Positions 1 through 64,000 of a stretch of 64,000 nucleotides of DNA are shown here, in pieces. Location: the NCBI RefSeq assembly GCF_013822795.1, contig NZ_PNLB01000010.1, forward strand, positions 62,001 through 126,000, in the 5' to 3' direction. The DNA comes from Phenylobacterium sp. (GTDB taxonomy: Bacteria > Pseudomonadota > Alphaproteobacteria > Caulobacterales > Caulobacteraceae). A program made the translations under genes and the position numbers. Each line of letters starts with the position of its first letter. Positions within the stretch are counted from its first letter, which is position 1. The notes under the pieces are model-generated. The model ran no database searches and was not told the DNA's origin. It was given only the letters and a program-made list of their open reading frames with translations.

Positions 1-1750
1 ACACCCCGGGCGTCAGTCCCCCGCCGCGCACATAGAGCCGCGCGCCCTTGCCGCCCTCGATCCGGCGCGTGGCCACGGCGGCCTCGCGGTCCGCCGCCTT
101 CAGACCGGGGAAGATGACGTCGAGCACCTGGGTCGGCGAGATCCGTCCGCGCCCGACCAGCTCGAACAGGTCCTCCTCGGCCGGCACCGCGAACCGCTCC
201 AGCGACGGCTTGAGCAGCACGTCCTTGCGCGACTTGCCGGCCCGCTCGAAGGTCTGGTCCAGGCTCGCCCGGCCCAACCGCACGAACTCCTCGCGCTCGG
301 TCTGGCGGATATGGCGGCGGATCGCCGAGCGCGCACGCCCCGTCACGGTCAGCGAGCGCCAGTCCGGCGGCACCACAGGCTTGGGCCCGCGGATCACCTC
401 GACCACGTCGCCGTTCTGCAGCGTCGTGCGCAGCGGCTTGAGCTCGCCGTTGATCTTCACCCCGATGCAGGTGTCGCCGACGTCGGTGTGGACCGCATAG
501 GCGAAGTCCAGCGGCATGGCCCCGCGCGGCAGGCTGACCAACCGGCCCTTCGGCGTGAACACGAAGACCTGGTCGAGATACATCTCGAGCTTGGCGTGCT
601 CGACCAGTTCCTCGACGTCGCCGCCGTGCTCCAGCACCTGGACCAGATGGCGCAGGTTGACCAGCGGGTCGCGCCCGCCGCCGGCGGCCTGGTCCTCAGG
701 ATCAAAGCCATAGGACGAATTCTTGTAGCGCCAGTGGGCCGCGACGCCATCCTCGGCGATCCGATCCATGGTCTCGGTGCGGATCTGCATCTCGATCCGC
801 ATGCCCTTGGGCCCCACGACCGTCGTATGCAGCGAGCGGTAGTTGTTGCGCTTGGGGGTCGAGATGAAGTCCTTGAAACGCTCGGGCACGCTCGGCCAGG
901 CGCGGTGGATCACCCCCAGGGCCGCATAACAATCGGCCTCGGTATCGACGATCACCCGGAAGGCGTAGATGTCGGAAAGCTGAGAAAAACCAATCGATTT
1001 GCGCTGCAGCTTACGCCAGATCGAATAGGCGTTCTTCTCGCGGCCAAAGACCCGCGCCGGAATGCCGGCGGCCTCCAGCTTGGCGGCGATTTCGCCCGAG
1101 ACGATCGACACCGCCGCGCCCTGCTCGATGCGCAGCGCTTCGAGCCGCCGGCCGATCGCGTCGCGCGCCACCGGGTTCAGATGTTCGAAGCACAGCTCTT
1201 CGAGCTCGGTGCAGATGCGATGACAGCCGATCGAGCGGGCCAGCGGCGCGTAGATGTCCAGGGTCTCGCGGGCGATCCGCTCACGTTTGGCCGGGCTGGA
1301 GATGTAGTGCAGCGTCCGCATGTTGTGCAGGCGGTCGGCCAGCTTGACCATCAGGACGCGCACGTCCTTGGAAATGGCCAGGATGAACTTGCGCAGGTTC
1401 TCGGCCTGCTTGGTCCGCTCGCTGTTGAGTTCCAGCTTGGTGAGCTTGGTCACCCCCTCGACCAACTCGGTGATCTCGGGCCCGAACAGGCCGCGGATGT
1501 CGTCGGGCGTGACCGGGGTGTCCTCGATCACGTCGTGCAGCAGGGCGGTGACTATGGTGGCGGTGTCGAGCCGATAGTCGGTCAGGATCCCCGCCACCTC
1601 GATCGGGTGGGCGAAATAGGGATCGCCGGACGCACGCTTCTGCGACCCATGCATGCGCATGGCGTAGACATAGGCGCGGTTCAGCACCGACTCGTCGGCG
1701 GTCGGATCGTACGAGCGGACCTTGTCGATCAGCTCGTACTGCCGAAGCAT
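1..1750 (-). CDS. rsh: RelA/SpoT family (p)ppGpp synthetase/hydrolase, C-terminus cut by window edge
   Basis: Bifunctional alarmone enzyme that makes (p)ppGpp from GTP/GDP and ATP and hydrolyses it, setting the stringent response. About 583 N-terminal residues are present; family members run to roughly 700-750, so the C-terminal ACT part lies beyond the left edge. The HD hydrolase domain shows HP near residue 48, the HDVIEDT motif at 72-78 and DRLHNMRTL near 146. The synthetase domain is near 255-320 (RNNYRSLHT), and a TGS domain begins near 393 (VFVFTPKG). Both catalytic domains look intact. The start is the first in-frame ATG. It lies 95 bases downstream of rpoZ on the same strand, the usual rpoZ-rsh order in this class, so the two are probably co-transcribed. 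Confidence 0.95.
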   Translation of the reverse strand, partial: MLRQYELIDKVRSYDPTADESVLNRAYVYAMRMHGSQKRASGDPYFAHPIEVAGILTDYRLDTATIVTALLHDVIEDTPVTPDDIRGLFGPEITELVEGVTKLTKLELNSERTKQAENLRKFILAISKDVRVLMVKLADRLHNMRTLHYISSPAKRERIARETLDIYAPLARSIGCHRICTELEELCFEHLNPVARDAIGRRLEALRIEQGAAVSIVSGEIAAKLEAAGIPARVFGREKNAYSIWRKLQRKSIGFSQLSDIYAFRVIVDTEADCYAALGVIHRAWPSVPERFKDFISTPKRNNYRSLHTTVVGPKGMRIEMQIRTETMDRIAEDGVAAHWRYKNSSYGFDPEDQAAGGGRDPLVNLRHLVQVLEHGGDVEELVEHAKLEMYLDQVFVFTPKGRLVSLPRGAMPLDFAYAVHTDVGDTCIGVKINGELKPLRTTLQNGDVVEVIRGPKPVVPPDWRSLTVTGRARSAIRRHIRQTEREEFVRLGRASLDQTFERAGKSRKDVLLKPSLERFAVPAEEDLFELVGRGRISPTQVLDVIFPGLKAADREAAVATRRIEGGKGARLYVRGGGLTPGV

Positions 1751-1845
1751 CTTCGGCCGCTGCTTGGCGACCGGCGCATCAGTTTTGTCGGCGGGCGGTT
1801 GTTGAGGCGCCGCCGTGACAGTGAGGGGTTCTGCGCCTTCTGGGC

Positions 1846-2205
1846 TCAGTACCGCTCCTCCTGGCCGCCGTCACGGTCGCTCTGAAGCGCGCGAACCAGT
1901 TCCAGCTCGCTCATCTGCATGTGGGTCGGATCCGCCAGCAGGGCCAGGGTTTCGGCCTCTTCCTCGGCTTCCGAACGCTCATCGACCCGCTGCAGCGTGC
2001 CGATCAGGTTTTCGCGCAGCTCCTCGGCGTCCACCACGTCGTCGGCGATCTCACGCAGCGACACGACCGGGTTCTTGTCGTTGTCGCGGTCGACCAACAG
2101 CGGGGCGCCGGCCGAAATGGCGCGGGCGCGATGCGCCGCCAGCAGCACGAGGCTGAAGCGGTTGGGGACCTTCTCGACGCAATCTTCGACGGTGACGCGG
2201 GCCAT
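1846..2205 (-). CDS. rpoZ: RNA polymerase omega subunit
   Basis: Small RNA polymerase subunit that helps assemble beta-prime; 119 residues, normal for alphaproteobacteria. The N-terminus [17 protein letters not shown] and the following [15 protein letters not shown] match the conserved omega core, and the acidic tail ([11 protein letters not shown]) is typical of the group. A GAGGA ribosome site lies just before the ATG. It precedes rsh on the same strand, linking polymerase and stringent-response genes as in related genomes. Confidence 0.96.
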
Positions 2206-2289
2206 GGAATCCTCAGAGGGGCGGTAGAACCGAACAAAATAGAGGCTTCGCGGCGATTGTGCAACGCCGCAAGCCCGGCGAGCGACGGG

Positions 2290-2928
2290 TTAGATGCCGC
2301 AGAGCCCGGCCTCACGCAGCACGTCGTCCGTGGTTTCGAACATCGCGCTGGGCCGCTGCGCCTGCAGAATCTCCGGCGTAGCGTAGCCCCAGGTCACCGC
2401 CCCCGCCGCCAGGCGCATGCGCCGCGCCGCCTCGATATCGCGCACCTCGTCGCCCACACTGAGCACGTCGGCCTCGCCCACGCCGGCCGCCCGGATCACC
2501 TGGCGGAACTTGGTCGCCTTGCCGAAAATGGACGCGCCGCAGCCGTAATGCGCGACCAGCCCGGCCAGCTCAGGGCCCAGCACCTGGCGCACCACCGCCT
2601 CGCTGTTCGAGCTGACGATGGCCACCTTCACCCCCCGCGCAGCCAGGCGCCGCAGCATGTCGGCGACCCCGGGAAACAGATTGATCGACGGCGCGGCCTC
2701 CGCGGCCAGCCGGCGCATGTGCGCGGCGATGAACGGCAGCTTCCACGGATTGACCTTCAGGGTCTGCATGATCTCGCGACTGGGCCGCCCGCGCAGCCTC
2801 GCCATCTCGGCCAGGCCGATCTCGCGGAAGCCGTAACGGCGCGCCACGCCGTTCAGCGCGCCGGCGAACCAGGCCGCGCTGTCGGCCAGTGTCCCGTCAA
2901 AGTCGAAGATGATGAGCCGATAGCCCAC
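2290..2928 (-). CDS. HAD-superfamily phosphatase (subfamily IA)
   Basis: 212-residue haloacid-dehalogenase-type hydrolase. Motif I is FDFDGTLADS near residues 8-17, motif II is IVSSNSE near 104, a conserved Lys follows in FGKATKF, and motif III is SVGDEVRDIEAAR near 167-179. The helical cap between motifs I and II suggests a phosphoglycolate phosphatase-like fold, but the substrate cannot be read from sequence. The start is GTG. It lies between folK and rpoZ on the same strand with short spacers. Confidence 0.85.
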   Translation of the reverse strand: MGYRLIIFDFDGTLADSAAWFAGALNGVARRYGFREIGLAEMARLRGRPSREIMQTLKVNPWKLPFIAAHMRRLAAEAAPSINLFPGVADMLRRLAARGVKVAIVSSNSEAVVRQVLGPELAGLVAHYGCGASIFGKATKFRQVIRAAGVGEADVLSVGDEVRDIEAARRMRLAAGAVTWGYATPEILQAQRPSAMFETTDDVLREAGLCGI

Positions 2929-3011
2929 GGGACGATCCTGCCGCCTCGAGAAGGGGCCGCGCCGTATACCTGCATGACGGGCGCGTCAACTTTGCAGAGC
3001 GCCCTGCGACG

Positions 3012-3548
3012 TTAAAGCGGCGCCGCGTCGAGGCCGACGGTGGCGCTGGCGGCCAGTTCCGCCGCCGTCCGGCCCAGCACCGGATGGCGCCACTCTGGCG
3101 CGATCTGCGCCAGCGGCCCCATGACGAACAGCCGCTCATGCGCCCGCGGATGCGGCAAGGTCAGCTCGGGGTCGTTGGAGACGATTCGGCCATGGGCGAT
3201 GAGATCGAGATCGAGGGTCCGCGGGGCGTTCCGGGCGCTGCGCATGCGCCCGAATTCGTTCTCCAGCATGAACAATGTTCGGATAAGCGCCTGGGGCGAA
3301 AGCCGAGCCTCGACAAGCACAACGCCGTTGCGATACTCCTGATCGCTCGGGTCGGGCCAGGCGGCGGAGCGCCACCAGGACGACCGACGCAGGATGGGCA
3401 ATCCCGCCTCCGCGAAACGAGCGAGCGCCGCCTCGAGAAGGGCTTCGGACGAACCATAGTCGCCGGCGACATTCCCGCCCAAGGCGACAACCGCAGCATC
3501 GTCCGGATCTACGCCCAGAGACATTTTCGCAGGATTATTCGCACTCAT
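3012..3548 (-). CDS. folK: 2-amino-4-hydroxy-6-hydroxymethyldihydropteridine diphosphokinase
   Basis: Transfers pyrophosphate from ATP to the hydroxymethylpterin in folate synthesis. The 178-residue protein shows VALGGN near residue 22, the FGRMRSARNAPRTLDLDLI signature near residues 98-116 and the PHPRAHER motif near 135. The first ATG (3548) overlaps the start of the divergent NYN gene by two bases; a second in-frame ATG at 3524 (MSLGVDPDD) leaves a short spacer and is equally possible, since the first eight residues are not conserved in the family. No other folate genes are adjacent. Confidence 0.93.
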   Translation of the reverse strand: MSANNPAKMSLGVDPDDAAVVALGGNVAGDYGSSEALLEAALARFAEAGLPILRRSSWWRSAAWPDPSDQEYRNGVVLVEARLSPQALIRTLFMLENEFGRMRSARNAPRTLDLDLIAHGRIVSNDPELTLPHPRAHERLFVMGPLAQIAPEWRHPVLGRTAAELAASATVGLDAAPL

Positions 3549-4143
3549 GACTTTCTACCCCACGGACAGGCTGGCGCTCTTCATTGACGGAGCGAACCTG
3601 TACTCCGCCGCCAAGGGGCTGGGCTTCGATATCGACTATCGCAAGCTGCTGGAAGAGTTCCGCAAGCGCGGCGTGCTGGTGCGCGCCTACTACTACACCG
3701 CCCTGGTCGAGGATCAGGAGTATTCGCCGATCCGCCCGCTGGTCGACTGGCTCGACTACAACGGCTTCCGCCTGGTGACGAAGCCGGCCCGCGAGTACAC
3801 CGACGCTCAGGGGCGCAAGCGCTGGCGCGGCGACATGGACGTCGAGATCGCCGTCGACATGATGGAGATGGCCGCCCACGCCGACCATCTGGTGCTGTTC
3901 TCCGGCGACGGCGACTTCCGGGTCCTGGTCGAGGCGGTTCAGCGCCGGGGCGCCCGCGTCACCGTGGTCTCGACCGTCAAGTCGCAGCCGCCGATGGCCT
4001 CCGACGACCTGCGCCGCCAGGCCGACAACTTCGTGGACCTCGCCGACCTGGCCGACATCATCGGCCGGCCCTCGCGCCTCCCGCGCTTCATCCAGGAAAG
4101 CCGCGCCGCCCGCGACGAGCACGACGTCGACGCCGAGCTCTGA
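3547..4143 (+). CDS. NYN domain protein (LabA/DUF88-like, PIN-related nuclease fold)
   Basis: 198-residue protein of the NYN/LabA type, a PIN-like fold often linked to RNA cleavage. Conserved acidic positions are visible: LFIDGANLY near residue 12-20, GDMDVEIAVDMM near 97-108 and FSGDGDFRVLVEAVQRRG near 117-135. These match the four-acid metal site expected of an active nuclease. The stop TGA shares one base with the downstream uracil-DNA glycosylase start, so the two are probably coupled. Only two bases of overlap separate its ATG from the annotated folK ATG on the other strand, leaving little room for a leader. The target RNA is unknown. Confidence 0.88.
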   Translation: MTFYPTDRLALFIDGANLYSAAKGLGFDIDYRKLLEEFRKRGVLVRAYYYTALVEDQEYSPIRPLVDWLDYNGFRLVTKPAREYTDAQGRKRWRGDMDVEIAVDMMEMAAHADHLVLFSGDGDFRVLVEAVQRRGARVTVVSTVKSQPPMASDDLRRQADNFVDLADLADIIGRPSRLPRFIQESRAARDEHDVDAEL

Positions 4144-4805
4144 TGTCGGTTGAGCTCTGGGGCGCCGAGCCGCCCCGTGATTGCCCGCTATGCCCGCGCC
4201 TGGTCGCCTATCGCCAGGCCAACGCCGCCCAGAACCCCGACTGGTGGAACGGCCCTGCCCCATCCTTCGTCCCGGTCGGCGGGCCGCAGAGCGTGCGCCT
4301 GCTGGTCGCGGGATTGGCGCCCGGTCGCACCGGCGCCAACCGCACCGGTCGCCCGTTCACCGGCGACCATGCGGGCTGGATGCTCTACGACACCCTCTTC
4401 AAGACCGGGTTCGCCAACGACAAGTTTGACGCCCGCACCGATGACGGGCTCGAACTCTACGAGTGCATGATCACCAATGCGGTCCGCTGCGCCCCGCCGG
4501 GCAACAAGCCCGAGACCAGCGAAGAGAACACCTGCCGCCCGTTCCTGACCCAGCGGTTCAAGGACCTGCCCAACCTGAAGGTGATCGTCACCCTGGGCGA
4601 CGTCGCACGGCGCAATGTCCTGAAGGCGCTGGGCCTGAAGGCGTCGGCCGGCATCCCCGGCCACGGCTCGGAATTCCAGGCCGGCCCCTACGTCGTGCTG
4701 AACAGCTATCATTGTTCGCGGCTCAACACGAACACCGGCCGCCTCACCGCCGAGATGTTCGAGGCCGTGTTCCGCCGCGCGCGCGAGCTGATCGACGCCG
4801 CCTGA
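4143..4805 (+). CDS. uracil-DNA glycosylase, family 5 (UDGb)-like
   Basis: Probable base-excision repair enzyme removing uracil or other deaminated bases. 220 residues. The N-terminal CPLCPRL and later single cysteines fit the iron-sulphur site of the family 4/5 enzymes. Motif A is GLAPGRTGANRTGRPFTGD near residues 58-76, lacking the usual catalytic Asp/Asn, as is normal for family 5. Motif B is SYHCSRLNTNTGRLT near 188-202. Here the usual HPS is HCS. It overlaps the NYN gene by one base, so RNA/DNA quality control is one possible theme, but that is inference. Confidence 0.87.
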   Translation: MSVELWGAEPPRDCPLCPRLVAYRQANAAQNPDWWNGPAPSFVPVGGPQSVRLLVAGLAPGRTGANRTGRPFTGDHAGWMLYDTLFKTGFANDKFDARTDDGLELYECMITNAVRCAPPGNKPETSEENTCRPFLTQRFKDLPNLKVIVTLGDVARRNVLKALGLKASAGIPGHGSEFQAGPYVVLNSYHCSRLNTNTGRLTAEMFEAVFRRARELIDAA

Positions 4806-4845
4806 ACCGAAACGCGCGCCCACATACCCGCGTTAGTTGAATGTT

Positions 4846-4874
4846 GTTTCGCCGCTTGCGGAATCCGGCGAAAC
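4846..4874. repeat. inverted repeat (hairpin) after the glycosylase gene
   Basis: Perfect 9-base arms GTTTCGCCG and CGGCGAAAC with an 11-base loop. It lies between the glycosylase stop and the PEP-CTERM start. There is no T-tract on the + side, so it is either a weak terminator or an RNA element in the leader of the next gene. Confidence 0.55.
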
Positions 4875-4942
4875 CCCACGCGGGACAAGATGTCCCCCTC
4901 GCGCTCGCCTTCGAGCCGATGGCCAACTGGGGGGGTAATCTC

Positions 4943-5659
4943 GTGCGCACACTTTCCGCGGCTGTCCTGACGACAGCGCTTTCCATCCTGCCCATCGCGG
5001 CTCAGGCGACCACCTACGCCGGCAGCGACGACGGCGCTTCGACCGCCGGTCCGTTCACCAACTCGGCCGCCGCCGAGGCCAGCTTCCTGGCCGACGCCGC
5101 CAGCTATGGCGCGCTGACCTCGCTCGACTTTGAGAATTTCGCAGCCGGCTACTCGACCAACTACGCCGCGCCCGGCGCGTCGCTGACCCTGACCGGTCCG
5201 AACTTCGGCGCTGGGTTCAGCGGCGTCAGCAATACGACCGCCGGCGACCTGTACGGCTTCAACGTGACCGCCGGCGGCTCGCAGTGGCTGGGCTTCCCGA
5301 ACGGCACGCTGACCTTCAACTTCGACCAGATCAGCCACGCCTTCGGCTTCTACGCCACCGGCGTCCAAAGCGCCTTCGGCGCGACGATCCAGGTCAACTA
5401 CAACAACGGCTCGAGCCAGACCTTTGACCTCGCGGCGAACGCGAACGGCGGCGCCAGCTACTTCGGCTTCACCGACGCCCAAGGCTTCAACAGCATCACC
5501 ATCAGCCGGCCCGGCAGCGACGCCTGGGGCGTCGACAACGTCACCTATGGCGTCGGCTCGGCGGTTCCGGAACCGGCCACCTGGGCGATGATGATCACCG
5601 GCTTCGGTCTCGCCGGCACGGCCCTGCGCCGCCGCCGCAGCCTGGCGCTCGCCGCCTAA
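4943..5659 (+). CDS. exported PEPxxWA-CTERM sorting protein
   Basis: Secreted or surface protein of unknown role. The chosen GTG start is preceded at 7 bases by a run of seven G (4929-4935) and gives a clean signal peptide (basic MRTL, hydrophobic AAVLTTALSI, cleavage after AQA). The longer frame from 4841 has no signal-like N-terminus and overlaps the upstream hairpin. The body (238 residues in all) is rich in Gly, Asn, Ser and Phe and predicted beta, resembling carbohydrate-binding-like PEP-CTERM substrates. The C-terminus carries PEPATWAMMITGFGLAG followed by RRRR, the sorting tag processed by exosortase-type systems. No exosortase gene is in the window. Confidence 0.85.
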   Translation: MRTLSAAVLTTALSILPIAAQATTYAGSDDGASTAGPFTNSAAAEASFLADAASYGALTSLDFENFAAGYSTNYAAPGASLTLTGPNFGAGFSGVSNTTAGDLYGFNVTAGGSQWLGFPNGTLTFNFDQISHAFGFYATGVQSAFGATIQVNYNNGSSQTFDLAANANGGASYFGFTDAQGFNSITISRPGSDAWGVDNVTYGVGSAVPEPATWAMMITGFGLAGTALRRRRSLALAA

Positions 5660-5665
5660 GACGGC

Positions 5666-6406
5666 TCAGGCTTGGCGGCTCCAGTAGAAGTATCGCCAGG
5701 CTTTCGCGAACCCGGCGCGCCGGTACAGGCTGCGCGCGCCGGCGTTCGCTTCCTCGACCTGCAGGAACACGCGCTCCAGGCCCCGCGCCTGGGCCGCGCC
5801 GGCCAGACCCGCCAGCACCCGTCCAGCCAGCCCCTCTCCGCGCCGCGAGGCGTCGGTGCGCATTCCATGCACGCTGGCCCAGCCATGGCCGAAAGCGGCC
5901 ACGCCGACCGCCAGGGTCAGGTCGCCCTCGGCGATCCCGCCATAGACGGCGTCGGGCGAGCGCGTCAGCGCCGCCACCCGGTTGCGGCCGTCGGCCTCGT
6001 CGAAGCCCTCGCTCGTGAACACCCGCGCCCAGCCCGCGTCGGGCGCGCTGGCGACGCTAGCCGCCTCGCCGCGCGCCGCCGCGATCATTCCTGCCGCGCC
6101 GCCAACCTTCACCAGGGTCGGTTGTTCGAAGCCATAGCCGCGCCGCGCCAGCTCGGCCCGCACAGCCTCCAGACCCGGCTCGTCGGCGATCCGGAACGCC
6201 GGCGTTAGACCGCGCTCAGCATAGGCCGCTTCGATCTGGCCGATCACACGGGGATCGGCCGCCAGCTCGTGGCTCAGCGGAACCGCGCTGGCCGCCCGGC
6301 GAATGGTGCCGTCGTTCAGGGCGACCAGCCAACCGCCGATCTCCAGCACCTCTCGCGGCGCCACCGCCGCGACGGTCGCCCGCTCGATGGCTTCGACGTC
6401 AGCCAC
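5666..6406 (-). CDS. GNAT-family N-acetyltransferase
   Basis: 246-residue acetyl-CoA-dependent acyltransferase. The C-terminal half carries the GNAT core: [23 protein letters not shown] (acetyl-CoA loop as R-R-G-E-G-L-A) and a YRRAGF motif near the end. The N-terminal half looks like a degenerate second GNAT-like unit. The GTG start overlaps the end of smpB by 8 bases, so it is the last gene of a dapA-smpB-GNAT operon. The substrate is unknown. Confidence 0.8.
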
Positions 6407-6854
6407 GGTCGCGCAGCAGCCGGGCCTTGTCGCGCTGCCAATCGCGCTCGGCGGTGGCCTCGCGCTTGTCGTGCAGCTTCTTGCCCTTGGCCAAGGCGAT
6501 CTCCAGCTTGGCCAGCCCTTTTTCGTTCCAATAGAGCTTGGTCGGGATGATCGTGCGGCCTTCGCGCGTCACCGCCCCGATCAGCTTGTCCAACTGCTTG
6601 CGGTGCAGCAGCAGCTTCCGGTGCCGCCGCGGCTCGTGATTGAAGCGGTTGGCCTGAGCGAAGGGCGGGATGTCGGCGTTGATCAGCACGACCTCGTCGC
6701 CCTCTACCGAGGCGTAGGACTCAGCGATGTTGGCCCGGCCAGTGCGCAGCGACTTGACCTCCGATCCGGTCAGCATCAGCCCTGCCTCGAAGGTCTCTTC
6801 GAGGAAGTAGTCGAACCGCGCACGGCGGTTTTCTGCGATCAGCTTACCGGACAT
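6399..6854 (-). CDS. smpB: SsrA-binding protein SmpB
   Basis: 151-residue partner of tmRNA in trans-translation, rescuing stalled ribosomes. Recognisable blocks are [50 protein letters not shown] and the basic tail GKKLHDKRE. The start ATG overlaps the dapA stop by one base (TGATG). The tmRNA gene itself is not in this window. Confidence 0.97.
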
Positions 6855-7738
6855 CAGATGACGCCGGCTTCCCTCATCCCGGCCAGCACTTCGGCGCGCG
6901 AAGCCTCCGACGCCGGCACGATCGGCAGGCGCGCGTCCTCGGCGCAGAGGCCCAGGTGCGAGAGCGCGAACTTGGTCGGGGCCGGCGAAGCGTCCGAGAA
7001 CAGCGAACGGTGCAGCCGGAACAGGCGGTCCTGCCAGTAAAGGGCGGTCTTCCAATCGTCGCCCATGGCGGCGTTGTAGAAGGTGGCGCAGAGGTCGGGC
7101 GCCACATTGGCGGTGACCGAGATGCAGCCGTGGCCGCCGTGGGCCATGTAGCCGAGCGCCGTCAGGTCGTCGCCCGTCAGCAGCACCCAGTCCTCGCCGC
7201 ACAGCTGGCGCTGCACGGTGGCGCGGGTCATGTCGGCGGTGGCGTCCTTGATGCCGACGATGTTCGGCAGCTTGGACAGGCGCCCCAGGGTCTCGTTGCT
7301 GATGTCGACCGCCGTGCGGCCAGGCACGTTGTAGACCAGCACCGGCAGCTGCACGGCTTCGTTGATCGCCGCATAGTGGGCGTAGAGGCCCTCTTGGTTC
7401 GGGCGGTTGTAGTACGGCGTCACCACCAGGGCGGCGTCGGCGCCGATGGTCTTGGCGTGACGGACCAGCTCGATCGCCTCGGCCGTCGAGTTGGAGCCGG
7501 CGCCGGCGACCACCGGCACGCGGCCGGCGGCGGTCTTGACCGCCAGTTCGACCACCCGGCGGTGCTCGTCATGGGAAAGGGTCGCGGTCTCGCCGGTGGT
7601 GCCCACGGGCACGATGCCGTGGACGCCGCCCGCGATCTGACGCTCGACGAGGGCGACAAACGCCTTCTCGTCCACCGCGCCATCGCGGAACGGAGTCACC
7701 AGGGCCGGCATCACGCCCTTGAACAAGGTATCTGACAT
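6854..7738 (-). CDS. dapA: 4-hydroxy-tetrahydrodipicolinate synthase
   Basis: Condenses pyruvate with aspartate semialdehyde in lysine and diaminopimelate synthesis. The 294-residue length is normal. GTTGE near residue 43 and the Schiff-base lysine in GIKDA near residue 160 are present, as is YNVPGRT. I chose the ATG (MSDTLFKG); an in-frame TTG nine bases upstream is possible. It is first in an operon with smpB and a GNAT gene and divergent from the lytic transglycosylase, so two cell-wall genes share the 7739-7863 spacer. Confidence 0.97.
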
Positions 7739-7863
7739 GGTCTGCAAAAAGCCGTGAAAGCGAGGCCAGTTGTTGCGGCCTCATGATTTGGCCGGACAAT
7801 ATGGCGGGGCGCCCCCGCGCCGCAACATAGTTTCATTCTTCCGCGAGACCGGAGTACGTCACC

Positions 7864-10035
7864 TTGCCGTCCAAGGCCCGTAAAGCTTTTCTGACCACCG
7901 CCTCGATCGCCCTGCTGGCCACCATGGCCAACGCCCAGGCGCCGACTCAGGGCGCGCCGGCTCAGGGGGCTTACCGGCCGTTCTCCGGACCCGAGCGGCC
8001 GCCGGCCGAAGGGCCGCGCCCGATCGAGCTGACCCAGACCCCGCCGACCGCCTACCGCCAGTCGCTGTCGATGACCGATTCCGCGACGCTCAGCTCGGCC
8101 CTGGCCGCAGCCAGGCGCGGCGACGTCACCACCGCCCGGGCCGGGATCGCCGCCCTCTCCGATCCGATCGCCAAGAAGCTCGCCACCTGGGCGCTGGTCG
8201 ATTCCGCCGTGGAATCGATGTCGTTCTTCGAAGTCGACCAGGCTCGTCGCGACCTCGCCGGCTGGCCGCGCGCCAACCGCCGCCAACTCGGCGCCGAGAA
8301 GCTGCTGGAGATCTCCGGCCAGACCCCGCAACAGGTCATCGCCTGGTTCGGCGGCTCCGAGCCGCAGACCGCCGAGGGCGCCATGGCCCTGGCCAGCGCC
8401 TACCAGGCCACGGGCCGCCAGAAGGAGGCCGAGGACCTGATCCGCCGCTTCTGGCGCGACAAGCTGTTCGAGGCGACGCCCCAACGCACCATGCTGGCCC
8501 GGTTCGGGTCGATGCTGACGCCCGAAGACCACGTCCGCCGCGCCGACATCCTGCTCTATGGGCCCCAGGGGCCCGCCGCGCGCGAGATCCTGCCGCTGTT
8601 GCCGCCCGACCAGCTCCAGGTCGCCCAGGTGCGGATGGCCTATCGCGCGGGATCCTCGGCCGCCAACGACCAGGCGAACGCCCTGCCCGGCAGCCTTTCC
8701 AACGACCCGGGCGTCGCCTTCGAGCGCGCCAGCTTCTACCGCCAGCGCAACCTCGAGACCCTGGCCCTGGCCAATATCCGCTACTTCCCGACCGACCTTG
8801 CACACGGCGACATGGCCGACCGCATCTGGGCCGAGCGCTACCGCCTGATCCTCTACGCGCTGCGCAACAGCGATTACGCCGGGGCCTACGCCGCCGCCGC
8901 AGGCAGCGGCCTGACCACCGGAGCCCCCGCCGCCGACGCCGAGTTCTACGCGGGTTGGATCGCGCTCACCCGGCTGAAGCGGCCCGACCAGGCCGCCGTC
9001 CACTTCGCCAACCTGGAACGGATCGGTCAGTCGCCGATCACCCGCGGCCGCGCCTTCTACTGGCAGGGCCGCACCGCCGAGGCGCGCGGCGACCAGGCCG
9101 CGGCCAGGGCGTTCTATGCGTCCGGCGCCAAGTTCAACACGACCTTCTACGGCCAACTCTCCACCGAAAAACTCGGCCAGCCGCTGGTGCTCGGCTCCGA
9201 TCCGCAGGTGACCCAGGCCGACCGCGCCCGCTTCGAAAGCCGCGACACCGTCCGCGCCGCCCGCCTGCTGTACGAGATCGGCGCCCGCGACCTCTTCAAG
9301 ACCTTTGTCCTGGCCCTCGACGACATCCTGCCGACGGTCGAGGAACAGGCTCTGCTGGTCGACCTGGCGCGCGGCTACGGCGACCAGGACACCTCGATGA
9401 AGGTGGTGCGCACCGCCGCCCAGCGTGGCTTCATCCTGCCCGAACGCGGCTACCCGCTGCGCAATCCGCCACCGGTGGCCGGCGCGCCGGAGCCGGCCCT
9501 GACCCTGGGCATCACCCGCCAGGAGAGCGGCTTCGACCCGATGGCCCGCTCGGGCGCCGACGCCCGCGGCATGATGCAGCTGCTGCCGGCCACGGCGGCC
9601 AGCACCGCCCGAGGCCTGGGCATGAGCTACGACGTTTCGATGCTCTGGCAGCCCGACTACAACATGCAGCTGGGCCAGGCCTTCCTCGGCCGGCAGATCA
9701 ATAACTTCTCGGGCTCGTATCCGATGGCGATCGCCGCCTACAACGCCGGCCCCGGCCGCCCGCCGCAGTGGGTCCAGTTCTGCGGCGATCCCCGCGGCGG
9801 CGCCACCGATCCCGTCGACTTCGTCGAGTGCATCCCGTTCTCGGAGACCCGCAACTACGTGATGCGGGTCATGGAAGGCATGCAGGTCTACCGCGCTCGG
9901 CTTGCCGGCGGCTCAGCCCCGATCACCCTCAGCGCCGACCTCAAGCGCGGCTCCTACGGCGGCTATGCCGGCCCGGTCGGACCGCAGCCGCCGTTGCCGG
10001 TCGGCGGGGCCAGCACGCCGGTCCCCAACCCCTAG
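7864..10035 (+). CDS. soluble lytic murein transglycosylase (Slt70-like)
   Basis: Periplasmic enzyme cleaving peptidoglycan glycan strands to 1,6-anhydromuropeptides. 723 residues. The start is TTG with GGAG nine bases upstream, followed by a signal peptide ending MANAQA. A long alpha-superhelical region fills roughly residues 60-520. The C-terminal SLT domain has the catalytic glutamate in ITRQESGFDP near 556, then GARGMMQLLPATA-like spacing and AIAAYNAGPGR near 625. The start is unusual but the upstream sequence has no better in-frame candidate. Confidence 0.92.
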   Translation: MPSKARKAFLTTASIALLATMANAQAPTQGAPAQGAYRPFSGPERPPAEGPRPIELTQTPPTAYRQSLSMTDSATLSSALAAARRGDVTTARAGIAALSDPIAKKLATWALVDSAVESMSFFEVDQARRDLAGWPRANRRQLGAEKLLEISGQTPQQVIAWFGGSEPQTAEGAMALASAYQATGRQKEAEDLIRRFWRDKLFEATPQRTMLARFGSMLTPEDHVRRADILLYGPQGPAAREILPLLPPDQLQVAQVRMAYRAGSSAANDQANALPGSLSNDPGVAFERASFYRQRNLETLALANIRYFPTDLAHGDMADRIWAERYRLILYALRNSDYAGAYAAAAGSGLTTGAPAADAEFYAGWIALTRLKRPDQAAVHFANLERIGQSPITRGRAFYWQGRTAEARGDQAAARAFYASGAKFNTTFYGQLSTEKLGQPLVLGSDPQVTQADRARFESRDTVRAARLLYEIGARDLFKTFVLALDDILPTVEEQALLVDLARGYGDQDTSMKVVRTAAQRGFILPERGYPLRNPPPVAGAPEPALTLGITRQESGFDPMARSGADARGMMQLLPATAASTARGLGMSYDVSMLWQPDYNMQLGQAFLGRQINNFSGSYPMAIAAYNAGPGRPPQWVQFCGDPRGGATDPVDFVECIPFSETRNYVMRVMEGMQVYRARLAGGSAPITLSADLKRGSYGGYAGPVGPQPPLPVGGASTPVPNP

Positions 10036-10038
10036 GAC

Positions 10039-11577
10039 CTAGTGCCCGCCGCCTGGCCCGGCCGCCCGCTTGGGTCGCGGGGCCAGCCAAATGGTCGTCG
10101 CGGCGATGGCGAAGACCACCGCGGTCGTCAGGAACATCAGGTTGGTCGACAGCATCACCGCCTGGCTCTGCACCAGCCCTTCCAACTGCCGCAGCGCCTG
10201 GTCGGCCGAGAAGCCCTGCGCGACCATGCCGTCCAGCGCTGACTGCGGCTGGTTCAGCGCCCCGACCAGCTCGGCGCGCTTGGCGCTGGCCTGGTTCTCC
10301 CATGACGTGGTCATCAGCGAGGTCGCGAACGCCCCGGCCACCACGCGCAGGAAGTTGGCGATCCCGGCCGCCGCGGCCGTCTCCTCTTCGTCGACGGCCC
10401 CCAGCGCGATGCTCTGGGTCGGGATGAAGAAGAACGGCATGGCGAAGCCCAGCGCCAGCTGCGGCAGGGCGATCGCCATAAAGTCGGCGTTGGTGGCGAA
10501 GTGGCTGCGCCAGATGGCGACGCCGGCCATCCAGAACACTCCGAATGAGACCAGCGCCCGTGGATCGCGCTTGGCGACCTGGCTGGCGACGATCGGCGAC
10601 ATGACCACAGCCAGCACGCCCTGGAACGCCGCCGCATAGCCGGCCCAGGTGGCGGTGTAGCCCATGTTGGTCTGTAGCCAGAGCGGCAGGATCACCACGC
10701 TGGCGAAGAACGCCCCGAAGGTGAGACTCAGCGTCGTCACGCCTATCGAAAAGCCGCGATGGCGGAACACCCGCAGGTTCACGATCGGGTTCTCGGCGGT
10801 CAGCTCCCAGATCAGGAAGGACACGAAGCCCACCGCCGCCACGATCGCCAGACCGACGATGAACGACGAGGCGAACCAGTCGTGCTCCTTGCCGGTGTCG
10901 AGCATGATCTGCAGCGCGCCGACCCAGACGATCAGCAGCGTCAGGCCCATGTAGTCGACCGGCACGCGGCGCGTCGCGCCCTGGCGCGCGATCAGCGCGC
11001 GATAGGCCAGGAACGCCACCCCGAAGGCGACGGGGATGTTGATGAAAAAGATCCAGTGCCAGCCGATGGTGTCGGAGATCGTGCCGCCCAGGATCGGCCC
11101 GGCGATCGGGCCGACCACCGTAGTCATGCTCCACAGGCCCAGCGCCTGGGGCGCTTTCTCCTTGGGGAAGATCTGCAGCAGCAGGGTCTGCGACATCGGC
11201 ATGATCGGCCCGCCGCACAGGCCCTGCAGCACGCGGGCGAACACCAGGAAGCCGAAGGTCGGGGCCAGACCGCAGAGGATCGAACAGACCCCGAATCCGA
11301 CCAGGCCGAACACGAACACCTTCACCGCCCCGAACCGCTGGGCCAGCCAGCCGGACAGCGGCACGGTGATGGCCTCGGCCACCGAATAGGAGGTGATGAC
11401 CCAGGTGCCCTGGCTGGGCGACACGGCCAGGCCGCCGGCGATGTGCGGCACCGCCACGTTGGCGATGGTGATGTCCAGCACCACCATGAAGTTGGCCAGG
11501 CCGAGCAGCAGCCCGGTGACCAGCAGCGCCATCCCGGTCAGGGGCGCCGGCGCCGGCGTCGATTGGCTCTGGCTCAC
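10039..11577 (-). CDS. DHA2-family (EmrB/QacA) multidrug efflux MFS transporter
   Basis: 512-residue inner-membrane drug:proton antiporter, length and about 14 hydrophobic segments as in EmrB. GTWVITSYSVAEAI in the first loop and helix 2 and GLCGGPIMPMSQ near residue 118 are DHA2 signatures. The C-terminus is basic. The GTG start lies 12 bases after the HlyD-like gene, so it is the third gene of the NodT-EmrA-EmrB transcription unit. Substrates cannot be told from sequence. Confidence 0.92.
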   Translation of the reverse strand: MSQSQSTPAPAPLTGMALLVTGLLLGLANFMVVLDITIANVAVPHIAGGLAVSPSQGTWVITSYSVAEAITVPLSGWLAQRFGAVKVFVFGLVGFGVCSILCGLAPTFGFLVFARVLQGLCGGPIMPMSQTLLLQIFPKEKAPQALGLWSMTTVVGPIAGPILGGTISDTIGWHWIFFINIPVAFGVAFLAYRALIARQGATRRVPVDYMGLTLLIVWVGALQIMLDTGKEHDWFASSFIVGLAIVAAVGFVSFLIWELTAENPIVNLRVFRHRGFSIGVTTLSLTFGAFFASVVILPLWLQTNMGYTATWAGYAAAFQGVLAVVMSPIVASQVAKRDPRALVSFGVFWMAGVAIWRSHFATNADFMAIALPQLALGFAMPFFFIPTQSIALGAVDEEETAAAAGIANFLRVVAGAFATSLMTTSWENQASAKRAELVGALNQPQSALDGMVAQGFSADQALRQLEGLVQSQAVMLSTNLMFLTTAVVFAIAATTIWLAPRPKRAAGPGGGH

Positions 11578-11589
11578 GGGCCTCGCCCC

Positions 11590-12741
11590 TTACTTCGAGA
11601 TGTCGATCACAGCGTCCATGGACAGACCGACGCGCAGCGGATGCTCGGCCAATTCCTTGGGATCTAGGGCGATGCGGACGGGCACGCGCTGGACCACCTT
11701 GATCCAGTTGCCGGTGGCGTTCTGGGCCGGGATCAGCGCGAACGCCGAGCCGGTGCCGCCGCCGAGGCCGGCGACCTTGCCGTGGAACTTCACGCCCTTG
11801 CCGTAGAGATCGCTGGTCAGTTCGACCGGCTGGCCGGGGCGCACCTTGCGCAGCTGCACTTCCTTGAAGTTGGCGTCCACATAGGCGGTCTGGATCGGCA
11901 CGATGCTCATCACCGGCGCGCCGTTGGCGACCTTCTGGCCGACCACCACGCTCTTGCGCGCCACCACCCCGTCGACCGGCGAGCGGATCGTGGTGCGGAC
12001 CAGGTCGAGCTCGGCCTGGGCCAGCTTGGCGCGGGCGGCGGCGACCTCGGGGTTGTCCTCGACATTGGTCCCGGCGACCAGGGCGTTGGCGGCCTTCTGC
12101 TGGCCAGCCGACTGCGCGGCTGCGGCCTTGGCCTGGGCCAGGCCCGCCTGCGCAGCGGCCAGCGCGGCCTTGGCGGCCTGATAGCGGTTCTCGGCCTGGG
12201 TCAGCTCGTCGCCCGACACCGCGCCGGATTCGGCCAGGTTGCGGCGACGGCCGTACTCGACCTCGGCCCGCGAATAGTCGGACCGGGCGCTGGCCAGCAT
12301 CGCCTCGGCGCGGGCGATGTCGGCGCCCCGCGCTGCGGTCTGGGCGCCCAGCGCCTCGTCGTTGGCGAAGTACTGCCCCACCCGGCGCTGCGCCTGGCCG
12401 AGCTCGGCGCGGGCGCGGTCGACGGCCAGCTGGAAGTCGGCCGGATCGATCACCGTGATCACCTGGCCGGCCTTGACCACCGTGGTCTCACCGACCGGAG
12501 CCTGCACGATCGGACCGGCGACCAGCGCCGTCACCTGGGCGGTGTCGGCGTTCACATAGGCGTTGTCGGTCGCCACATGGCGCGAACCGACCAGGACGTA
12601 GTAGCCCCCCCAGATCACCGCACCGGCAAGGACGACGCCGCCGAGGATCATGAACAGGCGCTTGCGCCGCGCGCCATTGGCGGGCGGCGCGGTCGCAACG
12701 GCGGCCGCGGGCTGGAGATGCGATCCGATGTCGTCGGGCAT
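11590..12741 (-). CDS. HlyD/EmrA-family periplasmic adaptor
   Basis: 383-residue membrane-fusion protein joining the MFS pump to the outer-membrane channel. A single N-terminal membrane helix follows a basic RRKRLF (residues about 25-50). Then come a barrel-sandwich half with DNAYVNAD, a long alpha-hairpin coiled coil rich in Ala, Gln and Arg (about 95-230), and the second half with RSPVDGVVARKSV. It sits between the NodT-like gene (38 bases upstream) and the MFS gene. Confidence 0.92.
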   Translation of the reverse strand: MPDDIGSHLQPAAAVATAPPANGARRKRLFMILGGVVLAGAVIWGGYYVLVGSRHVATDNAYVNADTAQVTALVAGPIVQAPVGETTVVKAGQVITVIDPADFQLAVDRARAELGQAQRRVGQYFANDEALGAQTAARGADIARAEAMLASARSDYSRAEVEYGRRRNLAESGAVSGDELTQAENRYQAAKAALAAAQAGLAQAKAAAAQSAGQQKAANALVAGTNVEDNPEVAAARAKLAQAELDLVRTTIRSPVDGVVARKSVVVGQKVANGAPVMSIVPIQTAYVDANFKEVQLRKVRPGQPVELTSDLYGKGVKFHGKVAGLGGGTGSAFALIPAQNATGNWIKVVQRVPVRIALDPKELAEHPLRVGLSMDAVIDISK

Positions 12742-12779
12742 GGGAGACCTTTCCGGGGGAGGACGGAAAACGGTTGGGG

Positions 12780-14192
12780 TCAGGCGGCCCGGAAGCCGCC
12801 GCCAAGGGCGCGGACCAGGGCTGCATCAAGGGTGAGCGCGCGCGATTCCAAGTCGGCGGCGGCCCGCCGCTGCAGGATCACGGCGTTCTCGGCGGTCAGC
12901 ACCGAGGTGTAGGAGTTCAGGCCGCCTTCGTAGCGCAGGCGGGCGATGCGATAAGCTTCCTCGCCCTTGGCCAAGGCCTCGCGCGCGGCTTCCAGCCGGA
13001 CGGCCAGCGCCCGTTCGCTGACGGCGGCGTCGGCCACCTCCTTCAGCGCCTGAGTGAGGGTGGCGTCATAGGCGCCGACCGCGGCGTCGTACTCGGCCCG
13101 CGCGCCGCGATAGGCGCCTGACAGTCGTCCGCCCTGGAAGATCGGCAGGCTGACCGCCAGACCGGCTTGGCCGATGTCCGACCCGCTCTCGGTCAGCATG
13201 TCCAGGCCCAGCGACTGGGCGCCGATGAAGGCTGCGAGATTTACGTTCGGATAGAAGGACTTGCGGGCGACATCGATGCGCTTGCCAGCCGCCTCGGCGC
13301 GCAGCCGCGCCGCGACGATGTCGGGGCGACGTCCGATCAGGTCGGCCGCCAGGTTCGAGGGCAGCCCGAACTCGCGCACCGCCGGCGCCTGAGGCTTGGC
13401 GATCGCCAGGCCGCGGTCGGGACCGGCGCCCAGCAGGGCGGCGATCGCATCGCGGGCCAGGCCGACCTGCTCCTTCGCGGCGGCCAGTTCCTGGTTGGCG
13501 CTCGCCAGTCCGGATTCGGCCTGCCGCAGTTCGCCCTTGTTGGCCGCGCCATTCTCGACCTGCTGGGCGACCAGCTTGCGGGTGGCTTCGCGGTTGGCCT
13601 GGGCCTGCACCGCCGCGTCCTCGACGGCGAAGGCGCGCTGCAGTTCGGCATAGGCCCCGACCACCGAGGTCGTCAGCATCAACCGCGCCTGGGCGGCATC
13701 CATCTCGGCGGCGGTGGCTTCCGACGTCGCGGCGGCCAGCGCCGCGCGATTCTTGCCCCAGAGGTCGAGATCGAAGGTCAGATCCAGCGCCGCGCGGCCG
13801 GTGTCGTTATAGCCTTCCGGCACGAAGTCGGGCGGAATGCCGTTGTTGTAGCTCTGCTTGGCCTGCGCGGCCTGGGCGTTCAGCGCCACGCTGGGCAGCA
13901 GCGCCGCCCGGCTTTGCTGCGCCCTCGCCTGCGCCGCCCGCACCCGGGCCTGCGCCTGCACGAGGTTCGGAGCCCCGGCCAGCGCCTCGTCGACCAGGGT
14001 GTCGAGCTGGGCGTCGCCATAGCTCTTCCACCACTGGTCGGCTGGCCACTCCACGGGAGGAGCCTCGAAACTCGAAGTTGCGGCATAGGCCTGCGCCGGC
14101 CGGACCTGGGGGGCTGGACCAAGGTCGGGAACGGCCGCGCAGCCCGCCAAAAGGAGGGCCGCCGTCACGGGGGGAAGGATCAGGCGTGCCAT
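12780..14192 (-). CDS. NodT-family outer-membrane efflux lipoprotein
   Basis: 470-residue TolC-like channel. The signal peptide ends LLLAGCAA, a lipobox with Cys near residue 18, so it is a lipoprotein. Two OEP repeats follow, with RPDIVAARLRAEAAGKRIDVARKSFYPNV-type sequence near 290-320. It is first in the efflux operon and divergent from the TetR gene, with a 15-base palindrome 44 bases ahead of its start. Confidence 0.92.
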   Translation of the reverse strand: MARLILPPVTAALLLAGCAAVPDLGPAPQVRPAQAYAATSSFEAPPVEWPADQWWKSYGDAQLDTLVDEALAGAPNLVQAQARVRAAQARAQQSRAALLPSVALNAQAAQAKQSYNNGIPPDFVPEGYNDTGRAALDLTFDLDLWGKNRAALAAATSEATAAEMDAAQARLMLTTSVVGAYAELQRAFAVEDAAVQAQANREATRKLVAQQVENGAANKGELRQAESGLASANQELAAAKEQVGLARDAIAALLGAGPDRGLAIAKPQAPAVREFGLPSNLAADLIGRRPDIVAARLRAEAAGKRIDVARKSFYPNVNLAAFIGAQSLGLDMLTESGSDIGQAGLAVSLPIFQGGRLSGAYRGARAEYDAAVGAYDATLTQALKEVADAAVSERALAVRLEAAREALAKGEEAYRIARLRYEGGLNSYTSVLTAENAVILQRRAAADLESRALTLDAALVRALGGGFRAA

Positions 14193-14235
14193 GCCGCGTC
14201 TCGAGAATCGACTGGAGTGACGTGCGGTCTAGAAA

Positions 14236-14250
14236 ACCGTACGGTACGGT
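14236..14250. promoter_or_regulatory. TetR operator candidate O1 (efflux side)
   Basis: ACCGTACGGTACGGT, a perfect palindrome with 7-base arms around a central G. It sits 44 bases before the NodT-like start. A near copy lies 50 bases away in front of the TetR gene, with the same length and orientation of conserved bases, as expected for a regulator controlling both divergent units. Confidence 0.75.
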
Positions 14251-14285
14251 CATATGTTCCTCGCACTGGACCTCGTCAAGGACAA

Positions 14286-14300
14286 ACCGTACAGGATGGT
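14286..14300. promoter_or_regulatory. TetR operator candidate O2 (regulator side)
   Basis: ACCGTACAGGATGGT, matching O1 at 12 of 15 positions and an imperfect palindrome (5 of 7 arm positions). It ends 3 bases before the TetR ATG, so a bound repressor would cover the ribosome-binding and probably the promoter-proximal region. This suggests autorepression. Confidence 0.7.
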
Positions 14301-14303
14301 CAG

Positions 14304-14936
14304 ATGACAGCCGCCCCCATGAGCCGGCGCGAAGAACGCCGCGATGAACGCCGCGACGGCATTCTCGACGTCGCGCGCGACTGCTTCCTGGCCGACGGCT
14401 ACGCGGCGACGTCGATGTCGACCATCGCCGCACGCCTGGGCGGGTCGAAGGGCACGCTCTACAACTACTTCAAATCCAAGGAAGAGCTGTTCGAGGCGGT
14501 CATGCAGCGCCAGTGCGGCGCCCTTGCCGAGACTCTGTTCGACGTCGAACACGAGGGCGACGACGCCCGCGAGCGCCTCGAGCATTTCGGCGCGGCGTTC
14601 CTGAAGCTGCTGCTGACCCCGGAATCGATCGGCATCCACCGCGTCGTCGTCGGCGAGAGCGGCCGCTTCCCGGAAGTCGGCCGCATGTTCTACGACATGG
14701 GCCCCAAGGTGATCCTGACCAAGATGGCGGCCTACGTGTCGGACCTGATGGACCAGGGATCCCTGCGCCGCGCCGACCCGTTCGTCGCCGCCCAGCAGTT
14801 CAAGGACCTGACCATCTCCGGCGTGCTCCAGCCGCGCACCTGGGGCGTCCTTACCGGCGAACTCACCGACACCGAGGTCGAAGACCAGGTGACGACCGCC
14901 GTCGACACCTTCCTCCGCGCCTATCGGCCGGACTAG
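14304..14936 (+). CDS. TetR/AcrR-family repressor of the adjacent efflux operon
   Basis: 210 residues. The N-terminal helix-turn-helix is clear: ILDVARDCFLADGYAATSM, then IAARLGGSKGTLYNYFKSKEELF near residues 35-60. The C-terminal part resembles the AefR/YbiH-like TetR C domain (FGAAFLKLLL, MFYDMGPK). The ATG is chosen because the palindromic operator copies stop just upstream; the frame remains open further upstream but only as antisense of the NodT-like gene. It is divergent from the efflux genes, so regulation of them is a strong inference. Confidence 0.92.
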   Translation: MTAAPMSRREERRDERRDGILDVARDCFLADGYAATSMSTIAARLGGSKGTLYNYFKSKEELFEAVMQRQCGALAETLFDVEHEGDDARERLEHFGAAFLKLLLTPESIGIHRVVVGESGRFPEVGRMFYDMGPKVILTKMAAYVSDLMDQGSLRRADPFVAAQQFKDLTISGVLQPRTWGVLTGELTDTEVEDQVTTAVDTFLRAYRPD

Positions 14937-14940
14937 CGCC

Positions 14941-16398
14941 CTACCCCACCTTGGTCAGCGCGGGCGTCGGCCACTTGCCCTGTTGCGCCGCGACCGAGGG
15001 GCCATAGAGCCGGAACACCACGTTGAACGGCCCCTTGGCCGGGCTCGGCAGCCAGTTGGATTCCTTGTTCGGCCCAGGCGACGTCGCCTGGATGTAGAGC
15101 GTCAGCGATCCGTCCGGCCCGTACTTCAGCTTGCTGCGATCGCCCAGCGAGTAGCGCTTGATCGGATTCTCGACCAGCAACCGATCCGGCAGGTTGTACA
15201 TGGTCGCCGACCAGAAATAGGACGCTGGCGGCAGCTGGTCCTTGGTCAGATGCACTTCGTAGCGGTTTGCCCCGTCCAACGGCTGGCCGCTGGCGTCACT
15301 ATGGGCCCCGACATAGACCGCCTCCTCAGCCGCGTTGCCATAGATGCCGGTGGCTGCGGCGACCGCACGCTTCATCATGTAGTCGGGGCCAAGCTGCTCG
15401 CGGCTGCCGAACAGGCCGAGCGAGCTGGTGGTCTTGGCGACCTGCGCTTCCAGCGCCGCCGCGCCGTCCTTGGCGCCGGCGACGATCGCCTCACGCATTT
15501 CCGGCGTCTGCGCAGCCAGGTCGAAGGGTTTGCCCGGCCCGATCCCGATCTTGGCGAACCGCGCCATCAGCGCAGTCTCGGCGGCCGGCGTCGGTTGCGT
15601 GAACTGCAGCAGGAAGTTCAGATAGCTGATGAAATCCGGCCCCAGCGCCCGCTCCTTGTTCCAGGGCGGGAAGCTGATCGGCGGGGCCGGCGGCGGCGGC
15701 GCGGTCTTTGCGAAGGCCGACAGCGGCTGGAGCTTGTACTGCGCCTGGAACGCCTTCAGCGCAGCTTGGTCCTGCGGACCGGACATACTGGTGCGGCCCA
15801 GGTCGACGACCAGGTCGCTCTCGGATTTCAGCACGCCCTTGATCCCGGGCGGCGTCGCCCCCGTCCAGCGCGGCCCGGCGATCAGATAGCTGCCTGCTTC
15901 GCTCCCGGTCGCGCGCACGCCGACGTATCCGAAGATCTGGGTGAACAGGTCCATGAACTGGTGGACGTAGTAGCGGCCCTCCGGCGCGGCCGGCACGCTC
16001 AGCACCCAGGGCTCGGCCCGCAGGTCCAGCCACGCCCACGAGTACGGCGTGTCGTTGTTGGGGGTGACGATGTCCCGGTTGGCCGGCGTGAAGAACTGGC
16101 TGTAGTTGCGGAACTTGCCGAACCCGACATACGCCGGGTTCTTCGGGTCCTGCGTCTGGGTGACCAGGGTCTGGAAGTTCATCAGTCCCGGATAGGCGTA
16201 GATCCACGCCTCCTTGGCGATGGCCCGCGGATCGTCGGCCACCGCCCCCGTGGGCAGGGTGGTCGGCGCCTTCGCCTTGTCCGCCTCGCCTGACTGTCGT
16301 CCGCAGCCGGCCAGCAGCGCCACGCCACCGAAGGCGGCGGCTGAGCCGAACAGCCACCGGCGGGTCGGCGCGGCTTGGGACATGTCAGATTGCAGCAT
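14941..16398 (-). CDS. DUF1254/DUF1214 domain lipoprotein
   Basis: About 485 residues. The N-terminus reads as an export signal with a twin-arginine-like TRRWLFG, a hydrophobic stretch and the lipobox LLAGC, so it is probably a Tat-exported lipoprotein. The body matches the DUF1254 (WIYAYPGLMNFQT, NNDTPYSWAWLDLR) and DUF1214 (EVHLTKDQLPPASYFWSATMY) pattern. The function of these domains is not established. ATG 16398 is chosen; 16383 is also possible. It converges with the efflux regulator, with only 4 bases between the stops. Confidence 0.85.
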   Translation of the reverse strand: MLQSDMSQAAPTRRWLFGSAAAFGGVALLAGCGRQSGEADKAKAPTTLPTGAVADDPRAIAKEAWIYAYPGLMNFQTLVTQTQDPKNPAYVGFGKFRNYSQFFTPANRDIVTPNNDTPYSWAWLDLRAEPWVLSVPAAPEGRYYVHQFMDLFTQIFGYVGVRATGSEAGSYLIAGPRWTGATPPGIKGVLKSESDLVVDLGRTSMSGPQDQAALKAFQAQYKLQPLSAFAKTAPPPPAPPISFPPWNKERALGPDFISYLNFLLQFTQPTPAAETALMARFAKIGIGPGKPFDLAAQTPEMREAIVAGAKDGAAALEAQVAKTTSSLGLFGSREQLGPDYMMKRAVAAATGIYGNAAEEAVYVGAHSDASGQPLDGANRYEVHLTKDQLPPASYFWSATMYNLPDRLLVENPIKRYSLGDRSKLKYGPDGSLTLYIQATSPGPNKESNWLPSPAKGPFNVVFRLYGPSVAAQQGKWPTPALTKVG

Positions 16399-16510
16399 GA
16401 TCGGGGCCTTGGTCTGTCGGACAGACCGCCACCCTCGCCTCGCAGGCACGCGCCGCGTATCGGTGCAAACCCTTGGACGACGCCTTGTAACGCTTGAGTT
16501 GCGTAAAGCC

Positions 16511-17146
16511 CTAGTCGGCGACCAGCCCGTGCATCAGCCCGTCCAGCGTGACGTGGATCAGCTCATCGGTCGGGGCCCAGTCGAAGTTCGGACGGGCGAT
16601 CATCATGCTGACCAGGCCATGACAGGCGGCCCACAGCGCCTGGGCGGCGCTATCGGCGTTGCCGGTGCGCAACCGGCCTTCGGCGGCGATCTCGCGGACC
16701 ACGCCGGAGAACACCTGGTAGCACTGGTCGCCGAGGTCGGCGGTCATCTCCTCCTCGCCGATCACCGCCGCCAGCCGCGCGACGTTGCAGAACACCAGTT
16801 CGTAGGCGTTCGGATGCTCCAGGCCCCAGCGCATGTAGGCGTCCAGCATCAGCTTGACGCGGTTGGCCGCGTCCATCGGCTTGGCGGCGATCTCGGCGTT
16901 CCGCTCCAGCAGATTGCGGATCGTCCCCTGGCAGATCTCCAGCAGGATGCAGCTCTTGTCCGGGAAGTGCATGTAGAGCGCCGTCGACGACACCCCCACC
17001 TCGTCGGCGATCTTGCGGATCGTCGCACCCTCGTAGCCTTCGGCCACGAAAATGCGCTCGGCGGCCTCCAGGATCTCCTGCCTGCGAAGGTGGCCGTCGC
17101 CCTTGGGCTTCCGGGCTGAGCGCCGTGTCGTCACTGCGATGGTCAC
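16511..17146 (-). CDS. TetR/AcrR-family transcriptional regulator
   Basis: About 211 residues. The helix-turn-helix region is EILEAAERIFVAEGYEGATI then IADEVGVSSTALYMHFPDKS, near residues 24-64. The C-terminal domain matches the TetR_C_33-like type (LMLDAYMRWGLEHPNAYELVF). The GTG start is preceded by GGAAGGA at about 5 bases; an upstream TTG is less likely. It lies upstream of the DUF1254 gene on the same strand and may regulate it, but I see no repeated operator to support that. Confidence 0.85.
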   Translation of the reverse strand: MTIAVTTRRSARKPKGDGHLRRQEILEAAERIFVAEGYEGATIRKIADEVGVSSTALYMHFPDKSCILLEICQGTIRNLLERNAEIAAKPMDAANRVKLMLDAYMRWGLEHPNAYELVFCNVARLAAVIGEEEMTADLGDQCYQVFSGVVREIAAEGRLRTGNADSAAQALWAACHGLVSMMIARPNFDWAPTDELIHVTLDGLMHGLVAD

Positions 17147-17343
17147 AGCTATCCTTCCGAGTCCGTCCTGTAACAAACGGAAACCAAAACCTCCGCGGTT
17201 GCAAGCCTGTACTAAAGAAAAGGCCAGCCAAATCCGAGACTAAGGGCGCCGCCACGTAAGCTCTCACGCAACGGCTCGCGTCCGAACAGCAGCGTTTCGA
17301 CCGCTCGGGCGTTCTACCTCGGCGAATGGATGAGGGAGCGGCC

Positions 17344-17565
17344 ATGAGACTGCCCGACGACCAACTGCAACGCCTGGCGCTGCACAGCGCCTTCGGACTC
17401 CACCTCGTCGCCAAATGGATGGCGACCCGCACCGACGTCGATCCGGAAATTCGTGAGCGGCTTTCGGTCCATATGGCCGCCCTCGACGGCGTGCTGTCGG
17501 CCACCGGCCACGACTGGATCCGGGAAGAGATCGAAGGCACCGAGGCGGCCCTGCAAGGGCGCTGA
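17344..17565 (+). CDS. small conserved-looking hypothetical protein (73 aa)
   Basis: Acidic-basic helical protein with no signal or membrane segment. The ATG is preceded by GAGGGAG at 5 bases, which favours it over an ATG 18 bases upstream. Codon use is like its neighbours. It reads MRLPDDQLQRLALHSAFGLH at the N-terminus. No family recognised. Confidence 0.65.
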   Translation: MRLPDDQLQRLALHSAFGLHLVAKWMATRTDVDPEIRERLSVHMAALDGVLSATGHDWIREEIEGTEAALQGR

Positions 17566-17614
17566 GCCCTCGCAGGACTGGACCTGCGGGCTGCGAACCG
17601 GCTAGTGGGCGGCC

Positions 17615-18517
17615 ATGACCAAGACCGCCCCCGTCGTCGCCGACCTGCCCGGCGCCATGCGCACCACCGGCTGGGCCGACTACGCCCTGCTGGACAGCGG
17701 CGGCGGCCGCAAGCTGGAACGCTACGGCCCCTATACCGTCGTGCGCCCCGAGCCCCAGGCTATGTGGGACCCGCGCCTGCCGGCCGCGACCTGGGACAAG
17801 GCCGACGCCGTCTTCGATCCGTCCGACGAGGAGGACGCGGGCAAGTGGCGCTTCCGCGGCAAGCCCAAGGAAAGCTGGCCGATGGCCTGGGGCGACGTGC
17901 GCTTCCACGCCCGCTTCACCGCCTTCCGCCACCTGGCCTTCTTCCCCGAGCAAGCCGCCAACTGGGCCTGGCTGGACCAGCGGGTCCGCGCCCTGCCCGA
18001 TCAGCCGCGCATCCTGAACCTGTTCGGCTACACCGGCGTCGCCAGCCTGGTTTGCGCCGCCGCCGGCGCCCACGTCACCCACGTCGACGCCTCCAAGAAG
18101 GCCATCGCCTGGGCGCGCGAGAACGCCGCCCTGTCGGGGCTGGAAGACCGCCCGATCCGCTGGATCTGCGAGGACGCCCGCCGCTACGTCCAGCGCGAGG
18201 TGCGCCGCGGCTCACGCTATGACGGCATCATCCTCGACCCGCCGAAGTACGGCCGCGGCCCGGACGGCGAGGTCTGGCGCCTGTTCGAAAACCTGCCTGA
18301 GCTTTCGGCCCTATGCGCCGAACTTCTCGGAGAAAATGCGTCTTTCCTGCTGCTCAACGCCTATGCCGAGCGCATCTCCGGAGCGGCGCTGTCGTCGCTG
18401 TGCGCCGCCAAGCTGGGCGGCCGCGCCGGGACCATCGACTGGGGCGAACTGACCCTGGTCGAGGACGCCGCCGACCGCCAGATCGGCATGTCCTTCTACG
18501 GGCGGTGGTCGGCATGA
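17615..18517 (+). CDS. class I SAM-dependent methyltransferase (RlmI/COG1092-like rRNA methylase)
   Basis: 300 residues. SAM motif I is NLFGYTGVASLVCAAAGA near residue 130, the acidic VDASKKAIAWARENA follows, and the catalytic-type motif is ILDPPKYGRGPDGE near 209-222. This combination is typical of the 23S rRNA cytosine methyltransferases of the RlmI/RlmK group, but the N-terminal PUA domain of RlmI is missing. The stop overlaps the next gene by 4 bases (ATGA), coupling it to a SpoU-type RNA methylase. Confidence 0.87.
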   Translation: MTKTAPVVADLPGAMRTTGWADYALLDSGGGRKLERYGPYTVVRPEPQAMWDPRLPAATWDKADAVFDPSDEEDAGKWRFRGKPKESWPMAWGDVRFHARFTAFRHLAFFPEQAANWAWLDQRVRALPDQPRILNLFGYTGVASLVCAAAGAHVTHVDASKKAIAWARENAALSGLEDRPIRWICEDARRYVQREVRRGSRYDGIILDPPKYGRGPDGEVWRLFENLPELSALCAELLGENASFLLLNAYAERISGAALSSLCAAKLGGRAGTIDWGELTLVEDAADRQIGMSFYGRWSA

Positions 18518-19299
18518 GCCGCCTCGTCACCTCGCTGACCAACCCGACGGTCAAGTCGGTCCGCGGCCTGCACCTGCGCAAGGAGCGCGAGCAGTCGGGA
18601 CTGTTCGTGGCCGAGGGCCTGAAGATCGTCACCGAGGCGGTCGAACTCGGCCACGCGCCGCGCATCCTGATGTACGGCAAGGACGCCGAGGGCCATCCTC
18701 TGCTCAAGCGCGCGATCCAGGCGACGCTGGCGGCCCGCGGCGAGGTGATCGAGGTCACCCAGGACATCCTCGCCAAGGTCTCGCGCCGCGATAACCCGCA
18801 AGCCGTCGTCGCGGTGTTCGCCCAGGTGTTCGCGCCGCTGGCCTCGCTCGATCCGGCCGCCGCGACCTGCTTCGTCGCCCTGCACCGGGTGCGCGATCCC
18901 GGCAATCTCGGCACCATCGTGCGCACCGCCGACGCCGCCGGCTGCGGCGCCGTGATCCTGGTCGGCGACTGCTGCGATCCGTTCTCGGTCGAGGCGGTCC
19001 GCGCCACCATGGGCTCGATCTTCGCCGTCCCGATCGTCAAGGCGACCGAGGCCGAGTTCGCCGCCTGGCGCGCGTCCTGGCCAGGCTCGGTGGTCGGCAC
19101 CCTGCTCAGCGCCGAAGTCGACCATCGCCAGGCGACCTACACCAAGCCGGCCATGATCCTGATGGGCAACGAGCAGCAGGGCCTGACGCCGGAAATGGCC
19201 GCGCTCTGCGACGTCAACGTCAAGATCCCGATGCGCGGCCGCGCCGACAGCCTCAACCTGTCGGTCGCCACCGGCATCATGATCTACGCCGCCACCTGA
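18514..19299 (+). CDS. TrmH/SpoU-family RNA 2'-O-methyltransferase
   Basis: 261 residues. N-terminal substrate-binding region with NPTVKSVRGLHLRKER, then the SPOUT knot: HRVRDPGNLGTIVRTADAAG near residues 126-145, ILMGNEQQGL near 215, and IPMRGRADSLNLSVATGI near 237-254. These are the three family motifs. It probably methylates a ribose in rRNA or tRNA. The ATGA overlap with the preceding methyltransferase implies one operon of two RNA-modifying enzymes. Confidence 0.92.
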   Translation: MSRLVTSLTNPTVKSVRGLHLRKEREQSGLFVAEGLKIVTEAVELGHAPRILMYGKDAEGHPLLKRAIQATLAARGEVIEVTQDILAKVSRRDNPQAVVAVFAQVFAPLASLDPAAATCFVALHRVRDPGNLGTIVRTADAAGCGAVILVGDCCDPFSVEAVRATMGSIFAVPIVKATEAEFAAWRASWPGSVVGTLLSAEVDHRQATYTKPAMILMGNEQQGLTPEMAALCDVNVKIPMRGRADSLNLSVATGIMIYAAT

Positions 19300-19333
19300 C
19301 CCCTCCTCCGCCCGCGAAGCCCCGCCAATCGCC

Positions 19334-19374
19334 TTGACGCCGATTTATATAGCTATGCATATATCACGCTATAT
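19334..19374 (+). promoter_or_regulatory. AT-rich promoter/operator region of the MarR-GNAT gene
   Basis: In a GC-rich surround this stretch has TTGACG (19334-19339), 17 bases, then GCATAT (19357-19362). It also has an inverted repeat ATATAGC (19347-19353) / GCTATAT (19368-19374) and an internal palindrome TATGCATA. The overlap of a sigma70-like promoter and dyads 22 bases before the start fits autoregulation by the encoded MarR domain. Confidence 0.55.
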
Positions 19375-19395
19375 TCATGCTCGCGGAGCGGCAAG

Positions 19396-20346
19396 ATGAC
19401 CCCCGACACCCTTTCCGACCTCGGCGTGATGTTCCTGGGCAGCCGGCTGAAGCGGCTCGGCGACCGACTGCAAACCGAAGCCGGCGCCATCCTCCAGGCC
19501 ATGGACCTGCCGGTGCAGCCGGCTCAGCAGCCGCTGCTGGCGGTGCTGCGCCGCGAAGGCCCGCTCACCGTCGGCGCCATCGCCCAGCACCTGCGCGTCA
19601 GCCAGCCGACCACCACCCGCGCCTTGCAGGCCCTGGTCGAGCAAGGCCTGATCGAGGCCGGCAAGGACGGCCGCGACCAGCGTCAGAAGGTGCTCTCGCT
19701 CACCGCCGCGGGCGAAGCGCTCATGGACCGGCTCGAAGCTGACCTCTGGCCGCGGGTCGAGGCCGCCGCGATCTCGCTCTGCGACGGCCGCCATCGGGAG
19801 CTCATGAACGCCCTCGCCACGGTCGAGGCCGCCCTCGACCGACGCTCGCTGACCGAACGGACCTTGGCCCCCGACATGGCCGTTCGCGACTTCACCGACG
19901 ATCTGGCCGAGGCCTTCTATCGGATCAACGCCGAGTGGATCGAGGCGATGTTCACGCTGGAGGCCAACGACATCGACCTGATGTCCAATCCCCGGGCGCG
20001 GATCATCGACCCCGGCGGCGCGATCCTGTTCGCGCAGGCCGAGGGCCTGGGCGTGGTCGGAACCTGCGCGATCATGAAGGCCAAGGACGGCTGGTACGAA
20101 CTGACCAAGATGGGCGTCTCGGAGTCCGCGCGCGGCCGCAAGGTCGGCGAGTTCCTGCTGGCGAAGGCGATCGAGCGCGCCCGCGCCATGGGCGCGGCCG
20201 ACCAACTCTACCTGCTGACCAACACCAAGTGCGGACCGGCCATCCACCTCTACGAAAAGCTGGGGTTCCAGCACGACGCCGAGGTGATGGCCCTGTTCGG
20301 CGCCCGCTATGAGCGCTGCGACGTCGCCATGCGCTTCCGCGGCTAG
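19396..20346 (+). CDS. MarR-type regulator fused to a GNAT acetyltransferase
   Basis: 316 residues. Residues about 1-145 form a MarR winged helix (VGAIAQHLRVSQPTTTRALQALVEQGLI, then the wing with DGRDQRQKVLSLTAAG). Residues about 155-316 form a GNAT domain with ELTKMGVSESARGRKVGEFLL as acetyl-CoA site and HLYEKLGFQ near the end. Such one-chain regulator-acetyltransferases occur in several proteobacteria. The effector and acetylated substrate are unknown. It is followed directly by a conserved-loop hairpin repeat. Confidence 0.9.
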   Translation: MTPDTLSDLGVMFLGSRLKRLGDRLQTEAGAILQAMDLPVQPAQQPLLAVLRREGPLTVGAIAQHLRVSQPTTTRALQALVEQGLIEAGKDGRDQRQKVLSLTAAGEALMDRLEADLWPRVEAAAISLCDGRHRELMNALATVEAALDRRSLTERTLAPDMAVRDFTDDLAEAFYRINAEWIEAMFTLEANDIDLMSNPRARIIDPGGAILFAQAEGLGVVGTCAIMKAKDGWYELTKMGVSESARGRKVGEFLLAKAIERARAMGAADQLYLLTNTKCGPAIHLYEKLGFQHDAEVMALFGARYERCDVAMRFRG

Positions 20347-20393
20347 AGCGTGACAGCTTCAAGTGGAAGCCGGTTGAAGCGACCGTCACGCTC
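20346..20393. repeat. hairpin repeat with GTGGNNGCCGG loop, copy 1
   Basis: Outer arms GAGCGTGAC (20346-20354) and GTCACGCTC (20385-20393), inner arms GCTTCAA and TTGAAGC, loop GTGGAAGCCGG. It starts on the last base of the MarR-GNAT stop codon and lies between convergent genes, so it may act as a terminator. A second copy with different stems but the same loop plan is at 46821-46869. Confidence 0.8.
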
Positions 20394-20411
20394 CAACATT
20401 TGGAAACCCGA

Positions 20412-22847
20412 TCAGGTCCCGCGCGGCTTGGCCCGCGCGGTCGGGGCGGTGTTGGCGGGGTCCTCGGGCCAGACGTGCTTGGGATAGCGCCCGCGCATGT
20501 CGGAGCGCACGTCCCGCCAGGACCCGCCCCAGAACCCCGGCAGGTCCTTGGTCGTCTGGATCGGCCGATGTCCGGGCGACAGCAACGACAGGGTCAGCGG
20601 CACGCCGGCGACGCGCGGATGCTCCTTCAGCCCGAACACCTCCTGCACCCGCACGTCGACCCTAGGCCCGCCCTCGGCGGCGTAGTCGATGGCGAAGCTG
20701 TTGCCGGTCGGCGCCGTCCAGCGCGCCGGCGCGCTGGCTTCCAGCTTGCGCTGCAACTCCCAGGGCACCAGCGCCCGCACCGCTCCATCCAGCGCATCGG
20801 GCTTCAGCGCCGCCAGCGAGCGCACCCCCGACAACAGCGGCGTCAGCCAGTCGTCGATCTTCGCCAGCAGCGCCTCGTCGCTCAGGTCGGGCCAGTCCTG
20901 GCCCTGGGCCCAGAGGAAGGCGCCGCGCTCACGGAACGACCTGATCGCCTCGCCCCACGGCAGCTTCGCAAGCCCTTCGGCCCGCGCGCGATTCGCCAGG
21001 GCCTGGGCGACCAGCGCCGGGTCGGGGTTCTCGTCGATCTCCTCGCGCACGGTGATGCGGCCCAGCCGCGTCAGCCGCTTGGCCCGCAGCCGGCCTCCGC
21101 CGCTCTCGTCGAGCCGGTCTTCGATCTCCAGTTGGTCCCTGAAGGCCCGGACCAGTTCGGCCTCATCGACCGGCGCCGCCAACAGGATGCGATCGCGCCG
21201 TTCGCCGCCGCCCATCTCGGCGATGGCCAGCCACTTCTCCCGCGCCAGGGCGTCGGTCGGCTCGACGAACGCCCCGCGGCCGCTGACCAGCTGGAATTCG
21301 CCGGTCCCGCCGCGCGCCTTGGCCACCCGCTCCGGATAGGCGAAGGCCAGCAGCAGGCCGTCGTCCAGCGGCTCGCCCTTGCCCGGCTTGCCGGCCAGCC
21401 TGGCCCAGCGGTCAGCCAGGGCCCGGGCGTCGCGCGCCCGCGGCGAACGATCCCGACCCAAGCCCTCCATCCGGTGGCGCAGATCGGCGTCGCGTCCGCC
21501 TAGGCCGCGCTCGGTCACCAGGGCGGCGATCTGCGCCGCCCGTTCGGCCTGGCCGGTCTCGCCGGCCTTCAGAACCATATGCGCCAGCCGCGGAGCGAGC
21601 GGGAACTCGCTCAGCGCCTCGCCGTGGGCGGTCAGCACCCCGTCCTCGCTCAGCGCCTCCAGGCGCCGCAGCAGCGCCCGCGCCTCGTTGAACGCTGCGG
21701 CCGGCGGCGGATCCAGGAACGCCAGCTCGCTCGGATCGCGCGCGCCCCAGCGCGCCAGGTCCAGCGCCAGCCCCGACAGCTCGGCGTCGAGGATCTCCGG
21801 ATCGGCGAAGGCCGGCAGCGCCCGGGTCTCCGCCTCGTCCCACAGCCGGTAGCCGACGCCCGGTTCGGTGCGCCCCGCCCGGCCGCGCCGCTGGTCGGCG
21901 GCGGCGCGGCTCACCCGCACCGTCGCCAACCGGGTCAGGCCGCTGGCCGGATCGAAGCGCGGCACGCGCGCCAGCCCGCAGTCGATCACCACCCGCACGC
22001 CCTCGATGGTCAGGCTGGTCTCGGCGATCGAGGTCGCCAGCACCACCTTGCGCACCCCGGCCGGCGCCGGGCTGATCGCCGCGTCCTGCTCGGCCGGGTC
22101 CAACGCGCCATAGAGCGGGGCGATGCGCACGTCGGGCCGGCGCACGCGCTCGGCCAGCAGTTCGGCCGTGCGCCGGATCTCGCCCTGCCCCGGCAGGAAC
22201 ACCAGGATGCTGCCGCTTTCCTCGGCCAACGCCCGCTCCACGGCGCGAACCACCCGGTCCTCCAGCCGCAAGCGCTCGTCGCGGCCCAGATAGCGAGTAT
22301 CCACAGGAAAGCTGCGCCCCTGGCTCTCGATCACCGGCGCCTGGTCGAGCAGCCGCCCCACCGCCGCCCCGTCCAGGGTCGCCGACATCACCAGGATCCG
22401 CAGGTCGTCGCGCAGCACCCCCTGCGCGTCGCGCGCCAGGGCCAGGCCCAGGTCCGCGTCCAGGCTGCGCTCATGAAACTCGTCGAAGATCACCGCGCCC
22501 ACGCCGTCCAGGCTCGGATCGGCGAGGATCATGCGGCTGAAGACGCCCTCGGTGACCACTTCGATGCGGGTGCGGGCCGACACCTTCGACTGCATCCGAA
22601 CTCGATAACCGACTGTTTCGCCTACCTTTTCGCCTAAGGTCTTGGCCATGCGCTCGGCCGCTGCGCGCGCCGCCAGCCGCCGCGGCTCCAGCATCACGAT
22701 CTTGCGGCGCTCCAGCCACGCTGCGTCCAGCAGGCGCAGCGGGACCAGCGTCGTCTTGCCCGCGCCGGGCGGCGCCACCAGCACCGCCGACGTCCGCGCA
22801 TCGAGCGCCGTCAGCAGGGCGGGCAAAATTTCCTCTACCGGAAGCAT
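20412..22847 (-). CDS. hrpB: ATP-dependent helicase HrpB
   Basis: About 811 residues, normal for HrpB, a DExH-box helicase whose role in many bacteria is unclear. The nucleotide motif PPGAGKTT is near residue 27, the DEFHE box near 120, SATLDG near 155, and the DEAH C-terminal signature RRGRAGRTEPG near 325. The HrpB C-terminal domain ends with PPDTSK-like spacing replaced here by HRPIQTTKDLPGFW. The ATG at MLPVEEILPAL is chosen; a start 72 bases upstream is possible but lacks family resemblance. Confidence 0.93.
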   Translation of the reverse strand: MLPVEEILPALLTALDARTSAVLVAPPGAGKTTLVPLRLLDAAWLERRKIVMLEPRRLAARAAAERMAKTLGEKVGETVGYRVRMQSKVSARTRIEVVTEGVFSRMILADPSLDGVGAVIFDEFHERSLDADLGLALARDAQGVLRDDLRILVMSATLDGAAVGRLLDQAPVIESQGRSFPVDTRYLGRDERLRLEDRVVRAVERALAEESGSILVFLPGQGEIRRTAELLAERVRRPDVRIAPLYGALDPAEQDAAISPAPAGVRKVVLATSIAETSLTIEGVRVVIDCGLARVPRFDPASGLTRLATVRVSRAAADQRRGRAGRTEPGVGYRLWDEAETRALPAFADPEILDAELSGLALDLARWGARDPSELAFLDPPPAAAFNEARALLRRLEALSEDGVLTAHGEALSEFPLAPRLAHMVLKAGETGQAERAAQIAALVTERGLGGRDADLRHRMEGLGRDRSPRARDARALADRWARLAGKPGKGEPLDDGLLLAFAYPERVAKARGGTGEFQLVSGRGAFVEPTDALAREKWLAIAEMGGGERRDRILLAAPVDEAELVRAFRDQLEIEDRLDESGGGRLRAKRLTRLGRITVREEIDENPDPALVAQALANRARAEGLAKLPWGEAIRSFRERGAFLWAQGQDWPDLSDEALLAKIDDWLTPLLSGVRSLAALKPDALDGAVRALVPWELQRKLEASAPARWTAPTGNSFAIDYAAEGGPRVDVRVQEVFGLKEHPRVAGVPLTLSLLSPGHRPIQTTKDLPGFWGGSWRDVRSDMRGRYPKHVWPEDPANTAPTARAKPRGT

Positions 22848-22951
22848 GCCGTGGTCTAGCCGCGCCTGCGCGCCGGGCCAAGACGGACGCTCATCCTGCG
22901 GGCGCCCGCTTTCGCGCAAAGCACAGCGACGGCTTGGCGCTTGACCACAAG

Positions 22952-22972
22952 GTTACGAAGAGGCCACGTAAC
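22952..22972. promoter_or_regulatory. inverted repeat upstream of the amino-acid permease
   Basis: GTTACG (22952-22957) and CGTAAC (22967-22972), perfect 6-base arms spaced by 9. It lies about 50 bases before the permease start and 10 bases after a TTGACC that could serve as a -35. A regulator site is possible; none is identified. Confidence 0.4.
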
Positions 22973-23021
22973 GCCAATCAAACCGCGCGGCGGGGGCCGC
23001 ACGGGTTTTCCTGGAGGAAAT

Positions 23022-24569
23022 ATGTGGCGAGTTAAATCGCTCGACGCGATTCTCGCGACCGCGGAGAAAAAGTCTCTGCACCGGTCGCTGGGCGCGTTTC
23101 AGCTTACCATGCTTGGCATCGGGGCCATTATCGGCACGGGGATCTTCGTTCTGACCGCCGAAGCGGCGCAGAAGGCGGGCCCTGGCATGATCGCCGCCTT
23201 CATCATTGCTGGCTTCGTCTGCGCGGTCGCCGCGCTCTGCTACGCCGAAATGTCGTCGATGGTCCCGGTTTCCGGGTCCGCCTACACCTATAGCTACGCC
23301 GTCATGGGCGAACTTCTGGCCTGGATGGTCGGCTGGGCGCTAATCCTGGAATACGCCGTCGCCGCGGGCGCGGTGTCGGTCGGCTGGTCCGGCTACGTAG
23401 TCGGCCTGATCGAGCACGCCTTCCACATCGACATTCCGAACGCGCTCGTGCTCGGCCCGATGGACGGCGGCATCGTCAACCTGCCGGCCGCGCTGATCGC
23501 CCTGGCGGTCACCGGCCTGCTGGTCGTCGGCACCAAGGAATCGGCGACCGTGAACGCCATCCTGGTGGCGGTGAAGGTCGCGGCGCTGACCCTCTTCATC
23601 TTCCTCGCCGTTCCGGTGATGAACATGGAGAACTTCCATCCGTTCGCCCCGCTCGGCATGGCCGGGATCTCGGCGGCGGCGGCCTCTATCTTCTTCGCCT
23701 ATGTCGGCTTCGACGCGGTCTCGACTGCGGCCGAAGAGACCAAGAACCCCCAGCGCAACATGCCCATCGGCCTGATCGGCTCGCTCGGCATCTGCACCAT
23801 CTTCTACATCCTGGTCGCCTCCGGCGTCATCGGCACGGTCGGCGCCCAACCGCTCACCGACGCCAACGGCGCGGGCCTGCGCCCCGGCAGCCCTGAACTC
23901 ACCGCCGCCTGTAAGGCCGCCGGCGACGCCGCCGTGGTCTGCTCGAAGGAAGCCCTGGCCTGGACCCTGCGCTCCATCGGCTGGCCGCAGGTCGGCAACC
24001 TGATCGGCCTCGCCGCCGGTCTGGCCCTGCCCTCGGTCATCCTGATGATGATGTTCGGCCAGACCCGGATCTTCTTCGTCATGAGCCGCGACGGCCTGCT
24101 GCCGGCCGTGCTGTCCAAGGTCCACCCGAAGTACCACACCCCGCACGTGATCACCGTGATCACCGGCGTGTTCGTGTCGCTGTTCGCGGCCTTCTTCCCG
24201 GTCGGGGTGCTGGCCGACATCTCCAACTCGGGCACGCTGTTCGCGTTCGCGATGGTGGCGATCGCGGTGCTGGTGCTGCGCAAGACCGATCCGGACCGCA
24301 AGCGTCCGTTCCGCGCGCCGGCGATCATGATCGTCGCGCCGCTCGCCGCGGTCGGCTGCGTCTACCTGTTCTTCAGCCTGTCGACCGAGACCAAGCTGCT
24401 GTTCCTGGGCTGGGCCCTGGTCGGCCTGGTGGTCTACTTCCTCTACGGCTACCGCAAGAGCCACGTCGGCCGGGGCATCGTCGATGTCCCCGAACTGTCG
24501 CCCGACGCGCCTCCTGGCCCCGTCGCGCCGATGCCCGGCGCGCCGGCGCCCGGCGATCGCCAGCACTGA
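23022..24569 (+). CDS. APC-family amino-acid permease (cationic amino-acid type)
   Basis: 515 residues, about 12-13 membrane segments. The N-terminus is hydrophilic (RSLGAFQLTMLGIG) and leads into GAIIGTGIFVLTAEA, the substrate-binding helix 1 signature of APC transporters. FFAYVGFDAVSTAAEETKNP is the second signature near residue 225-245. It resembles the YfnA/CAT-like group. The ATG is set by GGAGGA four bases upstream. The gene stands alone and ends in a clear intrinsic terminator. Confidence 0.93.
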   Translation: MWRVKSLDAILATAEKKSLHRSLGAFQLTMLGIGAIIGTGIFVLTAEAAQKAGPGMIAAFIIAGFVCAVAALCYAEMSSMVPVSGSAYTYSYAVMGELLAWMVGWALILEYAVAAGAVSVGWSGYVVGLIEHAFHIDIPNALVLGPMDGGIVNLPAALIALAVTGLLVVGTKESATVNAILVAVKVAALTLFIFLAVPVMNMENFHPFAPLGMAGISAAAASIFFAYVGFDAVSTAAEETKNPQRNMPIGLIGSLGICTIFYILVASGVIGTVGAQPLTDANGAGLRPGSPELTAACKAAGDAAVVCSKEALAWTLRSIGWPQVGNLIGLAAGLALPSVILMMMFGQTRIFFVMSRDGLLPAVLSKVHPKYHTPHVITVITGVFVSLFAAFFPVGVLADISNSGTLFAFAMVAIAVLVLRKTDPDRKRPFRAPAIMIVAPLAAVGCVYLFFSLSTETKLLFLGWALVGLVVYFLYGYRKSHVGRGIVDVPELSPDAPPGPVAPMPGAPAPGDRQH

Positions 24570-24576
24570 TTTGGAG

Positions 24577-24605
24577 AGGCCCGGGTTCGTCCCGGGCCTT
24601 TTCTT
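24577..24605 (+). terminator. rho-independent terminator of the permease gene
   Basis: Nine-base stem AGGCCCGGG / CCCGGGCCT, loop TTCGT, then TTTTCTT. It begins 8 bases after the permease stop. Confidence 0.9.
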
Positions 24606-24634
24606 ATGGCGCGACAGGCCCGATGTTAGGAACC

Positions 24635-25303
24635 ATGAACGCCGAGCCCACCATCCGCGCCCTGATCGCGCCGGTCACCCCGCTGCAGCAGAACTGCACC
24701 ATCGTCTGGTGCGCCAAGACGCTGAAGGCCGCCATCATCGATCCCGGCGGTGAAGTCCCGCGCCTACTCGAAGCCCTGAAGGCGCACTGCCTGACGCTCG
24801 AGAAGATCTGGATCACCCACGGCCACCTCGACCACGCGGGTGGAACCGCCGCCCTGCAGGAGGCGACCGGCGCCGTGGTCGAGGGCCCCCACCCCGACGA
24901 CGCCTTCTGGATCGACGAGATCACCGCCTCGGGCGCCAAGTGGGGCATGCCCGACGCCCGCTCCTTCACCCCCGACCGCTGGCTGGCTGACGGCGACACG
25001 GTGTCGCTGGGCGAGACCCAGTTCGAGGTCTTCCACTGCCCGGGCCACACCCCCGGCCACGTGGTGTTCTTCCACCGGCAGGCCCGCTTCGCCCAGGTCG
25101 GCGACGTGCTGTTCCAGGGATCGGTCGGGCGCACGGACTTCCCGCGCGGCAATCACCAGCAACTGATCGACTCGATCACCGGCAAGCTCTGGCCGCTCGG
25201 CGACGACGTCGCCTTCGTGCCCGGTCACGGCCCGATGTCGACCTTCGGACAGGAGCGCCGCACCAACCCCTTCGTCGCCGACGAGGTCCTGGCCGGCGCC
25301 TAA
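24635..25303 (+). CDS. MBL-fold metallo-hydrolase (glyoxalase II-like, YcbL type)
   Basis: 222 residues. The metal site THGHLDHAGG is near residue 62, further ligands are HCPGHTPGH near 137-145, GDVLFQGSVGRTDFP near 160, and PGHGPMSTFGQE near 200. The GRTDFPRG motif is characteristic of the YcbL group of glyoxalase II-like enzymes, which act on thioesters such as S-lactoylglutathione. ATG 24635 follows an AGGA and is preferred to one 12 bases upstream. Confidence 0.9.
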   Translation: MNAEPTIRALIAPVTPLQQNCTIVWCAKTLKAAIIDPGGEVPRLLEALKAHCLTLEKIWITHGHLDHAGGTAALQEATGAVVEGPHPDDAFWIDEITASGAKWGMPDARSFTPDRWLADGDTVSLGETQFEVFHCPGHTPGHVVFFHRQARFAQVGDVLFQGSVGRTDFPRGNHQQLIDSITGKLWPLGDDVAFVPGHGPMSTFGQERRTNPFVADEVLAGA

Positions 25304-25340
25304 TGCTTTCAGTCGTGAAATCTGCGCGTTACGCGGGCGC

Positions 25341-26096
25341 GTGAAAATGGCCCGGATGGATACACGTAACGAACAGTCCGGGGCGGCCGCCAGCGCCCGC
25401 ATTCTGATGGTCGACGACGATCCGGGCATCCGCGATGTGGTGTCCGACTTCCTGGGCAAGCACGGCTACCAGGTCGAGACTGCCGGCGACGCGCGAGAGA
25501 TGGAGCAGGCGCTGGAGCGCGGCTCGGTCGACCTCATCGTGCTCGACGTCATGCTGCCTGGCGAGGACGGCCTAGCCATCTGCCGCCGCCTCGCCGTCGG
25601 CGAAGGCCCGCCGATCATCATGCTTTCGGCGATGGGCGAGGACACCGATCGCATCGTCGGGCTGGAGCTCGGCGCCGACGACTATCTCTCCAAGCCGTGC
25701 AATCCGCGTGAGCTGCTGGCTCGCGTCCGCGCCGTGCTGCGCCGCGCCGAACAGCGCGGCCAGAGCGCGGCGGCCGCCGCCGGCTGCGAATTCGCCGGCT
25801 GGCGCTTCGACCTCGTGCGCCGCGAACTGCGCTCCCCGCAGGGCGTGGTGGTCAATCTCTCGTCCGGCGAGTTCTCGCTGCTGCGCACCTTCGTCGAGCG
25901 GCCGCAGCGGGTGCTGACCCGCGACCAGCTGCTGGAGTTCGCCCGCGGTCCTGATTCCGACGCCTTCGACCGCGCCATCGACGTCCAGATCAGCCGCCTG
26001 CGCCGCAAGCTCGATGACGGCGGCGGCGGCCAGGACCTGATCCGCACCATCCGCAACGAAGGCTACATGTTCACCGCCAAGGTGAAGCGCCTGTGA
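25341..26096 (+). CDS. OmpR-family response regulator
   Basis: Up to 251 residues. Receiver domain with the acidic trio DDD near residue 24-26, phospho-acceptor Asp in VLDVMLPGEDG near 68, and Lys in SKPCNPREL near 117. The C-terminal winged helix has LLRTFVERPQRVLTRDQLLE and DVQISRLRRKL, typical of OmpR/PhoB. The start could be GTG 25341 or ATG 25356. The stop overlaps the kinase GTG start by 4 bases, so the pair is translationally coupled. The stimulus is unknown. Confidence 0.93.
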   Translation: MKMARMDTRNEQSGAAASARILMVDDDPGIRDVVSDFLGKHGYQVETAGDAREMEQALERGSVDLIVLDVMLPGEDGLAICRRLAVGEGPPIIMLSAMGEDTDRIVGLELGADDYLSKPCNPRELLARVRAVLRRAEQRGQSAAAAAGCEFAGWRFDLVRRELRSPQGVVVNLSSGEFSLLRTFVERPQRVLTRDQLLEFARGPDSDAFDRAIDVQISRLRRKLDDGGGGQDLIRTIRNEGYMFTAKVKRL

Positions 26097-27442
26097 CCGC
26101 GCCCTGGGCCGGGCGGCCGACCGCATCCCTGTTCGGTCAACTGCTCGCCCTGATCGGGCTCAGCCTCGTCGCCGCCCAGGCGATCAGCCTGTTTCTGCTG
26201 TTCAACCTGCCGCCGCCGGCCCCGGACTTCTACCGGATCGGCGAGATCGTCCAGACCCTGCGCGGCTCGCCGCCGACCTTCACCGAGCGTCACCCGCTGA
26301 CGGTCACCATCGCCAAGACCCCGCCCCACCTGGTGATGGAGGGGCGGATGACGCCGAAGATCCGCGCCCAGATCGCCGCGGGGCTCGGCGTGCCGGTCGA
26401 GCGGGTGCAGGTCGCCTCGACCTCGCGGTTCCCGTTCTCCGACCGCCGCGTCTTCCGGGTCATCCGCGACCGCATGGCGCGCGAGGGCGGCGAGGTCGAA
26501 GACCATTTCATGATCGCGCCCTTCAAGGTCGCCGTGCAGCAGCCGGACGGCCGCTGGAAGGTGCTGTCGCCCGAGCGCGGCATCGGCCTCGACGCCTGGC
26601 AGCAGCGGATCGTGCTGCTGTTCCTGCTCTCGGCCCTGGCCATGACCCCGGTGGCCTTCGTCTTCGCCCGCCGGCTCTCCGCGCCCATCAGGCTTTTCAC
26701 CGATGCGGCCGAGCGGCTCGGCCGCGACCCACGCGCCCCGCCGCTGTCGCTCAAGGGCTCGGCCGAAATCAGCGTCGCGGTGAAGGCCTTCAACGACATG
26801 CAGGAGCGTCTGCGCCGCTACGTCGAGGACCGCACCGCCATGGTCGGGGCCATCGCTCACGACCTGCGCACGCCCCTGACCCGTCTGCGCTTCCGCATCG
26901 AAAACGTGCCCGAGGACGTGCGCGTGAAGATGGCCGCCGACATCGACCAGATGGAGGCGATGATCTCCGCGGCCCTGACCTTCGTGCGCGACACCAGCCG
27001 GCCGGGTGAGCGGACTTTGCTGGAGCTCTCCTCGCTGCTCGAAAGCGTCTGCGACGAGATGGCCGACACTGGGGCCGACACCCAGGTCGAGCTCGGCGAG
27101 AAGGTGGTGCTGGAGGGCGACCCCCTGGCCCTGCGCCGGCTGTTCGCCAACCTGCTGGAGAACGCGGTCAAGTTCGGCGGCCGCGCCCGCGCCCGCGTCT
27201 ATCGCGACGGCGCCAGCGCCATCGTCGAGATCGAGGACGACGGCCCCGGCATCCCGCCCGAGGAGATGGAGCGGGTGTTCGAGCCCTTCTATCGGCGCGA
27301 GCCCTCGCGCAGCCGTCAGACCGGCGGCATCGGCCTGGGACTGGCCGTGGTGCGCTCGGTGGCCCGCGGCCATGGCGGCGACGTCGTGCTGGAAAATCGC
27401 CTCGGCGGCGGCCTTACCGCCCGCGTCCAGCTGCCGATCTGA
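26093..27442 (+). CDS. EnvZ-like sensor histidine kinase
   Basis: 449 residues, GTG start overlapping the regulator stop. Two membrane helices (about 15-40 and 165-190) flank a periplasmic sensor of roughly 125 residues. HAMP follows (PIRLFTDAAERLG), then the phospho-acceptor histidine in AIAHDLRTPLTRL near 260. The ATPase domain shows NLLENAVKFGG near 352, EDDGPGIP near 382 and GIGLGLAVV near 415. The layout matches EnvZ partnered with the preceding OmpR-type regulator. Confidence 0.93.
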   Translation: MTAPWAGRPTASLFGQLLALIGLSLVAAQAISLFLLFNLPPPAPDFYRIGEIVQTLRGSPPTFTERHPLTVTIAKTPPHLVMEGRMTPKIRAQIAAGLGVPVERVQVASTSRFPFSDRRVFRVIRDRMAREGGEVEDHFMIAPFKVAVQQPDGRWKVLSPERGIGLDAWQQRIVLLFLLSALAMTPVAFVFARRLSAPIRLFTDAAERLGRDPRAPPLSLKGSAEISVAVKAFNDMQERLRRYVEDRTAMVGAIAHDLRTPLTRLRFRIENVPEDVRVKMAADIDQMEAMISAALTFVRDTSRPGERTLLELSSLLESVCDEMADTGADTQVELGEKVVLEGDPLALRRLFANLLENAVKFGGRARARVYRDGASAIVEIEDDGPGIPPEEMERVFEPFYRREPSRSRQTGGIGLGLAVVRSVARGHGGDVVLENRLGGGLTARVQLPI

Positions 27443-27508
27443 CCGCTCCGGAAAAATTTAACAGCCCCTGCGCGGCGTGCGTCCTCGCCGCTATCCCCTG
27501 CCCACCCA

Positions 27509-27523
27509 CGGACACCGTGTCCG
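27509..27523. promoter_or_regulatory. palindrome in the spacer before the KGG-motif gene
   Basis: CGGACACCGTGTCCG, 7-base arms around one C. It lies in the 227-base spacer between the kinase and the KGG gene, in which I see no other gene. It may be a regulator site or the remains of a terminator; no T-tract follows. Confidence 0.4.
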
Positions 27524-27669
27524 GACAAAGCTTTGCGGTACGAAACGTCGCAGGCTTCAATCGCATTTTGCGCGCAACCTCCTTTGCCCTTGGCGAGTTT
27601 GCTTGACCGTAAGGACAGCGAGGCGTCGGCCGCCCTCCCCCCGACGGTCGATGCATAGAGGAGCCGCTC

Positions 27670-27888
27670 ATGGATCTTGAACCCACCGCCAAGCCGAAAT
27701 CCCGCCGCGGATTTGCAGCAATGAATCCGGAACGCCGCCGCGAGATCGCGCGCAAGGGCGGCGCCAGCGTGCCGGGCGAGAAACGCAGCTTCGCCAAGGA
27801 CCGCGACCTGGCCGCCTCCGCCGGGCGCAAGGGCGGTGAGTCCTCGCGCGGCGGCGGTCGCAGTCGCGGCGACCGTCTCGAAAGCTGA
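27670..27888 (+). CDS. KGG-motif general stress protein
   Basis: 72 residues, very basic and glycine-rich. Two KGG units are visible: EIARKGGASVPGEKRSFAKD and ASAGRKGGESSRGG, with a preceding GFAAMNPERRREI. These match the small, probably disordered stress-induced proteins (con-10/YciG type). GAGGAG lies 6 bases before the ATG. It lies next to the ergothioneine gene in a stress-themed stretch, but I find no EcfG-type promoter before it. Confidence 0.85.
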   Translation: MDLEPTAKPKSRRGFAAMNPERRREIARKGGASVPGEKRSFAKDRDLAASAGRKGGESSRGGGRSRGDRLES

Positions 27889-27920
27889 GACGCCGAGGCG
27901 CCTGCCGACGCCAAGGTCGG

Positions 27921-30146
27921 TCAGGCCCTCAGCAACACCACTGCGAAGCTTGGGGCGGGGCTTTTCCAGCTCCGCTCCAACTTCCAGCCGGCTTCCGACG
28001 CCAGGTCCGCAAACCCCTCCATCGTGAACTTGTAGGAGTTCTCCGTGTGGATGGTTTCGCCCGCCGCGAAGCGGAACGTGCGCCCCGCCACGCTGACCAG
28101 TTGGTCGCGCTGGCTCACCAGATGCATCTCGATCCGGCTCTGATCGGCGTTCCACACCGCCTGGTGCTTGAACGCCGCAAGATCGAAGTCCCCCGCCAGT
28201 TCGCGGTTGATCCGCGCCAGCAGGTTCAGGTTGAAGGCCGCCGTCACGCCCTGGGCGTCGTCATAGGCCGCCGTCAGCGTCTCCGCGTCCTTGGCCAGGT
28301 CGATGCCGACCAGGAACCGCGCGTCCTCACCCAGCAGCCGCCGCGCCCCTGACAGGAACGCGACCACCTCGTTGGGCGTGAAGTTGCCGATGGTCGAGCC
28401 GGGGAAGTAGCCGACCCGCGGATGGCCCGCCGCATCCGGCAGCGCCAGGGCCTTGGTGAAGTCCTCCACCAGCGGCGCGACCTTCAGGTTCGGATAGTCC
28501 CGCCCGATCGCCGCGGCCGCCGCGTCCAGCGCCGAGGCGCTGATGTCGATGGGCGCATAGACGGCCAGCTGCGGGGCGGCGTCGAGCAACAGCCGGGTCT
28601 TGGTGCTCGCCCCGCTGCCGAACTCCACCAGCGTCGCGCCGGCCGGAATCGCCGCGGCCATCTCGCCCGCGGTCTCGCGCATCAGCGCCAGCTCGGTGCG
28701 GGTCGGATAGTACTCAGGCAGCTCGGTGATCGCCTCGAACAGCGCCGAACCCTCGGCGTCGTAGAAGTACTTGGCCGGCAGCGCCTTCTGCGGCCGCGAC
28801 AGCCCAGCGACCACGTCGCGCGCAAACTCGCTGTCCGGCGCCGACTCGGCCGGCCGCGCCGGCCCGTCCCAGGCCAGCCGCACGCCCGAGAACATCCACC
28901 GCTGCTGCGGATAGAAGAAGTTGCGGTAGCTGGCCCGCACATGCCCCGACGGCGTCGCGCAGCAGCCGCCGCGCAGCACCATCTGGCCGATCATGAACTT
29001 GCCATTGTACTCGCCGACCGCCCCGCCCGCTGGATGGAAGCCGGGATAGGGCGAGTAGGCGCTGCGGGTCCATTCCCAGACATCGCCGAACATCTGGCGC
29101 AGGCCCGGCGCCGACTTCGCCGCCGCGGGCCCGAACTGCCGTTGCTCGCGCAGATTGCCGGCCAGCGCCAACCCTTGCGCGGCGTGCTCCCACTCCGCCT
29201 CGGTCGGCAGCCGCGCCCCAGCCCAGCTCGCATAGGCGTCGGCCTCGTAGAAGCTGACATGGGTGACCGGCGCGTGCGGCGCGATCGCCCGCCGGCCCTG
29301 CAGGGTCATGGCCAGCCAGCCGCGCTCGCCCTGCTCCCAGTAGAGCGGCGCCTCCCAGCCCTCGGCCTGGACGCGCGCCCAGCCCTCCGACAGCCACAGC
29401 TCGGGCCGCCGATAGCCGCCGTCGGCCATGAAGGCCAGCCACTCGCCGTTGGTCACCAGCCGGTCGGCCAGCCGGTACGGCTCCAGATAGACTTTGTGCC
29501 GCGGCCCTTCGTTGTCGAACGCGAAGCCCTCGCCGGCATGGCCGATCTCGACCACGCCGCCGTCGAAGGCGACCTCGCCTGCCGGACCAGGATCGCGCCC
29601 GACCGGCAGCGCCGGCGCCGGCGCATAGGCGGGCTTCAGCGGCGACTGCGCGAACAGGTGCAGCACGTCCATCAGGATCAGCTCCTGATGCTGCTCCTCG
29701 TGCGCCAGACCCAGTTCGACCAGCTCGGCCAACCCCTCGACCGGCCCGGCCAGCAGACGGCTCATCGCCTCGTCGACATGCGCCCGATAGGCCAGCACCT
29801 GGCCCAGAGACGGGCGGGTCAGCAGCCCGCGCTGCGGGCGCGGCTGCCGCGGCCCCAGCGCCTCGTAGTACGAATTGAACAGGTAGCCGAACGCCGGATC
29901 GAACACCCGGTAGCCCGGCAGATGCGGGACCAGCAGGAAGGTCTCGAAGAACCAGGTCGTATGCGCCAGGTGCCACTTCACCGGGCTGGCGTCGGGCATC
30001 GACTGCGCGGCCTGGTCCTCGGCCGACAGGTGCGCCGTCAGCGCGATGCTCGCGTCGCGAACCTTGCGAAAGGGGTCTGGCGCGCCGCGGGCCCGCGCGG
30101 CCCGGGCCGGCGCGGGCGCGAACCTAGCCTTGTCGAATGACGCCAT
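27921..30146 (-). CDS. fused ergothioneine enzyme: EgtB sulfoxide synthase - EgtD histidine methyltransferase
   Basis: 741 residues carrying both halves of ergothioneine synthesis. Residues about 20-430 are EgtB: a DinB-like part with WHLAHTTWFFE near 58 and HEEQHQE near 150 (the three-His iron site), then an FGE-sulfatase domain ending RNFFYPQQRWMFSGVRLA near 420. A Pro/Ala-rich joint near 430-440 leads to EgtD with QKALPAKYFYD, the SAM motif EFGSGAS near 510, YFPGSTIGNF near 575 and a C-terminal beta module. EgtD would trimethylate histidine to hercynine, and EgtB would add sulphur with oxygen. No EgtE-like lyase is nearby. It is transcribed from an exact EcfG-type promoter 72 bases upstream. 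Confidence 0.93.
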   Translation of the reverse strand: MASFDKARFAPAPARAARARGAPDPFRKVRDASIALTAHLSAEDQAAQSMPDASPVKWHLAHTTWFFETFLLVPHLPGYRVFDPAFGYLFNSYYEALGPRQPRPQRGLLTRPSLGQVLAYRAHVDEAMSRLLAGPVEGLAELVELGLAHEEQHQELILMDVLHLFAQSPLKPAYAPAPALPVGRDPGPAGEVAFDGGVVEIGHAGEGFAFDNEGPRHKVYLEPYRLADRLVTNGEWLAFMADGGYRRPELWLSEGWARVQAEGWEAPLYWEQGERGWLAMTLQGRRAIAPHAPVTHVSFYEADAYASWAGARLPTEAEWEHAAQGLALAGNLREQRQFGPAAAKSAPGLRQMFGDVWEWTRSAYSPYPGFHPAGGAVGEYNGKFMIGQMVLRGGCCATPSGHVRASYRNFFYPQQRWMFSGVRLAWDGPARPAESAPDSEFARDVVAGLSRPQKALPAKYFYDAEGSALFEAITELPEYYPTRTELALMRETAGEMAAAIPAGATLVEFGSGASTKTRLLLDAAPQLAVYAPIDISASALDAAAAAIGRDYPNLKVAPLVEDFTKALALPDAAGHPRVGYFPGSTIGNFTPNEVVAFLSGARRLLGEDARFLVGIDLAKDAETLTAAYDDAQGVTAAFNLNLLARINRELAGDFDLAAFKHQAVWNADQSRIEMHLVSQRDQLVSVAGRTFRFAAGETIHTENSYKFTMEGFADLASEAGWKLERSWKSPAPSFAVVLLRA

Positions 30147-30217
30147 GGTCCCGCTCCATTCTGCTTCAGATTGTGCCGGAAATCACCGATGCCCGGCGGG
30201 ACGGTGCTGCCCCGGCA

Positions 30218-30242
30218 AACGTCGGACTTGGAACGCAGTTCC
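30218..30242 (-). promoter_or_regulatory. EcfG-type promoter for egtB-egtD
   Basis: On the minus strand GGAAC (30242-30238), 16 bases, CGTT (30221-30218). This matches the general-stress sigma consensus GGAAC-N16/17-CGTT exactly. The -10 ends 72 bases before the fused egt start. Confidence 0.78.
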
Positions 30243-30276
30243 TTGCATTTGGGGGCTCGGCGCGTTCCCGCAACCC

Positions 30277-30301
30277 GGAACGGTTGCCCCAAGGGCGCGT
30301 T
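30277..30301 (+). promoter_or_regulatory. EcfG-type promoter for the ECF sigma gene
   Basis: GGAAC (30277-30281), 16 bases, CGTT (30298-30301), an exact match to the general-stress consensus. It ends 56 bases before the sigma factor ATG, implying autoregulation or control by another EcfG protein. Confidence 0.78.
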
Positions 30302-30306
30302 GAGGT

Positions 30307-30325
30307 GCCACGAAAAGTACGTGGC
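30307..30325 (+). other. small hairpin in the predicted sigma-factor leader
   Basis: GCCACG / CGTGGC arms with a 7-base A-rich loop. It would lie in the 5' leader if transcription starts from the upstream EcfG-type promoter. Role unknown. Confidence 0.35.
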
Positions 30326-30357
30326 CCGCCAAGGGGACTAGGCGTTTCGAGGACAGC

Positions 30358-30894
30358 ATGGGCGGTGACACCGAGTGGCGCAACGAGGTGGTGGCGATGA
30401 TCCCCGCTCTGCGCGCCTTCGCATGGTCGCTCAGCCATAACGGGTCCGACGCCGACGATCTGGTGCAGGACACCCTGATCAAGGCCTGGTCCAATCGCGA
30501 CAAGTTCGAACCCGGCACCAACCTGCGGGCCTGGCTCTTCACCATCCTGCGCAACACCTACTACACCCAGGTGATCCGCCGCCGGCGCGAGGTCCGCGAC
30601 GAGACCGGCGAGTACGCCAACAACATGCGCACCCCGCCGACCCAGGACTGGAGCATCGCCATGCGCGCCCTCCAGGCCGGCCTCGCCCAACTGCCCGACG
30701 AACACCGCGAGGCGTTGATCCTGGTCGGCGCCGCCGGCCTCTCCTACGAGGAAGCGGCCGAGATCTGCGGTTGCGCGCTCGGCACCATCAAGAGCCGGGT
30801 CAACCGCGCCCGCGCTCGCCTGCTCAAGATCATGGACGCCGAGGAAGCCGCCGACGTCATGGCCCTCGACCACGCCGAAGCCAGCCGGGCCTAA
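30358..30894 (+). CDS. EcfG-type ECF sigma factor (general stress family)
   Basis: 178 residues with sigma region 2 (LRAFAWSLSHNGSDADDLVQDTLIKAW, near 18-46) and region 4 (LPDEHREALILVGAAGLSYEEAA, then GTIKSRVNRARARL near 145-158). The ILVGA-GLSYEEAA-ICGCA string is the hallmark of the EcfG group that drives general stress responses. The usual nepR and phyR partners are not adjacent, so this may be a second-tier paralogue such as Caulobacter SigU rather than the master factor. GAGGA precedes the ATG, and an exact GGAAC-N16-CGTT promoter lies upstream. Confidence 0.88.
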   Translation: MGGDTEWRNEVVAMIPALRAFAWSLSHNGSDADDLVQDTLIKAWSNRDKFEPGTNLRAWLFTILRNTYYTQVIRRRREVRDETGEYANNMRTPPTQDWSIAMRALQAGLAQLPDEHREALILVGAAGLSYEEAAEICGCALGTIKSRVNRARARLLKIMDAEEAADVMALDHAEASRA

Positions 30895-30903
30895 CCCCCA
30901 AAA

Positions 30904-31038
30904 TGTCATCCCGGTTTCGGCGAAGCCGAAGACCGGGCCCCATAACCACCAGATCTCGCAAGCCTCGGCAGGGCGGGCGTCGCACCTGCAAGCGCGTCGT
31001 GAATGGGTCCCGGTCTTGCTTCGCAAACCGGGATGACA
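30904..31038. repeat. REP-like element with terminal inverted repeats
   Basis: 135 bases bounded by perfect 14-base arms TGTCATCCCGGTTT (30904-30917) and AAACCGGGATGACA (31025-31038). The left end also folds on itself (CCCGGT, TTCGGC-GAA-GCCGAA, ACCGGG), and the right end likewise (CCCGGT ... ACCGGG). There is no coding frame. This is the usual plan of a non-autonomous or RAYT-associated intergenic repeat in alphaproteobacteria. Confidence 0.78.
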
Positions 31039-31118
31039 CCTGTTTCCAAAGCTCAGCGACTGGCGGACACAAGCCCCACCGCTACTATGCCGGGCGACTC
31101 GTTTCGCCTGGAGTATCC

Positions 31119-32390
31119 ATGTCCCGTACCCTGCCCGCCGCGCTCGCGCTGTCCGTCCTGATCACCGCGCCGGCGCTCGCCGCGCCCAAGGACGATGCGG
31201 CCAAGATCGTCGCCAGCCCGGCCTTCAAGGCCGCAACGGCGGTGCTCGATCGCGAGCACGAGCGCACCGTGCAGGACATCATCACCCTGACCGAGATTCC
31301 CGCCCCGCCCTTCAAGGAAGAGGCCCGCGGCAAGGCCTACAAGGCGATGCTGGAAGCCCACGGCCTGACCGACGTCGAGATCGACTCCGAGGGCAACGTC
31401 ATGGGTCTGCGCAAGGGAACTAAGCCCGGCCCGCTGGTCGTGGTCTCCGCCCACCTCGACACGGTCTTCCCGGAAGGCACCGACGTGAAGGTCCGCCGCG
31501 AGGGGACCAAGCTGTTCGCGCCGGGCGTCGCCGACGACACTCACAACCTCGCCGTCCTGCTCGCCTGGATCCGCGCCCTCGATGCGGCCAAGATCAAGAC
31601 CAAGAGCGACATCCTCTTCGTCGGCACGGTCGGCGAAGAAGGCGCCGGCGACCTGCGCGGCGTCCGCTACTTCTTCAACCACGGCAAGTACAAGGACCGG
31701 ACCAAGGCCTTCTTCTCGGTCGACGGCCTCGATCCCAGCGGCATCACCCACGTCGGCGTCGGGTCCAAGCGCTACCGCGTGACCTTCAACGGCCCCGGCG
31801 GCCACAGCTACGGCTCGTTCGGCATCGTCAACCCGATGGCGGCCATGGGCAAGGCGATCGCCGACTTCTACGAGGTCCAGGTCCCGACTTCGCCCAAGGT
31901 CACCTACTCGGCCTCGGTCACCGGCGGCGGCACCTCGGTCAACGCCATTCCCAACAAGGTCTTCACCGAGTTCGACATGCGCTCGGCCGACGCCGGCGAG
32001 CTCGCCAAGCTCGACACGCGCTTCAAGGAGATCATGCAGGCCGCCGTCGAACACGAGAACAAGGCCCGCTCCACCCGCGTCGGCGCGGTCAGCGTCGAGA
32101 TCAAGCCGATCGGCGACCGCCCCGCCGGCCAGACCGCCAAGGACACAACCCTGGTCGCCGGAACCGCCGCGGCGATCACCGCGCTGGGCTACACGCCGCA
32201 GTACGACGCTTCCTCCACCGACGCCAACGCACCGATGGCGCTCGGCATTCCGGCCATCACCATCGGCGGCGGCGGCTCGGGCGGCCGCGCCCACTCGCTG
32301 GACGAATGGATCGACGTCGAGAAGGCGGCCAGCGTCCGCGGCATGAGCGTCGGCCTCGCCGCCGTCCTCGTCGCCGCCGGCGTGAACTAG
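31119..32390 (+). CDS. exported M20-family metallopeptidase
   Basis: 423 residues. Signal peptide with cleavage after APALA. The zinc-site motifs are VVSAHLDTVFPEG near 105-117, GVADDTHNLAVLLA near 138, VGTVGEEGAGDLRG near 170 and SVDG near 200. The central dimerisation domain has GPGGHSYGSFG near 227. Tripeptide or dipeptide amidase activity is likely; a precise substrate cannot be given. GGAG lies 5 bases before the ATG, which sets this start over a longer open frame. Confidence 0.9.
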   Translation: MSRTLPAALALSVLITAPALAAPKDDAAKIVASPAFKAATAVLDREHERTVQDIITLTEIPAPPFKEEARGKAYKAMLEAHGLTDVEIDSEGNVMGLRKGTKPGPLVVVSAHLDTVFPEGTDVKVRREGTKLFAPGVADDTHNLAVLLAWIRALDAAKIKTKSDILFVGTVGEEGAGDLRGVRYFFNHGKYKDRTKAFFSVDGLDPSGITHVGVGSKRYRVTFNGPGGHSYGSFGIVNPMAAMGKAIADFYEVQVPTSPKVTYSASVTGGGTSVNAIPNKVFTEFDMRSADAGELAKLDTRFKEIMQAAVEHENKARSTRVGAVSVEIKPIGDRPAGQTAKDTTLVAGTAAAITALGYTPQYDASSTDANAPMALGIPAITIGGGGSGGRAHSLDEWIDVEKAASVRGMSVGLAAVLVAAGVN

Positions 32391-32427
32391 CGGGCCCGCC
32401 CGGTCGCCCCCTGAAGCGGCCGGGGCC

Positions 32428-33051
32428 TTAGCGGGCGAGCAGCGACAGCAGGCCCTTAAGCCAGCTCACCAGCCCGTCCCAGAGGCCGGCCAGCCACGAC
32501 GTCGGCGTGGCCGGCCTTTCGGGAACGAACCAACTCGGCGCGGCCGGCGGGGCGCAGTTCATGTTCATGCCCACGCCCTTCAGATAGCCGCGCCGCACGC
32601 CGCCGGCCTTGATCGCCGCCTCCACCGCCTTGCGGTGACGGTCGGCCCCGCTCAGCTTGCGCACCCAGCCGCGGAACGGCAGCAGGTCCTGGGCCTCGCC
32701 GCGCACCTCGGCCACCGCCGCGGCCTTGGCCTGGGCCCCCAGCTTCTGCATCCGCGTGCGTTCGTCCGGCGCCGGCGCCTCGTCCAGGTCCGGCCCCAGC
32801 ACCGCATCCAGCCGCCCGATCTCGCCGGCGATCGCCTCGCAGCGGGTCAGTTCGAGCGCCTCGTACGGATTGGCGACCGCCCGGATCAGCACGTCCGGGA
32901 TCTGCGCCTGCTTGAGGTTCAGGTCTTCCAGCGGCGCGGTCACCGCCCCACGAAATCCCTCGTCGACCTGGGTCGTGCCGCGGTCCGTCGCCGCCGCAGA
33001 ACTCGCCGCCAGCAGCGCCGCCGCCGTTAGCCAGATCAATCTCGTCATCAT
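32428..33051 (-). CDS. exported hypothetical protein (207 aa)
   Basis: Signal peptide MMTRLIWLTAAALLAASSAAA at the start, so periplasmic or lipid-associated. Mostly helical, with charged segments (EAPAPDERTRMQKLGAQAKAAAVAEVRGE), a Cys near residue 64 and one in NMNCAPPAAP near 165. An amphipathic C-terminal helix (WLAGLWDGLVSWLKGLLSLL) could contact a membrane. No family recognised. The frame continues upstream but only antisense to the next gene, so the ATG at the signal peptide is chosen. Converges with the M20 gene. Confidence 0.75.
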   Translation of the reverse strand: MMTRLIWLTAAALLAASSAAATDRGTTQVDEGFRGAVTAPLEDLNLKQAQIPDVLIRAVANPYEALELTRCEAIAGEIGRLDAVLGPDLDEAPAPDERTRMQKLGAQAKAAAVAEVRGEAQDLLPFRGWVRKLSGADRHRKAVEAAIKAGGVRRGYLKGVGMNMNCAPPAAPSWFVPERPATPTSWLAGLWDGLVSWLKGLLSLLAR

Positions 33052-33189
33052 CCCCCACCCTAGCCTTTGCACGCCTGCGCGCGCTGCGACGTTTCGCGCG
33101 TCGGCCGCCCCCGAGTCGATGTCCGCGGCGACGGAACACGCCCCTCGCCCCGCCGTTTCCGAATGGAGGAGCTCTGGAGGATCAGGTCC

Positions 33190-33921
33190 ATGCCCAACCG
33201 CCCGACCCCGCCCGACGAACCGCGCCGCCGACGCCGCCGACGCGATGAGCCGCAACAGGGCGCACCCGAGCCGCGCAGCTTCGGCGAGGAAGGCCGCTAC
33301 TCCTCCGACCAGGCCCGCTACCACGGCGCCGACACCCGCTCGTACGACGCCTTCGGCGCCCACCGGCCCAGCGAGATGCGCCCCGACTGGCGGCGCGGCC
33401 GTTACGAATCCGGCCGTGACAGCGCCCCGGACGTACCCTTCGACGAGGCCGACGCCCTGGCCCGCGGCTACTACAGCCTCGATGCGCCCCATGGCGGCCA
33501 AGAGTACGGAATTGAGCAGCACGGCTATCGCCAATCCATCGTCCGCCGCCGCGCCCGCCCGCCCGGCGCCGCCCCTACCGAGGCCGAGTGTGCGCCCTAC
33601 GGCGACCAGCCGCTGGACCCGCGCGATTTGGGAGTGCGCGAATTCGGCCCGCCGGCCGACTACGCCTATCACCCGGGCGCCGAGGCCGAATTCGAGCTTG
33701 AGTACCTCGACTGGCGCGAAGCCAAGCTCTCGGCCCACGACCGCGACTACGCCGCCTGGCGCGCCGAGCAGCAGCGCAAATACGACACCGAGTACCGCGC
33801 CTTCCGCGGCGAGTGGCAGGAGCGCTTCGACCGCGGTTTCGCCGAGTGGCGCAGTCGACGCGACGACTCGCTGAGCCCGTCCCGCGGCGACGACGATCCG
33901 CCCCCTGACGATCGGATGTGA
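33190..33921 (+). CDS. Arg/Asp/Tyr-rich, probably disordered hypothetical protein
   Basis: 243 residues. GGAGG (33176-33180) nine bases upstream sets the ATG, though one at 33163 is possible. The N-terminal half is disordered and basic (RRRRRRRDEPQQ), followed by many RY, DR and SYD pieces. Residues about 170-235 are a heptad-like helix rich in Trp, Arg and Tyr (EYLDWREAKLSAHDRDYAAW, RQQKYDTEYRAF). It has no signal or membrane segment. Similar charged Trp/Tyr repeats occur in uncharacterised Caulobacterales proteins, but I cannot name a family. Confidence 0.7.
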   Translation: MPNRPTPPDEPRRRRRRRDEPQQGAPEPRSFGEEGRYSSDQARYHGADTRSYDAFGAHRPSEMRPDWRRGRYESGRDSAPDVPFDEADALARGYYSLDAPHGGQEYGIEQHGYRQSIVRRRARPPGAAPTEAECAPYGDQPLDPRDLGVREFGPPADYAYHPGAEAEFELEYLDWREAKLSAHDRDYAAWRAEQQRKYDTEYRAFRGEWQERFDRGFAEWRSRRDDSLSPSRGDDDPPPDDRM

Positions 33922-33941
33922 TTCGCCTCACACGCGATCAG

Positions 33942-33975
33942 TTCCCGCCCAGCGGGAAACAATGTTCGGTGAACA
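33942..33975. other. two adjacent dyads downstream of the Arg-rich gene
   Basis: TTCCCGC / GCGGGAA (33942-33958) and TGTTC / GAACA (33963-33975). The first may be a terminator stem, although no T-tract follows; the second resembles a small operator. They lie in the 179-base spacer before the LuxR gene, in which no gene is visible. Confidence 0.35.
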
Positions 33976-34100
33976 TGCACTGCGAGCTGCCGAAACGGCC
34001 CAAATAGTCCTATCGGCCAGATGACTCGCCCGCCCGAAACCCATACTAGCGCTACGGAAATTTGATCGGGCGGCGCGAGGCGGCCGCCAGGGGGTGAGTG

Positions 34101-34712
34101 ATGCGTGTGGTCGTGGTGAGCAGACAGCCGCTTTGGCGGGACGCGCTGAGCGTCCTCGTGGCGGCCCAGCTCCCCGCCGATCCGGTGGTGACGCTCGACG
34201 ACGTCGCCCAGCTCGCGGCCCTCGCTCCGCACGCCGACGACCTGATCTTGCTCGACCCGCCGGCGCAGAGCGACCCGGGCGACTGGATCGAGCGCCACGC
34301 CGAGCTTCTCACGGTCGGGCGCCTGGTCCTGCTGCCGCCGCACAAGAACGTTCGCTGGGCCAAGATCGCCTATGCCCGCGGCTTCCGGGCGCTGGTGCCC
34401 AAGGACACCGCCTCTGACCTGATGGTCGCGGTGCTGCGGCTGGTCATCGTCGGCGGCGAGTACTTTCCGTGCTTCGAGGAGCTGGGCGCGATCCCCGACC
34501 CGGCTCCGGGCCACGGTCCGCGCCTGTCGCCGCGCCAGATCGAGGTGCTGCGCGAACTCGAACGGGGCCGGACCAACAAGGAGATCGCCGAGCAGCTCGG
34601 CATCGCCATCGCCACCGTGAAGCTGCACGTCCAGGCGATCCTCAGCGCCACCGGGGCGCGCAACCGCACCGAGGTGGTCAGCCGCATGGCCTCCGGACAG
34701 TCGAGGCTTTAG
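34101..34712 (+). CDS. LuxR/NarL-type regulator with degenerate receiver domain
   Basis: 203 residues. The C-terminal LuxR helix-turn-helix is complete: LSPRQIEVLRELERGRTNKEIAEQLGIA, then TVKLHVQAILSATGARNRTEV. The N-terminal 120 residues fold-match a receiver (VVVVSRQPLWRDALS, LILLDPPA, LVLLPP, ALVPKD), but the acidic pair after strand 1 is replaced by SRQ. A phospho-Asp candidate (LLD) remains, so normal Mg-dependent phosphorylation is doubtful. ATG 34101 follows a GGGG run; GTG 34098 is possible. It lies upstream of the globin chemoreceptor. Confidence 0.85.
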   Translation: MRVVVVSRQPLWRDALSVLVAAQLPADPVVTLDDVAQLAALAPHADDLILLDPPAQSDPGDWIERHAELLTVGRLVLLPPHKNVRWAKIAYARGFRALVPKDTASDLMVAVLRLVIVGGEYFPCFEELGAIPDPAPGHGPRLSPRQIEVLRELERGRTNKEIAEQLGIAIATVKLHVQAILSATGARNRTEVVSRMASGQSRL

Positions 34713-34863
34713 GACTAGCCAGCCGGCCAATCAATATAGATCCAAGGCACTATTCAGATTACGCACATCACTATACTTTTCTATTACTTTTGATATTTGT
34801 CATTTTAGGACATCGTTAACAACGAATCGTCCAGCGTCACCTCCAATATAACGGGGGTCGAAT
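34713..34863. promoter_or_regulatory. AT-rich leader of the globin chemoreceptor operon
   Basis: From about 34728 to 34825 the sequence is markedly AT-rich (TTTTCTATTACTTTTGATATTTGTC), unlike the GC-rich surroundings. Promoter elements are likely, but with so many A/T hexamers none can be singled out. A run of ACGGGGGTC just before the ATG supplies the ribosome site. Nothing else is coded here. Confidence 0.5.
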
Positions 34864-36405
34864 ATGTCCATATCTGCAGAACTCGGCGAACGACTAAGTT
34901 TCATGCGTATGGACGACCTCGCTTGCGAGAGTCTCCGGGATATCAAGCCCATCGTCATGAGCGCCCTGCCCGGCGCGCTCGACGCCTTCTACGGCCAGGT
35001 CGCCCAGCGCGAAGAGACACGGGCCTTCTTCTCCAGCTCTCGGCACATCGCCAGCGCCAAGGGGCGCCAGATCGACCATTGGGAGACCATCTCCAGCGGC
35101 CAGTTCGATGAATCCTATGTCGGCGCCGTCACCACCGTCGGCGAGACCCACGCCCGCATCGGTCTGGAGCCGCGCTGGTACATCGGCGGCTACGCCCTGG
35201 TGCTGGAGAATCTGATCGCCGCCGTCACCGCCGCCCGCTGGCCGCGCGGCGGGCTCCTGCGCCGCGGCCCCACTCACGAGCAGGTCGCCGCCGAGCTGGG
35301 GGCGCTCACCAAGGCCACCTTGCTCGATATGGACTATGCGATCTCGGTCTATCTGGCCGCCGCCGAGGCCGCGCGCCGACAGGCCGAGGCTCAGGTTCTG
35401 GCCGCCGAGCGCGCGGCCATCGTCCAGACCATCGGCGCTGGCATGACCGCCCTGGCCGACGGCGACCTCGGCTACCGGATCGAGACCGGGCTGGCGGCCG
35501 AGTACGCCCAGATCCGCCAGGACTTCAACGCCGCCCTCGCCAGGCTGGAGGAAGCGATCACCTCGGTGGCCGGCAACGCCTCCGGCGTCGAGGCCGGCGC
35601 CGACGAGCTGGCCCGCGCCTCCGACGACCTTTCGCGGCGCACCGAGCGCCAGGCCGCCGCCCTGGAGGAGACCGCCGCCGCGCTCGATGAGATCACCGCC
35701 ACGGTCAAGGCCACCGCCGACGGCGCCCGCCAGGCTGGCGAAGTCGTCGCCGCCGCCAAGGCTCAGGCCGAACTTTCCACTACCGTCGTCGAGCGCGCGG
35801 TCGGGGCCATGGGCCAGATCGAGCACTCGTCCGGTCAGATCGGCCGCATCATCGGCGTGATCGACGAGATCGCCTTCCAGACCAACCTGCTGGCGCTCAA
35901 CGCCGGGGTCGAGGCGGCCCGCGCCGGCGAGGCCGGCCGCGGCTTCGCCGTCGTCGCCTCCGAAGTCCGCGCCTTGGCCCAGCGCTCGGCCGACGCCGCG
36001 CGCGAGATCAAGGACCTGATCGGCGCCTCGGCTGGCCATGTCGACGAGGGCGTGGGTCTGGTGCGCGAGACCGGCGCGGCGCTGCAGGCCATCGCCGCCA
36101 AGGTCGGCGAAATCGACGAGGTGGTCGCCGGCATCGCCGCCTCCACCCAGGAACAGGCCTCGGGCCTGGCCCAGATCAACACCGCGGTGAACCAGATGGA
36201 CCAGGGCCTGCAGCAGAACGCGGCCATGGTCGAACAGGCCGCCGCCGCCACCCGCGCCCTACGCGGCGAGGCCGCAGAGCTCACCGGCCTGGTGGCCCGC
36301 TTCCGGCTGTCGGGCCAGGCGCCGCGCGGCGACGCCGGGCCGGTCGGGGCGCTGACCCGGGCCCTGGCCTCGGCGGTCTCCGGCGGCCGGCTCGCCCATG
36401 GTTGA
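34864..36405 (+). CDS. soluble globin-coupled methyl-accepting chemotaxis protein (protoglobin/MCP)
   Basis: 513 residues without membrane helices. Residues about 10-170 form a protoglobin domain with the likely proximal haem histidine in [18 protein letters not shown] near residue 98. A HAMP-like linker follows ([11 protein letters not shown]), then an MCP signalling domain with [25 protein letters not shown] near 340. It probably senses oxygen or another gas and controls CheA-type or similar kinases, like Caulobacter McpB/HemAT relatives. There is no C-terminal CheR pentapeptide. The last 8 bases overlap the hybrid kinase gene, so the two are co-expressed. Confidence 0.92.
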
Positions 36406-38326
36406 GGACCGTCTCGCGCGCGTGCAGCGGCTGGCCAACGCCGGCGCCTGGGAGTGGACCGCCGCCAGCGGTGCCCTCTCCTGCAGCGAGCCGGCCCTGC
36501 GCCTGCTCGGCCTGCCGCCCGGGCCGTGCACCACGGACGAAGCTTTGGCCAGGATCCCGGCCGAGGACCGCCGGCGGGTGGAGGAAGCGGTGCAGCGGGC
36601 GCTCGACACCGGCTGCGCCTACGCCCTCGACCACCGGGTCCGGCTGCCCGACGGCGCGGTCCGGATCTTGCGCCACCAGGGCGCCCCGCGCCTGGCCCCC
36701 GACGGCGCGGCCATCGGCCTGGCCGGCGCGCTGCAGGACGTCACCCCCCTGCGCGCCGCCGAGGCCGCCTCCCACCGCAGCCAGCAGATGCTGGCCGGCA
36801 TGCTCAAGATCTCGCCCGAGGCGATCGTCGTCACCGACTCCGACGCCCGCATCATCCTGTTCAGCGCCGGGGCCGAGGCGATGTTCGGCTACAGCGCCGA
36901 GGAGGCGCTCGGCCGCAGCGTCGAGGACCTGATGCCGCCCCGCTTCCGCGAGCGCCACCAGCAGGCGGTCTACCGCTTCGCCTCCAGCTCGCGGCCCAGC
37001 CTGCGCATGCACGAGCGCGCGGAGATCCTCGGGCTGCGGCGCAACGGCGAGGAGTTCCCGGCCGAAGCCTCCCTCGCCCGCCTGGAGACCCCATCTGGCA
37101 CGGCCTTCACCACTATCGTCCGCGACCTCTCCGAGCGAAAGGCGGCCGAGGCCCGGCTGGTCCAGGCCCGCGAGGAGGCCGAGAACGCCAGCCGCGCCAA
37201 ATCGACCTTCCTGGCCAATATGAGCCACGAGATCCGCACCCCGTTGAACGGCGTGCTCGGGGTCGCCGGCGCCCTGGCCCGTACCGACCTGACCGAACCC
37301 CAGCGCGAGATGGTCCAGTTGATCGAGACCTCGGGCCGCGCCCTGCAGGACCTGCTCAGCGACATCCTCGACCTGGCCAAGGTCGACGCAGGCCGGCTCT
37401 GCATCCGCGACGATCCCTTCGGCCTGGAGGAGATGGTCCGCGCGGTCTTCGCCCTATTCCAGGCCAGCGCCGCCGAAAAGGGCATCGGCTTCCGGCTGGA
37501 GATGGACCGCGAGGTCTGCGACCGCTTCCACGGTGATGACCTGCGCATCCGCCAGGTGTTGTCGAACCTGCTCTCCAACGCCGTGAAGTTCACCGCCCGC
37601 GGCGAGGTGCGCCTCAAGGTGCTGTCGCGCGGCCTCGCCGGCGACGCGCGCCGCGTGCGCTTCGTGGTCGAGGACACCGGCGTCGGCTTCCCGACAGAGG
37701 TGGCCGAGGCCCTATTCGACCGTTTCGAGCAGGCCGACTCCTCGATCACCCGCCAGTTCGGCGGCACGGGCCTGGGCTTGGCCATCTCCCGCTCGCTGGT
37801 CGAGCTGATGGACGGCGAGATCGTCGCCTCCTCCAGCCCTGGCGAGGGCGCGACCTTCGCCTTCGAGCTGCCCCTGCGCCGCGTCGCCCGCGACGCCGCC
37901 CCGCAGCCGCCCGCGCCGGCCCAGGCGCCGGCGTCCAGCGACCGCCCCGTCCGCGTGCTGCTGGCCGAGGACCATCCGACCAACCGCCGGGTGGTCGAGC
38001 TGATCCTGGGCGGCCTGCCGGTCGACCTGACCTGCGTCGAGAACGGCCAGCAGGCGGTCGAGGCCGCCGCCGAGGACGCCTACGACCTGATCCTCATGGA
38101 CATGCAGATGCCGGTCATGGACGGCGTCACGGCCGTCAGCCGCATCCGCGCCGCCCGCCCGCTGCGCATGGGTCCACGCATCTGCATGCTGACCGCCAAC
38201 GCCATGCCCGAGCACCGCGAGGCCTCGCACCGCGCCGGCGCCGACGCCTTCCTGGTCAAGCCGCTCGACGCCGCCGAACTGATCGCCGAAGTCATGGAGG
38301 CCCGCGACGCGCCGCCTGGCGCCTGA
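36398..38326 (+). CDS. PAS-containing hybrid histidine kinase with C-terminal receiver
   Basis: 642 residues, cytosolic. Two PAS domains at about 1-120 and 130-250 (the second with [15 protein letters not shown]). HisKA with the phospho-acceptor in [13 protein letters not shown] near 275. ATPase with NLLSNAVKF near 390, EDTGVGFP near 427 and [10 protein letters not shown] near 457. A receiver follows at about 520-640 with LLAEDHP and [14 protein letters not shown] histidine phosphotransfer partner is not adjacent. The 8-base overlap with the globin chemoreceptor suggests the two work in one signalling chain. Confidence 0.92.
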
Positions 38327-38389
38327 CGACGCTTCCCGCCTAGCGCGTACTGTGTCAGATCTCGCCTGAGACAACCGATCGGGTGGGCC

Positions 38390-39154
38390 GTGAGAGCCGT
38401 CAAAGTAAACCGACCGCTGCTGGACCTCTTCGCCGCTCGACGGGTGTACCACCGCGTCCATTCCGGCGAACGCTGGCGGATCGGGCAGCACATCGGCGTC
38501 AATCAGCACTGCGAGATCGAGCCGTATGTGAACCTCCCCACCGGCGACTTTCTCCCGCGGGCGGTCGGCGCCTTCACCTACACTCACTCGATCCTGCACT
38601 CGGAGGCCTCCTTCGGCCGCTACTGCTCGATCGCCGAGGGCCTGAACTTCATGGGCGCGGCCCACCCGGTGGACCGCATCACCAGTTCGCCCATCACCTA
38701 CGATCAGCCGCGCGGCGCCCTGCGCTTCGTCGGCGATTACCTCGACGACTACGGGATCACCGACTATCCGCTCCACCCGTTCAATCCGGTTCCCCGCCCG
38801 GTCACCATCGGCCACGGGGTTTGGATCGGCGCCCAGGTAATGATCGCCGGCGGCGTCAACATCGGCCACGGGGCGATCGTCGGCGCGCGCAGCGTAGTGA
38901 CCAAGCACGTCCCGCCCTACGCCATCGTCGTCGGCGCCCCAGCTCGCGTCGTTCGCCTGCGCTTTTCCGACCGCAACATCGAACGGCTGCTCGCCCTGGA
39001 ATGGTGGCGCTTCGGGCCCGACGTCATTCAGCGCTTCGACTCGCGCGACGTCGACCGCTTCCTGGGCGCCGCCGAGGCCGACGCCGAGGCCCAGCCGCTG
39101 GACCTTCGGCCGCTCACCTTCACGGAAATCGTCGCGGCCGCTGCGCAGCCCTGA
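38390..39154 (+). CDS. hexapeptide-repeat O-acetyltransferase (CatB-like)
   Basis: 254 residues with left-handed beta-helix repeats: IGHGVWIGAQVMIAGGVNIGHGAIVGARSVV near 145-176. The catalytic-type His lies in the TIGHGVWIG turn, and HPVDRITSSP near 90 resembles the xenobiotic acetyltransferase loop. GTG start with weak upstream signal. It could acetylate a sugar or antibiotic-like substrate; which one cannot be said. A stem-loop lies 30 bases after the stop. Confidence 0.83.
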   Translation: MRAVKVNRPLLDLFAARRVYHRVHSGERWRIGQHIGVNQHCEIEPYVNLPTGDFLPRAVGAFTYTHSILHSEASFGRYCSIAEGLNFMGAAHPVDRITSSPITYDQPRGALRFVGDYLDDYGITDYPLHPFNPVPRPVTIGHGVWIGAQVMIAGGVNIGHGAIVGARSVVTKHVPPYAIVVGAPARVVRLRFSDRNIERLLALEWWRFGPDVIQRFDSRDVDRFLGAAEADAEAQPLDLRPLTFTEIVAAAAQP

Positions 39155-39183
39155 TCGCATTTTGACTGGAACCCCACATCGGC

Positions 39184-39208
39184 CCGCTCCCTGACGCGGA
39201 GGGAGCGG
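39184..39208. terminator. stem-loop after the CatB-like gene
   Basis: Perfect 9-base stem CCGCTCCCT / AGGGAGCGG with a 7-base loop, 30 bases after the stop. It lacks a T-tract, so termination is likely but not certain. The rest of 39209-39350 shows no gene. Confidence 0.5.
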
Positions 39209-39350
39209 ACCCCGACCCTCTTCCAGGTGTGGATGAGGGGGACAGAGGGCCGGCGCGCGACTCGGGGGGATGTCGCGCGGACCCAGGCTCTAGGGCCGCT
39301 GCCGTAAGGTCAAGCTGGTTGACGCGTCCCGAGCTGTGCGCCCGCCGACC

Positions 39351-40016
39351 TCACCCCCAAGCCGTCATCAGCTCGCGGACCTCGTGCAGATCGCGGACCA
39401 CCCGGACGCAGAGCGCGCGGATCTCCTCGGTCGGCTCCATCAGGTCGGGCGCCATCACCGTCATCATCCCCGCCGCCGCCGCCGAGCGGACCCCGACGTG
39501 GGAGTCCTCCAGCGCCAGGCACAACCGGGGCTCGACGCCCAGCCGCCCGGCGGCCGTCAGGAATGGATCGGGCGCCGGCTTGCCCGCCGCATAGTCCCCG
39601 CGGCAGACGATGGTGTCGAAGCATCCTGTCAGGCCGTTCGAGGCCAGGTGACGATCAACGCTCGCGCGGGACGACGACGTAGCGATCGCCCGGGGCAGTC
39701 GGACCTGGTCCAGCAACGCCAACAGTTCGCGCACACCGGGCTTCAAGGCTGGCCGCCCCTCGGCGATCAGCCAGAAGTGCCGCCGCCACTGCGCGTGAAA
39801 CGCCTCGAACCCGAAAGCCTCGCCGAGGTGCACGCGGAACAGGTCCCCGCACTGCGAGCGCCGCACCCCGATCGACCCGTCGTAAACCGCGGCCGGAACC
39901 TCGAACCCTGCCTCCGCGGCGGCGGCCAGCAGCCCCTGCTGCCAAAGCGCCTCGGTGTCGAACAGCAGCCCGTCCATGTCGAAAACCACGGCGCTCGGCC
40001 GAAAAGGCAAGGTCAT
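39351..40016 (-). CDS. HAD-superfamily phosphatase/phosphoglucomutase-like
   Basis: 221 residues. Motif I is VVFDMDGLLFDTE near 9-21, motif II is IATSSSRASV near 110, the conserved Lys is in AAGKPAPDPF near 145, and motif III is ALEDSHVGVRSAAAAGM near 168-184. The FDMDGLL signature and the EDS motif are typical of the beta-phosphoglucomutase/YniC-like subgroup acting on sugar phosphates. Convergent with the CatB-like gene. Confidence 0.88.
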   Translation of the reverse strand: MTLPFRPSAVVFDMDGLLFDTEALWQQGLLAAAAEAGFEVPAAVYDGSIGVRRSQCGDLFRVHLGEAFGFEAFHAQWRRHFWLIAEGRPALKPGVRELLALLDQVRLPRAIATSSSRASVDRHLASNGLTGCFDTIVCRGDYAAGKPAPDPFLTAAGRLGVEPRLCLALEDSHVGVRSAAAAGMMTVMAPDLMEPTEEIRALCVRVVRDLHEVRELMTAWG

Positions 40017-40148
40017 GCCGCACGCCTTTCATCGAGATTGATCTATCATTGCGTGCAGGTCGCTCACGATCTACAGCTAATGAGAGAGTCGGTGCGGCAT
40101 CGCTCAATCTAGTAGAAAAGCGAGCCGCTTACGCATCGGGGGGTGCGG

Positions 40149-40283
40149 ATGTCTGGTAAAGAGCGTTTGAACGCGCGCATCAGTTCGCGCCGAGACAGCG
40201 CGACGAAACGTTTCCTCGTTGTTGTCGCCCTGATTGCGTTCCTCGCCATCGGCCTTGCGCTAGAGGTGGGTTGGGCTCTGTAG
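40149..40283 (+). CDS. 44-residue single-pass membrane microprotein
   Basis: Starts at ATG 40149, preceded by GGGGGG at 40138-40143. It has a basic N-terminal half (MSGKERLNARISSRRDSATK) and one hydrophobic helix (residues 22-38), ending in VGWAL. Positive-inside topology is plausible. It is too short for family recognition. It lies in an otherwise empty 300-base gap between the HAD and VOC genes and is transcribed towards the VOC gene. Confidence 0.45.
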   Translation: MSGKERLNARISSRRDSATKRFLVVVALIAFLAIGLALEVGWAL

Positions 40284-40352
40284 CTCCGACGCGAACAACG
40301 AGCTTCTGCGCGGGCCTTGCGTAGCCGGCCGGACGCCCAGCATCCTCCGCCC

Positions 40353-40730
40353 ATGGCCCGGCTGAAGGACATCGTCATCGACGCCGATCATCCGGCCGCC
40401 CTCGCCCGCTTCTGGGCGGCGGCGCTGGATGGCTATGCGGTCGCGCCCTACGACGACGCGGAGATCGCGCGCTTGGCCAGCCTCGGCCTGACGCCGGAGA
40501 CCGACATCTCAGTCATGGTCGAGGGTCCTGGCCCCCGGCTGTGCTTCCATCTGATGGCCGGCCCACGCCCGGAGCGGAACCGGATCCACCTCGACATCGC
40601 CATAGCGGATCCCGAGGCGGAGATCGCCCGGCTCGTCGCGCTCGGCGCCGGCTTCTCGCGGCGCGGCGAGGGCTACACCGTGCTGCACGATCCTGAGGGG
40701 AACCCGTTCTGCGTCGTCCAGGACGTCTGA
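40353..40730 (+). CDS. VOC-family (glyoxalase-like) protein
   Basis: 125 residues. It has the paired beta-alpha-beta halves of the VOC fold: KDIVIDADHPAALARFWAAAL near the start, RIHLDIAIADPEAEIARLVALGA, and HDPEGNPFCVVQ at the end. It resembles the Glyoxalase_6 type, commonly annotated as a bleomycin-resistance-like or lyase protein without known substrate. The ATG is preferred to one 36 bases upstream because family resemblance starts at MARLKD. Confidence 0.85.
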   Translation: MARLKDIVIDADHPAALARFWAAALDGYAVAPYDDAEIARLASLGLTPETDISVMVEGPGPRLCFHLMAGPRPERNRIHLDIAIADPEAEIARLVALGAGFSRRGEGYTVLHDPEGNPFCVVQDV

Positions 40731-40746
40731 CAGCGTCCACAGGTGG

Positions 40747-41883
40747 TCAGCGGACTTGCGCTGCGCTGCCTTGCTTGGCCGACGGCCAGTCCAGAGCGCC
40801 TGCGTGTGGTTCCGATGGCTCGGCCCTCAAAGGCAGGCCCGCTCGCTCAAAGCGTGTCTTGAGTTTGAGAGCCGGCGCTTCGACCAAGCGCCACGACAAC
40901 TCCGCGATCGCCGCCGTCATCGCAAACGTAGCCATGAAATGCATCCACGGGCTCTTGGTAGGCCCAGCAGTCATCCACAACACCGGCGCATGCCAGAGAT
41001 AGAAGGCATACGAGCGCCGGCCTAGCCAGGTTACCGGGGGGAGAGAAAGGATGCGTGTGACAAGGCTGCGTGGCGCTTCAATGGCGTGGACGATGAGCAG
41101 CACCGTCAGCGCGGCGAAGACTGCGACACCCGCACGCCAGGTCCAAGCATCTGCCCAGGTGTTGCGAAAGAACCAGGCAGTGATCAGGCCCAAGGCCGTG
41201 ACGGCGATCCACGGCGAGGCCACAAGCCGGGCGGACCAGGAAGGCAGGCCGCGCCAATGGGCGATGGCCCCCGCGGCGCCTACCAAGAGCGGAGCGACCC
41301 GCGTCGTCGGAAGAAAGTAGATAATCCAGGTATCTACGCCCATCACCTGCAGGGCGAAGGTCGACAGCAACCCTGCCCCCACCAACGCGAGGGTTGCACC
41401 CATGAGCCAACCGCGCGCGCGGCCCAGCAGAAGGATCAACAGTAGGGGCCAAAGCAGGTAGAACTGCTCTTCTACCGCCAGCGACCACGTATGCCCCATG
41501 CTCATGGAGTCGCCGAGCAGCTTGAACGCCGCTACGAAGTTCATCGTGTAAGTAATGACGGCGAAGAACTCTCCCCAGGCATGGGGCTCGTTGCGCGCCA
41601 GGGCGATGCCGGTCACCACGACGGCGAAAACCATCAGCGCTGGCGCCAAGCGCAAGATGCGCCGGATGTAGAAATCCTTCAGCGATACCCGGCCGAAATG
41701 GTCGTACTCCTTTAGCAGGAGGCTCGTGATGAGATATCCTGAAAGGGCAAAGAACAAATCTACGCCGAGCTGACCGCCGGGAAGATTATCCGGGTCTACA
41801 TGCGTGATCAGAACCGCCGAGATCGCTATTGCACGCAATCCATCGAATGCAGCAACACGCGCAGGGACCTTGGTCTTTTCCAT
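40747..41883 (-). CDS. acyltransferase 3 family membrane protein (OafA/YrhL-like)
   Basis: About 378 residues with roughly 10 hydrophobic segments. The N-terminal FDGLRAIAISAVLITH and GGQLGVDLFFALSGYLI are the signature of acyltransferase 3 enzymes that O-acetylate surface sugars or peptidoglycan, and SLAVEEQFYLLWPL near 135 is conserved. ATG 41883 is chosen where the family begins; 41910 is possible. The C-terminus is proline- and serine-rich. Confidence 0.9.
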   Translation of the reverse strand: MEKTKVPARVAAFDGLRAIAISAVLITHVDPDNLPGGQLGVDLFFALSGYLITSLLLKEYDHFGRVSLKDFYIRRILRLAPALMVFAVVVTGIALARNEPHAWGEFFAVITYTMNFVAAFKLLGDSMSMGHTWSLAVEEQFYLLWPLLLILLLGRARGWLMGATLALVGAGLLSTFALQVMGVDTWIIYFLPTTRVAPLLVGAAGAIAHWRGLPSWSARLVASPWIAVTALGLITAWFFRNTWADAWTWRAGVAVFAALTVLLIVHAIEAPRSLVTRILSLPPVTWLGRRSYAFYLWHAPVLWMTAGPTKSPWMHFMATFAMTAAIAELSWRLVEAPALKLKTRFERAGLPLRAEPSEPHAGALDWPSAKQGSAAQVR

Positions 41884-42143
41884 ATGCGAATCGTATGACT
41901 GGCGGATCATGCCTTGTCCACACCAGAGCGATCATTGTTCTCGGGCAAGCAGAAGACCGGTCCAACTTGATTTTCGGACGTCTGTGTCGAGACCTGCGCC
42001 CGGCAGCTGCATTGGGGCCCAAATCCTGGGAGCCGCCGAAATCAGCATCATCTTGACCGAGCACGCGCCGGATCGAGGGCGCCGACAAGGGCGGCGCAAC
42101 TGGGCGCGACATTGTCCGGGAATGATCGTGCTCAGGAGAGAAG

Positions 42144-42233
42144 TGGCGGTGACGCAGGGATTCGAACCCTGGATACGCTTTCACGTATGACGATTTAGCA
42201 AACCGTTGCCTTCAGCCACTCGGCCACGTCACC
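42144..42233 (-). tRNA. tRNA-Ser, anticodon GCU
   Basis: 90 bases including an encoded CCA. The acceptor arms GGTGACG / CGTCACC pair perfectly with G as discriminator. The D arm has GCCGAGTGGCTGAAGGC, the anticodon loop TTGCTAA gives GCT, the variable arm is long (CATACGTGAAAGCGTATC) as required for serine, and the T arm is GGGTTCGAATCCC. The spacer up to 42425 holds the promoter but no gene that I can see. Confidence 0.97.
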
Positions 42234-42368
42234 ATTCCGACCAGGCGCGCACGGGGCGCGCTCCAAATCGGGTCGCATTCCATAGCGAAACCGGGCGCCG
42301 GGAGCAACGGGGGCGCGGAAAAGAAAAACGCCGCTGCGGCGATGATCGCGCGCCGCTCGCCAAAATGT

Positions 42369-42406
42369 GCGGCGCGCCGCCGCTTTCATCGCTTAAGGTT
42401 AAGCGA
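42369..42406. promoter_or_regulatory. two palindromes upstream of the 86-residue gene
   Basis: GCGGCGCGCCGC (42369-42380, perfect palindrome) and TCGCTTAA-GG-TTAAGCGA (42389-42406, perfect 8-base arms). The second lies 20 bases before the GTG start and could be an operator or a leader hairpin. Confidence 0.5.
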
Positions 42407-42425
42407 CGGGAGCGGGACGACGAGC

Positions 42426-42686
42426 GTGAACGGCCATCTGCACGAGCGACTGGACGCCAAGATCGGCGAGCTGCGGGCCGCCGGCGTGGCGATCACGCGA
42501 ATCGACGCCAGCCCTCAGGCCATCGAGCAGCTGTTCGTCGGCAAGGGAGAAGGCGCCATCCTGTTCGACGCCGATCCGGCCCGCGATACCGCCTGGTACG
42601 GCGACGTCGAGCTGCAGGCCTGCGCCGAGCCCGGCGCCCGGCTGCTTGTGGTCGGCGCCGACGGTCCCCAAAACATCGAGATCTAG
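42426..42686 (+). CDS. small hypothetical protein (86 aa) with duplicated terminus
   Basis: GTG start with GGGAG 14 bases upstream; the longer frame upstream runs through the palindromes and is rejected. Soluble alpha/beta-looking protein (LDAKIGELRAAGVAITRIDA, LFVGKGEGAILFDADPARDT). No family recognised. The last five codons with the TAG stop are repeated in frame directly afterwards with a TGA stop. Confidence 0.6.
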   Translation: MNGHLHERLDAKIGELRAAGVAITRIDASPQAIEQLFVGKGEGAILFDADPARDTAWYGDVELQACAEPGARLLVVGADGPQNIEI

Positions 42687-42701
42687 AACATCGAGATCTG
42701 A
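42672..42701 (+). repeat. in-frame tandem duplication over the stop codon
   Basis: Two 15-base units, AACATCGAGATCTAG and AACATCGAGATCTGA. Each encodes N-I-E-I-stop, first amber then opal, so readthrough of the first would add only the same four residues. Confidence 0.9.
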
Positions 42702-42792
42702 CGGCACGGAGTTTGCTGCGCGGTCCCCAAGTGGAACACTCGCGCACCAAAACGAGCCCATCGTCCCAGTGCGCGCGCCGGCGCCCAGCGCC

Positions 42793-42836
42793 GGCTAGGC
42801 GGGGGAGCGCGCCATCGCCGGCGCGCTCCCCTAGCC
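42793..42836. terminator. strong bidirectional hairpin between convergent small genes
   Basis: Core stem GGGGAGCGCGCC (42802-42813) / GGCGCGCTCCCC (42820-42831), extended by GGCTA / TAGCC with a small bulge. It sits between the stop of the + gene and the stop of the minus gene, so it can end both transcripts. Confidence 0.75.
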
Positions 42837-42844
42837 TTTCCAGG

Positions 42845-43081
42845 TCAGGACGGGGTTTTTGCGTAGCGCCGCGCGCCGCGCGCCGCGTCCAGGCACTCGG
42901 CATAGGTGTCGAGCAGCCACTTGCGGCTGGCCAGCTTGTCCTTGCCGCCGCGCGTCAGGGCCACGCCCTCGAGGTCCGCGACCCGCTCCAGCAATTGATA
43001 GGCGACGTACTCCGGCGTGTTCTCCACCGCCCGCGAACCCGGTAGATCGACCATGGCGTATTCGGACTTCCTGACGGACAT
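42845..43081 (-). CDS. small conserved-looking hypothetical protein (78 aa)
   Basis: Helical, soluble, with no signal sequence. It contains TPEYVAYQLLERVADLEG and a basic C-terminal part (ASRKWLLDTYAECLDAARGARRYAKTPS). The conserved appearance (VAYQLLERV) suggests a real family in Caulobacterales, but I cannot name it. It converges on the strong hairpin and is divergent from the alpha/beta hydrolase gene. Confidence 0.7.
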   Translation of the reverse strand: MSVRKSEYAMVDLPGSRAVENTPEYVAYQLLERVADLEGVALTRGGKDKLASRKWLLDTYAECLDAARGARRYAKTPS

Positions 43082-43183
43082 TGAACGCCCCCTCAGTCAC
43101 GCTTGTTGTCCGCTCAACGCGCCGGGCGCGGTACTGTTGCATTACTCGCCCATGACCCATGGAGAGACCCCGGCAGGGGCCAG

Positions 43184-44182
43184 ATGATCAGACGCCCGTT
43201 CTTGTCCGCCGCGCTGACGCTGGCGCTCGCCGGCCTTGCCCCGCCGCCCGCCGCCGCCGATCCGAGCGCGGGGCCGCAGCTGCTGGCGCCGCTGCCCGAT
43301 GGCCGCAAGCTGAACTTCCGCTGCACCGGCGCCGGCGCGCCGACGGTGCTGCTCGAGGGCGGCTACGGCGCGGACTCCCTGGGCTGGGGCCGGGTCAAGG
43401 TCGGGCTCGCCAAGTCCTACCGGGTCTGCACCTACGATCGCGCGGGGGCCGGCTTCTCCGATCCCGGGCCCTTGCCGCGTGACGGCGCGGCTATCGCCCG
43501 CGACCTCGACCGCGGCCTGACCGCGGCCGGCATCGACGGGCCCTTCATCGTCGTCGGCCATTCCGCCGGCGCGCTGTACGTACGGCTGTTCTCCAACCGC
43601 CGGCCGCAGGACGTGGTCGGCATGGTGCTCGTCGATCCGTCCGTCGAGCACCAGGACCGCCGCTTCGCCGCGATGTTCGGCGAGGGCGCGGGCGGGACCG
43701 GGCCGCTGCGGGCCCGCGCCGTCCAGTGCCTGGCCGCCGCCGAGGCCGGGACACTGCCCTCGTCCGAGCCGCCGCTCGACAGGTGCGTGCCGCCCGCCCG
43801 GTCCACCCAGAGCCCGACCGCCGCCGCCGCCCGCCGGGCCGAGGCGCTGCGCCCCTCCACCTGGCGGGCGCGGATCTCCGAGATCGACACTATCTGGAAC
43901 GCGACCTCCGACCAGCTCGACGCCGGGCGCCAGTCCTACGGCGACCTGCCGCTGGTCGTGCTCACCGCCGACGGAACCTACGCCGCCGCGCCCGAAGCCC
44001 TCCGCGAGCCGTTGGCCAACCTTTGGTGGGGCCTGCATCGCGAACTGGCCCGCCGCTCCAGCCGCGGGGTCAGCCGACAGGTCGCGGGCAGCTCACACAT
44101 GATGATGACCGACCGGCCAGACGCCATCATCGCGGCCGTCAACGAGGTCGCCTCTCAGGCGAATATGATTAAGCGAAAGTGA
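43184..44182 (+). CDS. exported alpha/beta hydrolase
   Basis: 332 residues. Signal peptide MIRRPFLSAALTLALAGLA...AAA. Oxyanion-type EGGYGADS near residue 57, the nucleophile elbow VVGHSAGA near 125, an acid candidate in LVVLTADGTY near 265, and the catalytic His in GSSHMMMTDRP near 307. A periplasmic or secreted esterase or lactonase is likely; the substrate is unknown. ATG 43184 is chosen because the signal peptide begins there and a GGGG site precedes it. Confidence 0.88.
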   Translation: MIRRPFLSAALTLALAGLAPPPAAADPSAGPQLLAPLPDGRKLNFRCTGAGAPTVLLEGGYGADSLGWGRVKVGLAKSYRVCTYDRAGAGFSDPGPLPRDGAAIARDLDRGLTAAGIDGPFIVVGHSAGALYVRLFSNRRPQDVVGMVLVDPSVEHQDRRFAAMFGEGAGGTGPLRARAVQCLAAAEAGTLPSSEPPLDRCVPPARSTQSPTAAAARRAEALRPSTWRARISEIDTIWNATSDQLDAGRQSYGDLPLVVLTADGTYAAAPEALREPLANLWWGLHRELARRSSRGVSRQVAGSSHMMMTDRPDAIIAAVNEVASQANMIKRK

Positions 44183-44415
44183 ACAATTCGCTCACAGGTT
44201 GTTCGAACTTTCTAAGCATCCTGCAGTGTGAACCACAGTTGTCGATACGCAGTCGAAGCCCCGAGATTGATTCAGTCATCCGACTGTTCGCAACTGGGGT
44301 GCGCACCGGGTGCGAATAGTTTACAGAAGCCGTTACAGAACGCGTGTACGTTAACTGCTCACACAGAGGCCGTGTGGCAGTGTGTTTCTCCGTCATCGCG
44401 ATAAACCGGTCCCAG

Positions 44416-45945
44416 ATGTCTCTCGCTGCCCCGTTCAAGCCCAGCTCTTTGGCTGACCGCCGCGCACGGCGTCAGGCCGAGACTGACGCCGCCGCCGCAG
44501 CGTGGGCTGACCCTGGCCGCAACCGCCGCGGCCCGCTGCGCCCTGACAAACTGACCCCGACCCGGCTGCGGATGTCGGGCCGGCTGCTCACCCGTTTTTT
44601 CCAGGCCGGCGACGCCCTGGCGCTGATCCTTGGCAGCCTGATCGCCGTGGCCCTGACCCACGGCGCCAGCGTGCTGCTGATCTACGGCGCGGCCACCGTC
44701 GCCACCTTCGCCAGCCTGCGCCTGTTCGACTGCTACAAGTTCGGCCGCCGCGAAGACTTGGCCATACATCTGATGCGGGTCACCGTGGCGTTCGCCGTCG
44801 CCGTGGCCATGTGTTTCGCCATCCTCACCCATTTCGTCGGCGCGATCATGCTGACCGCCTCGCTCGGGGTCTGGACGCCGATGGCGTTCCTCTGCGTGGC
44901 CGCTGCGCACGGGCTCTGGTGGGCCAACGTCAAGCGCTGGCGCACCAACGGCCGGCTGACGCCCAACCTGGTCATCGTCGGGGCCACCGGCGCGGCCGAC
45001 CGTCTGATCGCCGCCATCCTCGAAACCCGCGAGGCCCACGTCCTCGGCGTCTTCGACGACCGCGCCGCACGCACGCCCGAGGGCCTGCACGGCGTGCCGC
45101 TGCTGGGCGGCACCGACGCGCTGCTGGCGCACCGGATCATGCCGTTCGTCGACCGCATCGTCATCACCGTGCCGGCCGGCGCGCGCGAACGCGTGCACGC
45201 TCTGCTCGAGCGGCTGAAGGTGCTGCCCAACGAGATCACCCTACTGCTGGACCGCGAGGGCCAGGCCGAGGAAGCCGACGCCATCGACCGGATCGCCAGC
45301 ATCCCGCTGGCCCGCGTCTCGGGCGCCGAGATCGACCAGGGCAAGGCGCTGGCCAAGCGCGCCCAGGACGTGATTGTCGGGGCCATCGCGCTGCTCGTCG
45401 CCACGCCGATCATGTTGCTCGTCGCCCTGGCCATCAAGCTGGACAGCCCGGGCCCGGTGTTCTTCCGTCAGCGCCGCCACGGCTTCAACAACGAAGAGAT
45501 CGTGGTCTGGAAGTTCCGCTCGATGCGCGTCGAGGCCGCCGACGCCAAGGCCACGCGCCAGATCAGCGCCGACGACGACCGCGTCACCAAGGTCGGCAAG
45601 TTCATCCGCAAGACCAGCCTCGACGAGCTGCCGCAGCTGTTCAACGTGCTGACCGGCGAAATGTCCCTGGTCGGCCCGCGTCCGCACGCCATCGGCATGA
45701 AGACCGGCCCTGTCGAAAGCTCACGCCTGGTCGCCGAGTACGCTCACCGCCATCGCATGAAGCCTGGCATGACCGGCTGGGCCGCCATCAACGGCTCCCG
45801 CGGCGCGGTCGACACCCCGGACCTGGTCCGCCGCCGCGTGGCGCTGGACGTGGAGTACATCGAGCGCCAGTCCTTCTGGCTCGACCTCTACATCATGTTC
45901 ATGACCGTGCCCTGCCTGCTGGGCGACTCCGAGACGGTCCGCTAG
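44416..45945 (+). CDS. undecaprenyl-phosphate sugar phosphotransferase (WcaJ/PssY/HfsE-like)
   Basis: 509 residues. The N-terminal half has about four membrane segments and a CoA-binding-like domain ([19 protein letters not shown]). The C-terminal half is the sugar transferase core: [69 protein letters not shown]. It loads the first hexose-1-phosphate onto the lipid carrier for exopolysaccharide or holdfast. The start is uncertain: GTG codons at 44344, 44374 and 44380 are also in frame. It converges with the HfsB-like gene. Confidence 0.9.
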
Positions 45946-46086
45946 CGGCCGCCTTCGAGGTAGCCGTCTCCATCCTCGTCGTTGCGAACGAACGCGCGCC
46001 GGGCGACCGGGCTGTAGAGGTCGCGCGTGAGGCTGAAGCGAGGGGTCCTGGCGCTGGGCCCGAAATCACCCCGGCCAGCGCCTGGC

Positions 46087-46788
46087 CTACGGCAGCAGCG
46101 CCTTCATGAACCTTGGGGTCTCGACGACGGCGCGATTGAAGAACAGGCCCGTCACCTGGCCGCCGGCCCCGACGATGGCGTCGCGCAGCTGGGCCGGGGC
46201 GCGCACGTCGGCCTGGTCGGCCGACACCACCAGCACCGTCTGATCCATGAACGGGGCCAGCGCCAGCGCGGCGCGCGAGCGATCGGGCGCCGGTCCGTCG
46301 ACAATGATCACCTCGGCGAAGCGGCGCAGCGCGTTCCAGTAGTCGGCGGTCGGAACCAGCCGCACGCTCTGGCGGCCGACCAGCCGCTCGCGTTGAAACC
46401 GCGTCACCCACCAGCGGGCCGAGCCGACACGGTGCGCCGCTAGGTAACCGCCGTCCGGCCACGTCGTCCCGTCGGCGGTCTGGGCCGGCGGCTCGACGGT
46501 GAAAAAGGCCGAGCCGTCCGGGCTGGCCTGCACCGGGCCGGAGAGTTCGCCGTAGCGCCTGGCCTGAGCCGACAACGCCGCGTGCTGGGCCGCGGTCACC
46601 AGGTCCAGGTCGACCAGCCACACCGATCGCCCGGCCTTGCGCGCCGCATAGTGAGCCAGCTCGCGGGCCACCGTGGAAGCGCCCTCCCCGGTCCGCGCGG
46701 CGGTGATCTGGATGATGCGCGAGCGGCCGGCCGCGGGCGATCCCAGGGACGCCCACAGATCGGCCATCTCGGAACTCAGATCGATCAT
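46087..46788 (-). CDS. HfsB/CpsD-like polysaccharide P-loop protein lacking the Walker A lysine
   Basis: 233 residues resembling the cytosolic tyrosine-kinase-like ATPase partner of Wzz-type proteins. The A' motif is VWLVDLDL near 56 and Walker B is VIIVDGPAPD near 161. The Walker A stretch reads ARTGEGAST near 31-39, with Ala (GCT) where GEGKST has Lys, so ATP binding and kinase activity are probably lost or altered. There is no tyrosine-rich tail. It lies 150 bases downstream of the Wzz-like gene on the same strand, the HfsA-HfsB pairing of Caulobacter holdfast loci. Confidence 0.8.
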   Translation of the reverse strand: MIDLSSEMADLWASLGSPAAGRSRIIQITAARTGEGASTVARELAHYAARKAGRSVWLVDLDLVTAAQHAALSAQARRYGELSGPVQASPDGSAFFTVEPPAQTADGTTWPDGGYLAAHRVGSARWWVTRFQRERLVGRQSVRLVPTADYWNALRRFAEVIIVDGPAPDRSRAALALAPFMDQTVLVVSADQADVRAPAQLRDAIVGAGGQVTGLFFNRAVVETPRFMKALLP

Positions 46789-46820
46789 GTTCGAATCGCG
46801 CCGCCCAATAGGGGGAAACT

Positions 46821-46869
46821 AGAGCATTTTCCGCCGAAGTGGTTGCCGGTTCGGCGCAGAAAATGCTCT
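46821..46869. repeat. hairpin repeat with GTGGNNGCCGG loop, copy 2
   Basis: Outer arms AGAGCATTTTC (46821-46831) and GAAAATGCTCT (46859-46869), inner arms CGCCGAA and TTCGGCG, loop GTGGTTGCCGG. It has the same plan as 20346-20393. It lies between the Wzz-like and HfsB-like genes, where it may cause attenuation or RNA processing. Confidence 0.85.
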
Positions 46870-46938
46870 GAATTCAAGGGGTCCTGAGGCTGTTCCGATC
46901 CGATTGGATCGGGCCAGCCTCGGGGCGCAAACCGAACA

Positions 46939-48291
46939 TCACCGCGCCTTCAAGGGCGCGGCGCCCAGCACCGGCAGGTCCAAGGTCCGCGCCGCCGACT
47001 GCGCCGTCGGCAGGCCGGGGCGCAGGAACATCGCCAGCAGGCCGGCGAGCAAGGCCGCAAGGCTGGCGATCAGGAAGGCCGACGCCACCACCGGCTTGCG
47101 CAGGCTCTTGCCCGTGATCGGCGCGTTCGCCCGCTGGACGATGCGGATGTTTTCGCTTCCGCGGGCGGCGATCTCCTGGGCCGCACGGCTCTGCTCTTCC
47201 TTGACCGCAAAGTCGCGGACGCTGGCCTGCAGCACGTCGCGGTTCAGCGACAGCTCCTGGAAGCGCAGCTCCAATGCATTCAGCTTCAAGCGCCGCTCGG
47301 TCAGCCGGTCGCGCTGGCCGGCCAGCTCGACCTGTGCGCGGCGCAGCGCCCCGACCTCGGCGGTCAGCTGGATCTTCTCGGTCTGCAGGGTCTGGTAGAC
47401 CAGATTGCCCCCGCCCCGCTTGGCGCCCTCGCCCGGTGCGCGGTCGCGGTAGTTCCCGACCTCGCGCGACACCTGGCCGAGTTGGGCGTTCAGGCTGGCC
47501 AGCCGCCCGATGCGGTCCTGCAGCTGGACGGCGGTCTGCTGCTTCTGCTGCTCGATCTGCGCCTGCAGCTGCGACAGCGAGGCCTTCTCCGCGACGAAGT
47601 CCCCGATCCCGTTGCTGGACAGGAACTCCTGATAGGCGGCGTCGGCGTCGGCCAGCCGGGTCTCGAACAATTGGCGCTGCTGCTCCAGCGCCGGCGTGTC
47701 GACCAGCACCACGCGGCGATAGATCAGGTACTCCTCGAGCAGGGTGTTGAGGATCAGCGCGGCGGCCTGTGGGTCGTTGTGGCTGAACCCGACCCGCACG
47801 ATCGGCGTGTCCGGCGCGGTCTCGATCTTCAGGTTCTGCTCGATGGCGCGGATGGCCGTGCCCACGATGATCTTCTTCTCGGCCGGCGTCGCCTTGGCGT
47901 ACTTCTCGGCCAGGTGCGGATAGGTCCGCGCCAGGCCCAGACGCTCGATCACCCGCAGCTTCAGCGCCTCTGAGCCCAGGATCTCGGCTTCAGACTGAAT
48001 CATCGCGTCGGAGCCGAGCACGGCCCCGCGGCCGGCGTCCCCGACCCGCGGCGCATAGACGTACTCCGGGCCCAGCCGCGCCAGCACGCTCGCATGGGCC
48101 TGGTAGCTGGTCTTCATGGTCAGGGCGGCGGCCACGCCCAGGATGAACAGGGTCAGGAAGATCGCCAGCATCAGGCGGCGCTCGCGCCACAGCAGCACTG
48201 GCAAGTCGCTCAGCGCATAGCGCCGCCGGACCGCCCAAGCCTGGCCCGGTCCAGTGTCACGCCTCGCCGTTGTCCACGTGCCCTGCGCCAC
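46939..48291 (-). CDS. Wzz/GumC-type chain-length determinant (HfsA-like)
   Basis: 450 residues. The N-terminal membrane helix (LMLAIFLTLFILGVAAAL, about 40-57) and a C-terminal one (ASAFLIASLAALLAGLLAMFL, about 403-425) flank a large periplasmic coiled-coil region with GNRFREL-like LELRFQELSLNRDVLQ near 345. This is the PCP-2a layout without its own kinase domain, which is supplied by the next gene. It regulates export or length of a surface polysaccharide, plausibly holdfast. A CtrA-like box lies about 45 bases upstream. Confidence 0.87.
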   Translation of the reverse strand: MAQGTWTTARRDTGPGQAWAVRRRYALSDLPVLLWRERRLMLAIFLTLFILGVAAALTMKTSYQAHASVLARLGPEYVYAPRVGDAGRGAVLGSDAMIQSEAEILGSEALKLRVIERLGLARTYPHLAEKYAKATPAEKKIIVGTAIRAIEQNLKIETAPDTPIVRVGFSHNDPQAAALILNTLLEEYLIYRRVVLVDTPALEQQRQLFETRLADADAAYQEFLSSNGIGDFVAEKASLSQLQAQIEQQKQQTAVQLQDRIGRLASLNAQLGQVSREVGNYRDRAPGEGAKRGGGNLVYQTLQTEKIQLTAEVGALRRAQVELAGQRDRLTERRLKLNALELRFQELSLNRDVLQASVRDFAVKEEQSRAAQEIAARGSENIRIVQRANAPITGKSLRKPVVASAFLIASLAALLAGLLAMFLRPGLPTAQSAARTLDLPVLGAAPLKAR

Positions 48292-48334
48292 TTAAGCGAA
48301 TCCCGGATCCCGCACCGACCGTGCGAGGCCGCGT

Positions 48335-48349
48335 TTAACACTCCGTTAC
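48335..48349. promoter_or_regulatory. CtrA-like box upstream of the Wzz-like gene
   Basis: TTAA-N7-TTAC, one mismatch from the full TTAA-N7-TTAA consensus of the cell-cycle regulator CtrA. It lies 44 bases before the Wzz-like start. A single near match in a short spacer is weak evidence. Confidence 0.4.
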
Positions 48350-48396
48350 CCATTCGCCCAAGCTCTGGGCCGCGCTTCGAACGCGCCGTTCAGCTC

Positions 48397-49341
48397 TCAG
48401 CCGACGGGCTCGCAGGCCCGGCTCATGGCTGCGACATGGCGGTGGTCGGTGCCGCAGCACCCGCCCAACACCTTGATCTGGGGCAGTCGTCGCAGGATGT
48501 CGGCGTGTTCGGCGCCCAGTTCGGCGGGATCGCCGTCGTCCAGATCGGCGGCGTCATTGAGCTCTTGATGGCTGAGCCGCGATGCGTTGGCGCGCAGCCC
48601 CTGCACGCGCTCGAGCCACGGCGCGCCGACCTCGAAGGCCTGGGCGAAGTGGGACGGGTGGGCGCAGTTGACCATGTAGTAGGCCGGCCAGGCGCCGGTG
48701 GCGGCGTCCACCGCGTCCACAGCCTCGCCTAGCGCCTGGCCAGTGGGCAGCTTGCCGTCGGTCTCCACCGTAAAGGAGATCGCCACGGGCGCGTCCTGCG
48801 CGCGGGCGGCGCGAGCGATGCCGATCGCCTCCGGAACGTTGGTCATGGTGATCGCGGCGATCATGTCGGCGCCGGCCGCCGCGAACGTCGAGATCTGGTC
48901 GGCGTGATAGGCCTCGGCCGCCTCCGCGGTCATGAGCTCCCCGGCGACATAGCCGTCGCCACGCGGACCGACGCAGCCGGACACCACCAGCGGCGCCACC
49001 CGCCCGCTGTACTCGTCCTTCAGCGCCCGCATCAGGCGGATGGCCGCGCCGTTGAGTTCCGCCAACTCGGAGCGTGAGACGCCCAGCCGGTCCGCCCAGT
49101 CCGCGCTCGCCCGCCACGTCGGGCTCTCCAGGATGAACCCCCGCCTGTCCTTCTGGGCGATCTGCAAATAGGGCTCGTAGTATCGCCGCAGGGTCGCTCG
49201 CCCCTCTTCGCTTCGCAGCAGCATGAAGGCCGCGAAGTGCGGCAAGTCGACTCCGTCATGGAAGATCAGACAGGTCTCCAGTCCGCCGTCGGTCAGCACA
49301 AGACCGCCATTCAGTTGCGGCAGATCGGCTCCAGGGGGCAT
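48397..49341 (-). CDS. homocysteine S-methyltransferase family protein
   Basis: 314 residues. TDGGLETCLIFHDG at the start is the family's opening loop. The zinc ligands are Cys in VSGCVGPRGDGY near 140 and the pair in GGCCGTDHRHV near 300. These are the usual three-cysteine set, so it is probably active. S-methylmethionine or a betaine is the likely methyl donor in this family, with homocysteine as acceptor. The ATG is chosen where resemblance begins (MPPGADLPQLNGG); the upstream frame is not conserved. Confidence 0.9.
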   Translation of the reverse strand: MPPGADLPQLNGGLVLTDGGLETCLIFHDGVDLPHFAAFMLLRSEEGRATLRRYYEPYLQIAQKDRRGFILESPTWRASADWADRLGVSRSELAELNGAAIRLMRALKDEYSGRVAPLVVSGCVGPRGDGYVAGELMTAEAAEAYHADQISTFAAAGADMIAAITMTNVPEAIGIARAARAQDAPVAISFTVETDGKLPTGQALGEAVDAVDAATGAWPAYYMVNCAHPSHFAQAFEVGAPWLERVQGLRANASRLSHQELNDAADLDDGDPAELGAEHADILRRLPQIKVLGGCCGTDHRHVAAMSRACEPVG

Positions 49342-49482
49342 GGGCGCATTCCCTTCCGAGTACGGGAGCCCGCCGCCGCAGGCTCGCCGAGGCCGCGCCA
49401 GTCTACTCCCGAAACCCGGACCTGGGGCGGCAATCCACAGCGCCCTTCTCAACAAGGCCCAGCGCCGCCCCTTTTGCGTACG

Positions 49483-50160
49483 TCAGGGCGTCGGCGCGGC
49501 GGCCAGCACGATCACCTCGGCAAGGCTCTCGATGCTTGGGCCGGGGTTGCTGGGGAGATGTTCGGGCCACTCCTGACCGCAGCGAAACCATGCCGTCTTC
49601 ATCCCAGCGGCCGCGGCGCCCAACACATCGGCGGACGGGTTGTCGCCGACGAACAGGCACTGGCCTGGACTGACGCCAAGCCGCTCGGCCGCGCGAGCGA
49701 ACAGCCGCGGGTCGGGCTTGCGAAGACCTTCCTCTTCGGAAACCAGCACCTCGTCCACCAGAGCCGACAGGCCCAGAGCGTCAATGTGCCGTCTTTGGAA
49801 TGCGCTTTCGCCGTTCGTCACGATGCCCAGCCGCTTGCCCGCTCGCCTCAGGGCGCCAAGCACGTCGGCCATGCCGCTGAAGGGCCGAGCATGCTGGCGA
49901 CAGCCCGCGTCATAGTCCGCCAACAGGTGCGCCGCCGCGCTCGGCCGACCACCGTACTCGTGCAACAGAGCCGGATAGACCACCGACTTGTGCACGCTCC
50001 CGCGCGCATCGAGTTCCACGAAGCGCCGTTCCCACGTGGAGTAGTCGACCGAGCCAAGATCGCCGCCAAACCGGCTGAACTGGTCCTGCAAGAACGATCG
50101 CAAGGACGTCGCCCGATCAAGGAGCGTCTCATCCAGATCGAAGAGCACTGCGTCTGCCAT
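49483..50160 (-). CDS. HAD-superfamily hydrolase
   Basis: 225 residues. Motif I is LFDLDETLLDR near 6-16, motif II is IVTNGES near 117, Lys is in GLRKPDPRLFA near 150, and motif III is FVGDNPSADVLGAAAAGM near 175-192. It resembles YjjG/PynA-like nucleotidases and haloacid-type phosphatases. Same strand as the SAM methyltransferase upstream, 21 bases apart. Confidence 0.88.
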   Translation of the reverse strand: MADAVLFDLDETLLDRATSLRSFLQDQFSRFGGDLGSVDYSTWERRFVELDARGSVHKSVVYPALLHEYGGRPSAAAHLLADYDAGCRQHARPFSGMADVLGALRRAGKRLGIVTNGESAFQRRHIDALGLSALVDEVLVSEEEGLRKPDPRLFARAAERLGVSPGQCLFVGDNPSADVLGAAAAGMKTAWFRCGQEWPEHLPSNPGPSIESLAEVIVLAAAPTP

Positions 50161-50181
50161 CCGCCTCCCCCGAACGCCCTG

Positions 50182-50847
50182 CTAGGAAGCTCCCGACGCA
50201 TCGGCCTCGTCCGGAAGTCGATCGTATCCGACGAATGCGAACAGGCTTCGCCCCGGGACCAAAGGTTCGGGCGTACCGGCGAAGCGATGCATCCCGATGC
50301 CGAATTCGAAGACCTCGTCGGACAGCCATTCCCGCTCGAAGCCTCGGCCCTCGAACCACGCGCAAATCCGCCCCACTCGGTCCGGCGCCCGACGATTGCG
50401 CGTCCAGATGACCCGGCCTCCGGTCCTGCAAAGCTGAGGACAAGTCGCCACGACCCGCTCGATGTCGGCGTCGCTGATATTGCCGAACAGCCCGCAGATC
50501 AGCACCAGGTCGGCGGGCGCCATGCCGACGTAGTTCTCGCTGCGCGAGGCGTCCGCGGTGACGACCTCCACCTGGGATAGCCCGCGCCCCTCCGCCGCCG
50601 CCCTGGCAAGCTCGCAGTTGCGCTCGTCGAGCTCCACCAGACGGATTTGAACATCCTCGCGGCGCGGATGGTCGGCGAGCACTTCGAGCAGGTCCCGGCC
50701 CTGGCCTGCGCACAGGCTGATCACCCGGAGCTGGCCGGCCGGGCTCCGGTCCAGAGCCTCTCGCACCAACCCTTGGACGATCCTCAGTCGTCTCGTCATT
50801 GGCGAGGCGGGATCATCGTACTTCTCATGCCAGACTTTCCAGTCCAT
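50182..50847 (-). CDS. class I SAM-dependent methyltransferase
   Basis: 221 residues from ATG 50847 (MDWKVWHEKYDDP). SAM motif I is VISLCAGQGRDLLEVLA near 43-58, the acidic end of strand 2 is VELDERN near 70, and VVTADAS follows. LICGLFGNIS marks strand 4. The rest has a helical insertion. The substrate is unknown. An in-frame start 60 bases upstream is possible but adds a low-complexity piece. Probably co-transcribed with the HAD gene. Confidence 0.82.
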   Translation of the reverse strand: MDWKVWHEKYDDPASPMTRRLRIVQGLVREALDRSPAGQLRVISLCAGQGRDLLEVLADHPRREDVQIRLVELDERNCELARAAAEGRGLSQVEVVTADASRSENYVGMAPADLVLICGLFGNISDADIERVVATCPQLCRTGGRVIWTRNRRAPDRVGRICAWFEGRGFEREWLSDEVFEFGIGMHRFAGTPEPLVPGRSLFAFVGYDRLPDEADASGAS

Positions 50848-51016
50848 GGAGTTCGCTCGGATGCCCGCCGGAGCCTCGACGCTAGGTGGCGGCGAGGCGC
50901 GACGCAACGGCGTTCGGACACGCCCAGATCGACCGCAAGCAACCCGCCGTCATGGACATTGAGCGAGATGCATACGGGGGCGCCCGCTTCCTGGCTTGGA
51001 GCGATCGACTGTTACC

Positions 51017-51033
51017 GACCCATGGCGGACATT
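51017..51033. repeat. GACCCATTGCGGAC-type repeat, copy 1
   Basis: GACCCATGGCGGACATT. It lies in the 230-base gap between the SRPBCC and methyltransferase genes, which otherwise holds no gene. Related to the copies at 52266 and 53101. Confidence 0.6.
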
Positions 51034-51077
51034 GCGACGCGCATCGAAGACTCGGCCGCAGTCTTGTCGCGCGAACG

Positions 51078-51581
51078 TCAGTCGCGCTTCTCCGTCCAGC
51101 CGAAGCGCCGGTCGAGCTTGGCAAGTTGGCTGGTGAAGCCTTCGACGGACATCTTGGTCCAGTGCGGGTCGAGGTGGGGGTGAAGGGTGACGATCATGCG
51201 GGCATGGCCGTCGGCGGCGGGGGCGAAGCCCACCTCGATGACGCTGTCGTAGACCGGGGAGTTGGGGACGAAGTCGATGGTGTGCACCAGCATCAGGCGC
51301 TGGTGCGGGCGAAATTCGCTGTAGATTCCGCGGGTGCCGTGGGAGATCGGCTGGCCCATCTCCTTCATGGCCGCGATGGCTTCGGGAGCGTCGGCGATCA
51401 TATCGTACTCCAAGACGCCGCCTTCTCTCGGCTCTAGGGCGTAGACCTCCACGCGAAAGCCCTCAGGTCCCCACCAGGACTCGAAGCCCGCCTTGGTCGT
51501 CCACAGCGCCCAGAGCTCCTCGGGAGTGGCGCGGTACGTGCGCTCTATAATGATCGCGGCTTGCACAGCGGTATCGGTCAT
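51078..51581 (-). CDS. SRPBCC/AHSA1-domain protein
   Basis: 167 residues of the AHSA1 type: IIIERTYRATPEELWALWTTKAGFESWWGPEGF near the start and a C-terminal helix with GFTSQLAKLDRRFGW. A lipid- or ligand-binding cavity is expected; such proteins often follow an ArsR gene in one operon. The start overlaps the ArsR stop by 4 bases (ATGA), so its level should follow the regulator. Actual ligand unknown. Confidence 0.88.
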   Translation of the reverse strand: MTDTAVQAAIIIERTYRATPEELWALWTTKAGFESWWGPEGFRVEVYALEPREGGVLEYDMIADAPEAIAAMKEMGQPISHGTRGIYSEFRPHQRLMLVHTIDFVPNSPVYDSVIEVGFAPAADGHARMIVTLHPHLDPHWTKMSVEGFTSQLAKLDRRFGWTEKRD

Positions 51582-51937
51582 GGGGTTGGGTCCTTGAAAT
51601 CGGTGTTTTCGGGGGACTGGTTGGGGTTCCGCTGGGCCTCTTCGAGCGCTGCGCCGAAGCGGTCGAGGCGGGCATCCCAGATGCGGCGATATTGGGCGAG
51701 CCAGGCCTCCAATTCGCGGAATGGCTCGGGGCGAAGCGCGTAGAGCCGGCGCTGGCCGTCCGGCCGCACCGAGACGAAGCCGGCCTCGTGCAGGATCCGC
51801 AGGTGACGGGAGACGCCGGACTGGTGGACGCCCGCGTCGCGTACGATGTCACCAACCGCTCGCTCGCCGCTGATCAGCGCGGCCACGATGCTGCGGCGGG
51901 TGGCGTCGGCGAGGGTCTCGAAAGGATCTATATGCAT
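51578..51937 (-). CDS. ArsR-family transcriptional regulator
   Basis: About 119 residues. FETLADATRRSIVAALISGERAVGDIVRDAG and VHQSGVSRHLRILHEAGFVSVRPDGQRRLY form the winged helix with an intact recognition helix. No metal-binding cysteine pair is visible, so it is probably not metal-responsive and may sense another small ligand. The ATG is chosen because it sits in the TATATGCAT half of the operator region. Coupled to the SRPBCC gene. Confidence 0.9.
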   Translation of the reverse strand: MHIDPFETLADATRRSIVAALISGERAVGDIVRDAGVHQSGVSRHLRILHEAGFVSVRPDGQRRLYALRPEPFRELEAWLAQYRRIWDARLDRFGAALEEAQRNPNQSPENTDFKDPTP

Positions 51938-51957
51938 GATGGTGTATATGCATATAC
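51929..51957. promoter_or_regulatory. ArsR operator region (ATGCAT palindromes)
   Basis: GTATATGCATATAC (51944-51957) is a perfect 14-base palindrome, and TATATGCAT (51929-51937) repeats its core across the ArsR start codon. The position fits autorepression. Confidence 0.65.
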
Positions 51958-52474
51958 GCGCACACACTGGGCGTCAATGTCCTCCTGGCGATGAAAAGAA
52001 GCAGCCAAGCCGAGTTCGGCGGGCCAGGAACGCTCTGACGTCACGTCTCGAGCCTGCACCAACGCCCGCCTCCGCCCCGAGCGGACCTAGCGGGCGTCCG
52101 CTTCCCGGCGCGCCGGCCCGAATGTCCGGTTGAAGCGGAGACCATGGGGTCCGAAAGCGGGCGCAGGCCAAGCGAGTTCCGCTCAGCCGCCAGAAGGCGA
52201 CGTTGGCGGCGGGGCTAGAAGCGGACTCCGGTCCGTTAGCAGGAATGGTGGGTTCGACCGCTTTCGACCCATTGCGGACGCTCCATCAGCTGCCTCAAAT
52301 GCGCCGGCTATTGGCGCCTTCTCGATCCATCCCCAAGACCGTCCCTGGCGCGGGGCTGACGAGCCAGCCGTGGCAGGGCACGGTAGCGCTTAGGGCGTCA
52401 TTAGTTGCTCTGGCGTCCGTTCCATGAGTCGAGCCGGACGGTCGCGCTTGAGGTGGTCCAAGATGAGGCAGCAG
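51958..52474. other. gene-poor spacer with degenerate repeats
   Basis: No coding frame I would support. It holds related pieces of the pattern CCGCTTTCGACCCATTGCGGAC, best at 52266-52282, and weaker AAGCGGA/GGTCCG fragments at 52130-52240. It looks like decayed intergenic DNA. Confidence 0.55.
52266..52282. repeat. GACCCATTGCGGAC-type repeat, copy 2
   Basis: GACCCATTGCGGACGCT, preceded by ACCGCTTTC. Best-preserved member of the family in this window. Confidence 0.65.
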
Positions 52475-52972
52475 ATGCGCATGAAGGCTTGGGTGATCGC
52501 CGCAATGGCGGCCGTCGCATTCCCAGCGAAGGCCGTCCCGCCCGTGCCCCCCTCTGCGGCGACACTGGAGGTAATGGCGGAGCTCTTGAAGACGGTCGCG
52601 GCAAACGACTTGCCGGGCTTCAAGCGATTGTTCGACAGCGGGGCCGAACTCTCCATTGGGAAGTGGGATGGTGCTGCCACGTCGGGATGGAAAAGCGTCG
52701 ATGCTGAGTTCTCCAACCCGGGCCGACAGACACGCGTCCTGGCCGCCTACGAGACCGGCGTCCCGAAGAGCGCCGACCTTGTCGTCCAACGCTACTTGGT
52801 GCTCTCGGAGATTTCGGACTGCCGTCCTAACCGCATCGAGTGCTTTCCGTATGTGGTGACGGACGTTGTTGATGTCCGTTCGGACAGGAAGGTCATCCAG
52901 TTCAAGCGATCTCTGGCGTACCGAAACAAAGTGGCGGCGCCACAGCTCAAGCTGGAGGCGTACGGTCACTAG
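52475..52972 (+). CDS. exported hypothetical protein (165 aa)
   Basis: Signal peptide from ATG 52475 (MRMKAWVIAAMAAVAFPAKA). The mature part has a Leu/Lys-rich helical start (LEVMAELLKTVAANDLPGFKRLF), then a beta-rich region, two cysteines in DCRPNRIECFPY that may pair, and a basic C-terminal helix. No family recognised. A longer frame starts 51 bases upstream without a signal-like sequence. Codon use is less GC-biased than the housekeeping genes, in keeping with an accessory gene. Confidence 0.65.
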   Translation: MRMKAWVIAAMAAVAFPAKAVPPVPPSAATLEVMAELLKTVAANDLPGFKRLFDSGAELSIGKWDGAATSGWKSVDAEFSNPGRQTRVLAAYETGVPKSADLVVQRYLVLSEISDCRPNRIECFPYVVTDVVDVRSDRKVIQFKRSLAYRNKVAAPQLKLEAYGH

Positions 52973-53100
52973 CGTCGGCGCGACGCAGTCCTTGGCGCGG
53001 TTCATATCAAACGTCCGCTAACCACCCCTAGCCGACGTTTGGGACGTCCGCTCCTGGGTGTGACGGCCAATGTCCCTTGCCAGGGCCAGGGCCTTTGGCT

Positions 53101-53117
53101 GACCCGTTGCGGACACT
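53101..53117. repeat. GACCCATTGCGGAC-type repeat, copy 3
   Basis: GACCCGTTGCGGACACT, ending on the first base of the GFA-gene stop codon, so the repeat abuts the 3' end of a coding region. The preceding 52973-53100 holds further CGTCCGCT fragments (near 53008 and 53045). Confidence 0.6.
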
Positions 53118-53536
53118 CACGGAGCCGAAGACGGAAGGACCGGAGGCATGTCATCAAACACTGCGCAGCCGTCGGGGTAGGCAATCCACGGCATGCCTTG
53201 CGCGCAGCGTACTGCAATGGTGGGGACCGGCAGCGTCGGATCGGCGAAGCAGCCTCCAGCAAATCCTGTCTGGCCGGGCCTCCACGCCCCGAAGGACCGC
53301 CAATAGATGGTCGAGCCGCACCTCGAGCAAAACCAGCGTTTGCCGAGGCCGTCGAGGACCGCCAACGGACCTTCCACCCGACTGACCTGTTCATCGTGGA
53401 AGTAGACTGACCATCCGAACGGCGCGCCCGTACGCCGCTTGCAATAGTCACAGCTACAGAGCCCGCTGCTGACCGGCTCGCCCTCAACCTCGACTTCGCA
53501 CGCCTGACACGCACATCGCGCAGTTCGAGCCGTCAT
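53117..53536 (-). CDS. GFA (CENP-V)-type zinc protein
   Basis: 139 residues. CACQACEVEVEG, CSCDYCKRRTGAPFGW and CSRCGSTIYW supply the zinc cysteines typical of the glutathione-dependent formaldehyde-activating-like fold. Enzyme activity is unproven for most members. ATG 53536 is preferred because resemblance starts at MTARTARCAC. The C-terminal end runs into a repeat, so the last residues (MPPVLPSSAP) may be recent. Confidence 0.87.
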   Translation of the reverse strand: MTARTARCACQACEVEVEGEPVSSGLCSCDYCKRRTGAPFGWSVYFHDEQVSRVEGPLAVLDGLGKRWFCSRCGSTIYWRSFGAWRPGQTGFAGGCFADPTLPVPTIAVRCAQGMPWIAYPDGCAVFDDMPPVLPSSAP

Positions 53537-53689
53537 GGCATTCCCCCAGATGTTTCCGGCAGCCATCGACATCACGAGGGCGACAGCGGAAGCCTGGCGT
53601 CATCCTGCGTCCGCCTCCCCCTTCCAGACCGCCCTGTCGTCCGCAGCGGGCAATACGTCACCTTGTCCGGCATGGGGGTCGGCAAAAGC

Positions 53690-55195
53690 CTAGACGACGA
53701 CGCGTAACCGGTTCTCGATCCCTTGGTCGGTTTCCGCCGCCATCAGACGCTCCCACGGGCCCTCGTTGACGCGGGCCTGCATGCGGGCCTCGCGCATCTG
53801 CGCGTTGATGGACGTTAGCGCGTCGAGCGCGAGGGCAGCCGCCTGATCGACGACATGAGCCAGCTCCGGCTCGTCCGCGCCAATAGCGAGGGCCATGCCA
53901 TCCTGGTCGACAGCAGCGCCCGCAAATGATCGCTGGGAAGCGAGGCCTCCGCCCTGGCCAGCCCCGGGCGCGGGAATGCTCACGCCGCGCTGGGCCTGGT
54001 ACTGGACGTACCGTTCAAGCGACCAGTCGCCCACCCCCGCCACGCCGCTCAGCGACTTCGCGCTCTTTCCCTGGGCCGTGGCGTTGAACGTCGCCCCGGC
54101 AAAGGATCCGGCGCTGGTGTCGATGCCCTGGAACCAGGCGAACTCGAACTTGGCCCCGTCGAACCTGGTCCCATTCATCGAGGGCCCGGCGCCTTGAACA
54201 TCCCGATGGTCGGGATTGGTCCACCTCGGGGGGTCGCCGTTGAAGTGGGCGCCGGTGAAGTCAAAGCCGCTGAAGTCGATCCCGTCGAGATTGACGTTGT
54301 TGAAGCTGGCCGCCTTCGCCTCGCGCGCCACGCCGGTCAAATCGGCCACGCTTAGATTGGTGAAGGAGAGGCCGACGCCGTTCAGCGAACTGCCCGCGAA
54401 CCGCGTACCCGCCAGCGTCGTCGAGCTGATGCTCAGATGTTTCAAAATCGAGTTGGTGAGCGCGGCACCGCTCAGATCGCTTTCCGCAAAACTGAGCCTA
54501 CGGCCAGACACGCCATCAAAATTGGCGCCCTGAAGGATCGAGGCGCGAAAGCCGGACACGTCGGCGTGCAGACTTGAGAAGTCGGCGTCGATCGCCGAGG
54601 CCCCGACAAACGCAACGCCTTGGAGATGGGCGCCTCGGAAGCTTGCCCCGTCCAGCTTGACGCTGTTGGCGATCAGGTACCGATCGACGTCCCAGACCGC
54701 GATGTCCTGCTTGCCGTCCTTGCCGATGAAGACGCGGTCGAAATTGGCCTGGGAGAAGTCCGCGCCGTCGATCGTCGTGTTCACCAGCGTCGCATCAGAG
54801 AAGTCCGCACCGATCGCCGAAGCCCCATCCAGCTTTGCGCCTTTGAGGGTCGCCCCCACCAGAGCTGCGCCGTCTAGCTTCGCTCCGGTGAAATCGATGC
54901 CGGACAGATCGAGGCCCGAGAGGTTCGCGCCGCTGAGGTCCGCGCCGCGCAGATCCAGGCTCCTCAGATCGAGCTGCCGCAGATCCTGGCCTCGCAAGTC
55001 GGCGACACCGGCGGCCGCGCTCTGCTCGGCGACAAGCGCGGCCATGGCGCCGTCGACCAGGGGGAAGGACGCCGGCGGCGGGACGACGGCGGGGGCCGAG
55101 GGCGCGAGTTGGGCGGCCTCAGTCGCGGGAGGCGCGCTGCGGACCGCGGGAGCCAGGTGAGGCGCAACGCCGGCGGCGCTGGAGATCGTCGTCAT
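53690..55195 (-). CDS. large pentapeptide-repeat protein (501 aa)
   Basis: Residues about 65-150 and 185-300 are A(D/N)LXX pentapeptide repeats (DLRGADLSGANLSGLDLSG and similar), and a shorter set (FDFTGAHFNG, GTRFDGAKFEFAWFQG) lies near 305-375. These form right-handed quadrilateral beta-helices, broken by non-repeat inserts (IGKDGKQDIAVWDVDRYL near 160). The N-terminal 60 residues are Ala/Pro-rich and disordered with no clear signal peptide. The C-terminal 80 are helical (VDQAAALALDALTSINAQMREARM). DNA mimicry as in QnrB/MfpA is known for shorter members; the role here is unknown. Confidence 0.88.
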   Translation of the reverse strand: MTTISSAAGVAPHLAPAVRSAPPATEAAQLAPSAPAVVPPPASFPLVDGAMAALVAEQSAAAGVADLRGQDLRQLDLRSLDLRGADLSGANLSGLDLSGIDFTGAKLDGAALVGATLKGAKLDGASAIGADFSDATLVNTTIDGADFSQANFDRVFIGKDGKQDIAVWDVDRYLIANSVKLDGASFRGAHLQGVAFVGASAIDADFSSLHADVSGFRASILQGANFDGVSGRRLSFAESDLSGAALTNSILKHLSISSTTLAGTRFAGSSLNGVGLSFTNLSVADLTGVAREAKAASFNNVNLDGIDFSGFDFTGAHFNGDPPRWTNPDHRDVQGAGPSMNGTRFDGAKFEFAWFQGIDTSAGSFAGATFNATAQGKSAKSLSGVAGVGDWSLERYVQYQAQRGVSIPAPGAGQGGGLASQRSFAGAAVDQDGMALAIGADEPELAHVVDQAAALALDALTSINAQMREARMQARVNEGPWERLMAAETDQGIENRLRVVV

Positions 55196-55505
55196 GAGGG
55201 GCTACCCGCCGTTCTTAGGGCTCAACACTCTCGGACCTTGCATTTTGCAAGATCACCTAATGCCAGGTTGTACGGCGTACCTTAACGAGCGCTGAATTTC
55301 TCAACCTTTGAGCGCGCCAGAGTTTCCACAACTCCAGGGGTTCGCGTTTTCGTCGTGGGACCGGGTCGTCGGCGAAATGACCGCCTCGCGGCCGCGATCA
55401 CCGGCCGGTGGCTACGTGCGAAGCACGCCGAAGCACAGCTTCCGCGTGGAGCGCCAGGCTCATCCAGATCCGCTATGGTGGGTCGCACCAAGAAAGGGCC
55501 GGCGC
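55196..55505. other. 310-base spacer with a dyad before the pentapeptide gene
   Basis: Divergent spacer between the pentapeptide and GST-like genes. CTTGCA-TTT-TGCAAG (55237-55251) is a perfect dyad 41 bases ahead of the pentapeptide start, and GTAC-GGC-GTAC lies nearby. No gene is seen; the frame extending upstream of the GST start is not conserved in character. Confidence 0.5.
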
Positions 55506-56129
55506 ATGATCACCGTTTGGGGCGGACAGACCTCGCGATCGATCCGGGTCGTCTGGGTCCTGGAGGAAATGGGCCTTCCCTATCGCGTACGGCAGGTGGA
55601 CATGTTGGCCGCCGAGCAGGACCCCGAGTTCCTGGCGGTCAATCCCGCCGACTACATTCCGGCGATCCAGGACGGCGACGTCGCCATGGTCGAGTCGATC
55701 GCGATCATGGAGTACCTAATGGCCCGCTATGGGCCGACGCCGCTAGCGCCTGCGCCGCACGATCCGACCTTCCCCGCCTATCAGCAGTTTCTGCACCTGG
55801 GCGAAGCTGGCCTGGCGACCCTGATGATGCCTGTCGTCGTCAGCCGCTTCATCGCGCCCGAAGCGGAGCGCGAGAACTGGGGGGCTGCCTGGTGTCTGCG
55901 GTCGTTCCAGAAGCGGCTGAAGCTGGTCAGCCAGCGGCTTGCCAGGTCGCCCTACCTCGCCGGCGAGGCGTTCACAGCCGCCGACATCTCGGTGACCTAC
56001 GCGCTAAATCTCGGTCAACGGAACTGCGGCGTCACCCTCGGCGACGCCGAACAGGCCTACCTCGCCAGCACGACCGGCCGCGACGCCTACAAGCGCGCGA
56101 TGGACCGCTCGCACGAAGGGGTGACCTGA
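55506..56129 (+). CDS. glutathione S-transferase-like protein
   Basis: 207 residues. The thioredoxin-like N-terminal domain has SRSIRVVWVLEEMGLPYRV, VNPADYIPAIQDGD and MVESIAIMEYL, the glutathione-binding pattern of Pro and Glu-Ser. The C-terminal helical domain includes YLAGEAFTAADISVTYAL, the conserved hydrophobic staple with Asp. ATG 55506 begins the fold (MITVWGGQTSR). The cytosolic detoxification target is unknown. Confidence 0.9.
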   Translation: MITVWGGQTSRSIRVVWVLEEMGLPYRVRQVDMLAAEQDPEFLAVNPADYIPAIQDGDVAMVESIAIMEYLMARYGPTPLAPAPHDPTFPAYQQFLHLGEAGLATLMMPVVVSRFIAPEAERENWGAAWCLRSFQKRLKLVSQRLARSPYLAGEAFTAADISVTYALNLGQRNCGVTLGDAEQAYLASTTGRDAYKRAMDRSHEGVT

Positions 56130-56177
56130 GCCCATCACTCCAATCGAGACAGGCGAGGTGACAGCTCAAGTTCGGAC

Positions 56178-56444
56178 TCAGCCGTGGGCCAGCCACTCGC
56201 GGGCCTGGCGCTGGGCTTCGGCGACCTCGTCCGAGGCCATCTCCTGGCTCAGTTCCTTGCGGTAGACCTTGGCCTCGACCGAACCGCGCATGGCGGCCAG
56301 GTTGAACAGCATGTGCGCCGAGACATAGTCCAGCGGCGCCCCGCCCTGCCCGGTCGAATAGAGCAGACCCATTTTGAACAGCTCGTCCCCCGTCGACTCG
56401 GCGGTCGGCAGCGGCATTCCGTCGTTTTCCACGCTCGCAAGCAT
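56178..56444 (-). CDS. Sel1-repeat-like small protein (88 aa)
   Basis: Contains one Sel1/TPR-like unit: LFKMGLLYSTGQGGAPLDYVSAHMLFNLAAMRG near 22-54, followed by a second helix pair ending in REWLAHG. No signal or membrane segment. Similar single-repeat proteins recur in Caulobacterales and are thought to mediate protein contacts. It is divergent from a long, AT-rich spacer. Confidence 0.8.
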   Translation of the reverse strand: MLASVENDGMPLPTAESTGDELFKMGLLYSTGQGGAPLDYVSAHMLFNLAAMRGSVEAKVYRKELSQEMASDEVAEAQRQAREWLAHG

Positions 56445-56825
56445 GACTTCGTTTCCCTAGCCCCATCGGTCCGTCCCCGTTCTGGGTTCCGATCCCGACG
56501 ATCCTGAAGCTAAGTAAGTCGACGCGCACTGAAGATAGGGTTAACTCGAAAATCGCCGTGATTTTCAGGTGATCCTTTTGACTATTCGCGTTTTTTACTG
56601 AACGGAAAGCTCCGTATCCAGAATCTTAAAGCCGACCATTTCTGGCCCGCCGTCGCCAGCGGCGCCTTTCTGGCAGGCAGGAGGGAAAACCTGCCGATCC
56701 GCCCCCAAATGGAAGCCTATCGGCGCCCAATGCGAAGCTGACAGGCCCGTTCAGGTCAAGTTCAGGCGCCTACCGTCAGGTTTGCCGATATCGAGTACGA
56801 AAGATTTGGAGCCAGGAGGCCCGCC
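56445..56825. other. AT-rich 381-base spacer with a hairpin
   Basis: GAAAATC / GATTTTC arms with a 5-base loop (56548-56566) lie in an AT-rich stretch that also has TTGACT (56578-56583). Promoters for the flanking divergent genes are likely here; I can support no coding gene or known RNA. Confidence 0.45.
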
Positions 56826-57338
56826 ATGAAACGCCTGATCTTGAGCCTTGCTGCGGCTGCTGCTGTCGCCGGCCCGATGGCGTTCGCCACCTCGGCCCTG
56901 GCCGACGACGACCATCGCGGCCGCGGCCGCGACCGTCACGAACAGCGCTGGGACAAGCACGACCGTCGTGATTGGGATCATCGCGGGGGCTACGACCGCC
57001 GCGATTGGGATCGCCGCGGCGAGCGCTGGGGTCGTCACGACAACGGCCACCACAAGGGCTGGGATCGCGGCCGCCACAACGGCTACTACTACAACAGCCG
57101 CTGGTACTACGGCCCGCCGCCGCAGGCCTATTACGGCAATCCGTACTACCGCCCGGGCTACGCCGCCTGGCGCCGCGGGGCGCACCTGCCGCCGTATTAC
57201 CGAGGCTATGTGGTCAACGACTATCACCACTACCACCTGCGCCAGCCGCCGCGCGGCTACGCCTGGTACCGGGTCGGGGATGACTATCTGCTGGCGGCGA
57301 TCGCCACCGGCATCATCTTCGATATCATCAACAACTAG
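56826..57338 (+). CDS. RcnB-family periplasmic protein
   Basis: 170 residues. Signal peptide ending SALADD. The middle is an extreme His/Arg/Asp/Gly/Trp run (RRDWDHRGGYDRRDWDRRGE), then a Tyr/Pro-rich part, and the C-terminal RcnB core (PPYYRGYVVNDYHHYHLRQPPRGYAWYRVGDDYLLA). RcnB helps set periplasmic nickel/cobalt levels in Escherichia coli; metal binding here is plausible, but no efflux pump is adjacent. It ends at a bidirectional terminator shared with gatB. Confidence 0.88.
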   Translation: MKRLILSLAAAAAVAGPMAFATSALADDDHRGRGRDRHEQRWDKHDRRDWDHRGGYDRRDWDRRGERWGRHDNGHHKGWDRGRHNGYYYNSRWYYGPPPQAYYGNPYYRPGYAAWRRGAHLPPYYRGYVVNDYHHYHLRQPPRGYAWYRVGDDYLLAAIATGIIFDIINN

Positions 57339-57352
57339 TTGAACCGACAAAG

Positions 57353-57383
57353 AAAAACGCCCCGGATCACTCCGGGGCGTTTT
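57353..57383. terminator. bidirectional terminator between rcnB-like gene and gatB
   Basis: Stem CGCCCCGGA / TCCGGGGCG with loop TCAC, A-tract on the left and TTTT on the right, so each strand has a U-run after the hairpin. It ends 2 bases from the gatB stop. Confidence 0.9.
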
Positions 57384-57384
57384 G

Positions 57385-58881
57385 CTATTCGATGCCCAGC
57401 TTGGCCTTGAGCAGGCCGTTGACCGCGCCCGGGTTGGCCTTGCCGCCGGTGGCCTTCATGACCTGGCCGACGAACCATCCGATCGCCTGGGGCTTTTCCT
57501 TCACCGCCTGCGCCTGACCCGGATTGGCGGCGATCAGCTCCTCGATGATCTTCTCGAGCGCGCCGGTGTCGGACACCTGCTGCAGCCCCTGTTTCTCGAC
57601 GATGTCCCGCGCTCGACCTTCGCCGGCCCACATGCGCTCGAAGACGTCCTTGGCGATCTTCGAGGAGATCACCCCCTCTTCGATCAACGCCACCAGCTCG
57701 GCGATGGCGTCCGGCTTCAGCGGGCTGTCCTCGATGTCCAGGCTTCCGGCCGTCAGCTTGGCGGCCAGTTCGTTGGTCACCCAGTTGGAGGTCAGCTTGG
57801 CGTCGCGCCCCTTGGCGGCTTCTTCGAAAAAGTCGGCGCGGGCCTGCTCGGTGATCAGCACGCCGGCGTCGTAGGCCGACAGGCCGTACTGCGACTGCAG
57901 CCGCGCCTTCTTGGCGTCCGGCAGTTCAGGCAGGTCGGCTTCGATCGCCTTCACCCAGGCCGCGTCCAGTTCCAGCGGCAGCAGGTCCGGATCGGGGAAG
58001 TAGCGATAGTCGTGCGCCTCTTCCTTGGAGCGCATCGACCGCGTCTCGCCCTTGTTCGGGTCGAACAGCCGGGTCTCCTGGTCGATCTTGCCGCCGTCTT
58101 CGAGGATCTCGATCTGGCGGCGCGCCTCGTACTCGATCGCCTGCTGAATGAAGCGGTACGAGTTGACGTTCTTGATCTCGCAGCGCGTGCCCAGATGGCT
58201 AAAATCGCCGGTCTCGCGGAACTTCTCGTAGGCGCCGGGACGGCAGACCGAGACGTTCACGTCGGCGCGCAGGTTGCCCTTCTCCATGTCGCCGTCGCAG
58301 GTGCCCAGATAGACCAGGATGGTGCGCAGCTTCTTCACATAGGCCGCGGCCTCGGCCGACGTGCGCATGTGCGGACGCGAGACGATTTCCATCAGCGCCG
58401 TGCCGGCCCGGTTCAGGTCGACATAGGTCGAGTTCGGATCCTGGTCGTGCAGGCTCTTGCCGGCGTCCTGCTCCAGGTGCAGGCGCTCGATGCCGACCGT
58501 GAAGGTCGTGCCGTCGTCATGCTCGACGATGACTTCGCCCTCACCGACGATCGGGTCCTTGAACTGGCTGATCTGATAGCCTTGCGGCAGGTCCGGATAG
58601 AAATAGTTCTTCCGGTCGAAGTGGCTCTTCAGATTGATCTGGGCCTTCAGGCCAAGACCGGTCTTCACCGCCTGCTCGACGCAGTGCTTGTTGATGACCG
58701 GCAGCATGCCGGGCATCGCAGCGTCGACCAGCGAAACCTGCTGGTTCGGACCCGCGCCGAATCCCACCGCCGCGCCGGAGAACAGCTTGGCGTTCGAGGC
58801 GACCTGAGCATGAACCTCCAGGCCCAGAACCATTTCCCATTGGCCGGTGCGGCCGGCGATCTGCTTCGACGTATCAGTCAT
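57385..58881 (-). CDS. gatB: aspartyl/glutamyl-tRNA amidotransferase subunit B
   Basis: 498 residues, normal length. It activates mischarged Glu-tRNA-Gln or Asp-tRNA-Asn for amidation. [12 protein letters not shown] near 15, [20 protein letters not shown] near 87-106, [16 protein letters not shown] near 155 and the C-terminal YqeY-like domain ([25 protein letters not shown]) are all present. gatA and gatC lie 1.5 kb away on the same strand, separated by two + strand genes. Confidence 0.97.
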
Positions 58882-59002
58882 GGCCGCTTCCTAGCGCCCC
58901 TCGCGCGCGAGCGAAAGCGGGGCCCTCGAAATCCCTTGCGCGAAAGGCGGAACTGGCGCTGAAATCCGCGCCGCAAAACCTGGGGATGAGGAAACACCCG
59001 AA

Positions 59003-59320
59003 ATGATGAAAACGTTTACTGCCGGCCTCGTCGGCCTGTCGCTCTCGCTCGGCGCCATGGCCGCCCCGGCCCTCGCTCAGGACGCCCACGCCGGCCACGC
59101 CGCGGCTCTGTCGGCCGCCGACACCCCGATCGAAACCATCGCCGCGACCCCGGAAGGCAAGGCCGCCCTGGACAAGAACCTCCCGGGCCTGACCACCCAT
59201 GAGGCCTACGACCAGTTCAAGGGCATGAGCCTGAAGCAGGTTCAGCCGATGAGCGGCGGCGCCATCAGCGACGACGCCCTGAAGGCCCTGCAGGCCGACC
59301 TCGACAAGCTGAAGAAGTAA
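59003..59320 (+). CDS. exported hypothetical protein (105 aa)
   Basis: Signal peptide MMKTFTAGLVGLSLSLGAMAAPALA, then a short Ala/His-rich linker (AQDAHAGHAAALSAAD). The rest is a helical domain with IETIAATPEGKAALDKNLPG and DDALKALQADLDKLKK, which looks like a small conserved Caulobacterales periplasmic protein. Function unknown. It has its own terminator. Confidence 0.78.
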   Translation: MMKTFTAGLVGLSLSLGAMAAPALAQDAHAGHAAALSAADTPIETIAATPEGKAALDKNLPGLTTHEAYDQFKGMSLKQVQPMSGGAISDDALKALQADLDKLKK

Positions 59321-59339
59321 GGCCCCGCGCCGAACGACC

Positions 59340-59374
59340 AAGGCCTCCGCCCTTCGCAGGACGGGGGCCTTTTT
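59340..59374 (+). terminator. rho-independent terminator of the 105-residue gene
   Basis: Stem AAGGCCTCCG / CGGGGGCCTT with one G-U pair, a 12-base loop and a following T-run, 20 bases after the stop. Confidence 0.85.
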
Positions 59375-59489
59375 CATGCGCGCTCGCCGGGCAACCTGGG
59401 CCGCTGGCCAAGCGTTTTCATCTGTGAGGCCGGTCCCGACGCGAGTGGCCGCCGGGGCGTCCGCGCCCCAATCCAGGAAGGCATGTCCG

Positions 59490-60422
59490 ATGCGACAGGC
59501 CAGCGCAATTCCCACAACCCTCTTCTTCCTCATCGCCGCCGCCGGCCTTGGCTTGGCCTATGCGGCCTACAACTCCATGGGCCTCGCGGCCGGGGTCACG
59601 ATCAGCGCGCTGTCGCTGATCGCCGCCGCGCTGGCGGGGGCCGCCACCCGGATCGCCAGCCAATGGGAACGGGCCATCGTGCTGCGCCTCGGGCGCTTCC
59701 AGGCCCTACGCGGGCCGGGACTGTTCTTCATCGTCCCGATCGTCGACACCGTCGCCTACTGCATCGACATCCGGGTCATCACCTCGTCGTTCAAGGCTGA
59801 GAAGACCTTGACCAAGGACACCGTGCCGGTGGACGTCGACGCCGTGCTGTTCTGGAAGGTCGTCGATCCGCAGCGGGCGGCCTTGGAGGTCGAAGACTAC
59901 GGCGCCGCCATCGCCTGGGCCTCGCAGACCGCGCTGCGCGACGTGATCGGCAAGACCATGCTCGCTGACATGCTCGAAGGCCGCGAGAAGATCAGCCGCG
60001 AGCTGGGCCGGATCATCGACGACCGCAGCCAGCCCTGGGGCGTCAAGGTCATCTCGGTCGAACTGAAGGACGTGCTGATCCCCGCCGGCCTCGAGGACGC
60101 CATGTCGATGCAGGCCCAGGCCGAGCGCGAGCGTCAGGCCCGGATCATCCTCGGGGACTCCGAACGCCAGGTCGCCGAGAAGTTCCAGGAGGCGGCGCGA
60201 ACCTACGCCGACGATCCGACCGCGTTCCACCTGCGGGCGATGAACATGCTCTACGAAGGGCTCAAACAGAACTCGACCATCGTCGTCGTGCCCTCGACCG
60301 CGGTCGAGACCATGAACCTGGGCGGCATGATGGGAACCACCGCCCTTGGTCTGGAACTGGAACGCCGGCGCGAACGCAAGGTCCGCGAGCACCGGCCGAC
60401 GGCGGTCAGGCCTGCAGCCTGA
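59490..60422 (+). CDS. SPFH/Band 7 (slipin/stomatin-like) membrane protein
   Basis: 310 residues. Two N-terminal hydrophobic segments (PTTLFFLIAAAGLGLAYAA, then AAGVTISALSLIAAALAGAA), then the Band 7 domain: WERAIVLRLGRFQALRGPGLFFIVPIVD near 57-84, and LIPAGLEDAMSMQAQAERERQARIILGDSE near 200-230 as the helical end. The start is set by AGGAAGG 8 bases upstream. It scaffolds membrane domains; no NfeD partner is adjacent. Terminator of the preceding gene separates it. Confidence 0.9.
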   Translation: MRQASAIPTTLFFLIAAAGLGLAYAAYNSMGLAAGVTISALSLIAAALAGAATRIASQWERAIVLRLGRFQALRGPGLFFIVPIVDTVAYCIDIRVITSSFKAEKTLTKDTVPVDVDAVLFWKVVDPQRAALEVEDYGAAIAWASQTALRDVIGKTMLADMLEGREKISRELGRIIDDRSQPWGVKVISVELKDVLIPAGLEDAMSMQAQAERERQARIILGDSERQVAEKFQEAARTYADDPTAFHLRAMNMLYEGLKQNSTIVVVPSTAVETMNLGGMMGTTALGLELERRRERKVREHRPTAVRPAA

Positions 60423-60437
60423 CCGCCGCGGCGCGGC

Positions 60438-61910
60438 CTACCACCACTTGGCGGGCTTGGTCTTGAAGTCGGCGGCCTTCTCGATCGCGCCGCCAAGCGA
60501 GAACAGCGTGCCCTCGTCCAGCGCCTTGCCGATCAGCTGCAGACCGAGCGGCAGGCCATTGGCGTCGACGCCGGCCGGAATGCTCATGCCCGGCAGGCCG
60601 GCCAGGTTCACCGTCACGGTGAAGATGTCGTTCAGGTACATCGCCACCGGATCGTCGGCGTTCTCGCCCAGCCCGAACGCCGCCGAGGGCGCGGTCGGGG
60701 TCAGCAGAGCGTCAACTTTCTGGAAGGCCTGGTCGAAGTCGTCGGCGATCCGGCGACGGACCTTCAGCGCCTTGACGTAATAGGCGTCATAGTAGCCAGC
60801 CGACAGCACATAGGTGCCGATCAGGATACGGCGCTTCACCTCGGCCCCGAAGCCGGCGGCGCGGGTGTTCTCGTAGGTTTCGGTCAGGTTGCCGCCGTTC
60901 TCGCGCAGGCCGAAGCGCATGCCGTCATAGCGCGCGAGGTTCGACGAGGCCTCGGCCGGGGCGACAATGTAATAGGCCGGCAGGGCGTACTTGGTGTGCG
61001 GCAGGGAGACCTCGACGATCTCGCAGCCGGCTTCCTTGAGCCAGGCGATGCCCTGCTCCCAGAGCTTCTCGATCTCGGGCGGCATGCCGTCGACGCGGTA
61101 TTCCTTCGGAATGCCGACCCGCAGGCCCTTCACCGACTTGCCAACGAAGCTCGGGTAGTCGGGAGTTTCGATATCCAGGCTGGTGGAGTCCTTCGGGTCG
61201 TGGCCCGACATCGACTTCAGCAGGATCGCGGCGTCCTCGACGGTCTTGGCGATCGGGCCGGCCTGATCGAGCGACGAGGCGAAGGCGACCACGCCCCAGC
61301 GCGAGCAACGGCCGTAGGTCGGCTTGATCCCGACGGTGCCGGTGAAAGCGGCCGGCTGGCGGATCGAACCGCCGGTGTCGGTCGCGGTCGCGCCCAGGCA
61401 TAGGTCGGCGGCGACCGCAGCGGCCGAACCGCCGGACGAGCCGCCGGGGGTCAGCTTGGCGTTGGAGCCTTCCGACCGCCACGGGTTCACCACCGGTCCG
61501 AACGCCGAGGTCTCGTTCGACGAGCCCATGGCGAACTCGTCGAGGTTCAGCTTGCCGAGCATCACCGCCCCGTCGCGCCACAGGTTGGCGGTGACGGTGG
61601 ATTCGTAGGTCGGGACGAAGTTGCCAAGGATGTTCGAGCAGGCGGTGGAGCGGACGCCCTCGGTGCAGAACAGGTCCTTGATGCCCAGAGGCGCGCCGTC
61701 GAGCGCGCCGGCCTCGCCTTTCGCCCGGCGGGCGTCGGAGGCCTTGGCCATCTCGATGGCCTTTTCCGGGGTTTCGAGGATGTAGGCGTTCAGCGGCTTG
61801 GCCGCGGCGACGACGTCGACGTGCGCCTTGGTCAGCTCTTCCGAGGAGAACGACTTGTCGGCCAGGCCGTCGAGGGCGGCCTTCAGGGTCAGGGAGGTGA
61901 GCGCGCTCAT
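60438..61910 (-). CDS. gatA: aspartyl/glutamyl-tRNA amidotransferase subunit A
   Basis: 490 residues, normal. Amidase signature with the Lys-Ser-Ser triad: Lys in [10 protein letters not shown] near 76, and [33 protein letters not shown] near 155-188. It supplies ammonia from glutamine in the GatCAB complex. The ATG shares one base with the gatC stop (TAATG), giving tight coupling. Confidence 0.97.
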
Positions 61911-62197
61911 TATTCCACCACCTTCGGCACGACGAAGAAGCCATCCACGGTTTTCGGCGCGTTCGACAGCACCTTGGCCGGATCGCCGCCGTCGGTGACC
62001 ACGTCCTCGCGCATCGGCAGCGTCACGGCCACGGCCGAGGTCATCGGCTCGACCCCGTCGGTGTCGACTTCGCCCAGTTGCTCGATCCAGGTCATGATCC
62101 CGGTCAGCTCCTTGGCGAGCGCTTCCAGCTTGTCCTCGGGCTCGGCGATCCGCGCGAGCCTCGCGACCTTACGAACGGTCGCGGCGTCGATGGCCAT
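61910..62197 (-). CDS. gatC: aspartyl/glutamyl-tRNA amidotransferase subunit C
   Basis: 95 residues. [45 protein letters not shown] is the conserved core that wraps GatA and GatB, and the C-terminus ([19 protein letters not shown]) is typical. A GGAGG lies just before the ATG. First gene of the gatC-gatA operon, divergent from ruvX. Confidence 0.96.
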
Positions 62198-62275
62198 GGG
62201 GCCCTCCTAATGGTTCGAGGCAGGGGTTAGCCGCGCGGGCCTCCCTTTGACAAGCGATGACCGCTAAGAAGCGGC

Positions 62276-62749
62276 ATGGCTGTCGTAGATCTGACCGAAC
62301 TTCCCGCCCTTTTGCCGCGCTATAGCGCCCTCATGGGGCTCGATCTGGGCGAGAAGACCATCGGCGTCGCCGTGTCGGACGTCACCCGCATGGTCGCCAG
62401 TCCCCTGGAGCTGATCCGCAAGACCAAGTTCACGGCCGAGGCGAACCGCCTGTTCGCCCTGATCGACGAGCGCGAGGTGGGCGCGATCGTCATCGGACTG
62501 CCGGTCAATATGGACGGCACGGAGGGAACGCGCTGCCAGTCCAACCGCGCCTTCGCACGCAATCTTCTGCGGCTCCGCGACATCCCGATCGCATTCTGGG
62601 ACGAGCGGATGTCGACCATGGCGGTGAACCGGGTGCTGATCGAAGAGGCCGACGTCTCCCGCTCCAGGCGCGCCGACCTCGTCGACAAGCTGGCGGCGGC
62701 TTGGATCCTCCAGGGCGCGGTCGATCGACTGGGCGAGCTGGAGCGTTAG
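62276..62749 (+). CDS. ruvX: Holliday junction resolvase RuvX/YqgF-like
   Basis: 157 residues of the YqgF RNase H-like fold. LMGLDLGEKTIGVAVSD near 19-35 carries the first acidic residue, VIGLPVNMDGTEG near 75 the next strand, and FWDERMSTMAVNRVL then DKLAAAWILQ the last. It probably processes nucleic acid, with 16S rRNA maturation or recombination both proposed for the family. The last 4 bases overlap the PilZ gene on the other strand. Confidence 0.93.
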   Translation: MAVVDLTELPALLPRYSALMGLDLGEKTIGVAVSDVTRMVASPLELIRKTKFTAEANRLFALIDEREVGAIVIGLPVNMDGTEGTRCQSNRAFARNLLRLRDIPIAFWDERMSTMAVNRVLIEEADVSRSRRADLVDKLAAAWILQGAVDRLGELER

Positions 62750-63117
62750 CCCAGCACCGAAATCCGGATCTGGCGCAGCGTTTCGCCCAGGCCGTCCTGG
62801 GGCTGGTCGAGATCGTAGGCGCGCAGCGTCCTGACGCCCACTTCAGGCGGACGGCGCCAGGCCACCTCGACCTCGCGTCCCATGCCGGTGACCAGATCGA
62901 GGATGCAGAAGGTGTCGGGCGCAGGCTCGTCGCCGGGCAGATTGATCCGTAGCCCGCCCTCCGACCGATCGAGGATCACGCAGGGACGCTTTCGCCCGCC
63001 CTCCTCGATCAGCAAGGCGGGCAGAAGCACCGGCTCGCGCGGCGTCGCGCGCCGTTCGATGCCGCCATTGGCCCGAGACCAGCGTTCAGTGGGCGACGTC
63101 GTATCAGGTGGTGTCAT
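62746..63117 (-). CDS. PilZ-domain cyclic-di-GMP receptor candidate
   Basis: 123 residues. The c-di-GMP motif halves RRATPR (near 22-27) and DRSEGGLR (near 50-57, the D/N-x-S-x-x-G box) are both present, so binding is likely. The rest is the beta-barrel. No output domain is attached, so it may work by contacting a partner. Convergent and overlapping with ruvX, and divergent from pyrB. Confidence 0.88.
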   Translation of the reverse strand: MTPPDTTSPTERWSRANGGIERRATPREPVLLPALLIEEGGRKRPCVILDRSEGGLRINLPGDEPAPDTFCILDLVTGMGREVEVAWRRPPEVGVRTLRAYDLDQPQDGLGETLRQIRISVLG

Positions 63118-63232
63118 TGGGAACTCCGGGGAACGAGCCTATCCTGAGTCAGCGTCCAATCCACAGGGCTGCGCCGCCCCCTGCGCCTCTCCACTTGGCG
63201 CCCGTCTCCGCCTCCCCTAAGAGGGCGCTTTA

Positions 63233-64000
63233 ATGACCGCAGCACCGACCGGCCTGAACGAAGTCCTTGGCAGGACATTCCCTTTTCCCAAGCGCCACTT
63301 CCTGTCCGTGGTCGATCTCAACCCCGTGGAAGTCACCGGGTTGCTCGATCTGGCCGACAGTTTCGTCGCGCTGAACCGCCAGACATCGAAGAAACTCGAC
63401 CTGCTCAAGGGCAGGACGCTGATGAACCTGTTCTTCGAGAACTCGACCCGGACCCAGAGTTCGTTCGAGCTGGCCGGCAAGCGGCTGGGCGCCGACGTGG
63501 TCAATATGAGCCCGCGGTCCTCGTCGATCTCCAAGGGCGAGACCCTGATCGATACAGCGGTGACGCTGAACGCCATGCAGCCTGACCTGCTGGTGGTTCG
63601 CCACTCCTCCTCGGGCGCGGCCTCGCTGCTGTCGCAGAAGGTCACCTGCTCGGTGATCAACGCCGGCGACGGCCAACACGAACACCCGACCCAGGCGCTG
63701 CTCGACATGCTGTCGATGCGCCGCGCGTTCGGCCGCGTCGCCGGCCTGCGCATCGCCATCTGCGGCGACGTGCTGCATAGCCGGGTCGCCCGCTCGAACG
63801 TCGGCCTGCTGCAGATGATGGGCGCCGAGGTGCGGCTCGTCGGTCCGCCGACCCTGATGCCGACCGACGTCGACCGCTGGAACGTCCAGGTCTTCCACGA
63901 CATGCGCAAGGGCATCGCCGGATGCGACGTGGTGATGATGCTGCGCCTGCAGCTCGAGCGGATGGACGGGGTCATGGCCCCCTCGCAGCGCGAGTACTTC
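63233..64000 (+). CDS. pyrB: aspartate carbamoyltransferase catalytic chain, C-terminus cut by window edge
   Basis: First 256 residues of an enzyme of about 310-330. It makes carbamoyl-aspartate in pyrimidine synthesis. The carbamoyl-phosphate motif [20 protein letters not shown] is near 68-87, then [13 protein letters not shown] near 96, the conserved [10 protein letters not shown] near 150-159 and [12 protein letters not shown] near 178. The start ATG is the first in frame after a TAA. A downstream pyrC is expected beyond the edge but not seen. Confidence 0.96.

Follow-up and report, generated by a model that had tools for sequence, protein, structure and literature searches.

Two divergent EcfG-type promoter boxes between a fused ergothioneine gene and a second EcfG-type sigma factor gene in Phenylobacterium

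In the stretch of Phenylobacterium DNA analysed here (64,000 nucleotides, referred to as the window), the spacer between a fused egtB-egtD gene and an ECF sigma factor gene holds two exact GGAAC-N16-CGTT boxes that diverge toward the two genes. The motif is given as the general-stress consensus in the excerpts of PMC7083833 that we used, and its double occurrence raises the questions of whether the boxes are promoters or chance matches, which sigma factor would read them, and how an ergothioneine gene came to stand back to back with a sigma factor gene.

The two boxes and their conservation

The leftward gene (egtBD; 27921..30146, minus strand, 741 aa) is predicted to combine the sulfoxide synthase and the histidine methyltransferase parts of ergothioneine synthesis. 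Its product passed the curated family cut-offs for both EgtB and EgtD (TIGR03440, 588.6 bits with a cut-off of 360; TIGR03438, 406.8 bits with a cut-off of 290.9), and PF10017, PF03781 and PF12867 were likewise above cut-off. An OmpR-like regulator and an EnvZ-like kinase (25341-27442), with best NCBIfam matches below the cut-offs, lie convergent with it. The rightward gene (30358..30894, plus strand, 178 aa) encodes an EcfG-type sigma factor, named EcfG2 here, with Sigma70 regions 2 and 4 and PhyR_sigma2 above cut-off. The box facing egtBD (GGAACTGCGTTCCAAGTCCGACGTT; 30218..30242, minus strand) has its -35 element GGAAC at 30242-30238 and its -10 element CGTT at 30221-30218, and the box facing the sigma gene (GGAACGGTTGCCCCAAGGGCGCGTT; 30277..30301, plus strand) has them at 30277-30281 and 30298-30301. 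An earlier note had described two exact nine-base boxes, back to back and 55-75 bases from the starts they face; our re-reading of the sequence agrees on the boxes and their positions, and the distances are 71 bases to the egtBD ATG at 30146 (minus strand) and 56 bases to the sigma-gene ATG at 30358 (plus strand). Transcription of egtBD would start a few bases below 30218. A sigma-70 promoter in the spacer was considered and set aside, as a simple scan of the spacer for a sigma-70-like site found none.

The motif by itself does not exceed chance. The window contains 4 matches at spacings of 15-18 against 1.56 expected, a count reached in 12 of 100 shuffles; a third exact match lies at 33133-33157 (plus strand). 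The window also encodes a globin-coupled chemoreceptor, consisting of a protoglobin and an MCP signalling domain, at 34864-36405. Over the whole genome, with spacings of 16-17, 57 exact sites were found for the motif and 57 for the reversed pattern, and in the lack of any excess we dropped the genome-wide count as evidence. These equal numbers are what a chance origin in GC-rich DNA would give, and it is position and conservation that lift the two boxes above chance. The exact sigma-facing box was present in 28 of 30 homologous spacers, compared with a mean of 0.11 and a maximum of 1 in dinucleotide shuffles and none with the motif reversed; an exact egt-facing box not overlapping it was present in 15 of the 30 (reversed control, 1). 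We then aligned the 28 rows forming the window's clade in the sigma-factor tree, rows that were not selected by box presence. The plus-strand box was invariant in 28/28, the minus-strand box had a mean conservation of 0.96, and the other 193 positions averaged 0.39, so that the boxes are conserved among close relatives, a point on which the earlier note had made its reading depend. One locus with both boxes (L045) is absent from this footprint because it was left out of the tree.

The pattern extends across the family. In a search of 149 genomes, 43 genomes of the family matched the sigma gene at more than 200 bits, and egtB(D) was divergent from and adjacent to it in 37 of these; for the six others we read 400 bases upstream. 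The sigma-facing box was exact in 39/43 genomes and the egt-facing box exact and non-overlapping in 19/43, with three more having one palindromic site that reads both ways, while the reversed-motif controls gave 0 and 1 (all counts leave out a second sigma match of G005, C16:187078-187557). Among the 14 genomes of the window's own genus with ecfG2, egtB(D) was adjacent in 14, the sigma-facing box exact in 14 and the egt-facing box in 11; outside the genus, only 8 of 29 ecfG2 genomes had an exact, non-overlapping egt-facing box. Against the footprint, the shuffles and the family-wide controls, we consider chance matches extremely improbable. The genome also carries a canonical phyR-nepR-ecfG-kinase locus (L006) with an exact divergent box pair between phyR and nepR. 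Counting this locus, 18 of the 20 canonical loci read across the family had such a pair. The motif is therefore very likely the working general-stress promoter in Caulobacteraceae.

A second EcfG lineage and its module

EcfG2 and the EcfG of the same genome share 45% identity. Among the 80 of 583 matching loci listed, the closest named relative is Phenylobacterium sp. Root1290 (ECF 96% identical), and the stretches retrieved for all 57 named relatives outside Caulobacteraceae contained a NepR-like frame, most of them also PhyR. In a tree taking in 28 of these 57 loci, EcfG2 was separated at 100/100 from a group made up of the family's canonical EcfG and the paralogs at G000:C5 and G053:C32, and its own clade comprised 46 rows with a support of 99/86, with the bootstrap not settled. 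One row (L063) fell outside that clade, so the 47 rows first labelled EcfG2 do not form one supported clade. Left out of the tree were L024 and L045, and also L046, L053, L055, L058 and L059, which share DNA with L013, L026, L027, L030 and L035. The identity, the NepR-bearing relatives and the split in the tree together indicate that EcfG2 belongs to a second EcfG lineage and is not the master. It has the sequence kinship with EcfG expected of an EcfG (ECF15) factor and lacks the neighbouring nepR and phyR of the canonical copy. The earlier note had called both the boxes and the sigma gene EcfG-type, which the sequence bears out; its picture of the sigma gene was incomplete in that the gene represents a second lineage, with a nepR and phyR of its own in some relatives.

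The genome has two further EcfG-like sigma genes: one at G000:C5:211160-211633 (L008), which groups with EcfG and shares 64% identity with it, and one on a long branch at G000:C33:7600-8061 (L007). None of the exact motif sites listed for the genome lies near either. We considered whether EcfG2 could be the orthologue of SigU of Caulobacter crescentus; the tree, built without the SigU sequence, lends this assignment no support, as EcfG2 splits from EcfG and the C5 paralog at 100/100. The genome's SigU-like candidate is probably the C5 paralog.

The relatives clarify what the gene pair belongs to. A convergent NepR-like frame (nepR2) follows ecfG2 in 19 of the 43 family genomes and in 4 of the 14 of the window's genus. 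These calls used the canonical NepR HMM at E < 0.01 within 700 bases downstream of ecfG2 (in L030, just 270 bases were available), and several of them are weak, down to 10 bits; in a genome search, eight nepR-like genes directly adjoining ecfG2 exceeded the Pfam NepR cut-off, and Pfam cut-offs were passed by five of six nepR2 proteins and by the single phyR2 protein scanned. Fourteen genomes encode a second PhyR that shares 52-58% identity with the first one, and 10 of them have ecfG2; phyR2 thus occurs in 10 of the 43 ecfG2 genomes, in one of them on another contig. In eight of the ten (G003, G025, G011, G018, G007, G027, G040 and G010) phyR2 comes after egtB(D) in the same orientation, whereas G038 has it close to ecfG2 and not to egtB, and G009 has it at a contig end; G028, a genome without ecfG2, has it after egtBD. 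The phyR2 upstream could be read in 13 of the 14 genomes, and 9 of these contain an exact box. In three of the genomes (G010, G027 and G040), egtB and egtD are separate genes, with egtB in the second module and egtD on another contig. The full arrangement, phyR2 - egtB(D) <-> ecfG2 - nepR2, is present in several Caulobacteraceae genera, and the nepR-like gene, in some relatives with phyR2, beside the pair implies that egtBD is part of a second switch module.

The window has neither of the outer genes. No NepR-like frame was found beside its ecfG2 with the canonical NepR HMM, with an HMM retrained on the relatives (circular, and used only as a sensitive search) or in the lists of open reading frames, and the only PhyR match of the genome lies elsewhere, leaving no phyR2. 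The window's five-row clade in the tree (99/82) similarly showed no NepR-like frame. As such frames occur in genera outside this clade, nepR2 would have been lost, probably several times, and both nepR2 and phyR2 appear to have been lost in the window's lineage. With nepR2 so infrequent in the genus, the window is not unusual in lacking it.

A dispersed palindromic repeat of about 140 bases (30904..31041) closely follows the sigma gene on its downstream side and occupies the place that the convergent nepR-like gene has in some relatives. It was counted at 23 or more separate sites of the genome, many with one arm only (40 of 59 candidates scored), and the region 30900-31048 folds strongly (z -7.0). 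The HMM and open reading frame searches for a nepR2 hidden inside the repeat were negative. Insertion of the repeat is also an unlikely reason for the missing gene, since L041, L013 and L042 lack nepR2 and, by eye, have no repeat at that place.

Which sigma factor reads which box

The box also occurs upstream of egtB(D) beyond the ecfG2 loci. In the 90 upstreams read from the 115 family genomes with a match, a correctly oriented exact box was present in 38 (reversed control, 1). After dropping one upstream of 13 bases, we found the box in 37 of 70 genomes with phyR and in 1 of 19 without (Fisher P = 1.4e-4, uncorrected for kinship, with 15 of the 19 phyR-less genomes belonging to one genus, g14). 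The single exception (G004, L198) has an exact box upstream of egtB yet no PhyR or NepR match in the genome; its box may be a relic or serve another sigma factor, or a contig may be missing. Outside the family, upstreams of egtB were read in 27 of the 76 genomes with a match, and 9 of the 27 contained the exact box (control, 0). The genera differ among themselves. In g22, 14 of 18 upstreams have the exact box and the tested genomes lack ecfG2, so EcfG alone seems to be enough there; g3 has it in 6 of 12, and g21 in none of nine tested, though eight of the nine genomes have phyR. In the window's genus, the box is missing from all four genomes that have egtBD and no ecfG2, three of which have phyR, and in this genus the egt box thus follows ecfG2 and not EcfG. 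The window locus itself has the conserved upstream GGAAC-N16/17-CGTT by which EcfG regulon members are recognised, and the proposal of the earlier note that ergothioneine synthesis is a general-stress output is, judging from the conserved boxes and the identities of the genes, probably correct.

The base directly after GGAAC separates the promoter classes. It is a purine in 39/39 ecfG2 promoters (G in 32, A in 7). A pyrimidine stands there in 38 of 40 boxes from the family's canonical phyR/nepR loci and in 8 of 9 phyR2 boxes; in the named outside loci among those listed, counting boxes no farther than 900 bases upstream from the sigma gene, it does so in 21 of 24 on the plus and 39 of 42 on the minus strand. 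The window follows this division, with G in the ecfG2 box, as in most ecfG2 promoters, and T in the egt box. Such a pattern would be expected if control were split, with the master EcfG reading the egtBD box and the purine-type ecfG2 promoter being read mainly by EcfG2 in an autoregulatory loop over which the master has just partial control. It is in line with the report that, combined with E. coli polymerase, EcfG1 and EcfG2 of Rhizobium etli each favoured the promoter of their own gene (PMC3892343, in the part consulted). On the other hand, the egt boxes do not keep to one type: in the window's genus they are mixed, with a pyrimidine in 7 of 11, and in g22 all 15 sites have a purine though the tested genomes lack ecfG2. 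Moreover, the related promoters are not independent and the recognition (-35-reading) helices of EcfG2 and EcfG differ little. We regard the base after GGAAC as a hint of a separate promoter preference, not as proof of one, and split control as possible and on balance doubtful. Since the second EcfG of R. etli is described as autoregulated and partly independent in the same portion of PMC3892343, a reverse weighting of the two factors is a live rival.

The uneven occurrence of the egt-facing box, missing also in 3 of the 14 genomes of the window's genus, could alternatively mean that strong selection across the family acts on the sigma-facing box only, the egt-facing box being a habit of some lineages and egtBD elsewhere being read backward from a near-palindromic ecfG2 site. 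A G after GGAAC gives CGTT on the opposite strand. In 12 genomes with adjacent egt and an exact sigma-facing box, no separate egt box was found even when one mismatch was allowed; all 12 have G at this position of the ecfG2 box, and 11 of the 12 boxes read backward at 0 or 1 mismatch. Three loci (L287, L288 and L290; genomes G097, G147 and G037) have one perfect palindrome, GGAACG-N14-CGTTCC, between egtBD and ecfG2 that is exact in both directions. Neither figure stands out, however: G and A numbered 12 and 0 without a separate egt box and 13 and 4 with a separate exact one (Fisher P = 0.12), and the backward fit among G-type boxes was 11/12 without and 12/20 with a separate box (P = 0.10). 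Bidirectional reading of one box is suggestive only, and the window's clade has a separate egt box with 96% conservation. We consider this explanation unlikely and retain two separate, divergent stress promoters as the preferred reading for the window.

Known systems and the proposed control

The earlier note had held the link between ergothioneine and EcfG to be undescribed, which is incorrect: the excerpts of PMC7083833 report putative egtB and egtD of Sphingopyxis granuli TFA as members of the general-stress regulon "for the first time", the regulon being made up of genes whose expression falls when both ecfG genes are mutated and which have a GGAAC-N16-CGTT-type motif. The link itself is thus not new, and the S. 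granuli genes resemble those of the window in being counted in the general-stress regulon. By locus tag, the same excerpts place them (SGRAN_4049 and SGRAN_4050) away from the ecfG genes (near SGRAN_1164), whereas the window's egtBD is a fused gene paired with that of an EcfG paralog, which in relatives is accompanied by nepR2 and phyR2. Within open-licence PubMed Central, this was the only paper found to join ergothioneine to EcfG, and no paper was found on an egt-linked second EcfG module; the main text of one further regulon paper, PMC6599016, contains no ergothioneine terms. As far as the literature was searched, the module, its reduction and the promoter sub-type after GGAAC are new.

Second EcfG-type factors are known from elsewhere. 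In the portion of PMC4814048 consulted, SigU of C. crescentus, whose transcription is attributed to SigT, and EcfG2 of Sphingomonas melonis are both reported as factors under the master that NepR does not bind; the EcfG2 of the window probably belongs to another lineage than SigU, judging from a tree built without the SigU sequence. The genome's own canonical locus has the same divergent exact box pair and the same kinds of genes as the second module of the fuller relatives. It differs in arrangement: the canonical nepR lies immediately upstream of ecfG, with both genes on one strand, whereas the second module has egtB(D) diverging from ecfG2 and nepR2 converging on ecfG2 from the downstream side.

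Putting the locus together, we think it probable that the two boxes are real divergent stress promoters through which EcfG drives egtBD and ecfG2, with EcfG2 feeding forward, and that the gene pair is a reduced module. We infer transcription, the assignment of sigma factors to the boxes and the ergothioneine output as follows. Under stress, the PhyR-NepR-EcfG switch elsewhere in the genome would free the master EcfG, which would transcribe egtBD leftward and ecfG2 rightward. EcfG2 would then probably sustain its own promoter and add to the transcription of egtBD, and this feed-forward loop would raise ergothioneine under general stress. The pair egtBD-ecfG2 would be the reduced form of the phyR2 - egtB(D) <-> ecfG2 - nepR2 module and, with nepR2 and phyR2 absent from the window, transcription is probably the only level at which EcfG2 is controlled there, which is also what has been reported for SigU.

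A bolder and more tentative proposal is that the family has a second, ergothioneine-centred switch with a promoter code of its own, purine for ecfG2 and pyrimidine for boxes read by the master, and that the loss of the anti-sigma gene in the window's lineage turned it into a transcription-gated positive loop. If true, such a loop would commit the cell to ergothioneine. The role of extra EcfG copies has been called not satisfactorily explained (PMC3892343, in the excerpts used). Here, one extra EcfG lineage is tied to one metabolic output across much of a bacterial family, and its natural variants, with or without the anti-sigma gene and phyR, allow tests in ordinary laboratory strains of what the additional sigma factor is for and how ergothioneine is controlled.
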